This document shows positions 1-55,768 of a stretch of DNA of 55,768 nucleotides, piece after piece. Within the stretch, counting starts at the first letter, position 1. Each line of letters starts with the position of its first letter. The DNA is taken from contig JAFUFD010000092.1 of the NCBI GenBank assembly GCA_017470055.1, positions 1 to 55,768 of the forward strand, in the 5' to 3' direction. The notes below the pieces were generated by a model. That model was not told where the DNA came from. It did no database searches and saw only the letters and a list, made by a program, of their open reading frames with translations. The translations under genes and the position numbers were made by a program. Source of the stretch: Prevotella sp. (GTDB lineage: Bacteria; Bacteroidota; Bacteroidia; Bacteroidales; Bacteroidaceae).

Positions 1-611
1 ACTCCACCCATCACCATATAGCACTCCATCAACTGCTTTTTGGTCATGCCAAGTTTTAGTTGACGAGAATACTGCTCACACTCCTTCAAAGTGAATTGGT
101 GCAAGTGAATCTTATGAGTAACACGATTGTGAAGTCCACCATGATCTTTGATAATCTTATTAATGATCCATGAGGTAGCACTACCACATACTATCAGCAA
201 GATGTCCTTTCTTGCCGATGCCCACCCATTCCAGAAATGTTCCAAGGCGGGAACGAAGTCTGAGCGCTTAGTGTCCATCCAAGGCATTTCATCGATGAAG
301 ATGACTTTTTTCTTCTCACGGGAACTATTTATTAGTTCCTTTAGTTGGTCAAAAGCCTCCAGCCAACTACGGGGGACTCGGCTGGGAGTACCACCGCAAT
401 CTTTTAGAGACGACTTCCATGCTTCCAACTGTTTGCGCATCTTTGATTTCGCCAGTCCGGAATGCTGGAATGTGAACTTGTAGTTGAAAGTCTCACGCAC
501 AAGAAATGTCTTTCCGATGCGCCTTCGTCCATACACGGCAACGAACTCAGAATATTCTGACTGATACGCAGACTTTAGCTGCCCTATTTCTCGTTCTCGT
601 CCTATTAGCAT
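1..611 (-). CDS. AAA-family ATPase, C-terminal part cut by window edge
   Basis: A reading frame starts at the ATG at 611-609 and stays open to the window edge, giving about 203 residues. The N-terminus reads MLIGREREIGQL, as in the archaeal-type ATPase family. A Walker A motif GRRRIGKT lies near residues 28-35 and a Walker B motif VIFIDEMPW near residue 103. The later CGSATSW stretch fits a sensor-1 region. Such ATPases often carry a C-terminal DUF234 or nuclease-like domain, which here would lie off the window. A box TACCTTTG (complement of 637-644) could be its promoter. The role is unknown; it is probably cargo of the left element. Confidence 0.8.
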   Translation of the reverse strand, partial: MLIGREREIGQLKSAYQSEYSEFVAVYGRRRIGKTFLVRETFNYKFTFQHSGLAKSKMRKQLEAWKSSLKDCGGTPSRVPRSWLEAFDQLKELINSSREKKKVIFIDEMPWMDTKRSDFVPALEHFWNGWASARKDILLIVCGSATSWIINKIIKDHGGLHNRVTHKIHLHQFTLKECEQYSRQLKLGMTKKQLMECYMVMGG

Positions 612-793
612 AACCTATACATTTGATTAGACGATGCAAAGGTAATAAAAATGCTTTTATATTCGGCTAAAACTTGCAATAATTAACACAAAAAGCCAAA
701 TACAATTCAAAATTAAGATTTCTTGTGATGTTGTTTTATTTGGCTAATTCGTTTTGTAATACATGCTTTTAGCCAAATAAGGAAGCAAAATCT

Positions 794-812
794 GTGCACG
801 GTTTGTGCACGG
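794..812. repeat. Paired GTGCACGG repeat, possible integrase arm sites
   Basis: Two exact GTGCACGG units start 11 bp apart (794 and 805), one helical turn, about 117 bp inside the tRNA-like boundary. The tRNA-Met island has a related pair (GTGCAA, 11 bp apart) at each end. This fits arm-type binding sites of a tyrosine recombinase, by analogy only. Confidence 0.4.
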
Positions 813-929
813 TCTCCCCTTCAAACTTGCTGTTTTATGGGCTATCACAAAATTTAGCATCTGTCGTATCTGCCTAATAATCAATATTTTAAGTATCACA
901 GAATGTCATCAAAAATCGGTCAAATCGAA

Positions 930-971
930 CTGTTAATCAGGGGGTCGTTGGTTCAAGCCCATCCTGAAGCG
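930..971 (+). pseudogene. 3' fragment of tRNA-Asn(GTT)-like gene, probable att site
   Basis: The segment begins at an anticodon loop CTGTTAA (anticodon GTT). It continues through the variable loop, a T-arm (GTTGG at 947-951, TTCAAGC loop, CCATC at 959-963, one mismatch) and a 3' acceptor strand CTGAAGC with discriminator G. No matching 5' half lies upstream: the bases before 930 do not pair with the 3' anticodon stem. This is the classic remnant left by integration into a tRNA gene, with the intact copy expected left of the window. Isotype is a best guess from the anticodon loop. Confidence 0.6.
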
Positions 972-976
972 CATAA

Positions 977-1010
977 AGAGGAGTTACGAGAAATCGTAAC
1001 TCCTCTTTTT
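977..1010 (+). terminator. Terminator after tRNA-like fragment
   Basis: A perfect 13-bp stem (977-989 with 994-1006) closes a GAAA loop and is followed by a T-run. The stem core and loop strongly resemble the tRNA-Met terminator at 8303-8328, which suggests that both are native tRNA terminators. Bases 1011-1101 hold no gene that I can see. Confidence 0.8.
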
Positions 1011-1101
1011 CTCTGTTAGAACCAACTCTTCTCAATGGCACATATTTTATTGACCAATGCTGATACTATTATGCAAAATCGTAATTTTTTCGCAAAAATT
1101 G

Positions 1102-1132
1102 TTGCAAGTTTTAATTCTTTTTCCTATTTTTG
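1102..1132 (+). promoter_or_regulatory. Bacteroidota promoter for the 1203 gene
   Basis: A TTG at 1102-1104 is followed after 20 bp by TATTTTTG at 1125-1132, matching the -33/-7 consensus. The start codon lies about 64 bases after the expected transcription start. Confidence 0.75.
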
Positions 1133-1202
1133 CCCTCGATTCTTACGTTGATAAGCGGAGAGGAAAGACTAAAACCAAATACTAATTACATATTAACTTA
1201 AA

Positions 1203-2516
1203 ATGAAACCTATTATGAAGAAAACTTTACTAATTTTATTCGCCCTTGTGGGGGGGGTAGTAGCAAGTAGTGCGACAGAGGTAATTGTTGCGACAGATGT
1301 AAATGATGGAGCATCTTTAAAAATCGCAGCGATTAAAGATGCTGGTGGTATTGATACTGATATCGTAACGTTTTATTTTAAAGATGATTCAGGTACAGAC
1401 CATACGGGTTGGGGAATGGGAGGTTTTGCTAAATCTTCGGAATGGTCTACTTTGGATGAAAGTTTTACTGGAGATGGAACTTCTTGGACGAGTAGTTATA
1501 CCGTTGCTCGAATTAAAGAAGTAGCCGATACAGAAGTAGGAATACGTATTAGACTTTATAATGGTGCTGTAATTACAAAAATAGTAGTTAATGCAACACT
1601 CACTTTCGCAGAACCAAGGACGATTACATATGATGGAGGAGGTTTAATTGCTGCCAGTGAATTTGATGGATTAGCCGACACAGATCAGATTAGGTTCACT
1701 TATACTGTAACAGGTGATCTCACTGGATATGAAAATTGGGGAATAGGTAGTATTGGGAGTACAGACGACCCTCACTCTGTTAAAATTGCTGACTTACCGG
1801 CCTCTGCTTTGGGTGATTTAACTTATACTTGCTATTACGCAGATATAAAACCTGCACTTGTTGCTACACCAGATGGAATACTGTTTAAAACATGGAATTT
1901 TAATAGTGGACAAGCAACAGCAACCCGTAAGAAAGTGGAAATATTAAAATCATGTGTTCCAGTAACTTTCGGAGACGGAAAGACTTTGATTTCATATAGC
2001 CCAAGCAGTGGCATACAGTTGGATGTGACTGATGTTGACGGATTGAAAGCCTATGTTGTTTCATCTGTAACTAAGACTTCCGTGGAACTTGCAGAAACGA
2101 AAGGTATTCGCGGTTCTAATCTTGGTTTTATCTTAGAAGGAACTGCTGGAGCAACATATAATATTCCTGTTGTTGATGATGCTCTTGCTACTGGTGGTAA
2201 TTATTTAAGCGGTACGGGAGAATCTACCAAAACAGTTGGAGACAACGAAGATGTCTATATACTCTCTAATGGCAAGTTCTGCTTGTTCACAGGTGCTACG
2301 ATACCTGCTCATAAGGCTTATCTGCCAGCAAGTTATGTTCCTGCCCCTGATGGTGCTCGTGACCTCGAAATCGTGATTGATGGACTTTCTACTGGTATTA
2401 AGAACATCAAGGTGGGCTCTGAGGATAATATCTACTATGACCTGAGTGGTCGTCGTGTGCTCTATCCAACGAAGGGCTTGTATATCGTGAATGGTAAGAA
2501 AGTCGTGATTAAGTGA
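1203..2516 (+). CDS. Secreted protein with C-terminal sorting-type tail
   Basis: This 437-residue protein has no function I recognise. The N-terminus has a hydrophobic signal peptide (LLILFALVGGVVASSA) after lysines; the ATG at 1203 or the one at 1215 would both serve as start. The body is rich in Thr, Gly and Asp, as in beta-sandwich surface proteins. The last 30 residues (YYDLSGRRV...GLYIVNGKKVVIK) resemble the C-terminal tails common on Prevotella exported proteins, compatible with type IX secretion. A run of eight G at 1250-1257 lies inside the signal-peptide codons and could slip. The small gene at 2626 follows in the same direction. Surface or extracellular location is inferred. Confidence 0.75.
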   Translation: MKPIMKKTLLILFALVGGVVASSATEVIVATDVNDGASLKIAAIKDAGGIDTDIVTFYFKDDSGTDHTGWGMGGFAKSSEWSTLDESFTGDGTSWTSSYTVARIKEVADTEVGIRIRLYNGAVITKIVVNATLTFAEPRTITYDGGGLIAASEFDGLADTDQIRFTYTVTGDLTGYENWGIGSIGSTDDPHSVKIADLPASALGDLTYTCYYADIKPALVATPDGILFKTWNFNSGQATATRKKVEILKSCVPVTFGDGKTLISYSPSSGIQLDVTDVDGLKAYVVSSVTKTSVELAETKGIRGSNLGFILEGTAGATYNIPVVDDALATGGNYLSGTGESTKTVGDNEDVYILSNGKFCLFTGATIPAHKAYLPASYVPAPDGARDLEIVIDGLSTGIKNIKVGSEDNIYYDLSGRRVLYPTKGLYIVNGKKVVIK

Positions 2517-2625
2517 GAGTAGAATCGAGTTAACTCGAATTCTACCGAACGTGAACGAGTTTGAGTGAAACTCAAAGTCATTCTGAAGTAAGATGTATGA
2601 TGTAAGAAGTATAACATTTAAACGC

Positions 2626-2784
2626 ATGAAAATGAAAAAGACATATATCAATCCTGAAATGGAAGTTGTGGAGTTGAAGGCTAACCAACCTTTGTTGGTC
2701 GACAGCCTTGGATTTGGTGATCCAACAGACCAAGTAGATAGCCGTGAGTTAGACGAACTGGATTTCTTGTTAGATTTGCAGTAA
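2626..2784 (+). CDS. Small peptide of the MKKTYxxPxxEVVEL type
   Basis: This short gene encodes 52 residues from the ATG at 2626, or 50 from 2632. An in-frame ATG at 2593 would extend it but adds unconserved-looking sequence. The N-terminus MKMKKTYINPEMEVVELK matches a pattern common in short hypothetical Prevotella and Bacteroides proteins; the rest is acidic (DELDFLLDLQ). There is no signal peptide. It follows the secreted protein by about 110 bases and is closed by the terminator at 2807, so the two may be co-transcribed. Function is unknown. Confidence 0.6.
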   Translation: MKMKKTYINPEMEVVELKANQPLLVDSLGFGDPTDQVDSRELDELDFLLDLQ

Positions 2785-2806
2785 TCTCTATCACCACATA
2801 TAAGAG

Positions 2807-2840
2807 AAGCCCCGATACCTTGCAAGTGTCGGGGCTTTAT
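2807..2840. terminator. Bidirectional terminator
   Basis: AAGCCCCGA pairs with TCGGGGCTT across a 13-base loop, with T-rich flank on the right and A-rich flank on the left. It separates the convergent genes ending at 2784 and 2847. Confidence 0.8.
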
Positions 2841-2846
2841 AATTTG

Positions 2847-3983
2847 TTACATATTTTTCCTATCCATCCATAGTTCCATAAGCGGGTCAGCAAGGCGATA
2901 TACCTTTTCTATTCTTGTGATAAGGTCGTCGTCCAAGAGTTTAAGGGCTGCCGACTGGGTGGCACTTGGTGATTTCAGATGATGCTTTTTGGTAAAAGAG
3001 GCAGAGGTAATACTGATCACTTCTTGTTCATCATGAATCGCATATAGTAGTTCTTTCTGTGGTTCTGTGATATAGGCGAGTTGCTCTCGTATTCTCGAGT
3101 CATTCTCCATAATGAATGATTCTGTCAGCATATCTGTGGTTGCCACGTCACATCGTTCTCCCTCCGCAGTCATGGCATAGGCATCTTTCATGATGCGTTG
3201 CAGATACAAGGTGACTCCTTTGAAAGCCTGATATACCTTCTGGACTGCTTCAGTGCTGATGTCCTTGTTTGCCTGATGAAAGTGGTAAAGCACAAATTCC
3301 GTATAAATACCCATTTCAATGGGCTCGAGTTTGATAGCCTTCGCACTTTGGTAGAAAGGGCGGCGTGATGAGAAGAACATTTCCTCCATCAGCCGTCGTT
3401 GACTGCCCGCAAAAATGAAATTGGCATTCTGCATTTTCTGAATCTGACTGCGCAGTATCGCCTCGACATTCTTTTCTGGATATTTGCTAATCTGCTGAAA
3501 CTCATCGATAACCACAAGGCACCGTTTGTCAGCCTGTTCCAGGAAAGAAAAGATTTCCTCAATAGTAAAGTCGGGATTTGTGATATCGCCTAACTTGATG
3601 TCAAAAGTCGGTGTGTTCTGCACAGGATCATATCCGAAACTGGCACTTAGTGATTTGAGGGTAGTGACAAACAGACGACGCATCTTCTCATTTCTTGATG
3701 CCACTTTCTTGAATACTGATGTCCCAAGGGTATAGATGAACTCTCTGAAGGTTGTGGTATGTAAAATGTCAACACTTATCGTGATGTGGTTCTCATTGAT
3801 TTCTGACTTGTTGAATACATAGTCCACTAACGATGTCTTTCCCATACGACGTGATGAGGTCAACACCACATTCAGTTGGTTCTCCATTGCCATCTGTAAT
3901 TGTCTTGCCTCTTCTTTCCTGTCACAGAAGAGTTCTTCGGGGATTCTTCCTGACACCACAAAGGGATTTATATACGTCGTCAT
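2847..3983 (-). CDS. Archaeal-type AAA ATPase
   Basis: This 378-residue protein is a predicted P-loop ATPase. The Walker A motif SSRRMGKTS (about residues 43-51) has Ser in place of the first Gly. Walker B is CLVVIDEFQQI near residue 155, and FAGSQRR near 195 fits a sensor-1 segment. The C-terminal part (about 270-378) looks like winged-helix sequence, with EPQKELLYAIHDE and SASFTKKHHLKSPSATQSALKLL. This is the layout of ATPases of the PF01637 type, whose cellular roles are mostly unknown. It is a single-gene unit with a good promoter at 4009-4040. A second ATPase gene diverges from it at 4394. Confidence 0.85.
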   Translation of the reverse strand: MTTYINPFVVSGRIPEELFCDRKEEARQLQMAMENQLNVVLTSSRRMGKTSLVDYVFNKSEINENHITISVDILHTTTFREFIYTLGTSVFKKVASRNEKMRRLFVTTLKSLSASFGYDPVQNTPTFDIKLGDITNPDFTIEEIFSFLEQADKRCLVVIDEFQQISKYPEKNVEAILRSQIQKMQNANFIFAGSQRRLMEEMFFSSRRPFYQSAKAIKLEPIEMGIYTEFVLYHFHQANKDISTEAVQKVYQAFKGVTLYLQRIMKDAYAMTAEGERCDVATTDMLTESFIMENDSRIREQLAYITEPQKELLYAIHDEQEVISITSASFTKKHHLKSPSATQSAALKLLDDDLITRIEKVYRLADPLMELWMDRKNM

Positions 3984-4008
3984 ACGCTCTAAGTTCTTGA
4001 TTTTGAGG

Positions 4009-4040
4009 CAAAGATACAGATTTTGCAGAAATTATCCAAA
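4009..4040 (-). promoter_or_regulatory. Promoter for the 2847-3983 ATPase
   Basis: On the minus strand TATCTTTG (complement of 4009-4016) is preceded after 20 bp by TTTGG (complement of 4036-4040). The leader would be about 20 bases. Confidence 0.8.
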
Positions 4041-4104
4041 TAAAATTACCAAAAAAAAATAATTTTGTTAATATGACTTTTGTCTTCGCTGTTACTTTCA
4101 GAGA

Positions 4105-4192
4105 GTTTGAATGTTACATTCACCCCGTTTGTGGCTTACATTCGGGTCGTTTGTGGCTTACATTCGACCCGTTTGAACGCTTCATTTGGTTT
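4105..4192. repeat. Four 22-bp tandem repeats between two ATPase genes
   Basis: Units start at 4105, 4127, 4149 and 4171, exactly 22 bp apart. Units 2 and 3 share GTTTGTGGCTTACATTCG; units 1 and 4 are diverged. A short frame across 4080-4292 is probably not a gene because its peptide only reflects these repeats. The array lies between divergent promoters, so an operator or iteron-like role is possible. Confidence 0.7.
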
Positions 4193-4298
4193 GAGAAATA
4201 ATGAATTTCGAAATAGACAAAAGAGGTCTCGATTAACTATATCTTTTGCTGGAGAACGAGGACTGTTAAGTCAAGTATCAAAGAAAGAATGAGGCATT

Positions 4299-4392
4299 CT
4301 ATTCGGAATTTATTGTAATTCTACAGAAAATTCCGAATAGACGCTTTGTTTTATTCGGAATTTATTGTAATTTTGCAGAAAATTCCGAATAG
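4299..4392. repeat. Duplicated 42-bp inverted repeat over a promoter
   Basis: Two 42-bp units (4299-4340 and 4351-4392) lie 52 bp apart. Each has arms TATTCGGAATTT and AAATTCCGAATA around an AT-rich centre. In the second unit the centre contains the -7 box TAATTTTG, so the arms flank the promoter of the 4394 gene. The first unit has a degenerate box (TAATTCTA). This looks like an operator. Confidence 0.75.
4346..4375 (+). promoter_or_regulatory. Promoter for the 4394 ATPase
   Basis: TTG at 4346-4348 and TAATTTTG at 4368-4375 are separated by 19 bp. Transcription would start near 4382, about 12 bases before the ATG, inside the right palindrome arm. This makes the TTG at 4346 unlikely as a start codon. 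Confidence 0.7.
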
Positions 4393-4393
4393 A

Positions 4394-5647
4394 ATGATGC
4401 AATACGTCCAAAGAGAAACTTATTTGAAGCAACTTATTGACAGGAAAGACAATGGGGAAGTTAAGATTATTACAGGTCCAAGACGATGCGGTAAGTCGTG
4501 GTTGTTGAATAGAATCTTTAAAGACTATCTATTGTCAACTGGCGTTCCAGAGGAGAACATCATTATCGTGTCATTTGACATAGATGATGAGGAGCATGAG
4601 GATTTGACCAACAAGGAGGCTTTAAAATCTTATCTATATAGTCAGATTACCTCTACGACCTCACCTTATTATATTATTCTTGATGAGGTGCAGGAAGTCG
4701 ACGGCTTCGAGAAGATAGTTAACGGGCTCAATGCAAAAGAGAATGTCGATGTTTACATCACAGGCAGTAACTCACATTTCCTCTCTTCTGATATCAAGAC
4801 TATTTTCAGAGGGCGAGGCGACGAGGTAAGGATATTTCCTTTCTCCTTTAAGGAATTCTGTTCCAATCGACAAGAGCCCCTCAGTGATTTATGGAAGGAA
4901 TACTACACCTATGGCGGTATGCCAGGATTGTTAAGGCAACGTACTCCAGAACAGAAAGTCGCTTATCTGCAGCGACTATGGTCAAAGACTTATATAGACG
5001 ATGTGATAGAGCGTCATCACATCAAGAATCGTGAGGCACTATCCTCTCTTGTTGATGCCCTCTGCTCTTCTGTCGGTTCACTGACCAATCCCAACCGCAT
5101 CAGTAATATCTTACAGAGTGTACAGCAGGTGAAGATAAATGCTGATACAGTATCTAATTACATAGACTATCTAGAGAACGCTTTTCTATTTGAGGGTTCT
5201 AAGCGGTATAATATCAAAGGCAACAAATATTTTGCGAGTATCAAGAAATATTATGCTGTGGATGTTGGATTGAGAAATGCGAAACTCAATTTCCGCCAGC
5301 AAGAGATAACCCATATCATGGAGAATGTTCTTTATAATGAACTTAGAATGCGCGGTTTCGCTGTTGATGTCGGTGTGGTCGAGGCTCGTGAGTCTCGTAA
5401 CGGAAAATCAGAATATATCCAATACGAGGTAGACTTCATAGCCAACAATGGCACAGATAAATATTATATCCAGTCTGCCTATGCCCTTGGAAGCGAAGAG
5501 AAACATCGACAAGAGTTGAATTCCCTGCTAAAGATAGACGATAGTTTTCAGAAAATAGTCATTGTTGGGCAGGATATTGCTGAATATACTGACAATAAGG
5601 GCATCCGATTTATGGGACTTTTTCAATTCCTGAACACAGGACTATAA
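4394..5647 (+). CDS. ATPase with DUF4143-type C-terminal domain
   Basis: From the ATG at 4394 the product has 417 residues. The N-terminal half is an AAA_14-type P-loop domain: Walker A GPRRCGKS at residues 28-35, Walker B YYIILDEVQEV near 95, and YITGSNSHFLS near 125. The C-terminal half (about 200-400) fits DUF4143, which has a nuclease-like fold in some relatives; EVDFIANNG near 355 is the usual conserved acidic patch. These genes are numerous in Bacteroidota and have no settled function. The duplicated palindrome over its promoter suggests tight, perhaps self-acting, control. Confidence 0.85.
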   Translation: MMQYVQRETYLKQLIDRKDNGEVKIITGPRRCGKSWLLNRIFKDYLLSTGVPEENIIIVSFDIDDEEHEDLTNKEALKSYLYSQITSTTSPYYIILDEVQEVDGFEKIVNGLNAKENVDVYITGSNSHFLSSDIKTIFRGRGDEVRIFPFSFKEFCSNRQEPLSDLWKEYYTYGGMPGLLRQRTPEQKVAYLQRLWSKTYIDDVIERHHIKNREALSSLVDALCSSVGSLTNPNRISNILQSVQQVKINADTVSNYIDYLENAFLFEGSKRYNIKGNKYFASIKKYYAVDVGLRNAKLNFRQQEITHIMENVLYNELRMRGFAVDVGVVEARESRNGKSEYIQYEVDFIANNGTDKYYIQSAYALGSEEKHRQELNSLLKIDDSFQKIVIVGQDIAEYTDNKGIRFMGLFQFLNTGL

Positions 5648-5653
5648 AGAAAA

Positions 5654-5681
5654 CGGGGTGGCTATTCACATAGCCACCCCG
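5654..5681. terminator. Bidirectional terminator
   Basis: A perfect 12-bp GC-rich stem (5654-5665 with 5670-5681) has a TCAC loop. It lies between convergent genes ending at 5647 and 5721. Confidence 0.85.
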
Positions 5682-5720
5682 ACTTTCAATTATAGTATAT
5701 TAAGTATTTGATGTATTCAA

Positions 5721-8120
5721 TTACTGATTCCTCATGGTCTTGCCACTGACAGGATAGTTGAACCAACTCTTCATGGTAGTGGTACGCTGTGCGTCCTCTG
5801 TGGCTGCCCAAGCACCGAAACTATTCTCCTTGTATTCAGCAGAGGTAGCACCAGAAGCGATAGAGATGGTTTCAGCGTCCTCGGTACCAGCATAAGCCTC
5901 AGTGACACAAGTACGCTCTGTAGGCCATGCCCAGTCGTTAGGAATCATCACGGCATACGGCCATTTCTTCTCGTCCTTGTAGGCGATGACAGCCTCAGAC
6001 TGAGAACCTGTTCCCTTGTTTACCCAAATCCAAATATCCAGTTGTGAGAAATCAAGAGTGGTATTGCCGTCAGCATCGGTAGACTTGATGTTAGCAGGTG
6101 TTGCTATTGTGCAAGTCACAGGCTCAGCAGTGATAGCCTTGCCATTACCAGTGTTGATCATAGACTGTGTAGCACCTGAAGCAGCATTATACTTGCCAAA
6201 TGCATCGTGAATTTCCTTGCCATCGAAGAGAGCAACAGCGCCGTCTACTGGTTTTCCATCTTCATCTCTCTGACCAATGAAAGCATGAATCTTAAAGGTA
6301 GCACCAGAAGCCACGAGTTTCACGTCGAGTTGGTCGTAGTCGATAGCAGTAATCTTGCTACCACTTCTAACTACGTGTGGAGTAATCTTTAGCACGACAT
6401 CGTTCAAATCATAGTCGCCAGCATAAATCTGGTCCTCGAAAGCGAAGGTGTAAACAGCAGGTTCACCAATAATCTGACCACCGCCACCACCAGAGTTATT
6501 ACCCATACCTGTGCAGTCGCCCTCTGGGATAATCAGAGCAGAGGTGTTTTCGCTGGTGTAGTTTAAGTTCAGGTTTTTGATATAACTTAGAGTAGTATAA
6601 CCATTATCTGTGACGCAGTTGTAACTTGCAGAACCATTATGGTCAACTAATGCACCTGTGCCAAACGGATTCCAGTCGAAATAAACATTACCAGAAGCAC
6701 CAAGGTCAGCACCTTGGTTAGCCCATACGGTTTCGGTTCTGATAATAGCAAAGGACCCTTCTGTTGTAGGACCAGCGAATGTGGTGGAGTTAAGGTACAT
6801 TTCACCAGCATTAATCTCACTTAGATTGTAAAGAGTCTGAGTAGCCTGATTAAATTCTGCACGTCCATCAACATCCAAGCGGCTATTGTCAAGCAGAGTC
6901 AGGGTTCCAATACCTGCATTCTCTGTGAAGTGCATGTAGCAACCATTAATAATAGTAGAGTTATATGCATCTGCAGCCTGCATATTAGTGCGAGCAGTGA
7001 TGTGTCCAAAGTTCGTAAACTTACCACCACTTGTATTGCGGAGCACGTCAACAATTATAGTACCATTGTTATATGTGTCTGAGCCATTTACGTTCAACTG
7101 ACCGTCATACTGAATAGTTCCTGCATTATAGCATGCGGCACCATTATTAACATTGAACTCTGGGGTAACGCCCTCTGCAGCCTCTATAGAACCGCCAGCC
7201 ATCACTATCACACGTCCTGCATTACTCATATTAGTGTTTCCATCAAGAATGATTTTACCACCAGGAGCCACAACGAGCGTTGGACCATTTAAAGTGTTGC
7301 CGTTTAAATGAACAGTTCCTTCGATATAGATAACAGCGTCATTTATTACACCATAAGTAGCATTGATGTTGAAAACTTCTGTAATCTCTGTTCCTGCAGC
7401 GACACGATAATGCTTACCGTCACCATTACCAGGGAAATGCTGAGAAGGATTAGAATTAGCATCACTTAGGGTATGGTTACCTTGAGATGTGTCATCTGTG
7501 ATAATGTCATCTGTGATTTCGGTATAAGATGCCATGTCATTAAGCGAAATCTCAGTTACCCTGAATGTATTACCATACAAAACGAATGATTCTGGATTCA
7601 GATAGTCATTCAGTGTCTTCACATAGTTAGGATAAACACTGGCATCCTCAGCGGCACGTCTTGAAGCAGAAGCAGTTGCGCCACCAATATTAGCAACAAT
7701 CTGTCCGTTCTCCACATTCACAGCATTCACAACACTACGATTCTTGCTGTCGTAAGTTGCAACATATACAGTTTTTGTAGCAGTAGGAAGAGTGAAAGAA
7801 ACATTAAGAGATTTGCCCTCTTTCACTTTATCCATAGTATAGAATTTAGCATTGCTATTGTACAGAGGATTTACGTCATAAATAGCAACAGTGTACTCTT
7901 GGTCTAAGCCCAAGTTAACAGTAACATCAGTACTTACCTGAGTAGCCATGTCCCAACTCTGTCCATCGGGAATTGTCAAACCGAGTTGCAGTTCGGCATT
8001 TTCCTTACCTGCGGCCTCTCGCTCAACAGGGTCTACACCCTCAACGTCCTTGACACAACTGCTGAAGCCAGCAATCAGAGCCAAAGCGGCGAAGCCTTTC
8101 ATCAAATACTTTTTGTTCAT
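5721..8120 (-). CDS. LruC-domain surface lipoprotein
   Basis: The 799-residue product begins MNKKYLMKGFAALALIAGFSSC, a lipoprotein signal with the Cys at residue 22. Residues about 220-510 are rich in Asn, Gly and short repeated turns (LNGNTLNGPTLVVAPGGKIILDGNT), typical of a beta-helix. From about 550 the sequence YTFAFEDQIYAGDYDLNDVVLKI matches the LruC/DUF4842 domain, whose Asp-rich motif probably binds calcium. Similar proteins are outer-membrane or secreted, and their ligands are unknown. It is a single-gene unit with its own promoter and a leader of about 100 bases, closed by the shared terminator at 5654. Confidence 0.85.
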   Translation of the reverse strand: MNKKYLMKGFAALALIAGFSSCVKDVEGVDPVEREAAGKENAELQLGLTIPDGQSWDMATQVSTDVTVNLGLDQEYTVAIYDVNPLYNSNAKFYTMDKVKEGKSLNVSFTLPTATKTVYVATYDSKNRSVVNAVNVENGQIVANIGGATASASRRAAEDASVYPNYVKTLNDYLNPESFVLYGNTFRVTEISLNDMASYTEITDDIITDDTSQGNHTLSDANSNPSQHFPGNGDGKHYRVAAGTEITEVFNINATYGVINDAVIYIEGTVHLNGNTLNGPTLVVAPGGKIILDGNTNMSNAGRVIVMAGGSIEAAEGVTPEFNVNNGAACYNAGTIQYDGQLNVNGSDTYNNGTIIVDVLRNTSGGKFTNFGHITARTNMQAADAYNSTIINGCYMHFTENAGIGTLTLLDNSRLDVDGRAEFNQATQTLYNLSEINAGEMYLNSTTFAGPTTEGSFAIIRTETVWANQGADLGASGNVYFDWNPFGTGALVDHNGSASYNCVTDNGYTTLSYIKNLNLNYTSENTSALIIPEGDCTGMGNNSGGGGGQIIGEPAVYTFAFEDQIYAGDYDLNDVVLKITPHVVRSGSKITAIDYDQLDVKLVASGATFKIHAFIGQRDEDGKPVDGAVALFDGKEIHDAFGKYNAASGATQSMINTGNGKAITAEPVTCTIATPANIKSTDADGNTTLDFSQLDIWIWVNKGTGSQSEAVIAYKDEKKWPYAVMIPNDWAWPTERTCVTEAYAGTEDAETISIASGATSAEYKENSFGAWAATEDAQRTTTMKSWFNYPVSGKTMRNQ

Positions 8121-8227
8121 AAATGTAATTAGATATTAATATTAAACATGTTTATTCTCTTCTTTCCTATCCGCTTATCTGGAAATGTCCTTACGAACAT
8201 TATTATATATAGAGTTAATAGTCGCTG

Positions 8228-8259
8228 CAAAAGTAGTAATAAATTTTGTTAATCACAAA
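8228..8259 (-). promoter_or_regulatory. Promoter for the LruC lipoprotein gene
   Basis: On the minus strand TACTTTTG (complement of 8228-8235) is preceded after 20 bp by TTTG (complement of 8256-8259). The leader from about 8221 to 8121 holds no other gene. Confidence 0.8.
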
Positions 8260-8302
8260 GTTTTTGTCGATAAACTTATAACTTTTAACATTTCATAAAA
8301 CA

Positions 8303-8328
8303 GACAGTTACGAGAAATCGCAACTGTC
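8303..8328 (-). terminator. tRNA-Met terminator, displaced by the island
   Basis: Stem 8303-8313 with 8318-8328 closes a four-base loop. The one A-C clash on the plus strand becomes a G-U pair on the minus strand, and the minus-strand tail is TGTTTT. It therefore serves minus-strand transcription, as expected for the tRNA-Met gene before the island separated the two. Confidence 0.7.
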
Positions 8329-8337
8329 TTACATGGA

Positions 8338-8382
8338 GTGGACCAGCCAGGGCTTGAACCTGGGACCTCCAGATTATGAGTC
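8338..8382. repeat. attL core, 45-bp direct repeat
   Basis: Identical to 19123-19167 and covering the tRNA-Met segment from the anticodon stem to the 3' end. It marks the left junction of the island. Confidence 0.9.
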
Positions 8383-8412
8383 CGGGCAGTGCAACCAACT
8401 TGCAACAGGTCC
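8339..8412 (-). pseudogene. tRNA-Met-like copy at left junction
   Basis: The 3' half (8339-8382) is identical to the tRNA-Met at 19124, with CAT anticodon, perfect T-arm and acceptor strand. The 5' half differs strongly but keeps the same length (74 nt in total), an acceptor strand GGACCTG pairing with CTGGTCC apart from the same U-U mismatch, and an anticodon stem of five pairs. The D-arm is abnormal: GCAA/TTGC leaves a five-base loop and a five-base linker. It is therefore probably not a working tRNA but an attP-borne tRNA mimic or the remnant of an earlier integration. Confidence 0.6.
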
Positions 8413-8550
8413 TATATATGATTATTCCATTCGTTGGAATATCGGCTGCAAAGGTAATTAGATTTTGTGAGACTACCAAACTTTTTTAGTCAAAAGATGC
8501 AAACTCGTGGCAAGCTGAATCATTTTTTATCATTCCTTATCCCGAATCGT

Positions 8551-8570
8551 GTGCAATTTTTGTGCAAGGC
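8551..8570. repeat. Left arm-type repeat of the island
   Basis: GTGCAATTTTTGTGCAAGGC is identical to 19033-19052. It contains two GTGCAA units 11 bp apart. It probably binds the integrase or a helper protein. Between 8413 and 8737 I see no gene. Confidence 0.55.
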
Positions 8571-8751
8571 CATTTTATTCAGCGTCTCATAGTTTTCGTT
8601 GCCCCCATTGCATTTTGGCACATAATTTCCCCACCTTATTATATATAAGCCCCCCCCTTCGCTGACTGTTTTTGTTTGTTTTCGGCTCTTTTTGATGTTT
8701 TTTTGTTAGAGGATTATTTATTCTGCCAAAAAATGAGTAATTTTGCAGCGT

Positions 8752-9062
8752 GTTCTCGTAACACAAGACATATTTGCTCAATTCGTCACTCGAATCACCA
8801 CCTCGAAAAAATGAAAATGAGCAAAGACCTATACCTTAGGAGTATGCGCTTAACGAGCGTAGACTTCCATAAAGGTATAGGGGCTTGTGGTGAGCCTGAG
8901 TGACGTATGGCAGGTCTGCGCTCGCTTCTTGTCAAAAGGGTTAGTGCGGATAAGGTTGAATTAAAACTGAATGCAAATGGCAACAGGTACTAACCAAACA
9001 GGCAGAAAAGCGTTAATTAAGAATAAAGGCTCAATAGCAGGTTTATTCTTAATTAACTGCGA
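8752..9062 (+). ncRNA. Candidate structured RNA at island left end
   Basis: A -7 box TAATTTTG lies at 8738-8745 (no clear -33), giving a start near 8752. Perfect pairings follow: 8784-8791 with 8898-8905 (8 bp), 8795-8801 with 8887-8893 (7 bp), 8828-8837 with 8872-8881 (10 bp), and 8939-8945 with 8989-8995 (7 bp). Bases 8855-8864 inside the inner loop can pair with 8914-8923 outside the outer stem (9 of 10), which would make a pseudoknot. A 16-bp hairpin at 9012-9057 would end it. Frames across the region are short and give no plausible protein. It could be a regulatory RNA, a leader of the 9234 operon, or a DNA-level origin. Confidence 0.5.
9012..9057. terminator. Perfect 16-bp inverted repeat, possible terminator
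   Basis: Bases 9012-9027 pair perfectly with 9042-9057 across a 14-base loop. The stem is AT-rich (GTTAATTAAGAATAAA) and is followed by TGCGATTTTT. It may end the structured RNA or be a protein-binding site. Confidence 0.5.
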
Positions 9063-9064
9063 TT

Positions 9065-9096
9065 TTTGGGGGTCTCACCGATTTTTCGTAACTTTA
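9065..9096 (+). promoter_or_regulatory. Possible promoter for the 9234 operon
   Basis: TTTG at 9065-9068 is followed after 20 bp by TAACTTTA at 9089-9096, one base off the -7 consensus. It would give a leader of about 130 bases. Confidence 0.4.
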
Positions 9097-9233
9097 AGCA
9101 TAGTTGGAGATTTAAGGGTAAAACACCGATGTTTGCAACCCATCACGCTGCAACATCAGTCAAAAACCGTACAAAAGTTATCCAGCGAAATTAGTTAAAG
9201 TATCAAAACGAATACAAACAATTTGAAAAGGTT

Positions 9234-9935
9234 ATGAAGAAAGAGAAGTTATCACCTCAGCAGTTAGAGGAATGGGAACAGAAAAGCGACCCATTTACCA
9301 TTAATGAATTATTGGCTGCATTAGATACCCCTGAGCATAATAACATTGTGCCCAAAAGGAACTTTCAATATAGGCATTTCCCATTTAGCCAAAACAATGT
9401 TTACTTTGGGAATGTCTGTTTGAGCCTGAATCATATAGGACGATTGTTCCCCAAATATGATGAACCAGATTTTTACAGCAGTTGGCGAAGAAGAATTGCC
9501 GACAATATTACTGTGCTAACCGACGAGGGTAAACATCGTTTAGGCAATATTCGCCAAATCAAAGTAGATAAATCGACTGGCATTGCTTCAGCGAAACTCA
9601 ACAACAAGAAAGAGGTTGTTTTGTACTCCAGAAGAAGTAATGACGAATTTGCTCCTATGCAGGTAGAAGATACTTGGCACATCAATGTGGAGAAAACTCC
9701 AGCCATCAGCAAAATAATTGCTGACAATGCGGATAAGATGACTGCCCTAATGAAAGTGGCTCAAATCATTGTCAACAAAGAAGATGAAGAACAAATAGCG
9801 GAGTTGATTCCCGAATTGAAAAGGGAGTTGATTCTCATTGAGAATGTTTTATCAATGGAACTGGTGGATTCCGTTTTCATTGCACAGGAAATGGAAGAAC
9901 TCGACAACACTGGAACCCAAACTTTCGACAACTAA
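9234..9935 (+). CDS. Unknown protein, paralogue of C-terminal half of next gene
   Basis: This 233-residue soluble protein is the first gene of the island's unknown operon. It has no signal peptide or membrane segment. Residues about 65-220 align with the C-terminal half of the next protein through VLTDEGK, then an acidic strand region, PAI.kIi.dnADKm..L.kv, and a final LIPELKrELi.IeN.l.mELvD. The shared unit therefore looks like a domain of about 150 residues with a helical end. The extra N-terminus (MKKEKLSPQQLEEWEQ) is charged and helical. I know no family for it. Confidence 0.75.
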   Translation: MKKEKLSPQQLEEWEQKSDPFTINELLAALDTPEHNNIVPKRNFQYRHFPFSQNNVYFGNVCLSLNHIGRLFPKYDEPDFYSSWRRRIADNITVLTDEGKHRLGNIRQIKVDKSTGIASAKLNNKKEVVLYSRRSNDEFAPMQVEDTWHINVEKTPAISKIIADNADKMTALMKVAQIIVNKEDEEQIAELIPELKRELILIENVLSMELVDSVFIAQEMEELDNTGTQTFDN

Positions 9936-9978
9936 ATTAAGTGTTTCACAACAATATCAATTTAAATGTTTTAAAATT

Positions 9979-11094
9979 ATGAAAGGTTTTGCAGATTACA
10001 TCATTGCTGGATGGGATGAAATCCAGAAAGAAATCGAGCGTGACGTGTTCGAAGTAGATGCTCCATTAGGGGGCAAGATGTTCAAAGAGTGGCTGATACA
10101 AGAGGGACTTGCCGAGCGTACAGCCAGTTCCTATCTCTCTAACATCAAGAGACTGGATAAAGACCTCTTTCCAGAGATTATGGACGGGGACTTTTTCTAT
10201 CTGCTGAAAGAGTATTTGGCAAAGGCGCCAGATAAGGCCATTGAACTCATGGAGCGTGTTCAAAGTGCTATCAGACAGGAGCAGAAAAAGGGGAATCCCG
10301 TAATGCCGTCAAGAGCATTTAACGACTGCCATAGTGCATTTGTGAAGTATATGGAGTTTATCAACCTCCTGATTGACGCTGATATTAGAAAGACTGCTGA
10401 TGCTTCCCAAGGTGATGAAGCCGACGAAGTTCCATTGTTTGAAGATGGTCACGTATCTTTTGACTATGACACATTGTTTTCAAACTTCCGTCTGCGTCTG
10501 GCCACACAAGACCGTTTGACTGGTGGTGATGGCAAGGTGTTCTATCCCATCCGCTTACTATCGAGAATCTTTGCAGTTAATGATGAAGACTGGCAGTTTA
10601 TGGATGATTGGTTTACCCGGTCGCTCAACTATATCGATGTCTTAACAGACGAAGGGAAATTTAAGTTCAGGGATATTGAAACACTTGATATTGACACCCA
10701 GAGTGGAGAAGCATTTGTGATAGTGGATGATGGCTATTCAGCAACTCTGCTGACACGTACTGCCGAGGGTGAAATTGTACCGATGAATGTCAAGAAACTC
10801 CAAGAAATTAGTATCGACCATTCGCCAGCCATTCATAACATATTAGTCAATAAGGCTGATAAACTCCACGGCCTGGCTAAACTGACTGCTATTATCAAGG
10901 ATTACATCAAGGCGAACAAGATAGAACAGCCAGAACGTAGTGCTTCGGTTATTAGCACGGAGATTTTCAAACAGAAAGAAGATGAACTTGTAACACTTAT
11001 TCCAGAGTTGAAACAAGATTTGGTGTTTATTCAGAACAGTATCAATCTTGAACTGATGGACCGCAAGGAGAACACTCGTAAACATGCGAAGTGA
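9979..11094 (+). CDS. Unknown two-domain protein, SAM-like N-terminus
   Basis: From the ATG at 9979 the product has 371 residues; the frame is open earlier, but the 43-base gap and the N-terminus MKGFADYIIAGW favour this start. Residues about 30-125 contain FKEWLIQEGLAERTASSYLSNIKRLD, which resembles the SAM-like core-binding domain of tyrosine recombinases, though no catalytic domain follows. Residues about 185-365 are homologous to the preceding protein (VLTDEGK, SPAIHNILVNKADKL, LIPELKQDLVFIQNS). A DNA-binding domain joined to the shared unknown domain is a reasonable reading. It is probably co-expressed with its neighbour. Confidence 0.75.
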   Translation: MKGFADYIIAGWDEIQKEIERDVFEVDAPLGGKMFKEWLIQEGLAERTASSYLSNIKRLDKDLFPEIMDGDFFYLLKEYLAKAPDKAIELMERVQSAIRQEQKKGNPVMPSRAFNDCHSAFVKYMEFINLLIDADIRKTADASQGDEADEVPLFEDGHVSFDYDTLFSNFRLRLATQDRLTGGDGKVFYPIRLLSRIFAVNDEDWQFMDDWFTRSLNYIDVLTDEGKFKFRDIETLDIDTQSGEAFVIVDDGYSATLLTRTAEGEIVPMNVKKLQEISIDHSPAIHNILVNKADKLHGLAKLTAIIKDYIKANKIEQPERSASVISTEIFKQKEDELVTLIPELKQDLVFIQNSINLELMDRKENTRKHAK

Positions 11095-11180
11095 GAAAGT
11101 TAGGCAGTAATGATATAAGCAAGAATCTTGCTCATATTGTTACTGCTTATTTCTCAGAAATCAATAAAACGGAACAGATT

Positions 11181-11723
11181 ATGAAGAAACTGCTATTGAT
11201 AGTGACCGCTGTTGCTTTTGTCGCATGTGGGAATGGGAGTTCTTCGCAGTATGACATTAAAGTCACAAAAACGGGACGTGTTGAATTAGCATCTGTATGT
11301 GCCCAAACAACGTTCAAGATTGACAATTCTGGAATCACAGGCGACAGGTTTGGAATATATCGAAGTGGGCGATGCGAATTTACTGCTTATATTAATATGG
11401 AAGAAATTACTTGGAATGCCGACTCCATCAAAGGAAGTCTCATCATTTATTGCCCAAAAGTATTATTCAAGGAGCCCAAATATCACTTTGACGAAATGGC
11501 AACGATTTATCAGAATCAAGGGATGCTTCGTGACCGAATAACTCAAACAGAGAAACATGACGTAGAAATGCAGAAACTGAAAGAATTGCAAGATTCTTTA
11601 AGCAATAATGAAGTATTCCGAAATGCTTTGATAGAAAAAGCCCATTTGAGTGCAACGTTGTTACTGCCCAGACTTCTGACTTTTGACAACTCATTATCCA
11701 CTATTGTTAAATTCAAAGATTAG
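11181..11723 (+). CDS. Lipoprotein, possibly DUF4230-like
   Basis: From the ATG at 11181 the product has 180 residues and begins MKKLLLIVTAVAFVACGNGSSS, a lipoprotein signal with Cys at residue 16. The mature part starts with a beta-rich stretch (YDIKVTKTGRVELASVCAQTTFKI). It ends with a long helical segment containing EKHDVEMQKLKELQDSLSNNEVFRNALIEKAHLSATLLL. This order of strands then amphipathic helix recalls DUF4230 proteins and the next gene product. The frame is open from 11091, but the signal peptide fixes the start here. It probably sits in the membrane beside the 11730 product. Confidence 0.7.
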   Translation: MKKLLLIVTAVAFVACGNGSSSQYDIKVTKTGRVELASVCAQTTFKIDNSGITGDRFGIYRSGRCEFTAYINMEEITWNADSIKGSLIIYCPKVLFKEPKYHFDEMATIYQNQGMLRDRITQTEKHDVEMQKLKELQDSLSNNEVFRNALIEKAHLSATLLLPRLLTFDNSLSTIVKFKD

Positions 11724-11729
11724 GAAACG

Positions 11730-12287
11730 ATGAAAACAATTAGGAACAGTATTATTCTGGCTGTTGTCATAATAGCTATAGTGGCAGGAGTGTATTTCAC
11801 AATATCAAATAGAAACGGATATACCACCGAAACACTTTCAACTCAAATCGGAGACTTCCGTGAGATTCTTAAACTTTCTGTATTAGATGTTGATTTGGAA
11901 GATGCCTATATTGAAAAAGTTGAAGGTAATACTTTGATATACAAGATTCCTGCTCATTGTGAGTTTAAATATGATTTGGAGAAAGTGGAAATGAGCCAAA
12001 CCGAATCGGCCATTACCATTACTTTGCCTCTATGTGAAGCGGAAGTAACTTCTAAGGGTGCTCCAACTCTATACTACGAAGAAGAAAAATTACTCTCATT
12101 CTTGCTTGACAACAACGTAAAAGACGAACAGGACAAAAAAGTCTTGGATGATTTGAAAGAAAAGATTCGTGAACGATTGACAGCGGAATATCAAGATTTG
12201 GCTTTTGAACAGGCAAAATCATTGCTAACCTCTTTTTATTCAAATACGGGAAAAGAAATCATTATCAAACAAGCAACACTCCAATAG
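11730..12287 (+). CDS. DUF4230-like membrane-anchored protein
   Basis: The 185-residue product has one N-terminal membrane segment (NSIILAVVIIAIVAGVYFTIS, residues about 5-26) and an outer domain. That domain begins with beta-strand sequence (LIYKIPAHCEFKYDLEKVEM, ITITLPLCEAEV) and ends in a helix with an EQAKSLLTSFYSNTGKEIIIK tail. This fits DUF4230, a family of small anchored proteins of unknown role in Bacteroidota. It starts six bases after the lipoprotein gene, so the two are surely co-translated and may form a pair. Confidence 0.7.
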   Translation: MKTIRNSIILAVVIIAIVAGVYFTISNRNGYTTETLSTQIGDFREILKLSVLDVDLEDAYIEKVEGNTLIYKIPAHCEFKYDLEKVEMSQTESAITITLPLCEAEVTSKGAPTLYYEEEKLLSFLLDNNVKDEQDKKVLDDLKEKIRERLTAEYQDLAFEQAKSLLTSFYSNTGKEIIIKQATLQ

Positions 12288-12297
12288 AACTAATAAT

Positions 12298-12738
12298 ATG
12301 GCCGCAAATATCATTTTAGAAATAACAAATGCAGATGTTCATAACACATTGGATAGAATCTTTGATGTTGGTGCATATATTATCTACTATGGATTCTTTG
12401 TTGTGGTTGGTTTCTACATTTTACGTTTCTTCTATAGGCTTTTTCGAGGACGTAATCCGTTTCGCAGTTCGCCAACAACCCATTCAAAAGGTGAAAGCAA
12501 GAGTTATCGCCACATGGATTTTGGTGACGAAGTAGGTATCATAATAAAAGGAACTTGTTATTGCAATGGAACATATATCATTAATGAACGGTTTGTTTGT
12601 TCAAGACAGGCAAGCAAAAAGTATATTCCATTGAAATCAAGGAAAGAAGCAAAAAGGGCGTGGATTGTTGCAAATGTCCCTGGTGCTGATGTTGAAAATC
12701 ATAGTTTCACGCTCAATGTTGAAATAAAAGAGCTTTAG
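12298..12738 (+). CDS. Small membrane protein of unknown function
   Basis: The 146-residue product has one strong membrane segment near residues 18-40 (AYIIYYGFFVVVGFYILRFFYRLF), followed by Arg-rich sequence, so the C-terminal part is probably cytoplasmic. That part (about 60-146) contains GDEVGIIIKGTCYCNGTYIINERFVCSR and looks like a small beta-rich domain. It starts ten bases after the previous gene and ends the operon. No family is recognised. With the lipoprotein and the anchored protein it gives the operon three envelope parts and two soluble parts. Confidence 0.65.
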   Translation: MAANIILEITNADVHNTLDRIFDVGAYIIYYGFFVVVGFYILRFFYRLFRGRNPFRSSPTTHSKGESKSYRHMDFGDEVGIIIKGTCYCNGTYIINERFVCSRQASKKYIPLKSRKEAKRAWIVANVPGADVENHSFTLNVEIKEL

Positions 12739-12834
12739 AATAAATCATGATAAGCGATAAATGCAGCATTATCAAACGCCTTTTGAAGCAATGCTAAAAA
12801 TTGCTTGAAACTCCCGTTCATCTTATATATAACA

Positions 12835-12861
12835 TATTTCGAGGATATAATCAGTATCAGG
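12835..12861 (+). promoter_or_regulatory. 27-bp motif upstream of integrase, copy 1
   Basis: This matches 14248-14274 at 24 of 27 positions. Both contain GGATATAAT and sit about 27-33 bases before a start codon. TATAAT resembles a classical -10 box rather than the Bacteroidota -7 box. A weak hairpin at 12786-12806 lies before it. Confidence 0.5.
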
Positions 12862-12894
12862 AACAATTAAGTCCCTGTGCTAATCATTCGAAAT

Positions 12895-14118
12895 ATGAAC
12901 AAGAAGCAAAGAGATGGGGTGACAGTTTCTTCCGTACTTGACAAACGGACACCCAACAAAGACGGGAAATTTCCCGTGAAGGTCAAAGTTTATTTCCAGA
13001 AGATACCCAAATACTATTCTACTGGCATTTGTTTAACTGCCGAGGAATGGGAACGGCTGGAGAATAGCAAATCAAGAGACTGCCGAGAAATTAAAGCGGA
13101 AATAGAGAAAAGTTTCTCATTCGTGAAACAGAATGTAGATGAACTGATTGATAGAGGCTCGTTTTCATTCGACACGCTCAATCTGCGCTTAGGCCGTGCA
13201 ACTGGTAGCACATTGAATGATGCTATTCGGGCCAAGATAGAAGAACTACGGAACGAAGAACGCATCGGCACAATGCAATTCTATCAATGCACACTTATGA
13301 TGGTTGAAGAATTTGCAGGCAAACATATTGAATTTAGTGCCATTACTGTCGATTGGCTGAAACGTTGCGAAAGATACTGGCTCAAAACTCGGAAAGTCTC
13401 TACTGTTGGTATGCACTTCCGTAATATACGTGCCTTAATGAATGAAGCAAAGCGAGCAGGGACTATCCGTGAAGCTCAATATCCATTCGGTAAAGATAAA
13501 TTTGAGATAAAGACGGGTGAAAGTATCAAAAAAGGACTGACACAGGAGCAACTAAAGGAGATTTTCAACTATACGAGCGACAATCAGACCACCAATAGGT
13601 ATAAAGACTTGTGGATTTTCATTTATCTATGCAATGGTATCAATCCAACAGATATGCTGAAACTCAAATATTCAGACATTACAGACAATGAAATCCGTTT
13701 TGTCAGACAGAAAACCGAGCGGACAACAAGAAACAGAAAAGAAATCAGAGTATCAGTCACTCCAATAATGGAATCAATCATAAAGGAATGGGGAAACCCA
13801 CCACAATCAGAGAATTATATATTTCCCTATCTGAAAGGTGATGAAACAGCCGAACAACGGAAAGCATTAACCCGTGACGTGGTTAAACGGATTAACAAGC
13901 GGATGAAAAAGATAGGTGAAGAACTTGGAATAGGAAGTATAACAACCTATACGGCCAGACACACATTCGCAACGATTCTTAAACGTAGCGGTGTTGCCAT
14001 TGCATCCATCAGTGAATCATTAGGACATACGGATGTGAGGACAACTGATGCCTATTTGGCAAGTTTTGAAAAGAAAGAACGTGACAAGAATGCCGCTCTA
14101 TTGACTTCATTCTTATAA
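12895..14118 (+). CDS. Tyrosine recombinase (integrase) of the island
   Basis: From the ATG at 12895 the product has 407 residues, the usual length for Bacteroidota integrases; the GTG at 12877 is less likely. Residues about 8-95 fit the arm-binding and SAM-like regions. The catalytic domain starts near 215. The motif YLCNGINPTDMLKLKY stands where other recombinases carry the first Arg, a variation also known in IntDOT-type enzymes. TARHTFAT near 365 supplies the H-R motif and LGHTDVRTTDAYL near 385 the last His and the catalytic Tyr. It should excise and insert the island at the 45-bp tRNA-Met core. Confidence 0.92.
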   Translation: MNKKQRDGVTVSSVLDKRTPNKDGKFPVKVKVYFQKIPKYYSTGICLTAEEWERLENSKSRDCREIKAEIEKSFSFVKQNVDELIDRGSFSFDTLNLRLGRATGSTLNDAIRAKIEELRNEERIGTMQFYQCTLMMVEEFAGKHIEFSAITVDWLKRCERYWLKTRKVSTVGMHFRNIRALMNEAKRAGTIREAQYPFGKDKFEIKTGESIKKGLTQEQLKEIFNYTSDNQTTNRYKDLWIFIYLCNGINPTDMLKLKYSDITDNEIRFVRQKTERTTRNRKEIRVSVTPIMESIIKEWGNPPQSENYIFPYLKGDETAEQRKALTRDVVKRINKRMKKIGEELGIGSITTYTARHTFATILKRSGVAIASISESLGHTDVRTTDAYLASFEKKERDKNAALLTSFL

Positions 14119-14130
14119 GTTCATCATACT

Positions 14131-14190
14131 ACACCACATAAGGGAATGTTCCTGTTTTGATAGGAATGTTCCCTTATGTGGTGTCTTTTC
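14131..14190 (+). terminator. Terminator after integrase
   Basis: A 23-bp stem with two mismatches (14131-14153 with 14162-14184) is followed by CTTTTC. It separates the integrase from the acidic protein gene. Confidence 0.8.
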
Positions 14191-14247
14191 GGGTGCGTTT
14201 TGGATATTCTTTGTAGAAAAAAGTCTTTGGGATTCCTATATTTCCGT

Positions 14248-14274
14248 TATTTCGGGGATATAATAAGCATCAGG
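14248..14274 (+). promoter_or_regulatory. 27-bp motif upstream of acidic gene, copy 2
   Basis: Second copy of the motif at 12835-12861, again with GGATATAAT, 26 bases before the ATG at 14301. The shared element suggests that the integrase and acidic protein genes are controlled together. Confidence 0.5.
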
Positions 14275-14300
14275 TATCAAACTTAATATACTTTTTGATT

Positions 14301-14864
14301 ATGGCAAAGAAAAAAGACAACCAGACAATGACCGCAGAACAAACGGCCATAGAGACTACTCCAGAGGTGCAAAATGAAGCTGCTGCCACTCCAGTTTCAA
14401 ATGAATTGTTAGGAGAACTTATGGACTACCTCGACAACGAATCAGAAACAATAGACGAGGACGGAATGATTATTGACAATAGCAATGTCGATGATAATTG
14501 GGAAGAAAGTGTTTTGGATATTGAACAAGAGTTTAAAGAACTCGAAGAAACGATACCCACAGACGAACTACCCGAAGGCACTGATGAGGTTATAGAAGTG
14601 ACTGATGAGATTCTTATCGACTTTAACGCACAGTTGGAAGCTGCTGGATTAGATGATGAGACTTTATCTCTTATTGATTCTGAAAACAAAGAGTATGAAC
14701 ACCAACGTACGGAAAGGAATCTTGCTATTGATGCAATGCTGTTTGAAGATGATAGCGTAGAGCCTGCTGATGATGATTTGGAAGATAATGCCCCAACAGA
14801 AGAAACGAATGATGAACAAGAAGAAATAACAGAAGAAAGTGAAGAATCTGACGAAACAGAATAA
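14301..14864 (+). CDS. Very acidic protein, possible DNA mimic
   Basis: From the ATG at 14301 the product has 187 residues. I count 66 Asp plus Glu against 7 Lys plus Arg. Three of the basic residues lie in the first five positions (MAKKK). There is no signal peptide, and the last 45 residues are almost wholly acidic. Such composition is known for DNA-mimic anti-restriction and anti-repair proteins on mobile elements, but also for disordered proteins without that role. It stands alone between two terminators under the repeated 27-bp motif. No family is recognised. Confidence 0.7.
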   Translation: MAKKKDNQTMTAEQTAIETTPEVQNEAAATPVSNELLGELMDYLDNESETIDEDGMIIDNSNVDDNWEESVLDIEQEFKELEETIPTDELPEGTDEVIEVTDEILIDFNAQLEAAGLDDETLSLIDSENKEYEHQRTERNLAIDAMLFEDDSVEPADDDLEDNAPTEETNDEQEEITEESEESDETE

Positions 14865-14884
14865 TATGAGCCCCCACCAATATG

Positions 14885-14926
14885 AATCCTCTTAATCGGA
14901 CTGAGTGCCGACTAAGAGGATTTTTT
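14885..14926 (+). terminator. Terminator after acidic gene
   Basis: AATCCTCTTA (14885-14894) pairs with TAAGAGGATT (14913-14922), with an inner TCGG/CCGA helix, followed by T-run. Bases 14927-15095 hold no gene that I can support. Confidence 0.85.
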
Positions 14927-15095
14927 CATGCCTCAATATCTGCACTCAGGTACGATGATATAACCTATATTCCACTATACCCACCCGCAAGCACTACACA
15001 AAGGCTCTCCAGAACACGCCTACGGTCTCCCGTATCGCATCTACGCCCCAACCCCTTGCCCCACCTAAGACGCAAGAGAAATAAAGCGATATGGT

Positions 15096-15230
15096 TAAAA
15101 TATGGAGTGAGAAAAGTGAAGAAAGTGATTTTTTTAATAGAACTTTTTTAAATCTATTCTACTCCTTATAGCATAAAGAATAATAGAGATTTATTATTCA
15201 CTTTCTTCACTTTTCTCACCCCATATTTTA
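15096..15230. repeat. 33-bp inverted repeat around AT-rich core
   Basis: Arms 15096-15128 and 15198-15230 are reverse complements with one mismatch and contain AGTGA-type repeats (GTGAGAAAAGTGAAGAAAGTGA pattern split over the arm). The 69-bp centre is very AT-rich. The right arm reaches the stop codon of the repressor-like gene. The length and AT-rich centre suggest a replication origin or a binding site for the island's helicase and primase rather than a terminator. Confidence 0.75.
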
Positions 15231-15857
15231 TAATGTTTTGTCTTTCTCGTCGTCATAGAAAGTAATGAGGTGAATAACAGGAACAGACGAGCGAGAGTCT
15301 TGCTCTACCTCAATGTCTTTAAGCATAATAATCTCACCTTCTGTCATTAGTGTATTAAAACTTTTGGTAACTTCAAATTTAAAATCGTCAATAGCTTTTA
15401 ATCCAATATATTTCTCGTATGTGCCAAAGTATTTAATTTCCCCTTTGTCCCAACACATGGAAATTTCTTTTGGATTAGAAAAGACTATTGGCTTGTTGTT
15501 GCCACTGTCAATAGATACTATGCCATTGTTATATTTATAGACAAAATCCCCCCAATTTGGAAAACCTATTGCTTGTGCTATAAGGGATAGTTTTCCTACG
15601 TCTGGCGTAATGTCTTTATCGCCGTCCTTGACACCCCAATACCGTCTTAATGTGTCGGGACTAATGGTTTCTTTCTGCTGTATTGCTTTGCCGTTATACT
15701 GCTTTTCTGGATAGTTTTCTTCGCTACGCTTTTTGATATATTCGGCTAAATCTTGAAAACCAGTCCTCCAACTGACATCAATTCCAGAAACATTTAATAT
15801 CTGGATTTTCAAATGCTCAAACGCATTTCTGTCTATTTGCTTTTTAATGTTTGCCAT
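15228..15857 (-). CDS. Repressor-like regulator of the island
   Basis: From the ATG at 15857 the product has 209 residues; an upstream ATG at 15935 would overlap the divergent control region. Residues about 60-110 contain ISPDTLRRYWGVKDGDKDITPDVGKLSLIAQAIGFPNWGDFV. This resembles an N-terminal HTH-like region often seen in Bacteroidota mobile elements (TLRRLWGY followed by LA..IGY.nW..F). The C-terminal half is beta-rich and unknown. It diverges from the excisionase-helicase-primase operon across 10-bp phased repeats, the usual position of a lysogeny-type repressor. A box TAATTTTG (complement of 15876-15883) fits its promoter. Confidence 0.65.
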   Translation of the reverse strand: MANIKKQIDRNAFEHLKIQILNVSGIDVSWRTGFQDLAEYIKKRSEENYPEKQYNGKAIQQKETISPDTLRRYWGVKDGDKDITPDVGKLSLIAQAIGFPNWGDFVYKYNNGIVSIDSGNNKPIVFSNPKEISMCWDKGEIKYFGTYEKYIGLKAIDDFKFEVTKSFNTLMTEGEIIMLKDIEVEQDSRSSVPVIHLITFYDDEKDKTL

Positions 15858-15910
15858 ATTTCTATTACTTGGGTGCAAAATTACAAAGAATTCTTCAAAC
15901 TTTGTTTTAA

Positions 15911-15990
15911 TCGTGCCCAAATATGCTGGAATCATGTCTAATCATGCCTTTTTATGCCTTTTGTGCCCCGTTGAAATCGGTTTACCTTTG
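15911..15990 (+). promoter_or_regulatory. Phased 10-bp repeats and early-operon promoter
   Basis: Six degenerate units with a TGCC or TGTC core lie at 15914, 15924, 15935, 15945, 15955 and 15964, on one face of the helix. The last overlaps the TTTG (15960-15963) of a good promoter whose -7 box TACCTTTG is at 15983-15990. This layout suggests an operator bound by the repressor-like protein. Confidence 0.65.
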
Positions 15991-16016
15991 CACCATCTTA
16001 AAAAAAAAGACAAGAA

Positions 16017-16397
16017 ATGACAAAAAAAACAAAATCAACAGGTCTTTCTGAACAGATTGATTACCTGATTTCAGAGGTGGCGCAGATAAAGGCTATTCTG
16101 CTTCATCAAAAATTACCAAAGGAGATTCCGAAGTTCTTAAATCAAAAAGAAGTTCTTCGGTACTTTAAAGAGCAAGGATATTGTATAAGTTCGTCAAAAC
16201 TCTACAAACTGACGCGACAGGATAAGATTCCTTGCCACAGGTCGGGGACACGCCTATATTTCATCCCATCAGAACTGGATGAATGGTTAAACAATCAAAT
16301 TGGAGCGAATGAGAAAACGGGCAGAGCCCATTCAATCCAAAACATAACAAAGTCTGCTCAAAATAAAATTAAAAAAAATGGAAAAACAAAGTCATAG
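16017..16397 (+). CDS. Excisionase-like HTH protein
   Basis: The 126-residue product has a short N-terminal coiled region (EQIDYLISEVAQIKAILLHQ), then residues about 42-95 that fit the HTH_17/excisionase family: FLNQKEVLRYFKEQGYCISSSKLYKLTRQDKIPCHRSGTRLYF followed by IPSELDEWL. Proteins of this type direct recombinases towards excision or activate early genes. The C-terminus is basic. Its 3' end overlaps the helicase gene by 20 bases, so the two are co-translated. The promoter at 15960-15990 drives this three-gene operon. Confidence 0.8.
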   Translation: MTKKTKSTGLSEQIDYLISEVAQIKAILLHQKLPKEIPKFLNQKEVLRYFKEQGYCISSSKLYKLTRQDKIPCHRSGTRLYFIPSELDEWLNNQIGANEKTGRAHSIQNITKSAQNKIKKNGKTKS

Positions 16398-17979
16398 ATT
16401 TGCTGTCGCTGCGGAACAAGCAAAGCTCTTTAAACGTGACATTCTGAAAAAAGTGTATTCAATCCCTGCCTTAAAAAATATTCTTACTCTAACTACACCT
16501 ATTAACTATGTTGTTGAGTCTCATTTACGTGACGAGGATGATGGAACATTAAAAAGAATATCAATGCTATATGACGAATTAGAAACAAGTGTTAGCGAAA
16601 AGCGGAGAGATGAAATATTAGGTGAAATAAAAAATCTTGACCCCGAAGAAGAAGTGAAATATCTTGTTCTAATAGAGAAACTAATATCAAATTCCGAAAA
16701 TCACGAATTCGGAATAGGTTTAGAAGAAGAGTCATTGCAGCCTCTGTATTATAATGGATGTTTTTGGGAGCAAATGACCTTACCGCTGCTGAAAGAATTT
16801 CTTGCCGAGGTTGCGACAAAGTCAGGCTTTAATTATTATAAAATGCGCATAACAAAGAATCTCAACAAATTGCATGACCAATTTTCTTCTATCGCCATAC
16901 TTCCTACACATAAACATGCTAAGAATGAGGCAAAGATTAATTTGCTAAATGGAACTTATGTAGTTAAAAAAGCAGAAAAAGGATTAAGGGAGTTTAGAAA
17001 AGAAGACTATTTCAAATACCAATTACCATTTAAATACGACAGCCATGCGAAATGTCAAGAATTCCATAAATTCTTGGATAAGGTTTTACCAGAGGTGGAA
17101 TCCCAAATGGTTTTATCCGAATATCTGGCATATATATTTGTCAAAGGCCTGAAATTGGAGAAATGCCTAATTTTGTATGGAACAGGAAGTAATGGAAAAT
17201 CAGTGATATTTGACATAGTACACGCCTTATTAGGCAGTGATAATGTTTGTACATATACCCTCAGTAACCTGTGTAACGAGAATGGATATTTTAGAGCTCA
17301 ATTAGGAAATTATCTCTTAAACTATTCATCCGAGTTAGGAGGTAATAAGAATAATGCTGACATGTTCAAAAAACTGGTTAGCAACGAGCCTATAGATGCT
17401 CGTTCACCCTATGGGAAGCCATTCATTCTTAGAGAGTATGGGAAATTTATGTTCAATGCTAATAAGTTGCCTTATGGAATAGAATTCACCAATGCTTTTT
17501 GGAGAAGATTCATATTTTTGAATTTTGATGTCACTATTGAAGAAAAGGACCAAGAAAAAGGGCTTGCTGATAGGATTATATCTACAGAATTGAGCGGCAT
17601 TTTCAATTGGGTTTTAGAGGGTTTAGAACGATTACTGCAGAATGAAAAATTTACAGAATCTCCCAAATCCATAGAATTGTTAGAAAGTTTGAAGACTGAA
17701 TCTGATAGCGTTGCTATGTTTCTCACAGCAAAGGAATATTCACCCTCACACAAAGACAAGCATAAAGTAACTTGTGCAGATATTTATAAAGAATATAAAT
17801 CATATTGTAGGAAGGAGGATATGGAAGATATTGTTGTTAAACCAAAAGAATTTAGGAATCGTTTGAAACTGCACAAATATACAGTGACAATGACTAACGG
17901 TGGCAAACAGTGGTGGACTTATGTAAAGGGAAGACATCCATTTGATTCATTTGAAAATAATGTTGTAGAAGAACTATGA
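16378..17979 (+). CDS. SF3 helicase, P4/D5-like
   Basis: The 533-residue product is a replication helicase of the phage/plasmid P4-D5 type. Residues about 130-260 fit a D5_N-like region (EEESLQPLYYNGCFWEQ). The SF3 ATPase domain has Walker A LYGTGSNGKS near 263-272, Walker B LLNYSSELGG near 310, and motif C FMFNANKLP near 355 with the arginine-finger segment AFWRRFIFL after it. A C-terminal winged-helix-like region follows. There is no primase domain, which the next gene supplies. It overlaps both neighbours (20 and 4 bases). It should open the island's origin during replication after excision. Confidence 0.88.
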   Translation: MEKQSHRFAVAAEQAKLFKRDILKKVYSIPALKNILTLTTPINYVVESHLRDEDDGTLKRISMLYDELETSVSEKRRDEILGEIKNLDPEEEVKYLVLIEKLISNSENHEFGIGLEEESLQPLYYNGCFWEQMTLPLLKEFLAEVATKSGFNYYKMRITKNLNKLHDQFSSIAILPTHKHAKNEAKINLLNGTYVVKKAEKGLREFRKEDYFKYQLPFKYDSHAKCQEFHKFLDKVLPEVESQMVLSEYLAYIFVKGLKLEKCLILYGTGSNGKSVIFDIVHALLGSDNVCTYTLSNLCNENGYFRAQLGNYLLNYSSELGGNKNNADMFKKLVSNEPIDARSPYGKPFILREYGKFMFNANKLPYGIEFTNAFWRRFIFLNFDVTIEEKDQEKGLADRIISTELSGIFNWVLEGLERLLQNEKFTESPKSIELLESLKTESDSVAMFLTAKEYSPSHKDKHKVTCADIYKEYKSYCRKEDMEDIVVKPKEFRNRLKLHKYTVTMTNGGKQWWTYVKGRHPFDSFENNVVEEL

Positions 17980-18977
17980 TTGAAGTTTCATTATTTAAAA
18001 GCATAAAAGCCTACTCTTCAACAGGAAGAGTTGAATTACTTGATTGGCTGTCTCCTTCCAATATGTATGCTGATATAGTGAAAGATTTACGTAATGCTCG
18101 TGCCGAATCTGAAAGAAATCGTTTAAAAGAGTTGCTGCCAGGAGTAACTATTAGTTGTGTATGCTCAAATCGGCAAAGAGAAAAAATTATTAGCTATACG
18201 AACTTAATCTGTATTGATATTGACGGGAAAGACAACCCGTCAATATCAAATATGGAACAACTCAAAGTGACATTGGGACAATTACCTTATGTTATGTATT
18301 GTAGTTTGTCTGCAAGTGGGAAAGGCGTGTTTTGCATTATCCGTTATGCTGACTGGCATCATCACAAAGAGCATTTTTATGCTTTGGAAGAAGATTTTAG
18401 GCAGATGGGAGTAGTTGTCGATTCAAGTTGTAGTGATATTTGTCGTCTTCGTTTCTATTCCTATGACCCCAAACCTTATGTCAATAAGAAGGCAGAGATT
18501 TACTCAAAGACATCAAAGAGATTGTCAAAAGTGAATAAAACGCAGAAAACTCCAGAACAGTCTTTGCAAATGGTAGAAAGCAAGATAGAAAGAGAGGCAA
18601 AAACTAATGATGGCTTGTCAGTAGAAGATATGTTGTTGCAACCGTCAAATTTGGATGCCGTAAATATATTCTACATAAGCCCCACTGATGAAGTAAAGCG
18701 TATAGTGCAATACGTTATCAACAGAAGAATAGATATAACTAATGGCTATAGGGCATGGAGAAAAATAGGACTTGTCATAAAACAGGTATATGGAAAGAAT
18801 GGCAGAGAACAGTTTCACAAAGTCAGTCAATTCTATCCTACCTATACTCCGGAAGAAACAAACCAACTATATGACTTTATAGAAGAACATGGCTATCCAA
18901 CTGAATATTCTAATATACGGAAAATAGCAGAGAAATACATCGGTAGTAGAGAAATCTCCGAAATCCTAACCGGCTAA
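17976..18977 (+). CDS. VirE_N/BT4734-type primase with PriCT-2 domain
   Basis: The 333-residue product starts inside the helicase stop (ATGA overlap). Residues about 5-170 match the BT4734/VirE N-terminal domain: SLFKSIKAY, the ICIDIDGKDN acidic motif near 75, SLSASGKGVFCIIRY near 105, and DSSCSDICRLRFYSYDP near 150. These are the conserved sites of the primase-polymerase-like fold. Residues about 235-330 (VINRRIDITNGYRAWRKIGLVI) fit the PriCT-2 domain. It is expected to prime DNA synthesis for the SF3 helicase. The usual Bacteroidota fusion of these domains with the helicase is split here into two genes. Confidence 0.85.
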   Translation: MIEVSLFKSIKAYSSTGRVELLDWLSPSNMYADIVKDLRNARAESERNRLKELLPGVTISCVCSNRQREKIISYTNLICIDIDGKDNPSISNMEQLKVTLGQLPYVMYCSLSASGKGVFCIIRYADWHHHKEHFYALEEDFRQMGVVVDSSCSDICRLRFYSYDPKPYVNKKAEIYSKTSKRLSKVNKTQKTPEQSLQMVESKIEREAKTNDGLSVEDMLLQPSNLDAVNIFYISPTDEVKRIVQYVINRRIDITNGYRAWRKIGLVIKQVYGKNGREQFHKVSQFYPTYTPEETNQLYDFIEEHGYPTEYSNIRKIAEKYIGSREISEILTG

Positions 18978-19032
18978 GGATATGGCCGTTTTCTTCTGGT
19001 GTGTAGTTTTATCACGCCAAAATGCAAGTTGA

Positions 19033-19052
19033 GTGCAATTTTTGTGCAAGGC
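19033..19052. repeat. Right arm-type repeat of the island
   Basis: Identical to 8551-8570 (two GTGCAA units 11 bp apart), 71 bp inside the right core. Confidence 0.55.
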
Positions 19053-19072
19053 TATCGGAGGGGTATATAACA

Positions 19073-19107
19073 AAAGCAGTTAGGTTGTGGCCTAACTGCT
19101 TTGTTTT
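19073..19107. terminator. Bidirectional terminator at island right end
   Basis: AAAGCAGTTAGG (19073-19084) pairs perfectly with 19091-19102. T-runs follow in both directions. It can end the primase operon and also serve the tRNA-Met gene, whose own terminator was displaced to 8303. Confidence 0.8.
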
Positions 19108-19122
19108 CAAGGGCTTTTGTTT

Positions 19123-19167
19123 GTGGACCAGCCAGGGCTTGAACCTGGGACCTCCAGATTATGAGTC
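19123..19167. repeat. attR core, 45-bp direct repeat
   Basis: Identical to 8338-8382; part of the intact tRNA-Met gene and the right junction of the island. Confidence 0.9.
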
Positions 19168-19197
19168 TGTTGCTCTAACCAACTGAGCTACAAGTCC
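19124..19197 (-). tRNA. tRNA-Met (CAT)
   Basis: A 74-nt cloverleaf on the minus strand. The acceptor is GGACTTG with CTGGTCC (one U-U), the D-arm GCTC/GAGC, the anticodon loop CTCATAA, and the T-arm CCAGG-TTCAAGC-CCTGG. CCA is not fully encoded. The 3' half is supplied by the island's att core, so the gene is rebuilt rather than destroyed by integration. A CAT anticodon could also belong to tRNA-Ile with modified C; Met is my best reading. Confidence 0.9.
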
Positions 19198-19217
19198 GAT
19201 GCTTTTCAAAGCGTGTG

Positions 19218-19249
19218 CAAAGGTACACTAAATAATCGAATTATCCAAA
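19218..19249 (-). promoter_or_regulatory. tRNA-Met promoter
   Basis: On the minus strand TACCTTTG (complement of 19218-19225) and TTTG (complement of 19246-19249) are 20 bp apart. It lies on the chromosomal side and so was untouched by the insertion. Confidence 0.8.
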
Positions 19250-19254
19250 CTTTT

Positions 19255-19286
19255 TTTGGCTTTTCTCTTGATTTGCACTATCTTTG
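19255..19286 (+). promoter_or_regulatory. ribF promoter, nearly leaderless
   Basis: TTTG at 19255-19258 and TATCTTTG at 19279-19286 are 20 bp apart. Transcription should start near 19293, only about three bases before the ATG at 19296. Confidence 0.8.
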
Positions 19287-19295
19287 CATTCGCAA

Positions 19296-20231
19296 ATGGA
19301 GACATTGGTATTGAGCGGAGAAAAAATGGAGGTGACACCCAGTGTCGCCACTATCGGTATGTTCGATGGGGTGCACGGGGGGCATCGTTTTGTGCTTCGC
19401 CATGTCTGCGACTATGCCAAGGCACACCAAATAGCCTCTACAGTGATCACTTTCGACCGTCATCCTCGTGAGGTGGTGCAGACGGGGTGGAGCCTCCAGT
19501 TGCTGACGACCTTTGAGGAGCGGATGCGACTGTTGGAGGAAACTGGTGTCGATCGTTGTGTCGTCTTGCCGTTTACTAAAGAGATGGCGGCACTTTCCGC
19601 ACGTGACTTCATGCAGATGATGGTGGAACGGTTGGGCGTGAAGGTCTTGTTGACAGGCTATGACAATCGCTTCGGGCATAACCGTAGTGAGACCTTTGAC
19701 GACTATATGCGCTATGGAAATGAGTTAGGAATGGAGGTAAAGGGACTCCCCCCGACTCCCTCTGAAGAGAGAGGAAACCATGTAAGTTCCTCGATGGTAC
19801 GCAGACTTTTAGAGAAAGGCGATGCCAAGGAGGCTGCACGATGCCTTACCTATCCCTATAGTATCACGGGAAGGGTAGTGAAAGGGGAGCATGTTGGTAC
19901 TCGCTTGGGCTTCCCCACTGCAAACCTGCAAGTGGATGATCCCCATAAGATGATTCCTGCCGCAGGAGTCTATGCGGTAAGATGTATGATGGATGATGGA
20001 AGAAGTAAGATGTACAAAGGTATGATGAACATTGGTACTCGTCCGACCTTTGGGGCACACGCACAGACGTTGGAGGCGCATATCCTCGATTATGAGGGTG
20101 ACCTCTATGGGCAGACCGTTACAGTCAGTTTCATGGAGCGGTTGCGTGATGAGCGTCGTTTTGATAATGAGGAGGAACTGATATCGCAACTGAAAGTGGA
20201 CAAAAGAAGGATTGAAGAATTGAAGTTATGA
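19296..20231 (+). CDS. ribF: Riboflavin kinase / FAD synthetase
   Basis: The 311-residue enzyme converts riboflavin to FMN and FMN to FAD. The N-terminal adenylyltransferase domain shows SVATIGMFDGVHGGHRFVL (near 12-30) and FDRHPREV near 55. The C-terminal kinase domain starts around 180 with GRVVKGEHVGTRLGFPTANL, then GVYAVR and GMMNIGTRPTF, all hallmarks of RibF. The ATG at 19296 is chosen over the TTG at 19284 because the latter lies within the -7 box. It overlaps the next gene by four bases (ATGA). Confidence 0.95.
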   Translation: METLVLSGEKMEVTPSVATIGMFDGVHGGHRFVLRHVCDYAKAHQIASTVITFDRHPREVVQTGWSLQLLTTFEERMRLLEETGVDRCVVLPFTKEMAALSARDFMQMMVERLGVKVLLTGYDNRFGHNRSETFDDYMRYGNELGMEVKGLPPTPSEERGNHVSSSMVRRLLEKGDAKEAARCLTYPYSITGRVVKGEHVGTRLGFPTANLQVDDPHKMIPAAGVYAVRCMMDDGRSKMYKGMMNIGTRPTFGAHAQTLEAHILDYEGDLYGQTVTVSFMERLRDERRFDNEEELISQLKVDKRRIEELKL

Positions 20232-21022
20232 TAAAATCGATAGTTAACGCATTTGTATATGCTTTGATCTTTGTCGCCATTCAGGCAATGGCAGGATTAG
20301 GAGTTCATGCCATCTGGCAACAAATAGTAGGTGGTACGGACATCACCGTGATGGAGTTGGTGGTGACGATGGCGGTCTTCAGTCTATTGACCCTTATCAT
20401 CTTCCTCTCGGCACGGTGGGCGGAGGTATCGCCACGCTGGCTACTCACCAAGCAGTGGTCAGTATTGGTTTGGGCGGTCATAGCGGCATTGGGAATGGTG
20501 ATTCCCTTCACGTGGTTAGAAGAGAATATGCCAGAACTACCCAACTGGATAGAAGACCAGCAGGAACAGTTATTAGGTAACTATTGGGGCTATGTCGTCA
20601 TCGGCTTATTGGCACCCTTGGCGGAGGAGGTCGTCTTCCGTGGTACTATCCTGCGTACATTATTAGGATGGAATGATACCCAATCATCTAACACCCGCCC
20701 CTTTATCGCAATTATCATTTCCGCCTTGCTCTTCTCGTTCATCCACATGAACCCAGCCCAGATGCCTTATGCTTTCCTCGCTGGACTGTTGTTAGGTTGG
20801 ATGTACTGGCGTACAGGCTCCATCCTTCCCGGTATGGCGTATCACTGGGCAAACAACTCTGTTGCCTATATCCTTTATCGTGCCTATCCGGACAAAGACA
20901 TGAAACTCATCGACCTTTTCAAGGGCTCTGAACTACACGTCTATCTTGCCGTCTTCTTCTCACTCCTTATCTGTCTGCCTGCTTTCTACCAACTCTATCT
21001 CAGGATGCGAAGGGCAGAATAA
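20228..21022 (+). CDS. CPBP family intramembrane metalloprotease
   Basis: This 264-residue membrane protein has about six to eight hydrophobic segments. The Abi/CPBP signature is complete: EEVVFRGTILRTLL near 135-150 (EExxxR), FSFIHM near 170 (FxxxH), and AYHWANNS near 205 (HxxxN). These residues bind the catalytic zinc. Family members process prenylated proteins or act in bacteriocin self-immunity; the substrate here is unknown. It is translationally coupled to ribF. Confidence 0.88.
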   Translation: MIKSIVNAFVYALIFVAIQAMAGLGVHAIWQQIVGGTDITVMELVVTMAVFSLLTLIIFLSARWAEVSPRWLLTKQWSVLVWAVIAALGMVIPFTWLEENMPELPNWIEDQQEQLLGNYWGYVVIGLLAPLAEEVVFRGTILRTLLGWNDTQSSNTRPFIAIIISALLFSFIHMNPAQMPYAFLAGLLLGWMYWRTGSILPGMAYHWANNSVAYILYRAYPDKDMKLIDLFKGSELHVYLAVFFSLLICLPAFYQLYLRMRRAE

Positions 21023-21047
21023 GAAGTCGTATATATAGAAAAAATTC

Positions 21048-21145
21048 AGCGGGCTGCTCATCGAATATTGATTGGCAGCCCGCTATCGTTAGTATGTTAT
21101 GAAAAATTTGAGAGAATAGAAACTTCACAGTTTCTGTTTTGTTTT
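21048..21145 (+). terminator. Two hairpins ending the ribF operon
   Basis: AGCGGGCTG (21048-21056) pairs with CAGCCCGCT (21076-21084). A second 7-bp stem (21118-21124 with 21129-21135) is followed by GTTTTGTTTT and is the better plus-strand terminator. Confidence 0.7.
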
Positions 21146-21187
21146 AACTAAACATGATATTATTATAGAGAAAGCATAGAAAAATTA

Positions 21188-21676
21188 TCAATCCTTAGCG
21201 ACAGCAGGCATCACTTGAGCCGTGTCAGCAGGCATCTCAGTGATATTCTCAGCCTGCATCGGAGTCACATCGGCAGAGTCGACAGACAGGGAGTAACTGT
21301 TGGCATACTCTGCTCGTGGATCATTCCAACTGGCATCCCAAGGACGCTGCAGGGCTCCACCAATGGTGAGGATGATTGCCACTACGGCGGCTGCCTTGAA
21401 GAACGGCATGAGTCGCTGTTTGAACGGAATCTCACGTGCCTTGACAGTCGTTTGCGCCTCTTCCTCAATCATGGCAAGAATACGTGCATCGAAATCCTCG
21501 CTCAATAGATGGGAATCTGCCTCCGCAGCCTCATAGGTGAACAAGGCACGGTACTGCTCCAGTTCAGCAGGAATGTCCTTCTGGCTGAAGAAAGCACGCA
21601 GGATACCTTCCTCCTCAAGCGTGGTCTCTACTGCCCAGTAGCGGTCTAAGAGTTGTTCGATGTACTTATAATCCAT
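21188..21676 (-). CDS. Anti-sigma-factor-like membrane protein
   Basis: The 162-residue product lies just downstream of an ECF sigma gene. Its cytoplasmic N-terminus (DYKYIEQLLDRYWAVETTLEEEGILRAFF) resembles Prevotella proteins often mislabelled as pyruvate-ferredoxin oxidoreductase. One membrane segment lies near residues 92-110 (FFKAAAVVAIILTIGGAL), and a short outer tail follows. This layout and position fit an anti-sigma factor that holds the upstream sigma factor, but no zinc-binding motif is visible, so the role is inferred. Confidence 0.7.
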   Translation of the reverse strand: MDYKYIEQLLDRYWAVETTLEEEGILRAFFSQKDIPAELEQYRALFTYEAAEADSHLLSEDFDARILAMIEEEAQTTVKAREIPFKQRLMPFFKAAAVVAIILTIGGALQRPWDASWNDPRAEYANSYSLSVDSADVTPMQAENITEMPADTAQVMPAVAKD

Positions 21677-21757
21677 TTTTGATGTGTGGGATTTTTGTCC
21701 CTCTATAATAAATGACGAATGATAAAAAGAAAAGTTACAGGAAAAGGAAAAAATTTT

Positions 21758-22264
21758 TTAGGTATCTATCTTTTTGAACTGTTCTCGGATAGTCTGACGG
21801 GCTCGGAAGATATTGATTTTTACCTGTTCCTCCGTGATGGCAAGGATGGTGGCGATATCCTTATAACTTTTCCCTTCGATGTCTCGTAGTTGCATACAAC
21901 TGCGTTGTTTCTCTGGTAGTTGGTCGATGAGTTGTCTGACCATTTGGATGCGGTCCTGTTGGATAGTTTGCTCCTCCGGGTTGGCATGGTGGCTGTTGTC
22001 AGAAGGCTCCATCTCTGTTTCGAGAGAGATGGTCTGGTTTGCCATGTGGCGGGTCTTGTCAATGGCAAGGTTACGGCAGGCGGTGAGACAAAACGTCTCG
22101 ATATTGTCAATGGTTCCCCAATTGTCACGGCGGTTCCAGACCTTGATCATCGTTTCCTGCACGACATCCTCTGCCTCCGCAGGATTGAGCGTGATACGGA
22201 GGGCAAGCCTGTAGAGTTTGTCCTTCAAAGGCAGGATGTCGTTTCGGAAACTGACCTGTTTCAC
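21758..22264 (-). CDS. ECF RNA polymerase sigma factor
   Basis: The 168-residue product has sigma region 2 at the N-terminus (LYRLALRITLNPAEAEDVVQETMIKVW) and region 4 at the C-terminus (LPEKQRSCMQLRDIEGKSYKDIATILAITEEQVKINIFRARQTIREQF). There is no region 3, as in ECF factors. It starts one base after argB stops, so it is the fifth gene of the topA-aroK-speA-argB operon, followed by the probable anti-sigma gene. The link of a sigma factor to this biosynthetic operon is unexplained. Confidence 0.93.
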   Translation of the reverse strand: MKQVSFRNDILPLKDKLYRLALRITLNPAEAEDVVQETMIKVWNRRDNWGTIDNIETFCLTACRNLAIDKTRHMANQTISLETEMEPSDNSHHANPEEQTIQQDRIQMVRQLIDQLPEKQRSCMQLRDIEGKSYKDIATILAITEEQVKINIFRARQTIREQFKKIDT

Positions 22265-22265
22265 C

Positions 22266-23045
22266 TTATTTATTTTTAATCACAGTACCATGTTCACCAT
22301 CGATAGCAGTCGCCAAAGTGATAATAACTTTACTTACGCCAGCATCTACGGCCTTCAGGGCATTCTCTATCTTGGGGAGCATGCCGCCAGAGATGGTGCC
22401 GTCAGCCTTGTATCTCTCAAAATCCTCGCGGGTAATGACAGGAATAACGGACTCGTCATCGTCAGGGTTGCTGAGTACTCCTTTCTTCTCAAACGAGAAA
22501 ATCAGAGTCACGTCATAGTCCTTTGCTAAAGCCTTTGCCGTCTCTGAGGCAATGGTATCGGCATTGGTGTTGAGGATATGTCCCTCACCATCGTGTGTCA
22601 AGGGTGCCATCACGGGAGTGATGCCTGCCTCGATCAGATGACCGAGTGTTTTGTGGGCTACGTTGTCAACATCGCCTACGAAGCCATAGTCAACCCCATC
22701 TTTGAGGGGACGCTTATGACTACGAATCACGTCAGCGTCAGCACCAGTCAGTCCGAGGGCGTTGACACCGTTTGCCTGCAACTGTGCCACCAGATTCTTG
22801 TTCACCAGTCCGCCGTAGACCATCGTGACAACCTCCAGCATCGCGGCGTCCGTGATACGCCTGCCATTGACCATCTGCGTCTCGATGCCCAGTTTACTTG
22901 CCACTTGTGTGGCTCTGCGACCTCCGCCATGAACAAGCACTTTACGTCCCTCAATGGCACAGAAGTCCTTCAATAGTTGGGAGAGTTGCTGCTCGTCCTC
23001 GACGACAGCCCCTCCTACTTTTATGATTGTGATTCTTTCTTTCAT
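22266..23045 (-). CDS. argB: Acetylglutamate kinase
   Basis: The 259-residue enzyme phosphorylates N-acetylglutamate (possibly N-succinylglutamate in Bacteroidota) in arginine synthesis. It has the amino-acid kinase fold: IIKVGGAVV near 7-15, VHGGGRRATQVASKLGI near 38-55, and the NADTIASETAKAL loop near 160. Downstream of speA it is separated by a 39-base gap filled with octamer tandem repeats. Grouping with arginine decarboxylase puts arginine making and use under one promoter. Confidence 0.93.
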   Translation of the reverse strand: MKERITIIKVGGAVVEDEQQLSQLLKDFCAIEGRKVLVHGGGRRATQVASKLGIETQMVNGRRITDAAMLEVVTMVYGGLVNKNLVAQLQANGVNALGLTGADADVIRSHKRPLKDGVDYGFVGDVDNVAHKTLGHLIEAGITPVMAPLTHDGEGHILNTNADTIASETAKALAKDYDVTLIFSFEKKGVLSNPDDDESVIPVITREDFERYKADGTISGGMLPKIENALKAVDAGVSKVIITLATAIDGEHGTVIKNK

Positions 23046-23049
23046 TTTT

Positions 23050-23084
23050 TCGATATTTCGAGATATCGATATAACGACATATCG
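23050..23084. repeat. 8-bp tandem repeat between speA and argB
   Basis: Units TCGATATT, TCGAGATA, TCGATATA, ACGACATA plus a final TCG fill the gap between two genes of one operon. A similar array lies at 54074-54116. Confidence 0.6.
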
Positions 23085-24977
23085 TTACTCCAAATAAGTG
23101 TATCCATAGAGTCCTGAGCGGTAGTTGCTAAGGAACTCTTTACCTTCTTCTAAGGAAATCTTACCTTGCTTGACACTTTTTGCCACCCATATTTCCAGTT
23201 GGCGGACGAGTTTCTTGGGCTGGTACTGTACGTACTCCAACACCTCTGCCACCGTCTCACCATCGATAATCTGGTCGATGTGGTAACTGCCGTCTTTCAC
23301 AGAGATATGTACTGCGGTAGTATCACCAAACAGGTTATGCATATCTCCAAGAATCTCCTGGTAGGCTCCTACGAGGAAGACACCCAGGTAATAGGTCTCG
23401 TTCTTCTTTAAGGCATGCACGGGCAGTGAGTGCGTATTATGGAGATTGGTCGTGAAATTGGCGATCTTACCGTCACTGTCGCAAGTGATGTCCTGAATAG
23501 TGGCATTACGGGTGGGGCGCTCGTCAAGACGCTGGATGGGCATGATGGGGAACACCTGATCGATAGCCCAAGAGTCGCTGAGGCTCTGGAACAGAGAGAA
23601 ATTGCAGAAATACTTGTCCGCAAGGAGTTTGTCGATTTTCATCAGTTCCTCAGGGATATGCTTCAGGCTCTTGGCGAGCGCATGGATCTCATGGCATACG
23701 CTCCAGTACATTGCCTCAATCTCGGCACGAGTCTTCAGGTCGACAATACCATGTGAGAAGAGGTCGAGCACCTCCTCACGGATTTGCTCCGCATCGTGCC
23801 AGTCCTCCAGTACGTTGCGAGGAGAGAGGTTGTCCCATATCTCATAAAGGTCTTTTACCAACTGATGGCTGTTCTCATCAGGCTCGAACTCCTCGGGCAT
23901 CTCTGGCAGTGAGGCGGTTTCCAGCACATCCATCACCAAGATAGAATGGTGGGCAGCAAGGGAACGTCCGCTTTCCGTGATGATATTGGGGTGGGGCAGT
24001 TCGTTCTTGTTGGCGGCATCCACGAAAGTGTAGATACAGTCGTTGACATACTCCTGGATCGAGTAGTTGACAGAACTCTCGCTGGATGGGGAGCGTGTAC
24101 CGTCATAGTCGACACCCAGTCCGCCACCGCAGTCTACGAAGTCTACGTTATAGCCCATCTTATGCAGTTGGATATAGAACTGGGAAGCCTCGCGCAGTGC
24201 TGTCTGAATACGGCGGATTTTAGTAATCTGGCTACCGATATGGAAATGGATGAGGCGCAGGCAGTCGCGCATATCCTTCTTATTCAGGAGTTCCAGTGCC
24301 TCCAAGAGTTCTGCGCTTGTCAGTCCGAACTTTGAGGCATCGCCGCCACTCTCCTCCCATTTGCCGCTACCGCTGGAGGCAAGTTTGATGCGGATTCCGA
24401 TATTGGGACGCACGTTCAGTTTCTTAGCCTCACGGGCGATGATCTCCAACTCGTTCATTTTCTCCACGACGATGAAGATTTGCTTGCCCATCTTCTGTGC
24501 TAATAGGGCCAGTTCAATATAACTCTCGTCCTTATAACCATTACAGATGATGATGGAATCGCTTTGGCACTGCATGGCGATGACGGCATGCAACTCTGGT
24601 TTGGAGCCAGCCTCCAGACCCAGGTTGAACTTGCGTCCGTGGGAGATAATCTCCTCGACGACAGGCTGCATCTGGTTGACCTTGATAGGATACACCACAT
24701 AGTTCTCGCCTTTATAGTCATATTCCTTCGCCGCCTTCTTGAAACAACTCCATGTCTTCTCGATACGGTTGTCGAGAATGTCAGGAAAGCGAAGTAATAC
24801 GGGAGACTGGACATCACGCAGTGACAGTTCATCCATCACCTCACGGATATCAATTTGGGTACCATCCTTGCAAGGAGTCACATAGACATTACCCTTGTCG
24901 TTGATACCAAAATAACTGGTTCCCCAGCCGTTGATGTTGTAGAGTTCCTTGGAATCCTCAATCGTCCATTTCTTCAT
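23085..24977 (-). CDS. speA: Biosynthetic arginine decarboxylase
   Basis: The 630-residue PLP enzyme makes agmatine from arginine for polyamine synthesis. Its length and motifs fit SpeA. YPIKVNQ near residue 97 carries the PLP-binding Lys. The barrel motifs HFHIGSQ (near 245) and DCGGGLGVDYDG (near 280) follow, and a C-terminal sheet domain contains VFLVGAYQEILGDMHNLFGD. It starts ten bases after aroK ends and so lies within the topA operon. Confidence 0.95.
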   Translation of the reverse strand: MKKWTIEDSKELYNINGWGTSYFGINDKGNVYVTPCKDGTQIDIREVMDELSLRDVQSPVLLRFPDILDNRIEKTWSCFKKAAKEYDYKGENYVVYPIKVNQMQPVVEEIISHGRKFNLGLEAGSKPELHAVIAMQCQSDSIIICNGYKDESYIELALLAQKMGKQIFIVVEKMNELEIIAREAKKLNVRPNIGIRIKLASSGSGKWEESGGDASKFGLTSAELLEALELLNKKDMRDCLRLIHFHIGSQITKIRRIQTALREASQFYIQLHKMGYNVDFVDCGGGLGVDYDGTRSPSSESSVNYSIQEYVNDCIYTFVDAANKNELPHPNIITESGRSLAAHHSILVMDVLETASLPEMPEEFEPDENSHQLVKDLYEIWDNLSPRNVLEDWHDAEQIREEVLDLFSHGIVDLKTRAEIEAMYWSVCHEIHALAKSLKHIPEELMKIDKLLADKYFCNFSLFQSLSDSWAIDQVFPIMPIQRLDERPTRNATIQDITCDSDGKIANFTTNLHNTHSLPVHALKKNETYYLGVFLVGAYQEILGDMHNLFGDTTAVHISVKDGSYHIDQIIDGETVAEVLEYVQYQPKKLVRQLEIWVAKSVKQGKISLEEGKEFLSNYRSGLYGYTYLE

Positions 24978-24987
24978 CTTTGTGGGT

Positions 24988-25515
24988 TTATAGGTTTAAT
25001 AGTTTACGTAGTGCCTCTACGCTAATCTGGATTTTCTCGTAGTTGTCCATCAGGCTGACATCAAGGGTATAGCGTGCCTTGTTATAGAACTCCTCACGCT
25101 TAGCGACCTGCTCTGTGATATAGGTAATCAGTTCCTCAGGGCTTTTGTCTTTAATCAACGGGCGTTCCACCTTTCCCATCAGCAGGTGATTGTAGAGAAC
25201 CTCAGGACTCGCTTTCAGGTAGCATACGTCACCCTGTTGGTTCAGATAATCGATATTGTCGAAAAAGCAGGGAGTACCGCCTCCACAACTGATGATGACA
25301 TTCTCAAACTCAGCGACCTCATGCAACATATTATACTCTATCTGGCGGAATCCCTCTTCTCCACGCTCAGCGAAAATCTGCGCCACCGTCTTGCGCATCC
25401 GGCTCTCGATATACCAGTCAAGGTCATAGAACATCATGCCTGTCTCCTTGGAGAGTGCCTTGCCCACGGTGGTCTTGCCGGAGCCCATATAGCCTATGAG
25501 GATAATGCGTCTCAT
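24988..25515 (-). CDS. aroK: Shikimate kinase
   Basis: From the ATG at 25515 the product has 175 residues, the usual length. It begins MRRIILIGYMGSGKTTVGKAL with the Walker A GYMGSGKT. DLDWYIE near 35 binds shikimate, and FRQIEYNMLHEV and IISCGGGTPC are further family motifs. The open frame extends upstream to 25551, but this start gives the ATGA overlap with topA and the correct N-terminus. It makes shikimate 3-phosphate for aromatic amino acids. Confidence 0.95.
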   Translation of the reverse strand: MRRIILIGYMGSGKTTVGKALSKETGMMFYDLDWYIESRMRKTVAQIFAERGEEGFRQIEYNMLHEVAEFENVIISCGGGTPCFFDNIDYLNQQGDVCYLKASPEVLYNHLLMGKVERPLIKDKSPEELITYITEQVAKREEFYNKARYTLDVSLMDNYEKIQISVEALRKLLNL

Positions 25516-27836
25516 TTCTTCTTGGCTAGTGCTTGGACAATATTCATGCACTCCTCGTAAGAGAGTTCCGTGGCACGCTGGTGCATATTCTTGGGTATGC
25601 GGAAGTTCTTGCCGTCATATGCGATATAGGGACCATAGCGTCCGTTGATGACCTCCAATTTACTGTCTTCCGTGAAAGTCTTCAGATGACGTTTCTCCTC
25701 CTGCTGGCGTTTCTCGTTGATCAGGCTTATAGCCTCATCCAGCGTGATAGTCATTGGGTCGGTCCCCTTGGGTAGGGAGGTATATTTCTTCTGATGTAGG
25801 ATGTAAGGTCCGAAGCGACCAGTACCGATGATGACATCTCCTCCCTCGTACTCTCCTACGGTGCGAGGCAATTTAAAGAGTTCCAGAGCCTCCTCCAGAG
25901 TCAATGTCTCCAGACTTAACTCGCTGGGCAGTTGCGCAAATTGGGGTTTCTCATTGTCGTCGGCAGTACCAATCTGGATGACAGGTCCGAAACGCCCGAT
26001 CTTGGCGAAGACAGGACGACCACTCTTGGGGTCAACACCTAGTTGACGCTCACCTGCCTTATGCTCCTGACGGGCGTTGATGGTCTTTTCGACAGTAGGC
26101 TCAAAGTTCTTATAGAAACTCTTCATCATACTCGTCCATTTCTCTTTGCCTTCTGCGATCTTATCGAAGTCACGCTCCACCTTTGCTGTGAAGTTATAGT
26201 CCATGATATCCTTGAAATGGTCCATCAGGAAGTCGTTGACAACGATGCCAATATCGGTGGGCAACAGTTTTCCTTTGTCAGAGCCAGCCATCTCCTTACG
26301 GATCGACTGCTTGACTTGTTTGCCTTTCAGCGTGTCGATGGTGTAGGTGCGCTCCTCGCCCTTCTTGTCGCCTTTGTGTACGTAGTCACGCTGTTGGATG
26401 GTGGAGATGGTGGGCGCATAGGTGGAAGGACGACCAATGCCCAGTTCCTCCAACTTATGTACCAACGAGGCCTCCGTATAGCGGACGGGACCTTGGCTGA
26501 AACGCTCCGTTGCCTGTATCTCACGACGAGTGAGTTCTTGTCCTTTCTTCAGTGGGGGCAGGATATGTCCAAACTCCTCCTCCTGTAACTCCTCGTCATC
26601 AATGGACTCACGGTAGACCTTGATGAAGCCATCGAATTTCACAACCTCACCTTGGGCGATAAATTTTGCCGTAAGCAATTCGCCATTAGCCGTTAGCCCT
26701 ATCTCTGCGACCGTCTTCTCAATCTCTGCGTCAGCCATCTGACTGGCGGCAGTACGCTTCCAGATAAGTTCATAGAGTTTCTTCTCCTGTGCCGTACCCT
26801 CTATCTCCGTCTGGTTCATATAGGTGGGACGGATAGCCTCGTGAGCCTCCTGTGCACCCTTGGAACTGGTATGATATTGGCGGGGCTTGCTGTATTCCTC
26901 ACCATAGAGACTCTTGATCTCCTCTTTGCTCGCATTGATACAGAGAGCAGAGAGGTTGACAGAGTCAGTACGCATATAGGTGATACGTCCGTTCTCATAC
27001 AAGTGCTGGGCAACCATCATCGTCTGGCTAACAGTGAATCCCAGTTTGCGGGCAGCCTCCTGTTGGAGGGTAGAGGTAGTGAAAGGAGGAGCAGGGGTGC
27101 GCTTCAGCGGTTTCTTGCTGACATTGTCGACGACAAAGGTTGCCTCTTTGCATTTCTCCAGGAACTGCTCTACCTCCTCGTGGGTCTTGAAGCGAGTTCC
27201 CAGCAGTGCCCTGACCTCTGTCTGTGAGCCGTCAGGATTTGTAATAGCGAAAATGCCGTTCACACTATAGAAAGGCTCACTCTTGAAATTCTGTATCTCA
27301 CGCTCACGCTCTACGATCAGACGGACAGCAACACTCTGTACGCGTCCAGCGGAAAGGGCAGGTTTTACCTTACGCCAAAGAACAGGTGAGAGTTTAAAGC
27401 CCACAAGGCGGTCAAGGACACGACGTGCCTGTTGGGCATTTACCAGATTCATATCCAGATGACGCGGATGCTCGATAGCCTCTAAGATGGCAGGCTTGGT
27501 AATCTCATGGAAAACAATGCGGTTGGTCTTTTCCTCATCAAGTCCTAAGACCTCGCAAAGATGCCATGAGATGGCTTCTCCCTCACGGTCCTCATCGGAT
27601 GCGAGCCAGACTTTCTCTGCTTTCTTGGCGTTGGACTTCAGTTCTTTGACCAGTTTCTCTTTTTCTTCTGGAATCTCATATTCAGGTTCGAGTGTCTTGG
27701 CGTCGATACTCATCTCCTTTTTCTTTAAGTCACGGATGTGTCCGTAACTGGACATCACTTTGAAGTCGTTACCCAGAAATTTCTCGATTGTCTTTGCCTT
27801 GGCAGGCGACTCTACAATCACTAAATTCTTTTGCAT
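25512..27836 (-). CDS. topA: DNA topoisomerase I
   Basis: The 774-residue type IA enzyme relaxes negative supercoils. The N-terminal Toprim domain shows LVIVESPAKAKTIEKFLG and ASDEDREGEAISWH (acidic metal site DxDxxxE type). The catalytic Tyr is in GRITYMRTDSVNLS near residue 285. The C-terminus carries repeated domains (GRYGPYIAYDGKNFRIP, GRFGPYILHQKKYTSLP) instead of zinc fingers, as usual in Bacteroidota. It leads the six-gene operon. A -7 box TACTTTTG (complement of 27863-27870) lies 27 bases upstream. Confidence 0.96.
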   Translation of the reverse strand: MQKNLVIVESPAKAKTIEKFLGNDFKVMSSYGHIRDLKKKEMSIDAKTLEPEYEIPEEKEKLVKELKSNAKKAEKVWLASDEDREGEAISWHLCEVLGLDEEKTNRIVFHEITKPAILEAIEHPRHLDMNLVNAQQARRVLDRLVGFKLSPVLWRKVKPALSAGRVQSVAVRLIVEREREIQNFKSEPFYSVNGIFAITNPDGSQTEVRALLGTRFKTHEEVEQFLEKCKEATFVVDNVSKKPLKRTPAPPFTTSTLQQEAARKLGFTVSQTMMVAQHLYENGRITYMRTDSVNLSALCINASKEEIKSLYGEEYSKPRQYHTSSKGAQEAHEAIRPTYMNQTEIEGTAQEKKLYELIWKRTAASQMADAEIEKTVAEIGLTANGELLTAKFIAQGEVVKFDGFIKVYRESIDDEELQEEEFGHILPPLKKGQELTRREIQATERFSQGPVRYTEASLVHKLEELGIGRPSTYAPTISTIQQRDYVHKGDKKGEERTYTIDTLKGKQVKQSIRKEMAGSDKGKLLPTDIGIVVNDFLMDHFKDIMDYNFTAKVERDFDKIAEGKEKWTSMMKSFYKNFEPTVEKTINARQEHKAGERQLGVDPKSGRPVFAKIGRFGPVIQIGTADDNEKPQFAQLPSELSLETLTLEEALELFKLPRTVGEYEGGDVIIGTGRFGPYILHQKKYTSLPKGTDPMTITLDEAISLINEKRQQEEKRHLKTFTEDSKLEVINGRYGPYIAYDGKNFRIPKNMHQRATELSYEECMNIVQALAKKK

Positions 27837-27919
27837 ATACTCTTATATTAAGTTTCGGGCTGCAAAAGTAGAGAAAAGTTTTGGTTACACCTTATATATA
27901 TAGTAGTTTTTTGCTTTTC

Positions 27920-28444
27920 TTAACGATTGAGTGCTAAGAATTTTTCTACAGCATGACGGATACTGAGCAGTCCGAACTCCTCGGGATGGAGGTCGGTGAT
28001 GGGAATCCATAAGCATGCTTCCGCGTCGTCATCAGCCTTGACGGAGACATCGGCGGGGACATGAGCCAGGTAGTCCATGTCAAGGGTATGGACACCTAGT
28101 CCACTATACAGATAGACATTAGGACTGGAGAAAAGATATTCTATCTTGTCAACATCTAAACCAGTTTCTTCTTTAATCTCACGGCGCATACCTTCCTCAG
28201 CCGTCTCATACATATCCACAAAACCTCCGGGGAGGTCGAGCGTTCCTTTTGCCGGCTCTTTTGCCCGACGTACCACCAGTATCTCCTGACGGTCGTTGAC
28301 GATAAAGGCAGCAGTAGCGGCACAAGGATTGGCATAGTATACAAAACCGCAGTCCTCGCACTTCTTGCTCTTGAAGTTATGAATTATAAAATGCTTACTG
28401 CCACAGATTGGGCAGTAAGCAAATTTCTCTAAGGGATGCTCCAT
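27920..28444 (-). CDS. Nudix hydrolase with zinc ribbon
   Basis: From the ATG at 28444 the product has 174 residues; the ATG at 28462 would overlap the esterase gene. A zinc ribbon CPICG...CEDCG lies near residues 12-32. The Nudix box GGFVDMYETAEEGMRREIKEETG near 72-94 has all catalytic Glu residues. The layout resembles NADH pyrophosphatase-type proteins but is shorter, so the substrate is open. It follows the sialate esterase gene by five bases. Confidence 0.88.
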   Translation of the reverse strand: MEHPLEKFAYCPICGSKHFIIHNFKSKKCEDCGFVYYANPCAATAAFIVNDRQEILVVRRAKEPAKGTLDLPGGFVDMYETAEEGMRREIKEETGLDVDKIEYLFSSPNVYLYSGLGVHTLDMDYLAHVPADVSVKADDDAEACLWIPITDLHPEEFGLLSIRHAVEKFLALNR

Positions 28445-28449
28445 CTTTT

Positions 28450-29913
28450 CTATTTTTCCCACTTGTCAGTTCTGAAAGGGAACAATGGCAGATTGCCACC
28501 ATTTTTCACATTACCTATCTGGAAATTCTTGAAACAATAGCGGACGGCGACAGGCTTTTTCACCTTAGGTGAGGTGATGCTAATAGCCTCGTCCCAATAG
28601 CCACCGCCAGACTGCCAGAAATGTTTAGCCTCGGCAGGGTAGAAGACTTTGTCCTCTCCTGCGATCTCAAAACCAACCATCTCCTCGAAGGGAGCATCAC
28701 ACCAGTAGTTGTCCTGTGTATGGATGAAGATGGTGTCGTTCTTAATCGTCATGTCCTTATACGATGAACTCTTATATTGGATGGTCTCATAGCCATAGTC
28801 ACGATTCAGCGCCGTGAAGGCAAGACGTTCTCCTACAGGTTGTTTCTGGGTAGGATGTATCTGGGTGGTCTCGTAAGGATAGGCGAGGTCGTTAGTAGAT
28901 ACCAATGAACTGTTAGGGATTATCTGACTTGCCTTGTATTGTTGCTCACGTAGGAGTGCGCCATCAGTGCCATTGACATTATCCTCATAGGCGTATGGGG
29001 CAATCTCGACGAAGTAGAACGGAATCTCACCCAGTCCGAATTGTGAGCGCCATTGCTCCACAAGTAGTTTCATGCGCTGGGAATACTGGTCTCCCGGGTC
29101 TCCTACGTTTGAGCATCCCTGATAGTAGAGGATGCCTTTTACCGTTGCCTTCAGGATAGGGTTGAAAGTACCGTTACCCCATAGCAGTGAACGATGGTAG
29201 TCCCATTGTGCCCATTTCTTGCAGATAGCCACAGAGTCGGTAGGGTCATTGGTATATTTCTCCAGATTCTCCTTGGTGAGCCAACTCTCCACACGGGAGC
29301 CGCCTTTGTTAGCCTCGATGATACCTACGGGGATATCAAGGGTGCGACTCAGCAGACGGGCGAAGAAATATCCAGTGGCAGAGAACTCGCTGACGGTCTT
29401 AGGACTGCATACACGCCACTCACACTGGGCGTCGTTGAGGGGCTTTGCTGACATCACACTGGGAATCTTGATACTGCGTACCCCTTTCGAGTTGGCGGCA
29501 TCCAGGACATGGTGGTTATAGTCTTTCACAGGACACATGCCGAACCCCTTGACAGGCATCTCCATGTTCGATTGTCCCGCACAAACCCATACCTCGCCCG
29601 CGAGTACATTATTAATAGTGACTGCTCCTTCACCGTCATTGAAAGTGATGCTCAATGGGGTGTAGGAGGCTTTGGGCGATCTCACCGTCAAAAGGAACTG
29701 ACCGTCCTTTCCCGCTTTCACCTCACTCTTGTCCTGACTCCATGAGGTGGTTGCCGTGACGGTGCTGTTGGGCTTAGCCCACCCCCATAGACGTACGTCG
29801 GTTTGTTGTTGAATGACCATATTGTCGCCCACGAGGTGTGACAACTTGACTTTCGCCTGTGTCCCCCAGGCAAGGGTAGCAAGAACTGCTAATGATAGGA
29901 TTCTCTTATACAT
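28450..29913 (-). CDS. Sialate O-acetylesterase-like secreted enzyme
   Basis: The 487-residue product has a signal peptide (ILSLAVLATLAWGTQA). The SGNH fold of the SASA family is marked by VWVCAGQSNMEMPVKGF near 105 (nucleophile Ser in GQSNM), GGSRVESWL near 205, and ILYYQGCSNVGD near 260. The His of the triad is probably in TQIHPTQKQPVGERLA near 360. Such enzymes remove acetyl groups from sialic acids or plant glycans. With the divergent lipase-like gene at 29992 it suggests glycan deacetylation. Both share the symmetric promoter at 29940-29972. Confidence 0.88.
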   Translation of the reverse strand: MYKRILSLAVLATLAWGTQAKVKLSHLVGDNMVIQQQTDVRLWGWAKPNSTVTATTSWSQDKSEVKAGKDGQFLLTVRSPKASYTPLSITFNDGEGAVTINNVLAGEVWVCAGQSNMEMPVKGFGMCPVKDYNHHVLDAANSKGVRSIKIPSVMSAKPLNDAQCEWRVCSPKTVSEFSATGYFFARLLSRTLDIPVGIIEANKGGSRVESWLTKENLEKYTNDPTDSVAICKKWAQWDYHRSLLWGNGTFNPILKATVKGILYYQGCSNVGDPGDQYSQRMKLLVEQWRSQFGLGEIPFYFVEIAPYAYEDNVNGTDGALLREQQYKASQIIPNSSLVSTNDLAYPYETTQIHPTQKQPVGERLAFTALNRDYGYETIQYKSSSYKDMTIKNDTIFIHTQDNYWCDAPFEEMVGFEIAGEDKVFYPAEAKHFWQSGGGYWDEAISITSPKVKKPVAVRYCFKNFQIGNVKNGGNLPLFPFRTDKWEK

Positions 29914-29939
29914 TGTTTCATGTTTTTAGTCGAAATACG

Positions 29940-29972
29940 TTGCAAAGATAATGATTTTTTGTATCTTTGCAA
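29940..29972. promoter_or_regulatory. Symmetric overlapping divergent promoters
   Basis: TTGCAAAGATA and TATCTTTGCAA form a perfect 11-bp inverted repeat with an 11-base centre. Each arm holds the -33 TTG of one promoter and the -7 TATCTTTG of the other, both with 19-bp spacing. RNA polymerase cannot occupy both at once, so the two esterase genes may be expressed alternately. Confidence 0.8.
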
Positions 29973-29991
29973 GCAAGAAAGGTAAGAAATT

Positions 29992-30816
29992 ATGAAAATG
30001 CTTAAGACTCTAATCGCTATTTCTATGTTATTAATGTCTACTATGGCTCATGCACAGCAAGGGGCGGAGATGGATTTGTGGCCCTCTGCTCCTAACACGT
30101 CGAATGGGGATCCTAATGATTTGGCAAAGGTGACGGTATTCCTGCCCAACAAGGATGTTGCCACAGGTCGTGCTATTGTGATTTGTCCTGGAGGCGGATA
30201 TACGCACCTTGCTTTCGAGAAGGAGGGGACCTCGTGGGCTCCCTTCTTCAACGCACAGGGTATCGCCGTCGTCGTATTGAAATACCGTATGCCTCATGGA
30301 GTGGCACAAGTGCCTATCGAGGATGCCGAGGAGGCAATGCGGCTGGTACGGAGGATGTCTGTCGCCTGGAATATCAACACAGAGGATGTGGGTATCATGG
30401 GATTCTCCGCAGGAGGTCATCTTGCCTCTACGATAGCGACGCATTCCAAGGGTGATGCACGTCCTAATTTCCAGATATTGTTCTATCCTGTGATTACGAT
30501 GGAGCAGGGTGTGACCCACCAGGGTTCCCGTGATAACCTGTTGGGCAAGAAGCCGAAACGAAAACATTTGAATGAATATTGTAATGAACAGCATGTCAGC
30601 GGTTCCACTCCTCGTGCCTTCATCGCTCTTGCCCACGACGACAAGGCGGTGTCACCCATCAATAGCATCAGTTATTACGAGGAACTCTGTCAGTGTAAGG
30701 TCCCTGCCACTTTGCATATCTATCCTACGGGTGGACATGGTTTCGGCAGTCTGCAGTCATTCCCCTATCATTATGAGATGATGTTGGAATTGCGTGCGTG
30801 GTTGAGGAGTTTTTAA
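29992..30816 (+). CDS. Secreted alpha/beta hydrolase (esterase)
   Basis: The 274-residue product has a signal peptide (TLIAISMLLMSTMAHA). The alpha/beta hydrolase fold shows the oxyanion segment CPGGGYTHLA near 64, nucleophile elbow GFSAGGH near 143, Asp in ALAHDDKAVSP near 213, and His in GGHGFGSL near 247. It resembles acetylxylan/feruloyl esterases of the BD-FAE type in Bacteroidota. It probably acts in the periplasm on acetylated plant glycans. A strong terminator follows at 30851. Confidence 0.85.
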   Translation: MKMLKTLIAISMLLMSTMAHAQQGAEMDLWPSAPNTSNGDPNDLAKVTVFLPNKDVATGRAIVICPGGGYTHLAFEKEGTSWAPFFNAQGIAVVVLKYRMPHGVAQVPIEDAEEAMRLVRRMSVAWNINTEDVGIMGFSAGGHLASTIATHSKGDARPNFQILFYPVITMEQGVTHQGSRDNLLGKKPKRKHLNEYCNEQHVSGSTPRAFIALAHDDKAVSPINSISYYEELCQCKVPATLHIYPTGGHGFGSLQSFPYHYEMMLELRAWLRSF

Positions 30817-30819
30817 GGT

Positions 30820-31165
30820 CTCCCAGGCACACATTTGCGAATCATAATCGGAATCGTCTCCACGTGGGACGATTCTTTTGTTATGGTGACTTTCACCATG
30901 CAAGCCTTGCTGTTGAGGGGGATAGAGATAGCCATCTATCTCCACGCCCACCATCGCATCGATACTCCCGTCGCTGTCCACGTCACCTGTGCAAAAGTGA
31001 TAGACAGGGTAGGGCAACATCCATTGGTCATTGGTGGAGTCGGTCTGCAGGGTCAACGCATACAAAGAGTCGTTTCGCTGTATCAATGAAAAACCTCCGT
31101 TCTTCATCTCTTGGCTGGCAGCAGGTGTACTTGACAATAGCCAACAGCCAAAAATCGCCCTTCAC
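30820..31165 (-). pseudogene. Degraded gene for a small exported protein
   Basis: A GTG at 31165 opens a signal-peptide-like start (VKGDFWLLAIV), but the continuation SSTPAASQEMKNGGFSLI lies in another frame, so a frameshift sits in the signal peptide. The middle (QWMLPYPVYHFCTGDVDSDGSIDAMVGV) resembles the FG-GAP-like region of a Prevotella protein family of unknown role, but then similarity ends. The remaining frame runs through the terminator of the convergent gene. Two lesions make a broken gene likely. It directly follows the thioredoxin-like gene. Confidence 0.5.
30851..30879 (+). terminator. Terminator after esterase gene
   Basis: GAATCGTC (30851-30858) pairs with GACGATTC (30868-30875) and is followed by TTTTG. 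Confidence 0.8.
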
Positions 31166-31167
31166 TC

Positions 31168-32310
31168 TTACAGCAGACTTCTAAGTTCTGCCTCCAGATC
31201 CTTTACCTGCATACTCCTCTTGTAGAGAGCGTTGTCACGAGTGATCAGGAAGTAGTTGGGCAGCCCTTGTATATTATAGGTAATCAGCAACTGTGAGTCC
31301 ACACCCTCTGGGTCACGTACATTGATCCAGGGCAGTGCCGCAGTCTGCTGCTTCCAGAAGTGCTCGTCGGTATCGAGTGACACCTGATAGATCTCCAAAC
31401 CTTGCGCATGGTACTTATTATATAACTCTCTTAGGAGCAGGATACGCTCTGGCGATTTCTCCAGTCCGAAGAGGTGGAAGTCAAGGAGTACGACCTTACC
31501 TTTCAGTTCTGACAGGCGGCGTTGCTGTCCCTTGTTGTCGGTGAGGGCAATATCTATCAGACCTGTTGCGCCTATTTGGTTGACATCGATAGCCTTTGCC
31601 GCATTAGCCTCGGAGATACGGATGTTATTCATGCCCTCTATGGCGATATTATGTAGGTTGGCACCACGCTCTGAGCCCGGATAGTAAGTATCCCAACTGG
31701 TGGCAACGGCAGCAAACACTTTGATGTCGTCTTTGTCTGAGCGGGAGTTGAAGATAAGCATATTTCCAAGTGCTTGGAAGAGAGCGAAATAGGAGTACGA
31801 GCGGTTGGGCTCTTTCAGGATGTAGTTCATCTTCACCTCCTGCTTGTAGTCCTGAATCATCTTCAGAATACTGTCGTTCGACTCATCGACACTGAGGTTG
31901 TCGTTCTGCTGTACAGCCATCGCACGTTGTGTCAGGTCTATCTGCTTGAGTGTCAACTCCTTGATCTTCGAGCAGTTGTCAGAGCCGCTCACCTCATATT
32001 GGGTTGCCATCTGTGGATATTGTGCCTTGATGGTAACCGTCTCCGTAGAGTCGATGCTCACATTGATAATCTGGTCACTGATGCGCAGACGGTAGAACTC
32101 GGGTGCCTCAGTCTGTTCCTCCGCAAAGGCGAAGGCACCATCCTCATCCAGTTTCACAGAGTCGAGCACGGCAATCTCCTCCAGTCCTACGTTCTCGAAA
32201 TAGAGCACAGAGTCCTTGGCATTGGTGATATTGCCTTCCACATGAAACTTTTTCTCGCTACACGAAGCCAAAGCCAATACAGCAATGGCAGTTATCAGAT
32301 ACTTTCTCAT
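31168..32310 (-). CDS. TlpA-like lipoprotein without redox cysteines
   Basis: From the ATG at 32310 the product has 380 residues, beginning MRKYLITAIAVLALASCSEK, a lipoprotein signal with Cys at 17. The N-terminal half (VEGNITNAKDSVLYFENV) fits DUF4369. The C-terminal half is thioredoxin-like (LSELKGKVVLLDFHLFGLEKSPERILLLRELYNKY, then GLEIYQVSLD and GLPNYFLI). The usual WCxxC site is replaced by FGLEKS, so disulphide chemistry is unlikely. The role is probably structural or sensing at the membrane. A -7 box TATCTTTG (complement of 32337-32344) precedes it. Confidence 0.82.
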   Translation of the reverse strand: MRKYLITAIAVLALASCSEKKFHVEGNITNAKDSVLYFENVGLEEIAVLDSVKLDEDGAFAFAEEQTEAPEFYRLRISDQIINVSIDSTETVTIKAQYPQMATQYEVSGSDNCSKIKELTLKQIDLTQRAMAVQQNDNLSVDESNDSILKMIQDYKQEVKMNYILKEPNRSYSYFALFQALGNMLIFNSRSDKDDIKVFAAVATSWDTYYPGSERGANLHNIAIEGMNNIRISEANAAKAIDVNQIGATGLIDIALTDNKGQQRRLSELKGKVVLLDFHLFGLEKSPERILLLRELYNKYHAQGLEIYQVSLDTDEHFWKQQTAALPWINVRDPEGVDSQLLITYNIQGLPNYFLITRDNALYKRSMQVKDLEAELRSLL

Positions 32311-32383
32311 TTTATCTATTTTTATGAATTTGCGTACAAAGATAGTAGAAAAAATCGATTCTCCGAAAAGAAAAGGCATTTAT

Positions 32384-34273
32384 TTATGATTTAGTCGAAG
32401 TGTTCTCATTAGATAAGGCATGGATATACTGCCATAGTTGGCGGTAGAAGGGATGGCGTGTCATAGTGGGGGCATCGCCGAGAATGATCAGTTTCATGCG
32501 GGCTCTGGTGATGGCGACATTCATACGACGGAGGTCACGCAGGAAACCAATCTGTCCCTCGTCATTGCTGCGAACCATCGAGATGACGATGATGTCACGT
32601 TCCTGTCCTTGGAAACCGTCAACGGTGTTGACACTGATCTGACGACGGAAAGGTTTGAAGAACTCCCGTTTCATCAGCAATCTACGGAGATACTGTACTT
32701 GGGCACGGTAGGGAGATATGATACCCACATCAATACGCTCGTCCAACAGACGTTGCTTGCCAATGCGCTCGAAATACTGTTGTAGGGTGTTCAGGGTCAG
32801 GTCCGCCTCCTCTTTGTTGATACGTCCGAACGACTCACCGATGAACTCTTCTTTGAACTCATACGCCGAGGTGTCCACCCATTCCATCGGGATGTCTAAA
32901 TCGAGGATGCCACGATATCTCACATTGGGCGCACTCTCTACCTGTCCGTCATAGAAATAGTTGGACGAGAAGCGCATGATATCATCGTTCATGCGGTATT
33001 GTATCTTCAACAGGGTGACCACCTCGGGCTTGTTTTCCACGAGACGCTCCATGAGAGTTTTCCCTAAACCTGCCTTCAAGGCAGCAATACTCTTGACGGT
33101 AGGTGGTAGTTGGCAATGGTCACCAGCGAGAATGACACGGCTGACTCGCCGAATCGGAATCCAGCATGCCGCCTCCAGCGCCTGTGCCGCCTCATCGATA
33201 AACAGCGTGCCGAATTTCTGTCCGTCCAACAAACGGTTAGCGGCTCCTACCAGTGTGCAGGCAATGACACGAGCCTCCCCGAACAGTTCGTTGTTGATAC
33301 GAATCTCCAGTTCAGTGGCTCTACCTTTCAGACTCTCTAATCGCTGATGGTATTTCTCGTCTCCTCTTTTCCGATGAGCACGCAACTCCCGAATCGCCTT
33401 GCGGATCGCCCACAGATGGGGATAGTCGGGATGTGCCTCGAAACGTCTTTCGTAGGTGAACGACAGCATCTTGTCATTCACTCGGGTTGGGTTGCCGATG
33501 CGTAATACATTGATGCCTCTGTCCACCAGTTTCTCTGATATCCAGTCGACCGCCATATTGCTCTGGGCACATACCAACACCTGACTCTCTCGCATCAAGG
33601 TCTCTCGGATGGCCTCTACCAACGTCGTTGTCTTACCGGTACCTGGAGGTCCATGCACAATAGCCACATCTTTTGCCCGTAGCACCCTATTGACAGCCTC
33701 CTCCTGTGTGGGATTCAGATAAGGGAATTGCATAGGTGGGAAGACAAAGGTCTCTGCTTTCTGGTGGGAATAGAAAAGGTCACGCAGATAACCGATGCGT
33801 CCTTTCCCTTTGATGGCACGGTCGAGAGCCTCCAGCATCAGGCGATAACTCGTCTCGTCGAAAGAGAGTTGTACGCCCAGGTTCTGGGTGTTTTGTAGGG
33901 TGACTAGATAACCGTTGTTGGGAATGATACACACCATGCGGTCACCATCCACATAACTGACGGTAGCGGTAAACGAGAGGTATTTGATTTTATTGTCCTC
34001 GCAGGAGAAGAACATCACCGTCTTGCCAAACTCGAAGGTATGCTCAATCTCCTGGTCGGAGGTACGAAACACCTCAATGGCAAGTTGGTTCAAGGAGTTA
34101 TAGTAACTCTTGCCCGCCTTCAGTGGATACCATGCATCACCCCGCTTGACTTTCCGTTGCACACCCATCTCCTCGGTCTGTTTGCGGAAAGCCTCTTTCT
34201 CGGTCTGATACTCCAGTTGAAGTAGCAACCGTTGTTGTTCTAATGCCTGTATTGGCGATGTCTGTTGAGCCAT
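32384..34273 (-). CDS. SF1 DNA/RNA helicase, IGHMBP2/Upf1-like
   Basis: The 629-residue product shows the full SF1B set: VHGPPGTGKTTTLVEAI (Walker A, near 208), VLVCAQSNMAVD (motif Ia), TLFIDEAAQALEAA (motif II, near 357), LAGDHCQLPPTV (motif III), QYRMNDDIM (motif IV), VNTVDGFQGQERDIIVISMVRS (motif V) and NVAITRARMKLIILGD (motif VI). The N-terminal 190 residues form the beta-barrel region. Substrate and pathway are not known in bacteria. It has its own promoter at 34282. Confidence 0.9.
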   Translation of the reverse strand: MAQQTSPIQALEQQRLLLQLEYQTEKEAFRKQTEEMGVQRKVKRGDAWYPLKAGKSYYNSLNQLAIEVFRTSDQEIEHTFEFGKTVMFFSCEDNKIKYLSFTATVSYVDGDRMVCIIPNNGYLVTLQNTQNLGVQLSFDETSYRLMLEALDRAIKGKGRIGYLRDLFYSHQKAETFVFPPMQFPYLNPTQEEAVNRVLRAKDVAIVHGPPGTGKTTTLVEAIRETLMRESQVLVCAQSNMAVDWISEKLVDRGINVLRIGNPTRVNDKMLSFTYERRFEAHPDYPHLWAIRKAIRELRAHRKRGDEKYHQRLESLKGRATELEIRINNELFGEARVIACTLVGAANRLLDGQKFGTLFIDEAAQALEAACWIPIRRVSRVILAGDHCQLPPTVKSIAALKAGLGKTLMERLVENKPEVVTLLKIQYRMNDDIMRFSSNYFYDGQVESAPNVRYRGILDLDIPMEWVDTSAYEFKEEFIGESFGRINKEEADLTLNTLQQYFERIGKQRLLDERIDVGIISPYRAQVQYLRRLLMKREFFKPFRRQISVNTVDGFQGQERDIIVISMVRSNDEGQIGFLRDLRRMNVAITRARMKLIILGDAPTMTRHPFYRQLWQYIHALSNENTSTKS

Positions 34274-34281
34274 TTGAGTTG

Positions 34282-34311
34282 CAAAATTACGAAATAATTT
34301 TTAATTATCAA
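34282..34311 (-). promoter_or_regulatory. Promoter for SF1 helicase gene
   Basis: On the minus strand TAATTTTG (complement of 34282-34289) and TTG (complement of 34309-34311) are 19 bp apart. The start codon is about nine bases after the -7 box, so the mRNA is nearly leaderless. Confidence 0.7.
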
Positions 34312-34371
34312 TTATATTCTGTAACTTTGGCTTCGCCTAACTTACTCTGCATTCGGAAATGCTCAAATTAA

Positions 34372-34403
34372 TTTGCTATTTCTCTCATTATTTCGTACCT
34401 TTG
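34372..34403 (+). promoter_or_regulatory. Promoter for RluA-type gene, leaderless
   Basis: TTTG at 34372-34375 and TACCTTTG at 34396-34403 are 20 bp apart. The ATG at 34411 coincides with the expected transcription start. Confidence 0.75.
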
Positions 34404-34410
34404 CAAGGTG

Positions 34411-35796
34411 ATGAGGTTACATCTAATACATACAGATATCCCCAAGCCAGAGAGGTTCACGTATCCATTCTGTTATGAGCCGCACCCTCTATGCCAGTTG
34501 GCGGCGAAGGAGGTGCAGGGGTATATTGATAGCCATGCGGACATCAAGGAGGATGCCGATCGAGGGAAAATGTTTGGAGTTCTCATCGTCACCCCATCAA
34601 CCCCATTAAGCCCATCAGCCCCATGTTATTTCCTTGCCGCCTATAGTGGCTTACTGGCAGGCAGGAACGACTGGGACTATTTCGTTCCTCCTGTCTTTGA
34701 CGCGCAACAGCCTGACGGTCATTTCAAGCAGGAGGAGCGTGCCATCTCCGCCATGACGGACGAGGAGCATAAGGAGACTCGCAAGCAACGCTCACAGGAA
34801 TTGCAGTTGTGGCTCTTCCATCAGTATCAGTTCTTGAATGCGCAAGGTGAGACAAAGGGCTTGGTTGACATCTGGCAGGACTATCACAAGGAGAAAGTGC
34901 GCCGTAAGTTCCCCCTGCCTCCTGGTGGGACGGGCGACTGCTGCGCTCCAAAACTTTTGCAATATGCCTATCAGCAGAGACTGAAACCGATATGCATGGC
35001 GGAGTTCTGGTGGGGAGCCTCCCCTCGTCAGGAGATACGCCATCATCTGCAATACTACCCTGCCTGTCGTGGGAAATGCAAACCGATCCTCACATGGATG
35101 TTGCAAGGGTTGGAGGTCGATCCGGACCCAGAGACGTTGGGCTTCCCCCATCTGGCGATAGAGACGGTCTATGAGGATGAGGCTCTACTGGTCGTCAACA
35201 AGCCGTCAGGACTATTGAGCACACCAGGACGTATCGAACAGTATTCCGTCGAGCGTGTCATGCAACAGCGCTACCCTGATAGTCATGTCGCTCATCGGCT
35301 GGATATGTGGACCTCAGGATTATTGGTTGTGGCGAAAAACTTGGAGGTCTATCGTGCCTTACAGCAGCAGTTTATCAAACATCAGGTGCGAAAACGCTAT
35401 CTTGCAGTCCTGGAGCCTTTAGATAATATGGAACATGTTGGAGTCCTTGGAAAAGGCACCATCTCCCTCCCTCTGCGGCCTGACCCAGTGAATCGCCCTC
35501 GTCAAGTTGTGGATTATGAGCATGGCAAATGTGCTGTTACGGATTATGAGTTCCTGAGTGAGGATATTGTCGCTCTCTATCCCCAGACAGGGCGTACCCA
35601 CCAGTTGCGCATCCATTGTGCTCATCCGGAGGGGCTTGGTCGTCCTATCAAGGGTGATGAACTTTACGGGACGAAAAGCGACCGACTTTATCTTCATGCG
35701 GAGCAGATATGGTTTCACCATCCGGTGAGTGGTGAACCCATGCACTTTGTTTTGCCATTTCAATATGGCAATACTACCCTCTTTAATAATAAATAA
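34411..35796 (+). CDS. RluA-family RNA pseudouridine synthase
   Basis: The 461-residue product contains the RluA catalytic domain in its C-terminal half: YEDEALLVVNKPSGLLSTPG near 255, then AHRLDMWTSGLLVVAKN near 295 with the catalytic Asp in HRLD, and LYPQTGRTHQLRIHCAHP near 395. The first 230 residues are an extra domain (CYEPHPLCQLAAKEVQGYI, CRGKCKPILTWML) typical of the longer Bacteroidota forms. The RNA target is unknown. The ATG at 34411 fits the promoter position better than the GTG at 34408. Confidence 0.88.
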   Translation: MRLHLIHTDIPKPERFTYPFCYEPHPLCQLAAKEVQGYIDSHADIKEDADRGKMFGVLIVTPSTPLSPSAPCYFLAAYSGLLAGRNDWDYFVPPVFDAQQPDGHFKQEERAISAMTDEEHKETRKQRSQELQLWLFHQYQFLNAQGETKGLVDIWQDYHKEKVRRKFPLPPGGTGDCCAPKLLQYAYQQRLKPICMAEFWWGASPRQEIRHHLQYYPACRGKCKPILTWMLQGLEVDPDPETLGFPHLAIETVYEDEALLVVNKPSGLLSTPGRIEQYSVERVMQQRYPDSHVAHRLDMWTSGLLVVAKNLEVYRALQQQFIKHQVRKRYLAVLEPLDNMEHVGVLGKGTISLPLRPDPVNRPRQVVDYEHGKCAVTDYEFLSEDIVALYPQTGRTHQLRIHCAHPEGLGRPIKGDELYGTKSDRLYLHAEQIWFHHPVSGEPMHFVLPFQYGNTTLFNNK

Positions 35797-35829
35797 GGTT
35801 AAAGGGGACCGAAAATTGGATATTGTGAA

Positions 35830-35859
35830 TTGAAAATTGAGAAATATTGTTTAATTTTG
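35830..35859 (+). promoter_or_regulatory. eno promoter
   Basis: TTG at 35830-35832 and TAATTTTG at 35852-35859 are 19 bp apart; the leader is about 40 bases. Confidence 0.75.
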
Positions 35860-35880
35860 CAGGTTGAAAGATTCACATAA

Positions 35881-37212
<1,332 letters not shown>

Positions 37213-37233
37213 GTATTGGGCTATCATAATCGA

Positions 37234-37267
37234 AGAGGGGTATTCGCAGAGAGTATCCCTCTTTTTC
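37234..37267 (+). terminator. eno terminator
   Basis: AGAGGGGTA (37234-37242) pairs with TATCCCTCT through one G-U pair and is followed by TTTTTCTTTT. Confidence 0.85.
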
Positions 37268-37320
37268 TTTTGATATAAGTCAAGAAGAGATAGAAGATTG
37301 AATAAAAAGTGAAAGAAACC

Positions 37321-37351
37321 TTGTTGTGTTCGCACACAATATGTAACTTTG
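37321..37351 (+). promoter_or_regulatory. Promoter of a small-peptide unit
   Basis: TTG at 37321-37323 and TAACTTTG at 37344-37351 are 20 bp apart. A small stem TTGTGT/ACACAA lies in the spacer. Downstream the 15-base AGAGATTGTTTCAGG occurs twice in the leader (37370-37384 and 37394-37408). Confidence 0.75.
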
Positions 37352-37432
37352 CATCGTCAAAAGACAAATAGAGATTGTTTCAGGAACATATTGAGAGATT
37401 GTTTCAGGTATAAATTTAAAAGGAAGAAGGTT

Positions 37433-37498
37433 ATGATTATTTTGAATTACGTAGTAGTTTCGCTCGCTTCCAAGGCAATTTCAATGATAAAGAAATAA
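37433..37498 (+). CDS. 21-residue hydrophobic peptide
   Basis: The frame from the ATG at 37433 encodes 21 residues, starting MIILNYVVVSLASK and ending in MIKK. It is hydrophobic with a basic end, like small membrane peptides or type I toxins. AAGGAAGAAGG just upstream is a good ribosome site, rare in this window. It has its own promoter (37321) and terminator (37547). Bases 37453-37458 (GCTCGC) can pair with the GCGAGC near 37503, which is followed by a T-run, so the coding end may fold into an early terminator. No homologue is known to me; coding status needs proof. Confidence 0.45.
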   Translation: MIILNYVVVSLASKAISMIKK

Positions 37499-37546
37499 GC
37501 CTGCGAGCATTTTTTAGAAAGGTTGAAAAATTGAGAGAATAAAGAA

Positions 37547-37577
37547 ATCCCTGTGGGTCGTGCGACTCGCAGGGATT
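37547..37577. terminator. Terminator between peptide unit and dus
   Basis: AATCCCTG and CAGGGATT form the outer stem with an inner GTCG/CGAC helix. T-rich sequence follows rightward. It serves the convergent dus operon as well. Confidence 0.75.
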
Positions 37578-37594
37578 ATTTTATCTATTATCTC

Positions 37595-38551
37595 TTATCT
37601 AATATCTCTTAACCGCTCCCTGCACTCCTCCAAAATGGCAAGGATATTGTCAACCGTCTCGGCACGGAGCATGGCGATGCGGGTCTGGCGGAAATCAGGG
37701 ATGCCTTTGAAGACGGGACTGGCGGCAAGATGGCGACGAGTGTGCAGGATGCCTCGCCTTTCGTCAATGCGTTCCACATTGATACGCAACTGTTCCTCCA
37801 GCACGTCGATTTTCTCGTCGAGCGTCAGTTCACGACGGCTGAATATCCACGGACAGCCGAAGGTGGCACGCCCGATCATCACGGCATCGACACCATACTG
37901 CTCGAAGGCACGGTCGGCATCGCCCAGCGACTTGATATCTCCATTGCCGATGATGGGGATATGGATGCGGGGGTTACGCCTCACCTCCCCTATCAGTGTC
38001 CAGTCGGCATTCCCCGTATACATCTGGGCTCGGGTGCGTCCATGGATGGTCAGTGCCTGAATGCCACAGTCCTGCAACTGCTCGGCAAGGTCGGTGATGA
38101 TCAGTTGCTCGGCATTCCACCCCAGTCGGGTCTTCGCAGTCACAGGTAGTTTCACGGCATTCACCACCTTACGGGTAATCTCCAGCATCTTCGGAATATT
38201 TTGCAGCATCCCCGCACCAGCACCCTTGCCAGCCACCTTTTTCACAGGACAGCCGAAGTTCAGGTCTATCACGTCGGGGTCTGCCTGCTCGACAATCCTC
38301 GCAGCCTCCACCATCGCCTCCACATCCCTGCCGTATATCTGAATACCCACAGGACGCTCCTCCTCTGCGATGGTCAGTTTCTGGATGGTCGACTTCACAT
38401 CCCTTACTAGTGCTTCTGCCGATACGAACTCTGTATACACCATCGAGGCGCCAAACCGCTTGCACAGTAGTCGGAACCCGATGTCCGTCACATCCTCCAT
38501 CGGAGCGAGGAAGATGGGACACTCTCCTAATTCAATATTTCCTATTCTCAT
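37595..38551 (-). CDS. dus: tRNA-dihydrouridine synthase
   Basis: The 318-residue flavoenzyme reduces uridine to dihydrouridine in the tRNA D-loop. The TIM barrel begins LAPMEDVTDIGFR near 15. The catalytic Cys is in DLNFGCPVKKVAGKGAGAGML near 103, followed by KTRLGW near 141, TIHGRTRAQMYTG near 172, and IIGNGDI and VMIGRATFGCPW near 235. It resembles the DusB group. It is the last gene of a four-gene operon, four bases after dprA. Confidence 0.93.
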   Translation of the reverse strand: MRIGNIELGECPIFLAPMEDVTDIGFRLLCKRFGASMVYTEFVSAEALVRDVKSTIQKLTIAEEERPVGIQIYGRDVEAMVEAARIVEQADPDVIDLNFGCPVKKVAGKGAGAGMLQNIPKMLEITRKVVNAVKLPVTAKTRLGWNAEQLIITDLAEQLQDCGIQALTIHGRTRAQMYTGNADWTLIGEVRRNPRIHIPIIGNGDIKSLGDADRAFEQYGVDAVMIGRATFGCPWIFSRRELTLDEKIDVLEEQLRINVERIDERRGILHTRRHLAASPVFKGIPDFRQTRIAMLRAETVDNILAILEECRERLRDIR

Positions 38552-38555
38552 AACT

Positions 38556-39626
38556 CTAACTTAAAAGATGTACCATTCCTCCTGCCATGATCCTGACGGC
38601 TCCTTTCATCTCCAACTGAAACAGCAGTGCTGTCAATTGCCCAATGGGAATGTCCGTCTGTACACTAAGCATATTTTGTTGCAAGTCGTTTGTCTTTTGC
38701 AACAATGTCATCACCCGCTGTTCCTCTACCGTGAGGTCAGTAAATAGTTCCCCTTCTACAGCAGGACTTTGGGGAGGTCTTTGTCCCCATCCCATTGCTT
38801 CCACGAAGTCCTGCACCGACGTGATGAGTGCTGCCGTATTGTCACGGATCATCTTGTTACAGCCCTCAGAGTAAGGCATCCCCACGGCACCAGGGAAAGC
38901 GAACACGTCACGTCCGTACTCCTGGGCGATACGACAGGTAATCAGTCCACCGCCTTTGTATGCGCTCTCCACCAGTATGGTGGCATCCGACATTCCGGCC
39001 ACGATACGGTTACGCTGTCGGAAATTGTTAGGCAGTGCCTGTGTCTGTGTCATATACTCTGTCAGGAGTCCTCCCTGTTCCACCATCACTGCTGCTGTGT
39101 CCCGATGGTGGTGTGGGTATATCTGGTCCAGTCCGTGCGCCAGTACCCCCACCGTCTCATAGCCGTTCTGCAGCGCATGGCGGTGGGCGTGGATATCTAC
39201 GCCATAGGCAAGTCCGCTGACAATCAGCACGTCAGGGCATTGTTTGCGCAGGTCGCTGACGAAGCGTCGAATGATATCCTGTCCGTAGGTAGTACATTGT
39301 CTTGTACCTACGATGTCAATCACTCGCTGTTGGTTCAGATCGGCAGTCCCTTTATAATATAATGTGATAGGTGCGTCAGGGCATTCGCTGAGTCGACGGG
39401 GGAAGTCGGCGTCATTTAGGGTCAATACCCGAATGTTATTCTTTGTGCAGAACTCCATCTCGGCAGCGGCACGACGCAACGCCTCATCCCAATGGAAACG
39501 GTTCTGATACTGCTCGTACACCGCCTGCCCACTGCCTTGTTCCCGATACAATTGCAGTGTCATGCTATGGCTTACCCCCGTCAGTCGGGTCAGTGCCATG
39601 GTATAGTATATCTCTTGCTCGTTCAT
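38556..39626 (-). CDS. dprA: DNA-processing protein DprA
   Basis: The 356-residue protein loads RecA on incoming single-stranded DNA during transformation. The Rossmann domain shows VDIVGTRQCTTYGQDI near 107, IVSGLAYGVDIHAH near 140, VGVLAHGLDQIYPHHH near 163, FRQRNRIVAGMSDATILVESAYKGGGLITCRIA near 210, and DVFAFPGAVG near 245. A C-terminal winged-helix region (LLQKTNDLQQNMLSVQ) follows. It overlaps the upstream thioesterase gene by four bases. Confidence 0.94.
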   Translation of the reverse strand: MNEQEIYYTMALTRLTGVSHSMTLQLYREQGSGQAVYEQYQNRFHWDEALRRAAAEMEFCTKNNIRVLTLNDADFPRRLSECPDAPITLYYKGTADLNQQRVIDIVGTRQCTTYGQDIIRRFVSDLRKQCPDVLIVSGLAYGVDIHAHRHALQNGYETVGVLAHGLDQIYPHHHRDTAAVMVEQGGLLTEYMTQTQALPNNFRQRNRIVAGMSDATILVESAYKGGGLITCRIAQEYGRDVFAFPGAVGMPYSEGCNKMIRDNTAALITSVQDFVEAMGWGQRPPQSPAVEGELFTDLTVEEQRVMTLLQKTNDLQQNMLSVQTDIPIGQLTALLFQLEMKGAVRIMAGGMVHLLS

Positions 39627-40021
39627 AAGTAGGATGCAAACGCACGGTCATAGTCCTCACTGCCTGACAGACGTCCATTGACCAGGCACACCAATGTGAT
39701 CTCTCCACGGAAGCAAAGTGTCTCGTCCGAGGCACGGAACAGATCCTGGTGGAACACGTATTTGATGCCCACTTTCTCTAACCACAGGCGAGACACGATG
39801 ATGTCGTCTGGTCGCAGTGGCACTTTATACCGCAGGTTCATACGGGCCACCACGGCATCCACTCCTTTCTGGTGCATCTCTGCAAAACTTAGTCCGCACT
39901 GTTGCAGGAACAGGTGTCGGGTATGCTCGCAATAGTGTATGTAGTTTGCGTTATTCACGATTCCCTCGATGTCGCACTCATAGTCGCGCACCTCCATTCT
40001 GGTCTCAAAAATATATTTCAT
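39623..40021 (-). CDS. Acyl-CoA thioesterase, hotdog fold
   Basis: From the ATG at 40021 the product has 132 residues, usual for the 4-hydroxybenzoyl-CoA thioesterase/YbgC family. It starts MKYIFETRMEVRDYECDIEGIVNNANYIHYCEH, where Asp-x-x-Gly-Ile-Val-Asn-Asn-Ala corresponds to the active-site region. RMNLRYKVPLRPDDIIVSRLW follows. An upstream start at 40069 would overlap DUF2851 by 35 bases. The substrate is unknown. Confidence 0.87.
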   Translation of the reverse strand: MKYIFETRMEVRDYECDIEGIVNNANYIHYCEHTRHLFLQQCGLSFAEMHQKGVDAVVARMNLRYKVPLRPDDIIVSRLWLEKVGIKYVFHQDLFRASDETLCFRGEITLVCLVNGRLSGSEDYDRAFASYL

Positions 40022-40034
40022 AGGACTTGTAAGT

Positions 40035-41336
40035 TTAATGGGTTTTCTTCTTGAGATATTCATAGCCAATGCGACAGCGCAGACATTCCTTCTTGTCGCA
40101 ATATTCTTTTTTCAGTTGTATCAATGCCTGGGAGTCACCTGCGTTCCTTGCCTCCAGTCCGCATTCTTTCCAAAGGCGTGTGATATAGTTGTTCTCCGCT
40201 TTGAGATGCTCCAACAGATCAAAGGCACGGTCGCATAGTGCCTCATTAGCCGTATGTCTACCATAGGCAAAGAGCATGGGGATGCAAGTGTTGATCAGCA
40301 ACAGATTAATAGAGAAAGGGGAGAGATTTTTCTCGTTAGGATCACTTGCCGAGCCGAAGGTATAGTGGGTCTCCCAGTAGGGAGTTACTTTCGTACTCAT
40401 CAAGTCTTGCAGCGCAAAGATATTCTTGCACTCCATCAATTGCGATAATCCCGCTTTCCGCTCATAGTAGAGGCTGGCGAGTTGTGACAATCGGATATGT
40501 GGGAAGTTCTGGGGGCGAAGCCTTAGGAATTTCCATCGTTTGTAGTCCATGGGTCTCAACGAGAACTTATGGGCAAGATACAGATACTCATTCCGTAGTT
40601 TGGCGAAATAACCCTCGTTCAGAGCCTCCTGCTGGTAACGCTCGGGCACGGCCTCTATGTCAAGGAGTCCCGCCTGCCCCATAAAGATTGCCTCTATTTG
40701 GAAGAGGTCGTTACGGTGATGCCCTACAGCGGATAGGGGTACGTTTGCAGCCCATTCCTCAAAGGTTTCTCCATTGATGCCGAAGCCGTAGTTGCGGGCA
40801 AGTGTCAGGAAATAGGCATCCTCCCATGAGCCGTTCATCCGCTCTGCACGCTTTCGGATAGCCTCTGTCTTTTGCTCCAGACGCTCTGTCTGTAATGCCG
40901 CCATCCATGAGTGGACAGTCAATGAGGTCAGGTCAGGGATGATCCGGTAACAGGGTGGGTATTGGTCTGTCCGCAAAAGTTCCTCGTAGTTCTCCCTCAC
41001 TGTTGTTGGCACGTTAAGGAGCATCTGTGGCAGAAACTGCCCCGCGGTATTCGTCACCTCCGTGTCAGCAAGTCCTGTGACATGGAGTATGACGTTGTCG
41101 TATGCCTTGTCCTTGTCATGACCGTGCAGATACCAGTCGCTCGATTTGACGTGTATCTCCACGTTACCCACCCAGAGGGTGTTGTTGATCTTTACTTTGG
41201 CGTTGAAGAAATCGGGTCCGCTGTTATGGTTGTGCAATCCTGGGTCGATCACCTCGACGGTTCTGCCGTCTGTCGTCTTCAGTTCGCCTAACGGAAACAT
41301 CTTATGCTTCCACACATAATGCAATAGTTGCTCCAT
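40035..41336 (-). CDS. DUF2851 family protein
   Basis: The 433-residue product starts MEQLLHYVWKHKMFPLGELKTTDGRTVEVIDPGLHNHNSGPDFFNAKV. The segment GNVEIHVKSSDWYLHGHDKDKAYDNVILHV is the signature of DUF2851, common in Bacteroidota. The HxH and Asp/Glu residues there recall a nuclease-type metal site (E..h.K.sDW), but no activity is established. Two Cys pairs at the end (CDKKECLRCRIG) could bind a metal. It is the first gene of the operon with the thioesterase, dprA and dus. Confidence 0.88.
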   Translation of the reverse strand: MEQLLHYVWKHKMFPLGELKTTDGRTVEVIDPGLHNHNSGPDFFNAKVKINNTLWVGNVEIHVKSSDWYLHGHDKDKAYDNVILHVTGLADTEVTNTAGQFLPQMLLNVPTTVRENYEELLRTDQYPPCYRIIPDLTSLTVHSWMAALQTERLEQKTEAIRKRAERMNGSWEDAYFLTLARNYGFGINGETFEEWAANVPLSAVGHHRNDLFQIEAIFMGQAGLLDIEAVPERYQQEALNEGYFAKLRNEYLYLAHKFSLRPMDYKRWKFLRLRPQNFPHIRLSQLASLYYERKAGLSQLMECKNIFALQDLMSTKVTPYWETHYTFGSASDPNEKNLSPFSINLLLINTCIPMLFAYGRHTANEALCDRAFDLLEHLKAENNYITRLWKECGLEARNAGDSQALIQLKKEYCDKKECLRCRIGYEYLKKKTH

Positions 41337-41367
41337 CTGTTTTTATAAATAGTAGGTATATTCTTTG

Positions 41368-41399
41368 CAAAGGTAATAAATTGCATTGTAAATGTGCAA
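41368..41399 (-). promoter_or_regulatory. Promoter of the DUF2851-dprA-dus operon
   Basis: On the minus strand TACCTTTG (complement of 41368-41375) is preceded by TTG (complement of 41397-41399) at 21 bp. Confidence 0.7.
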
Positions 41400-41590
41400 G
41401 TTTTTTACAGAAAATTCGCATTACTTTTAAACCGCTTTCATAGCCTGTTAATTACGAAGCCCCTACATCCTCCCCTCGAAGCCCGTACCTTCGACCCGAG
41501 GAAGTGCCGCCTCCTGCCCTCGAAGGTGCTGGCTTCGTGGCAAGGGGAAGGCACCTTTGGGGGATTCAACGGGACCAGCATTCAGAACGG
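41400..41590. other. Gene-free region with inverted repeats
   Basis: The stretch between the end of the ABC operon and the DUF2851 promoter is GC-rich. ACGAAGCC (41454-41461) pairs with GGCTTCGT (41531-41538), and AAGGTGC (41523-41529) pairs with GCACCTT (41551-41557); these two overlap in space and would exclude each other. No T-run follows on the minus strand. I see no gene; it may be the 3' end structure of the ABC operon mRNA. Confidence 0.4.
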
Positions 41591-43372
41591 TTATATTTCG
41601 TTTCCGGTATACAGTTGATAGTATTTCCCCTTTTGTTGTAGGAGTTCGTCGTGGGTGCCCTGCTCGATGATGCGACCGTGGTCGAGGACGATGATCTGGT
41701 CAGCATTACGAACCGTACTGAGGCGATGGGCGATGACGAAGGTGGTGCGTCCCTGCATGATGGAGTCCATGCCACGCTGTACCAACTGCTCTGTGCGGGT
41801 GTCGATAGAGGAAGTCGCCTCGTCGAGGATCAGGACAGGGGGATTGGCGACAGCGGCACGGGCAATGGCAAGCAGTTGGCGCTCACCTTGGCTGAGGTTG
41901 CCTCCATCGCCACTGAGCATGGTGTGATAGCCACCAGCGAGACGGCGGATGAAGTCGTCGGCACCGACCAGTCGTGCCGCCTCGATACACTCCTCGTCGG
42001 TGGCATCGAGTTTACCATAGCGGATGTTGTCGAGGACGGTGCCTGTGAAGAGGTGGGTCTCCTGCAGGACGATGCTCATGCTCTTGCGGAGGGAGTCCTT
42101 GCGGATATTGGTGATGGGAATGCCGTCGTAGAGAATCTGACCGCCTTGTATCTCGTAAAAGCGGTTGATGAGGTTGATGATGGTGGTCTTGCCTGCTCCC
42201 GTGCCTCCGACAAAGGCGATCTTCTGCCCAGGATTGGTGTTGATGTCGATATTGAAGAGAACCTGCTTGTCCTTGGTATAGCCGAAGTCCACGTCTTTGA
42301 AATCGACATCGCCCTTTGGCTCTGTCAGTTCTGTGTGCCCATGGTCCACCTCAGGCTCAGCATCACCTAAGGCGAAGACACGCTCGGCTCCCACGGAGGC
42401 GTTAAGCACGCTGTTGATCTGCTGACTGACGTGTGAGACAGGTTGTGTGAAACTCTTGTTGAGTTGTAGGAAAGCAACCACAGTTCCTAATGACACGGTA
42501 AGTGCAGAACTGAACGTTGGGAGAGTAGAGTCGATGGCGAGGGTGGCACCGACAACGGCAAGGAGGACATAGCCAAGGTTACCGAGGTTGCCATTGACAG
42601 GCATCACGATATTGGCAATCCTGTTAGCATGATAGGCAGAGGAGCGCAGTTGCTCGTTGATAGCCTCGAAGTCCTGTATCGTCTGCGCCTCATGGCAAAA
42701 GACCTTCACGACCTTTTGTCCTGTCATCATCTCCTCTATGAACCCATTGACCTTGGCGAGGCTCTGCTGCTGGGTGCGGAAGAAGGCTCGTGACCGCTTG
42801 CCTAATTGGGTCGTGGCAATCATCATGACCACGGCAATGAGGATGCTGACCAGTGTCAGGGGAATGCTCAGTACCACCATGGATGTGAATGTTGCCACAA
42901 TGGTGATGATGGACGAGAACACCTGTGCCATCGCTGTGGATATCATCTGGCGCAGGGAGTCGACATCATTGGTATAGACGGACATGATATCGCCATGGGA
43001 ACGCTGGTCGAAATAACTGATGGGCAGTCGCTGCATCTTCTCGAAGATATGTTTGCGCAGTCGCAGCATCGTCCCTTGGCTGATGGAAATCATGAGTCGA
43101 TTGTAGGTATAGGAGCAGATGGTACCAAAGAACAGGATCAGCCCTAACTTAAACAAGGTTTGCGCTAAGGAGGCATATTCTGGGTTGTCAGTCTGTGTGA
43201 GCGGCACGATATAGTCGTCGATGAGGGTCTTGGTAAAGAGGGAAGACACTAATGAGGTGAGCGACGAGACGAGGATGCAGATGAGAACCAGCAGCATGGC
43301 CCATTTGTAATGCTGCCAAACAAAGGTCGTCATACGCAACAGCACGTCACGCTTAATCTCTCCCTTAGGCAT
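41591..43372 (-). CDS. ABC exporter half-transporter, second of a pair
   Basis: From the ATG at 43372 the product has 593 residues: an N-terminal membrane domain of six segments (WAMLLVLICILVSSLTSLVSSLF, LFKLGLILFFGTICSYTY and others) and a C-terminal ATPase. Walker A is GGTGAGKTTIINL near 392, the signature LSQGERQLLAIARA near 495, Walker B VLILDEATSSID near 518, and the switch His in FVIAHRLSTV. It overlaps the upstream ABC gene by eight bases, which suggests a heterodimeric multidrug-type exporter. The substrate is unknown. Confidence 0.93.
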   Translation of the reverse strand: MPKGEIKRDVLLRMTTFVWQHYKWAMLLVLICILVSSLTSLVSSLFTKTLIDDYIVPLTQTDNPEYASLAQTLFKLGLILFFGTICSYTYNRLMISISQGTMLRLRKHIFEKMQRLPISYFDQRSHGDIMSVYTNDVDSLRQMISTAMAQVFSSIITIVATFTSMVVLSIPLTLVSILIAVVMMIATTQLGKRSRAFFRTQQQSLAKVNGFIEEMMTGQKVVKVFCHEAQTIQDFEAINEQLRSSAYHANRIANIVMPVNGNLGNLGYVLLAVVGATLAIDSTLPTFSSALTVSLGTVVAFLQLNKSFTQPVSHVSQQINSVLNASVGAERVFALGDAEPEVDHGHTELTEPKGDVDFKDVDFGYTKDKQVLFNIDINTNPGQKIAFVGGTGAGKTTIINLINRFYEIQGGQILYDGIPITNIRKDSLRKSMSIVLQETHLFTGTVLDNIRYGKLDATDEECIEAARLVGADDFIRRLAGGYHTMLSGDGGNLSQGERQLLAIARAAVANPPVLILDEATSSIDTRTEQLVQRGMDSIMQGRTTFVIAHRLSTVRNADQIIVLDHGRIIEQGTHDELLQQKGKYYQLYTGNEI

Positions 43373-45122
43373 CGAAATCGCCGATGTTCTCTGTCTGAAT
43401 TGCATAGATCTCTTGATATAACTGGTTTGTCTTTAATAGGTTCTCGTGGGTATCGTAACCTGTCACCACGCCATTGTCCATGACAAGGATGCGGTCACAG
43501 TCCTTGACACTGAGGATGCGCTGGGCAATGATGACCTTCGTCATCTCTGGCAACTGGGTATGGAACGCCTCCCGTATCTTGGCGTCTGTTGCCGTATCAC
43601 AGGCGGAGGTAGAGTCGTCGAGCACCAGTACCTTCGGGTGCTTCAGCAGGGCACGGGCGATACAGAGGCGTTGCTTCTGTCCACCGCTGATATTCGTGCC
43701 ACCTTGCTCGATATGGGTCTGGTAGCCGTCAGGCATCTGACTGATGAACTCCTCTGCCTGTGCCATTTGGCAGGCTCTCTGGCATTCCTCTATGGTGGCA
43801 TGGGGATTACCCCAGCGGAGGTTTTCGAGGATGGTGCCGCTGAACAGGATGTTCTGTTGTAATACGACAGAGACGGCTGTGCGTAATGTCGTCAGGTCGT
43901 ACTCCTTCACGTCATGTCCCCCTACCAATACCTCTCCTTGGGTAGGGTCGTAGAGACGGCTCACTAAATTGACGAGGGTCGACTTACCAGAGCCGGTGCC
44001 GCCTATCACACCAATCGTCTCTCCGCTCTTGACGGAGAAGTTGATGTTGTAGAGAGCAGAGCGTTTGTGGCCGATGCCCCCTAACTTAGGGGACGAAGTG
44101 TAGTCGAATCTCACACGCTTGAACTCAATGCTGCCATCGGGTACCTCCATAATTCCGTTGGCTGGGTTCACGATATCGGGCTCCTCCTCGATGACCTCCG
44201 CCACACGCTTGGCGGAGGCGGCGCTCTGGGTGAGCATGACGAAGACCATGGAGAGCATCATGAGCGACATGAGGATGGACATGACATAGGTGAAGAGCGA
44301 GGTCAGTTCTCCTGTCGTCAACGTGCCGCCCACAATATAATGGGCACCAAACCACGAGAGGGCGATGATGCAGCCATAGACCACCATATTCATGATAGGA
44401 TGGTTCCAAGCCATCAGACTCTCCGCCTTGACGTAAAGTTTATAGAGGTTCTCAGCGGCGCGGGCGAATTTCTCGTTCTCGTATCTCTCACGGACAAACG
44501 CCTTGACGAGTCGGATGCCAGTGACATTCTCCTGTACGCTCTGGTTCAACTCGTCGTATTTCACGAACACCTGCTGAAACAGTCTCGCCACTCTTGAGAT
44601 AATATGGTATAAGGAGAAACTCAGGATAACGAGTGCCACTACGAAGATGACAGACAAGCGGGCGTCGATGACCAGGCACATTAGGATGCTGAGAATTAGG
44701 CGGAAAGGTGCCCTCACTGTGACCCTCAAGATCTGTTGGTAGGCATTCTGCAATGAGTTGACATCTGTCGTCATGCGGGTGATCAGTCCACTGGTGGAGT
44801 ATTTGTCGATGTCTGAGAAGGCAAAGCGCTGGATGTTCCGATACATCGCACTCCGCAGGTTGGCGGCAAACCCAGTGGCGGCATAGGCGGAGAAACGTCC
44901 AGCCAGAATACCAAAGCCCAGACTGAGGAACGCCATGCCTAACATCACGGCTCCATAGCGGTAGACATTCTCGATATTCCCGGCATTGATGCCCTTGTCG
45001 ATGAGTGAGGCCGTGACGTAGGGTATCAGTACATCCATCACTACTTCCATAGCCGTAAAGGTGGGGGTTAGGAGTGATGCTGTACGGTATTGCCGAATCT
45101 GTTGATAGAGCGTCTTAAACAT
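43365..45122 (-). CDS. ABC exporter half-transporter, first of a pair
   Basis: The 585-residue product has an N-terminal membrane domain (MEVVMDVLIPYVTASLIDKGI at the start) and a C-terminal ATPase. Walker A is GGTGSGKSTLVNL near 374, the signature ISGGQKQRLCIARALL near 478, and Walker B VLVLDDSTSACD near 500. Walker B ends in Asp-Asp rather than Asp-Glu, and the switch position is IAQRILSV rather than IAHR. This half is therefore probably the degenerate site of an asymmetric heterodimer, with the consensus site in the second gene. Confidence 0.93.
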   Translation of the reverse strand: MFKTLYQQIRQYRTASLLTPTFTAMEVVMDVLIPYVTASLIDKGINAGNIENVYRYGAVMLGMAFLSLGFGILAGRFSAYAATGFAANLRSAMYRNIQRFAFSDIDKYSTSGLITRMTTDVNSLQNAYQQILRVTVRAPFRLILSILMCLVIDARLSVIFVVALVILSFSLYHIISRVARLFQQVFVKYDELNQSVQENVTGIRLVKAFVRERYENEKFARAAENLYKLYVKAESLMAWNHPIMNMVVYGCIIALSWFGAHYIVGGTLTTGELTSLFTYVMSILMSLMMLSMVFVMLTQSAASAKRVAEVIEEEPDIVNPANGIMEVPDGSIEFKRVRFDYTSSPKLGGIGHKRSALYNINFSVKSGETIGVIGGTGSGKSTLVNLVSRLYDPTQGEVLVGGHDVKEYDLTTLRTAVSVVLQQNILFSGTILENLRWGNPHATIEECQRACQMAQAEEFISQMPDGYQTHIEQGGTNISGGQKQRLCIARALLKHPKVLVLDDSTSACDTATDAKIREAFHTQLPEMTKVIIAQRILSVKDCDRILVMDNGVVTGYDTHENLLKTNQLYQEIYAIQTENIGDFDA

Positions 45123-45127
45123 TTATT

Positions 45128-45658
45128 TCAGTTAAGGAGTTGGCGGAGGTCATCCGGTGAGTTCGCTATCAGGATTTGGTGATGCCAGTCTTTTCTGGTG
45201 AAACCTTTTGACTGGAGGTCGTCAAGGAGGGCTTGCAGGGAGTTCCAAAACCCTTTCATGTTATAAAGGATGATTTTCTTGCTATGGTAGCCGATGGTAG
45301 CGGAGGCGGCAATGGTGAAAACCTCGTCAAGGGTGCCAATGCCACCTGGCAGGGCGATGAATACATCTGCCTGATCTTGCATCAGTTGCTTGCGGTCACT
45401 TAGGTTGTCGCAGAACATCTCGACATCCACATAGGGGCTGATGCGTCCCGACTGTTCAATAATGGTGGGTATGACACCGATGACTTGTCCACCAGCCTCA
45501 TGGGTAGCCTTCGCCACGCACTCCATCAAGCCTTGGTTGACACCTCCGTACACCAGGGAGTGCCCGTTTTCCCCTATCCAACGCCCCAGTTCCTCCGTCA
45601 TCCGGAAGAAATCGGAGTCAATATCGGCATTCGCAGAGCAGAAAACACAAATTCTCAT
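45128..45658 (-). CDS. LOG family protein (TIGR00730)
   Basis: The 176-residue product begins MRICVFCSANADID and carries LVYGGVNQGLM near 36 and ALPGGIGTLDEVF near 103. The PGGxGTxxE motif defines the lysine-decarboxylase-like/LOG family, whose members cleave nucleoside 5'-monophosphates (cytokinin-type or related). It lies between nrdG and the ABC pair in one operon, with gaps of nine and five bases. Confidence 0.92.
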   Translation of the reverse strand: MRICVFCSANADIDSDFFRMTEELGRWIGENGHSLVYGGVNQGLMECVAKATHEAGGQVIGVIPTIIEQSGRISPYVDVEMFCDNLSDRKQLMQDQADVFIALPGGIGTLDEVFTIAASATIGYHSKKIILYNMKGFWNSLQALLDDLQSKGFTRKDWHHQILIANSPDDLRQLLN

Positions 45659-45667
45659 GATGATAGT

Positions 45668-46135
45668 TTATTTTTTCCAGAAACGACTGGTGATATCCTC
45701 AAACTCCCCGTTCTCCGTCTGGCGGTAGAGGCGTTGATTGGTGGTAGGTTGCTTGAGGGGGCCCAGATGCTTGATGAAAGGACCGATCTTGATATAATCG
45801 AAATCGGTCTTACAAATAGAGGAAGAGATGCGGATGCGCCCACTATACCATGCGACCTTGAACATAGGATGCGCCTCATGAATATACTGCGCCAGTTGGT
45901 TGACACTTTTCGGATCGGCGTCACCTCCCATGAAAGCGATACAAGTGATGTCGCTACCGAACTTTTTGACAAAGCCATCAATGGCATCGGTATCCAAGGG
46001 AAGTCCGATGTCCTCCCAGAGATAGTGGCTGTGGCAGCCAGGGCAGCGACAAGGGCAATTCGAGATATTGATCGCCAATGTTACCTCATCGGGTATCTCT
46101 TGGAATACGATGCCAGTGTTGACGTATTTAAGCAT
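45668..46135 (-). CDS. nrdG: Anaerobic ribonucleotide reductase activase
   Basis: The 155-residue radical-SAM enzyme installs the glycyl radical on NrdD. The cluster motif lies at NCPCRCPGCHS near residue 26-36 (Cys-x3-Cys-x2-Cys), and FMGGDADP near 72 is the GGE-like SAM-binding motif. Its length is usual for NrdG. It starts two bases after nrdD ends and works only with it. Confidence 0.93.
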   Translation of the reverse strand: MLKYVNTGIVFQEIPDEVTLAINISNCPCRCPGCHSHYLWEDIGLPLDTDAIDGFVKKFGSDITCIAFMGGDADPKSVNQLAQYIHEAHPMFKVAWYSGRIRISSSICKTDFDYIKIGPFIKHLGPLKQPTTNQRLYRQTENGEFEDITSRFWKK

Positions 46136-46137
46136 GA

Positions 46138-48237
46138 TTAATTCTTAGCATGCGCATAGAAACGACGAGCGGCCTCTTCCTGACGTGGCTGTGAGAAGTT
46201 GCTGACACGTTTCAGGTAACCGATGATACGTGTCATATAGTCCACATTCTTAGAATGGCAGTGGGGGCATTCCTTCAGATAACGCTTGTCGATATGTCCG
46301 CAGTCGTTGCAAACAGTGTTTGGAATATTGAATGTGAAGTAGTTGCAACCTTCCTGTGCAGCGACTTTCAAGAGATGGGCATATTGTTGTTTGCTGAGGT
46401 GTTCCTCTAAGTTCATGTGGAGTGCAGAGCCACCAGTGAGATGCTCGATATAGGGAGCACCATGCAGTTTGAACTTATCAATGATGGTCAGTGAGTCGTC
46501 CTCAACAACATAGAAATAACTGTTGTAGCAGTCGCGGGGTACGAAATAGCCGTCCTCACGATCCCACTTAGCATGCTTCACACCTACGTTCTCTGCAGGA
46601 ATCATCTCGCAATTGAACATTACCTCTTTAGTGCGATACTGCTTATTATACTTCTCAACCAAACCGAGGATACCCTGTACGAAATGCAGATAGTCATCAT
46701 TAGGGGTAATCTTCAGTCCCATGAACTCGGCTGCCTCTACCAGTCCGTTGATACCGATGGTAAGATACTGACGACTGATATTGATATAGCCGGCATCGAA
46801 AAGTGGCAACATACCATGAGCCTGTAATTCCTTCAAATTCTCATTATATGCTGTCTGCACCTTATGACAGAGGTCAATAACACCACCCAAGTACTCCAAA
46901 TAGTCTATCTTGTGATTGACGGCATACTGGATACAACGGTTCAAGTTGATAGTCAATACACTCTTCGAGCCAGTGGACACACCACCAGCACCCAGTGTAT
47001 AACTGAAACCATTGTCCGTGATTTCGTTGCGCAGACGGCAGCAAGAACTCAAGGAGTCGGCATTATCACTCATATAGGTAAAGAACGAATGTCCCTCAGC
47101 ATACATCTCTGCCGTGAAATCGCCCCACTCCTTATCCAGACACTCACCGTTCTTATCGGTCAACAAAGCCATGGTCTCTACAGGGAAGGTCAGCAGGGTC
47201 TTGGTGCGCTCTTGGTTAAACCACTTCATGAAACGCTTCTGCAACCATGACAGACCCTCCCAGTCTGGCTTGGAGCCATCGGGGAAATAGAACTCACCAA
47301 AGATACTCTCAAAATAGTATTTGTCATAATAGGCTACATTCCAGAACACAGCCTGATAGTTGCGGGCACCAGTTGGTTGGTTCAAGGTGTAGACTATCTG
47401 CTCGAAATAATCTGTTATCACTTTGTCGAGTGTGCGCTTCTTCAAACTGAGGTCAGCCAGTTCGTCAGAGTGCTTATAATAGTCCTGTCCATATTCCTTT
47501 CCTAAAAAATAGTTCATGTACATCAGGAATTCAGGGGTTGCACAAGCACCACTCAGCATACTGGAAACCATGAACACCATGTTCACGAAACCACCACAGA
47601 AACTCTTTAGGTTCGTGGGTGCTGTGGAGTTACCACCAATGGAAATGGTACCACCAATCAGCCAGGGATACATTGTAATGGAAGCACAATAGTTGGCAAG
47701 ACTTGTCTCGTCATTTTTATATATAAAATGGTGAGTTAGTTTGTCAATATATTCATCAGCAAGTTGCTTGCCATACATTTTCTTGATGCGGTCTGTCAAC
47801 AGACGACGGTTCAAGCGAATGAAGTTGGATTTAGGCAACTCACCTATCAAAGTTGCAATATTCTTATGCTCTACGTTTGCATTAGCATCATACTTTGAAC
47901 CTGTTGCGGCATTCACAGACTCGCAATATTCTGACAAGAATTCCAATTTGGCAAGTGTCTCACGGTCCTCCGTGTGAGCCTGACGATATAGCATAAAAGA
48001 CTTTGCTACTTTATAGTAGCCCTCGCTCATCAAGGCCTCTTCCACTTGATTTTGGATGTCCTCTACTGTTATGTCGTTTTGAATATTTAAACGACTGAGA
48101 ATCTTTGAGATAGCACCAAGATCAGTAGGCTGGTTAACACTTTCGAACGCCTTCAAAATGGCATTCATAATCTTGTCTAGCGAGAACTGATCTTTTGATC
48201 CGTCGCGTTTCGTGATGGTGAAGTTTTTAATTTCCAT
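46138..48237 (-). CDS. nrdD: Anaerobic ribonucleoside-triphosphate reductase
   Basis: From the ATG at 48237 the product has 699 residues. The N-terminus (FTITKRDGSKDQFSLDKIMNAILKAFESV) is an ATP-cone for allosteric control. The 10-stranded barrel contains the catalytic region SCCRLRNEI and GSKSVLTINLNRC. The C-terminal zinc site is CNDCGHIDKRYLKECPHCHS, and the glycyl radical lies in RIIGYLKRVSNFS (Gly near 677). It makes dNTPs under anaerobic conditions, as expected for a strict anaerobe. The leader holds repeated operator-like motifs. Confidence 0.96.
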   Translation of the reverse strand: MEIKNFTITKRDGSKDQFSLDKIMNAILKAFESVNQPTDLGAISKILSRLNIQNDITVEDIQNQVEEALMSEGYYKVAKSFMLYRQAHTEDRETLAKLEFLSEYCESVNAATGSKYDANANVEHKNIATLIGELPKSNFIRLNRRLLTDRIKKMYGKQLADEYIDKLTHHFIYKNDETSLANYCASITMYPWLIGGTISIGGNSTAPTNLKSFCGGFVNMVFMVSSMLSGACATPEFLMYMNYFLGKEYGQDYYKHSDELADLSLKKRTLDKVITDYFEQIVYTLNQPTGARNYQAVFWNVAYYDKYYFESIFGEFYFPDGSKPDWEGLSWLQKRFMKWFNQERTKTLLTFPVETMALLTDKNGECLDKEWGDFTAEMYAEGHSFFTYMSDNADSLSSCCRLRNEITDNGFSYTLGAGGVSTGSKSVLTINLNRCIQYAVNHKIDYLEYLGGVIDLCHKVQTAYNENLKELQAHGMLPLFDAGYINISRQYLTIGINGLVEAAEFMGLKITPNDDYLHFVQGILGLVEKYNKQYRTKEVMFNCEMIPAENVGVKHAKWDREDGYFVPRDCYNSYFYVVEDDSLTIIDKFKLHGAPYIEHLTGGSALHMNLEEHLSKQQYAHLLKVAAQEGCNYFTFNIPNTVCNDCGHIDKRYLKECPHCHSKNVDYMTRIIGYLKRVSNFSQPRQEEAARRFYAHAKN

Positions 48238-48283
48238 TGTTCTATATATTATCAAGTTTTTAATTACTTCTATTTAGAGGAAA

Positions 48284-48366
48284 AGTTTTCCGTTTTGGAC
48301 AACTTTTTTATTTTTTAAATCCAAAAAGTTTTCCATTTCGGAAAACCGAATTCGGTTGCAAAGATA
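48284..48366 (-). promoter_or_regulatory. nrdD promoter region with repeated palindromes
   Basis: On the minus strand the -7 box TATCTTTG (complement of 48359-48366) is followed at the transcription start by a perfect 14-bp palindrome (48344-48357, AACCGAATTCGGTT). Two 20-bp direct repeats follow, at 48327-48346 and 48284-48303. They share AGTTTTCC, TTT and GGA, and are themselves imperfect palindromes. They look like operators. They do not match the NrdR box as I know it. Confidence 0.6.
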
Positions 48367-48504
48367 GTAAATTTCCCGAATACCATCACTATATAATATC
48401 TAAAAAAATGTAAATATCCAAATAAATTTGGTACTTCCCTTACTTCTTCGTACCTTTGACCTTACGGTCGAAGATAGGCTGCATCTCGGAAAATTGCAAA
48501 TAAA

Positions 48505-48536
48505 TTTGCATTTTCTCTCGATTTGCACTATCTTTG
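48505..48536 (+). promoter_or_regulatory. Promoter of the DEAD-box helicase gene
   Basis: TTTG at 48505-48508 and TATCTTTG at 48529-48536 are 20 bp apart. Transcription would begin near 48543, which rules out the TTG at 48534 as a start codon. Confidence 0.8.
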
Positions 48537-48560
48537 CACCCAAATAATACAGTATTAGAT

Positions 48561-50462
48561 TTGAAGACATTTGAAGAGTTAGGCGTTTGCGAAGAGATTC
48601 GCCGCGCTATTGAGGAGTTGGGTTTCGTACAGCCCATGCCCGTACAGGAGGAGGTAATCCCTTATTTGCTTGGTAATCAGAATGATGTTATCGCACTTGC
48701 CCAGACAGGAACAGGTAAGACGGCAGCATTTGGTATTCCCGTATTGCAGCGAATTGCAGAGACACCTCATCCCCAGTTCGGGGAGGTAGGGAGAGGTCTT
48801 CCTCATGCCTTGATACTTGCTCCTACCCGTGAACTTTGTTTGCAGATCACCGATGATCTGCGTGATTTCTCGAAGTATATGGAGGGGATCCATATCGAGG
48901 CAGTCTATGGAGGTGCCTCTATCGAGCAGCAGATACGTGCTTTACGAAAGGGAGTACAGGTCATTGTCGCTACTCCAGGTCGATTGATAGACCTGATGAA
49001 GCGTGGGGTGGCAAAGTTGGATGATGTGTATAATGTGGTGCTTGACGAGGCGGACGAGATGTTGAACATGGGTTTCTCCGAGAGTATCGACGCTATTTTG
49101 GAGGGAGTCCCTGCCGAACGTAACACTTTGTTGTTCTCCGCCACGATGAGTAAGGAGATAGAGCGTATCGCCAAGGGTTATCTGCATGACTACAAAGAGA
49201 TTGTGGTGGGAAGCCGTAATGAGGGTGCCGAGCATGTGAACCATATTTATTATATGGTGAATGCCAAGGACAAGTATCTTGCCCTGAAGCGTTTGGTCGA
49301 CTATTATCCTCGTATTTTCGCCATCATCTTCTGTCGCACGAAGATGGAGACACAGGAGGTGGCCGATAAACTGATCCGTGACGGCTATAATGCGGAGAGC
49401 CTGCATGGCGATCTCTCCCAGCAGCAACGTGACCTGACGATGCAGAAGTTCCGCCAACATACCGTTCAGTTGCTGGTGGCAACGGATGTAGCGGCACGTG
49501 GATTGGATGTCGACGACCTGACACACGTCATCAACTACGGTCTACCAGATGATATTGAGAACTATACCCATCGTTCTGGTCGTACAGGACGTGCAGGAAA
49601 GAAAGGCACCTCCTTGAGTATTGTACACTCTCGCGAGAAGCATAAGATCCGTAATATAGAGAAGGAGATAGGTAAGGCTTTCGAGCAGGGAACGATTCCT
49701 ACTGCCGAGGAGATATGCAAGAAACAATTATATAAGGTGATGGACCAGATCGTCAAGGCTGACGTGGACGAGGAGCAGATCGCTCCGTTTATGTCGGATA
49801 TCGACCGTTTCTTCGAGTATGTCGACAAGGAGGACCTCATCAAGAAGATTGTATCCTTGGAGTTCGGACGTTTCCTTGCCTATTATGCTGATGCTCCAGA
49901 AATCACGCCAGTATCCTCTGGTCGTGATAAGGGTCAGAAACGGGAGAAGGGAGAGCGTGGTACCAAGGACAAACGGTCGAGAGGTAATGGTCCTCGCAAG
50001 GCGGAGGAAGGCTATCGTCGTCTGTTCATCAATCTTGGTAAGAGAGACGGTTTCTATCCTGGCGAGTTGATGCAGTTCCTGAACAAGCATGTGAAAGGTC
50101 ATGTGGAGGTAGGGCATATTGACCTGCTGACGATGATGTCGTATTTCGACGTACCAGAGGAGGATGCCCCTCGTGTGATGAAGTTTGTGAACGGCCAGAA
50201 ATACAAGGGTAGGGAAGTTCGCTGTAACGATGCCGACGAAGGTGGAATGGCTAGGGAGCCCAGAAATTATAGGAATCCTAGGGAAACTAGGTCAACTAGA
50301 TCACCTAGAGAAAATAGGACCCCTAGGGAAACTAAGAAGACCTATACCAAGAACGAGTGGATGCAGTTCTTGAATCCAGATGGTATGAAACTGAAAGGCG
50401 AGATGCCGGACTTCAGTGAGGAAGGCTGGGCAATACGAAAGCCAAGAAAGAAAAAAGGTTGA
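48561..50462 (+). CDS. DEAD-box RNA helicase, TTG start
   Basis: The first workable start is the TTG at 48561, giving 633 residues beginning MKTFEELGVCEEIRRAIEELGFVQPMPVQ (Q-motif); no ATG lies nearby. The core has AQTGTGKTAAF (Walker A), PTRELCLQ, VLDEADEMLNMGF (DEAD), SATMS, ARGLDVDDLTHVIN and HRSGRTGRAGK. A DbpA/CsdA-type RNA-binding domain (YRRLFINLGKRDGFYPGELMQFLNKH) sits near 475-550. The tail holds repeated Arg-rich units (NPRETRSTRSPRENRTPRE). It probably remodels ribosomal RNA or mRNA, perhaps in the cold. Confidence 0.93.
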   Translation: MKTFEELGVCEEIRRAIEELGFVQPMPVQEEVIPYLLGNQNDVIALAQTGTGKTAAFGIPVLQRIAETPHPQFGEVGRGLPHALILAPTRELCLQITDDLRDFSKYMEGIHIEAVYGGASIEQQIRALRKGVQVIVATPGRLIDLMKRGVAKLDDVYNVVLDEADEMLNMGFSESIDAILEGVPAERNTLLFSATMSKEIERIAKGYLHDYKEIVVGSRNEGAEHVNHIYYMVNAKDKYLALKRLVDYYPRIFAIIFCRTKMETQEVADKLIRDGYNAESLHGDLSQQQRDLTMQKFRQHTVQLLVATDVAARGLDVDDLTHVINYGLPDDIENYTHRSGRTGRAGKKGTSLSIVHSREKHKIRNIEKEIGKAFEQGTIPTAEEICKKQLYKVMDQIVKADVDEEQIAPFMSDIDRFFEYVDKEDLIKKIVSLEFGRFLAYYADAPEITPVSSGRDKGQKREKGERGTKDKRSRGNGPRKAEEGYRRLFINLGKRDGFYPGELMQFLNKHVKGHVEVGHIDLLTMMSYFDVPEEDAPRVMKFVNGQKYKGREVRCNDADEGGMAREPRNYRNPRETRSTRSPRENRTPRETKKTYTKNEWMQFLNPDGMKLKGEMPDFSEEGWAIRKPRKKKG

Positions 50463-50481
50463 GAGCACTCTCAACCTTTTT
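50453..50481. terminator. Bidirectional terminator
   Basis: A 13-bp stem (AAAAAGGTTGAGA with TCTCAACCTTTTT) overlaps the helicase stop codon and ends the convergent S46 peptidase gene too. Confidence 0.88.
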
Positions 50482-50499
50482 ATATATCCATACCTTATC

Positions 50500-52617
50500 T
50501 TATTGGATGCCTATCTCTTTGAGCAGGTGATCGGCATGTCCCCAACGGTCCATCATATAGAGCATGTAGCGAATGTCCACGTTGATGGTGCGTGCCAGTT
50601 GACGGTCGAAGAAGATATCGCTGGAGAGACTGTCCCAGTTGCCGTCGAAGGCAAGACCAAGCAGTTCTCCCTTATGATTAAAGATAGGTGAGCCGGAGTT
50701 ACCACCTGTGATGTCATTGTTCGACAAGAAGCAGAGTTGGAGGGTACCAGTCAAAGGGTCAGCATATTTCCCGAAGTCCTTGACAGAGAGCAGTTCATGC
50801 ATCACAGGCTCTGCGAAATACTCGAAGTTCTCGTCAGCCTTCTGCATCTTCTCCCAGAGACTGCGTGCTGTCGTGTAGTAGCCAGAGGGTCGTCCGCCCA
50901 GTGTGTACTCACCAATCTGTCCGTAGGTCATACGCATGGTGAAGTTAGCGTCTGAGTAGTTGGGCATATCCTGTTCCATGCGCAGTTTGGCGGCACAGAG
51001 ATACTTCTCCTGTTCTGCGATTTTGATACTGAGTTGTTTACGGTCCGCATTGATCTTTGCCAACAACTCGTTAAGTGCCAGTCCGTACTGGATACCTAAG
51101 TCATTGTAAAAGCCTTTCTTGTTGAAATAGATGGGCTTGTCGCTCATCAGCACAGATTTCTTATAGAGTGCGTTGGCATAGGCGGTATAGTCGCCATGGA
51201 ACTTTTGGTCGATGGTCTCATAGAACTCAGGCAGATAGTAGTCATCCGTCATCTGCTCACGGTAGTTCTTCAACAGCGCCGCCAGTATCTCGATGTCGGT
51301 AGCCTCATCCCATTCGTTGCTGTTGTCATCAAACTGGTGGTATTGCTTCTTGGGCTTATCCTCAGGACCTTTGACGGGCATGCCCCAGTTCATACGCCAG
51401 GCACGGGTGCTCAGTTCGTCCTGCATGACGAAAGTCTCGATAAACAGCATACGGGCACGGGTGATGGCAAGGCGTTTTCCGTAGAGTTCAGCCATCTTGT
51501 CGAAGTCAAGCAGTCCTTTCAGGTATTCCGTAGAGTCCTGCCAATGCTTCAGTCTCACCTCGAAGTCACGCTTCTGCTGGACGAGTCCGATGGAGTCGAT
51601 GCACTTATTCATACCAATGGAGTTCTTCCAGTAGTTGGAGGAGTGGGCGTATTTGGAGTCGTATTTGATTCGGATAGCCTCGTCGGTACGCATGTGGCGT
51701 AGCATGATCTCCTGCTTGACACCACGCACCTGTGCGCGTGGGGCGTTGATGGCATCATGACGCTCTTGGATGCCATAACTGCTGAGGTAACGACTGGTGG
51801 AGCCAGGATATCCTAATATCATGGCGAAGTCGCCAGGCTTATAGCCCTCCATAGAGACTGGTGCCCATGATTTGGGGTGGTAGGGCACATTGTCCTTGGA
51901 GTATTTCGCAGGACCGTTCGTCTTGGCATCCGCATAGATGCGGAACACACTGTAGTCACAGGTCTGACGGGGCCACATCCAGTTATCGGTCTCTCCGCCG
52001 AACTTACCCATCGACTTGGGTACGGCGAATACTAGGCGTACATCCTCGAAGTCACGATAGGTTGTCAGATAGTATTTGTTACCCTCATAGAAAGGTAGAA
52101 TCTCCACACGTAGGGTGGAGTCTTGTTGACGGATGCTCTTCTGCCATGCGTTCTGCACGGAGTCCACAAACGCCTCTACCTTCGTAATGGGCAACGCATC
52201 CAGTCCGAGTGCGTTGAGGCTGTCAGTCACGTCCTTCTGGTCCACCATAAAACTGACGAAGAGGTCCTCGTTGGGCAGTTCCTCCTCATACGAGTTGGCG
52301 ATGAAACCGTTGAGCATATAGTCGTGCTCTACGGTAGAATGGCTGCGGATAGCCTCAAAGCCACAGTGGTGGTTGGTGAAAACCAGTCCGTCGGGTGACA
52401 CCACGACTCCCGAGCAGTAGCCACCGAAGTTGACGACAGCGTTCTTCACGGCATTGTCACTCTGGTACAGTTGCTCCTGTGGTAACTGGAAACCATACTG
52501 TTTCATCTGTTCATACACTGCCGTAGGCAGGTTGTAAAGTGTCCACATGCCCTCGTCGGCATGTGCAAGGTTTACTAGGGATGCTAGTGTTACAAGAGAT
52601 ACTAGGATTCTTTTCAT
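50500..52617 (-). CDS. S46 family dipeptidyl-peptidase
   Basis: From the ATG at 52617 the product has 705 residues with signal peptide ILVSLVTLASLVNLAHA, then DEGMWTLYNLP, the usual mature start of S46 enzymes. The catalytic His is in FTNHHCGFEAI near 86 and the Ser in ITGGNSGSPIFN near 640. The residue 18 after that Ser is Gly (AFDGNWD), as in DPP7, rather than the Arg of DPP11. This predicts preference for hydrophobic P1 residues. It cleaves dipeptides in the periplasm for amino-acid supply. It follows the flippase gene by seven bases. Confidence 0.93.
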   Translation of the reverse strand: MKRILVSLVTLASLVNLAHADEGMWTLYNLPTAVYEQMKQYGFQLPQEQLYQSDNAVKNAVVNFGGYCSGVVVSPDGLVFTNHHCGFEAIRSHSTVEHDYMLNGFIANSYEEELPNEDLFVSFMVDQKDVTDSLNALGLDALPITKVEAFVDSVQNAWQKSIRQQDSTLRVEILPFYEGNKYYLTTYRDFEDVRLVFAVPKSMGKFGGETDNWMWPRQTCDYSVFRIYADAKTNGPAKYSKDNVPYHPKSWAPVSMEGYKPGDFAMILGYPGSTSRYLSSYGIQERHDAINAPRAQVRGVKQEIMLRHMRTDEAIRIKYDSKYAHSSNYWKNSIGMNKCIDSIGLVQQKRDFEVRLKHWQDSTEYLKGLLDFDKMAELYGKRLAITRARMLFIETFVMQDELSTRAWRMNWGMPVKGPEDKPKKQYHQFDDNSNEWDEATDIEILAALLKNYREQMTDDYYLPEFYETIDQKFHGDYTAYANALYKKSVLMSDKPIYFNKKGFYNDLGIQYGLALNELLAKINADRKQLSIKIAEQEKYLCAAKLRMEQDMPNYSDANFTMRMTYGQIGEYTLGGRPSGYYTTARSLWEKMQKADENFEYFAEPVMHELLSVKDFGKYADPLTGTLQLCFLSNNDITGGNSGSPIFNHKGELLGLAFDGNWDSLSSDIFFDRQLARTINVDIRYMLYMMDRWGHADHLLKEIGIQ

Positions 52618-52624
52618 ACGATAT

Positions 52625-54070
52625 TTATTTTTTGAAATATTTTCCGATGACAGGGAGACTGCCCAAAGGCAGATCGCGCTTGATGATGACAGCGACAAAA
52701 AGGATAATCAGTAAAGTGTTGAAGGCAAGTGAGACCAGTGCAGACCAGTCGCTGGCGGTCTTCATAAAACCATAGAGCACGAAGGTCAGTACGACATAGA
52801 GCGAGATGTCCTTCATGGGATAGGGGATAGGATTCTTCCGTTGTCCTACGATGTAACTCAGCACCATGGCCGTGCCATAGCCTGCCACACCACCCCAGGC
52901 GCAAGCCCAGTAGCCATACTTGGGGATGAACAGGATGTTGACAGCAAGTAGTACCGCACAGCCTGCCAGTGAGAACCAAGCGCCATAGATGGTCTTGTCG
53001 ATGAGTTTATACCAGAACGACAGGTTGAAGTAGACACCCATCATGATCTCTGCAGCCATGACGATAGGTACCACGCCCAATCCCTCACGGTAGTCTGCGC
53101 CAATGATATACTGCAACAGAGGCATCCAGCCGACCACACACAGGAAGGCGAGCAGGGTGAAGATCAGGAAGAACTTCATCGCCGAGGCATAGTATTCCGT
53201 CTTGTCCGAGTCCTTGCTCTTGGCGAAGACGATAGGCTCATAGGCATAGCGGAAAGCCTGGGTGATCATCGCCATAATCATCGCTATCTTGACGCATGAG
53301 CCATAGATGCCCAGTTGTACGTTGGCGTCAGCCTGGTCGGGATAGACCAATGGGAAGATGATCTTGTCGGCTACTTGGTTTAGGATGCCTGCGATACCCA
53401 GTATCAGGATAGGCCATGAATAACTGAGCATGTGTCGCAGCAGTTGTCCGTCAAAGCACCATTGGATGCGCAGCAGGTCAGGCAGGAAGAACAGCGTGAT
53501 GAAGGCGGTGCATATTAAGTTGATGAAAAACACGTAGAACACGGTGGTTTTGCCCAATACCACGAAGTAGAACACATTAAGGGTGATGTTCAGTGCGATG
53601 AACAATAGTTTCAGCGAGGCAAAGCGGATGGCACGTTTCTGGAAACGCAGATAACTGAACGGTATAGCCTGCAGGGCATCGAGTGCCACCACGACAGCCA
53701 TCATCTGCAGGAATTCGGGATGTTCCGTATAGCCTAATGTTCCGCTGATGGGGGTGATGAAGCCGAACACCAATAGCAGGAAGAGGACTGTCAGTGAGCC
53801 CACAACAGCCATGGTTGTCGAGAATACCGTATCGGGCTTGGTCCGCTCATCGTTGGCATAGCGGAATAGCGTGGTCTCCAGGCCAAAGGTCAGCAGCACG
53901 AGGATAAGCGCTGTGTAGGCATAGACATTAGTACTGATGCCGTAGTCGCCCGAATCCTTGGGCATATAGTGTGTGTAGAGTGGGACGAGCATATAGTTGA
54001 GGAAACGTCCCACGATGCTCGAGAGTCCATATATGGCGGTGTCTTTCGCCAGTGATTTCATGTTTGCCAT
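52625..54070 (-). CDS. Polysaccharide flippase (Wzx/MOP family)
   Basis: The 481-residue membrane protein has about 12 to 14 hydrophobic segments. It begins MANMKSLAKDTAIYGLSSIVGRFLNYMLVPLYTHYM, the typical start of MOP-type oligosaccharide flippases in Bacteroidota. It should move lipid-linked sugar units across the inner membrane. No glycosyltransferase genes lie nearby, so the glycan is unknown. It is the middle gene of the spmAB-flippase-S46 operon. Confidence 0.9.
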   Translation of the reverse strand: MANMKSLAKDTAIYGLSSIVGRFLNYMLVPLYTHYMPKDSGDYGISTNVYAYTALILVLLTFGLETTLFRYANDERTKPDTVFSTTMAVVGSLTVLFLLLVFGFITPISGTLGYTEHPEFLQMMAVVVALDALQAIPFSYLRFQKRAIRFASLKLLFIALNITLNVFYFVVLGKTTVFYVFFINLICTAFITLFFLPDLLRIQWCFDGQLLRHMLSYSWPILILGIAGILNQVADKIIFPLVYPDQADANVQLGIYGSCVKIAMIMAMITQAFRYAYEPIVFAKSKDSDKTEYYASAMKFFLIFTLLAFLCVVGWMPLLQYIIGADYREGLGVVPIVMAAEIMMGVYFNLSFWYKLIDKTIYGAWFSLAGCAVLLAVNILFIPKYGYWACAWGGVAGYGTAMVLSYIVGQRKNPIPYPMKDISLYVVLTFVLYGFMKTASDWSALVSLAFNTLLIILFVAVIIKRDLPLGSLPVIGKYFKK

Positions 54071-54073
54071 AAT

Positions 54074-54116
54074 TCGTTATCTCATTATTTCGTTATCTCG
54101 ATATCTCGTTATATCG
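54074..54116. repeat. 8-bp tandem repeat between spmAB and flippase genes
   Basis: Units TCGTTATC, TCATTATT, TCGTTATC, TCGATATC, TCGTTATA plus a final TCG fill the 49-base gap. The same octamer pattern fills the speA-argB gap at 23050. Confidence 0.65.
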
Positions 54117-54119
54117 ACA

Positions 54120-55352
54120 TTACCCAAAGAATAAATAGCAGATCGCGATTGCCGCAATGATTCCCGCCAAGTCAGCAAGCAAGCCACAGGCGACGGCATG
54201 GCGGGTCTTGGCGATGCCCACCGAGCCGAAGTAGACGGCAAGGATATAGAAGGTGGTGTCAGTAGAGCCTTGGAAGACGCATGACAGTCTGCCCACGAAC
54301 GAGTCGGCTCCATAGGTTGTCATGGCATCCACCATCATCCCTCGTGCGCCACTGCCCGACAACGGTTTCATCATTGCCGTAGGCATGGCGTCTACCCACT
54401 GGGCGTTCATTCCCGTCAGTTCCACACACCAGCGCATGCCGCCGATGAGCATATCCATTGCCCCAGAGGCACGGAACACACCGATGCCCACGAGGATGGC
54501 GACGAGATAGGGGATGATGCGCACGGCAGTCTGAAAACCGTCTTTCGCTCCCTCGATGAAAGCGTCATAGACATTGATCTTCTTCCTCACACCTGCTGCG
54601 ATAAAACTCACGATAATCGTCATCAACAGGATATTCGCCACGGTGGTGCTCACACGGTTCATCGTCTCTCCGTCCATCCGTGAGAAGCCCCAGATGATAC
54701 CTGCCACCACAGCACAGGCACCGCCAAGGGTCAACAGCAAGGTGCGGTTCAACAGGTTGATATGTTGGAAGAGGGAAGTCACGATGATTCCCACCAGTGT
54801 CGAGAAGAACGTGGCAAGCAGGATGGGGATGAAGATGTCCGTAGGCTGTGTCGCTCCCATCTGCACACGATATACCATGATAGAGACGGGGATGAGGGTC
54901 AGCCCACTGGTGTTCAGCACGAGGAACATGATCATCGGGTTCCACGCCGTGTCTTTCTTGGGGTTCAGTTCCTGCATCTGCTCCATCGCCTTGAGGCCGA
55001 GTGGGGTAGCGGCATTGTCGAGTCCCAGCATGTTGGCGGCGATATTCATGAAGATAGAGCCAGTGACGGGATGACCTTTAGGGATGTCAGGGAATAGTTT
55101 GGTGAACACAGGTGAAAGCAGACGAGCCAGTACGTTGACGACACCGCCTTTCTCGCCAATCTTCATCACGCCCAACCAGAGCGACAGCACTCCAGTCAGT
55201 CCTAAGGAGATCTCAAATGCCGTCTTCGATGACGCAAACGTAGAGTCCATCATCGCAGGGAACACGTCGTAGTCTCCCCAGAACACCAACTTCACCACCG
55301 CTATCACGAAGGCGAGCAGGAAAAAAGCCACCCAAATATAATTCAGTACCAT
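54120..55352 (-). CDS. Fused SpmA/SpmB nucleoside-recognition membrane protein
   Basis: From the ATG at 55352 the product has 410 residues; an upstream frame to 55460 runs through the promoter and is not used. Two Gate (nucleoside recognition) domains are joined: the first ends near DNAATPLGLKAMEQMQELNPKKD (about 125), and the second begins near IIPYLVAILVGIGVFRASGAMDMLIGG (about 285) with GSGARGMMVDAM and FQGSTDTTFYILAVYFGSVG. These match SpmA and SpmB. It is widespread in non-sporing Bacteroidota; the transported compound is unknown. Confidence 0.9.
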   Translation of the reverse strand: MVLNYIWVAFFLLAFVIAVVKLVFWGDYDVFPAMMDSTFASSKTAFEISLGLTGVLSLWLGVMKIGEKGGVVNVLARLLSPVFTKLFPDIPKGHPVTGSIFMNIAANMLGLDNAATPLGLKAMEQMQELNPKKDTAWNPMIMFLVLNTSGLTLIPVSIMVYRVQMGATQPTDIFIPILLATFFSTLVGIIVTSLFQHINLLNRTLLLTLGGACAVVAGIIWGFSRMDGETMNRVSTTVANILLMTIIVSFIAAGVRKKINVYDAFIEGAKDGFQTAVRIIPYLVAILVGIGVFRASGAMDMLIGGMRWCVELTGMNAQWVDAMPTAMMKPLSGSGARGMMVDAMTTYGADSFVGRLSCVFQGSTDTTFYILAVYFGSVGIAKTRHAVACGLLADLAGIIAAIAICYLFFG

Positions 55353-55360
55353 ATTGGTGA

Positions 55361-55368
55361 CAAAGTTA
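55361..55368 (-). promoter_or_regulatory. -7 box of spmAB operon, leaderless
   Basis: TAACTTTG on the minus strand ends nine bases before the ATG at 55352, so the message would start at or next to the start codon. No good -33 element is seen. Bases 55369-55584 hold no gene that I can support. Confidence 0.55.
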
Positions 55369-55584
55369 CGAAAAAAGCTTGTAAAAGCGAAGCGATTTTG
55401 GAAGATTAACGCAATTCGGCCTGAAATAAAGGCAAGACGGGGAAGAACGAGGAAGCTCAATTTGGGGCTGAAAGCAAATTGGGGAAGATTGGTGAAGGAG
55501 TTAGGTTGCCAAATCGTAACCCAAAAACAGGGTCCTGATGCAGGTTAATCGACTAAGCAGATATGGGCAAAATGGCGCACTTTT

Positions 55585-55603
55585 CACCGCCTGTTCACCG
55601 TCC
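55585..55603. repeat. Paired CACCG repeat near the right-hand integrase gene
   Basis: Two CACCG units start 11 bp apart (55585 and 55596), the same spacing as the arm repeats of the other two elements. They lie about 95 bp before an integrase start. Binding by that recombinase is a guess. Confidence 0.35.
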
Positions 55604-55697
55604 GTTTCTTATTCCGCAAACTGCTATATTTTGCATAGCGATGGATGCCAAAAGAAATAGTAGTTTTGCAGCCAAAATTAAAAACGGAGTAAGAAAC

Positions 55698-55768
55698 ATG
55701 AGAAGTACTTTTAACATTCTGTTCTATGTGAACAAGAGTAAGGAGAAGAACGGTGTGGTGCCTGTGAT
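55698..55768 (+). CDS. Tyrosine recombinase, N-terminal start only
   Basis: The ATG at 55698 opens a frame that runs off the window. The first residues MRSTFNILFYVNKSKEKNG match the start of the arm-DNA-binding domain of Bacteroidota phage-type integrases, which typically read MRSTFxVLFYxKK. A -7 box TAGTTTTG at 55661-55668 precedes it. It suggests that another mobile element begins at this end. Confidence 0.7.
   Translation, partial: MRSTFNILFYVNKSKEKNGVVPV

Follow-up and report, generated by a model that had tools for sequence, protein, structure and literature searches.

Prevotella is a major genus of the mouth, gut and rumen for which, to our knowledge, few regulatory RNAs are known. Structured RNA motifs of the same phylum include Bacteroidales-1 (RF01693), Bacteroid-trp (RF01692) and Bacteroides-1 (RF01694) (PMC2864571). 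The RNA described below resembles these in being structured and from the same phylum, but its core had no match above the gathering cut-off when the window (the whole stretch of Prevotella sp. DNA analyzed, 55,768 nt) and 20 further loci were compared with 4227 Rfam 15 families by cmscan, and none in permissive scans of the island that carries it and of a second locus, L023. The HMP2_ series of structured RNA candidates from the human microbiome likewise consists of predicted RNAs, some of them exclusive to Prevotella (PMC8040213); the two Prevotella RNAs named there differ in lying mostly near uvrC, and the island RNA may equal an entry in the supplementary list (PMC8040213).

Riboswitch and attenuator leaders are, as a functional class, among the closest described systems. 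Like them, the island RNA appears to be a structured, probably pseudoknotted 5′ leader with a promoter-like site just upstream and a second helix that excludes another helix and precedes a T-rich tract; it differs in that its targets lack a common pathway, any ligand would be hypothetical and its core has no Rfam counterpart. The reading we favor, with somewhat better than even confidence, is that two gene blocks on one island lie behind a widespread RNA, absent from Rfam, that acts in cis as an attenuating 5′ leader.

The Island and Its Features

The tyrosine integrase, together with perfect 45-bp direct repeats at a tRNA-Met gene, marks a site-specific integrative island (Table 1), and genes P1–P5 are its cargo, as had been proposed. 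When ten island proteins were compared with the families of Pfam, PADLOC, NCBIfam, and PHROGs, an excisionase-like HTH protein, a D5/VapE-like helicase-primase and a PrimPol-like protein were identified, and no function emerged for P1, P2, P4, or P5. The earlier note makes no mention of the conserved noncoding stretch upstream of gene P1.

Table 1. Coordinates of island features in the window (RNA helices are distinguished from proteins P1–P5 by name).
Feature	Position	Strand	Basis
Left 45-bp direct repeat, att-like	8338..8382	.	100% identical to 19123-19167
Promoter-like element TAATTTTG, presumed Bacteroidota-type	8738..8745	+	Sequence
Structured RNA core	8767..8910	+	CM R1, 146.4 bits (this copy being a model member); covariation
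Candidate pseudoknot, UUGCUC/GAGCA	8775-8779/8819-8823	+	CM, covariation
RNA helix P1	8784-8791/8898-8905	+	CM, covariation
RNA helix P2	8795-8801/8887-8893	+	CM, covariation
RNA helix P3	8828-8837/8872-8881	+	CM, covariation
RNA helix P4	8839-8850/8856-8867	+	CM, covariation
Helix T 3′ strand, 8912-8922 (partner strand 8856-8866), with a pyrimidine-rich tail	8912..8931	+	Partner swaps, T content
Second hairpin, GGTTAGT/ACTAACC	8939..8995	+	Similar pattern in 23/54 copies by loose text match
Palindrome, two 16-nt arms, TTTTT 5 nt after	9012..9067	+	Arms conserved in L023
Putative second promoter-like site TAACTTTA	9089..9096	+	Conserved in L023 alignment
Protein P1, 233 aa, paralogue of P2 C-terminal part	9234-9935	+	ORF; BLASTP
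Protein P2, 371 aa, helical N-terminus and shared C-terminal domain	9979-11094	+	ORF; comparisons
Strong hairpin between P2 and P3	11092..11156	+	−32.5 kcal/mol
Protein P3, DUF4230 lipoprotein	11181-11723	+	Pfam E 1.9e-7; lipobox by eye
Protein P4, membrane-anchored, DUF4230-like	11730-12287	+	hhalign; gene order as in chromosomal pairs
Protein P5, small membrane protein, basic tail, no family	12298-12738	+	Sequence reading; family searches
Tyrosine integrase	12895..14118	+	Pfam E 6.1e-18
tRNA-Met gene, right repeat 19123-19167 inside	19123..19197	−	ARAGORN; Rfam 65.7 bits

A Structured RNA and Its Alternative Helix

The structure was evaluated on a covariance-model-fitted alignment (A8; 60 rows, including 2 that are probably false), in which 94.9% of 2028 cells are paired, compared with 67.8% in shuffled alignments (none of 500 reach the observed value; the shuffles ignore kinship) and 28–49% in slid controls; pairing rises to 95.2% when the pseudoknot and a GGC/GCC helix are added to the model. 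Two-sided changes occur at all 36 modeled pairs, both weak rows included, and G-U cells outnumber A-C cells (107 vs. 26), which favors the plus strand as modeled. In a plain MAFFT alignment (A6), which misaligns helix P3, individual sequences keep 25 to 36 of the 36 pairs, and RNAalifold, given 28 copies in a plain alignment, does not predict that helix; the near-perfect count for helix P3 depends on the fitted alignment. The unpaired bases CGAAU, CUCG, and CCAUA are strongly conserved in A8, and the RNA is, as judged by comparison of its copies, probably pseudoknotted. The copies have diverged, with a median pairwise identity of 0.64 and an identity of 0.67 between the two copies of the island's own genome.

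Covariance-model searches place the RNA in at least 53 of 110 Prevotella genomes, with 1–8 matches each, and convincingly in at least four other Bacteroidales; these counts are lower bounds because a capped number of candidates was scored per genome (at most 28 in the genus scan, 16 and 33 in two others) and the filters were strict. One scan scored the two best places per genome, and many weaker matches cover the promoter side only. The RNA also lies upstream of the P2 relative in L023, and its candidacy as a fixed partner of P2 was rejected on its absence from the loci of other P2 relatives. A phage or plasmid origin was likewise rejected, the exact core patterns of one variant being absent from viral contigs; blastn found nothing in plasmids, and a phage collection gave a single 33-nt match (E 5e-3).

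Features around the RNA were counted in 54 copies drawn from 59 sources, with L092 (about 25 bits, misaligned), the near-duplicate loci L036, L044, L077, and L083 and, under a stricter limit, a second match in L053 (25.3 bits) left out. The element TAATTTTG is one that we take, from its consensus, to be a Bacteroidota-type promoter; the pattern TAnnTTT[GA] occurs upstream of 50 of the 54 copies, compared with 18 of 320 background windows, and lies 29–35 nt upstream in 39 of the 50. A co-directional first ORF follows 47 of the 54 copies and starts 60–130 nt after the core in 36 of these; for the remaining seven copies, a looser rule lists an ORF for five, and two lie at contig ends. By sequence, the RNA qualifies as a conserved structured RNA in 5′ leader position, as expected of a riboswitch. 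The downstream genes are unrelated and mainly of envelope type. Their products have a hydrophobic N-terminus in 37 of 47 cases, compared with 33 of 101 for the other, unfiltered ORFs at these loci (p 1.7e-7). When each copy was represented by the longest downstream ORF with a start no more than 520 nt away (in some loci not the first gene), 19 Pfam families were found among the 54 proteins, the commonest being LRR_5 (in 4), and Pfam revealed no pathway common to them.

Helix T and helix P4 would exclude each other, as both use the 3′ strand of helix P4. In statistics that leave out the two weak rows kept in the A8 pair counts, helix T strands form 7.86 Watson-Crick pairs with their own partners and 7.27 with swapped ones (sd 0.11, maximum 7.59 of 200). 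T content is 63% in the 12 nt after the helix T arm vs. 28% further on; copies such as those in L036 and L084 have a strong T tract, and the tail of the window copy is weak and only moderately T-rich (6 T in 12). The fold with helices P1–P4 is more stable than the T fold in 48 of 54 copies (median 9.1 kcal/mol) and is no more than 0.5 kcal/mol above the minimum in only 21, the T fold in none. In the window copy little separates the energies of the two folds (−59.6 and −59.2); at minimum energy, 8744-8936 forms helix T and not P1–P4, whereas 8744-9073 forms P1–P4. As a terminator hairpin, helix T would have an unusual 45-nt loop. A helix that competes with helix P4 and has a T-rich tract after it is suggestive of attenuation or of a riboswitch-like leader.

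In the proposed mechanism, the RNA would serve as a 5′ leader that acts in cis through attenuation, with transcription presumably starting from its own promoter. The compact P1–P4 fold with the candidate UUGCUC/GAGCA pseudoknot would occupy the 3′ strand of helix P4, so that RNA polymerase passes; a signal (presumably a ligand, protein or ion) would open helix P4, and the freed strand would pair with the downstream GUCUGCGC to form helix T, which, followed by the T-rich tract, would stop transcription. The switch would run in this direction, and might act in this way on P1–P5 here. More tentatively, the RNA may represent a novel class of riboswitch, present in Prevotella and a small number of other Bacteroidales and coupling one internal signal to a variable surface and envelope regulon, with the island copy co-opted; the signal would then perhaps be a second messenger or an envelope-stress metabolite, and the island cargo would be under the same signal. 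The compactness of the RNA, its strong covariation, its own promoter-like site, its multiple copies in some genomes and its mostly envelope-type targets point to one shared signal behind a variable surface repertoire.

The same diverse targets might be read as a stress or surface regulon, and it is possible, if doubtful, that the leader is not a ligand-binding riboswitch but is bound by a protein, for instance a regulator of envelope stress or one that binds RNA generally; the candidate pseudoknot and the conserved unpaired bases, however, recall compact ligand-binding folds. A stand-alone, trans-acting small RNA that ends at helix T or at the palindrome and has incidental neighbors is unlikely: its own promoter-like site, the T-rich tract after helix T, the palindrome with TTTTT in the window and the unrelated adjoining genes would all suit it, but the narrow start-codon spacing, the co-direction and the occurrence of several copies in one genome sit better with a leader. 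A MITE-like structured DNA repeat spreading in the genus is scarcely credible, since its patchy occurrence (0–8 matches per genome) and island-borne position here are set against diverged copies with compensatory changes and a G-U bias, conserved promoter and gene spacing, and the viral and plasmid searches above.

In the window, gene P1 begins 324 nt downstream of the core, compared with about 85 nt typically; this distance, the palindrome with its T run and the second promoter-like site indicate that P1–P5 may be driven by a promoter of their own. The palindrome is a possible terminator of the RNA transcript, and was not flagged in a general terminator scan. A 75-aa ORF spanning 8971-9198 was dismissed as non-coding: in the 171 bases that align with L023, 27 of the 32 codons that differ are non-synonymous, and the first, second and third codon positions carry 12, 18, and 18 differences.

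Probably Two Gene Blocks in Place of One System

The earlier note described P1–P5 as a tightly spaced five-gene set on the plus strand, possibly a single defense system. The five ORFs are present as described, and the tight spacing breaks down at the P2/P3 joint, where an 86-nt gap holds a strong hairpin; its inner part was flagged as terminator-like in the general scan of 8400-12950, which yielded two sites vs. 3.1 expected by chance, one of them this hairpin. In a tblastn search of 11 P2-family loci (9 distinct places, limited flanks), relatives of P2 and P1 were found and P3, P4, and P5 were not, and two profile-recruited loci (L026 and L027) gave no match to any of P1–P5. The set was not seen together elsewhere within these flanks, and P2 occurs in unrelated contexts, an outcome that the earlier note had named as counting against a single system. 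In L023, which encodes the closest P2 relative (76% identity), a strong, terminator-like hairpin with a T run lies directly 3′ of that gene. The single-system idea is not supported, and P1–P5 are probably two blocks, P1–P2 and P3–P5, on one integrative island.

A single anti-phage or satellite defense system is very improbable. The cargo position beside the integrase speaks for it, as does a P2 relative near genes that by eye resemble helicases and HipA (L025). Against it, P1–P5 match no family of PADLOC-DB 2.0.0 (2023 release) at E up to 1, so the defense reading falls back on position; the five genes do not recur together and the L023 relative precedes a terminator-like hairpin; and close relatives of P2, P4, and P5 are absent from viral contigs, those of P2 also from phage and plasmid records. 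The genes stand as island cargo of unassigned function, and a five-gene defense operon gives way to two blocks, one of known kind, and a question of regulation.

P1 and P2 are paralogues and probably soluble members of a rare protein family from Bacteroidales. Their paralogy, proposed from shared VLTDEGK and LIPELK motifs, is borne out by BLASTP (E 8e-25, 30% identity over 177 residues that include both motifs). The suggested SAM-like N-terminus of P2 is a weak local match of 25 residues: like the phage integrase SAM-like domain (Phage_int_SAM_5, PF13102) it is helical, but the match falls below the cut-off (E 0.11; 13.4 vs. 22.3 bits) and P2 has no matched integrase catalytic domain. Of the profile and structure searches proposed earlier, the former assigned P3 to DUF4230; a Foldseek search of the PDB with an AlphaFold2 model of P2 (5 sequences, mean pLDDT 62) gave nothing at E ≤0.001, the best being a Tn1549 integrase at 0.53, and querying the sequences of solved structures with P3, P4, and the P2 alignment turned up nothing better than E 0.3.

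P3 and P4 had both been called DUF4230-like. This holds for P3 (31.7 bits, Pfam cut-off 27) and is probable for P4, which has no Pfam match and is weakly similar to the family (hhalign E 0.0012, probability 19%). By eye, a hydrophobic helix lies at the N-terminus of P4, and a helix at 2-27 also appears in a low-confidence single-sequence structure model (pLDDT 47). As described earlier, the sequence of P5 reads as that of a membrane protein, with a hydrophobic stretch as well as a basic tail. A single-sequence search of 301 genomes of the family found no P3 outside its own genome, nor did 140 genomes of the genus yield a further P4. In tandem DUF4230 (PF14014) pairs on chromosomes, a lipoprotein is followed by a membrane-anchored partner, and the order of P3 and P4 and the anchoring of P4 match this by eye; P3–P4 differ in that P4 is missed by Pfam, in being far diverged as a pair, and in lying on an island with P5 attached. 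From sequence, P4 is probably a DUF4230 envelope protein alongside P3, and the two look like a diverged island copy of such a pair, the family being present in 52 of 60 Prevotella genomes.

Distribution and structure of the RNA upstream of P1

The ~570 bp of noncoding DNA upstream of P1 and P2 (proteins P1–P5 are the five ORFs carried by the island) are conserved between the window and L023, the Prevotella sp. HAN022 locus encoding the closest P2 relative (76% identity), and their alignment contains compensatory changes. A blastn search with positions 8650–9235 gave matches, many of them weak, in 128 of the 398 genomes searched within the genus. The covariance model R1, built from 11 RNA copies, matched 53 of the 110 genomes of the genus with at least 90% completeness (1 to 8 matches per genome) and 6 of 198 genomes of the order, one being the window's own genome and one doubtful (G364, 25.6 bits); no RNA was found by scanning 94 other genomes of the phylum with a second model, R2. 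The own genome carries two copies (G000:C16 and G000:C23) that are 67% identical, and the second lies 223 nt upstream of a 224-aa ORF that appears sigma-factor-like by eye.

In A8, a model-fitted alignment of 60 rows (2 probably false), two-sided changes occur at all 36 nested pairs, and 94.9% of cells are paired, compared with 67.8% after shuffling and at most 49% with slid partners; RNAalifold picked 35 pairs from this alignment, 32 of them with two-sided changes. The unfitted MAFFT alignment A6 retains 25–36 of the 36 pairs per row, with weaker support for RNA helix P3, and RNAalifold did not predict this helix from an unfitted 28-row alignment. A candidate UUGCUC/GAGCA pseudoknot is paired in 98.2% of cells and is mostly invariant, with two-sided change in single copies; when it is added together with a GGC/GCC helix around the 3′ strand of RNA helix P2, 95.2% of cells are paired. 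Covariation supports these two elements far less than RNA helices P1–P3. The excess of G-U over A-C cells (107 vs. 26) favours the modelled strand. Bacteroidota promoters follow a TAnnTTT[GA]-type consensus, and such a motif lies within 80 nt upstream of 50 of 54 copies (at 29–35 nt in 39 of these), compared with 18 of 320 background windows.

The core has no matching family in Rfam 15, and a search of the accessible literature for riboswitch candidates in Prevotella yielded no paper. The literature covered includes PMC8040213 and PMC2864571, and the text of PMC11109978 mentions neither Prevotella nor Bacteroid. The RNA may already have been predicted without a name.

Candidate attenuation and downstream genes

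The RNA is a candidate attenuator because of an alternative helix (T), the T tract that follows it and the fold energies. GUCUGCGC or a variant lies 3′ of the core and is complementary to the 3′ strand of RNA helix P4; in 57 of 58 copies the two strands can form at least 6 Watson-Crick pairs. Own partners fit better in helix T than swapped ones (7.86 vs. 7.27 pairs, sd 0.11), in a test that ignores kinship. At least 7 T occur within 12 nt after the helix T arm in 48 of 54 copies. With pseudoknots left out, the fold with RNA helices P1–P4 is more stable than the helix T fold in 48 of 54 copies; it comes within 0.5 kcal/mol of the lowest energy in only 21 of 54, and the helix T fold in none. The two folds are about equal in energy in the window copy, where the minimum varies with folded length (helix T for 8744–8936, P1–P4 for 8744–9073).

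Downstream of 47 of 54 copies lies a first ORF in the same orientation (minimum 80 aa, no more than 520 nt away); 36 of the 47 start 60–130 nt past the core. A hydrophobic N-terminus is present in 37 of these 47 ORFs, compared with 33 of 101 other ORFs from the same loci, by a crude test with an unfiltered background. The 54 downstream proteins represent 19 Pfam families, none dominant (LRR_5, four; RDD, two; C10 peptidase, one); a radical SAM domain (Pfam) is present in 1 of the 54, and PADLOC viperin models likewise match 1 of 54.

The window copy is less typical, with P1 starting 324 nt past the core. Between the two lie a palindrome plus TTTTT and then TAACTTTA, which resembles a further promoter; the palindrome arms and TAACTTTA are also kept in L023. 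The palindrome may thus mark the end of the window RNA, or P1–P2 may be read from both promoters.

Relatives of P2 and the composition of the island

The earlier note described P1–P5 as a single five-gene system. All five ORFs were found between the outer coordinates it had given, and the proposed paralogy of P1 and P2 is borne out by a common domain (E 8e-25). However, tblastn of P1–P5 against 11 P2-family loci (9 distinct places with limited flanks; just 189 bp downstream of P2 in L023) detected no P3, P4 or P5, evidence against one system. P2 relatives are rare, occurring in 3 of 301 genomes of the family and 5 of 393 of the order (own genome counted in both; G611, one of the five from the order, matches the N-terminus only). 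Named records supplied 5 loci with P2 relatives, including L019 and L021, which are contigs of genomes G178 and G051.

In L023, P1 is shrunk, by eye, to a 33-codon remnant, and directly 3′ of P2 lies a hairpin (−27.5 kcal/mol) that carries a T run; in the window, a −32.5 kcal/mol hairpin separates P2 from P3. Neighbours of P2 relatives differ elsewhere: a small downstream protein in three loci, presumably recalling the FtsZ C-terminal domain (by eye), and an upstream protein in three others, which is a candidate P2 partner there. In L027, a domain of the P2 N-terminal type precedes an HNH-like region (by eye), which suggests a putative DNA-targeting role for this domain. The L025 relative lies among genes resembling, by eye, a DUF1998-type helicase, a UvrD-like protein and a HipA/HipB pair, a neighbourhood that resembles defence islands.

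Coordinates of the features discussed
Feature	Locus	Position	Remark
RNA core	window	8767–8910 (+)	
P1	window	9234–9935 (+)	
P5	window	12298–12738 (+)	
Second own-genome RNA copy	L093	G000:C23:72279–72428	
Small protein	L009	10971–11441	3′ of larger P2 relative
Small protein	L010	7909–8340	3′ of larger P2 relative
Small protein	L022	9555–10124	3′ of larger P2 relative
115–116-aa protein	L024	6786–7136	5′ of P2 relative, other family; start MKK/MRK..IFL..RWVKF
115–116-aa protein	L025	6847–7194	as L024
115–116-aa protein	L026	526–873	as L024
P2-type domain with HNH-like region	L027	5826–6680	
P2-relative neighbourhood	L025	1–12001	
Tandem DUF4230 pair, chromosomal	L126	3285–4587	own genome (G000:C35)
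Probable long hairpin	window	15095–15231	between acidic protein and minus-strand gene
Hairpin-like sequence	window	14124–14190	directly past integrase stop

Both P3 and P4 had been proposed to be DUF4230-like, which holds for P3 (Pfam match), whereas P4 shows weak similarity only; P3 gives no match to P4. Of 60 genomes of the genus, 52 contain DUF4230, mostly with two matches side by side; none of 14 control genomes contains it. In three inspected pairs (L126, L127, L128), gene 1 is lipoprotein-like and gene 2 membrane-anchored by eye, the same order as in P3–P4. Given the P3 match, this shared order and the weak P4 similarity, P3–P4 is a probable diverged DUF4230 pair. A functional mention of DUF4230 concerns a biofilm phenotype in Streptococcus mutans (PMC13041782).

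The element holding P1–P5 is delimited by a perfect 45-bp direct repeat, the right copy of which lies inside a tRNA-Met gene (65.7 bits, Rfam) and the left copy of which is a weaker tRNA-Met call (38 bits). It encodes an integrase, an excisionase-like HTH protein, a D5/VapE-like helicase-primase and a BT4734/PrimPol-like protein. In the window, plant microRNA models match both strands of what is probably a long hairpin, below cut-off, and two microRNA models match the hairpin-like sequence near the integrase gene, also below cut-off.
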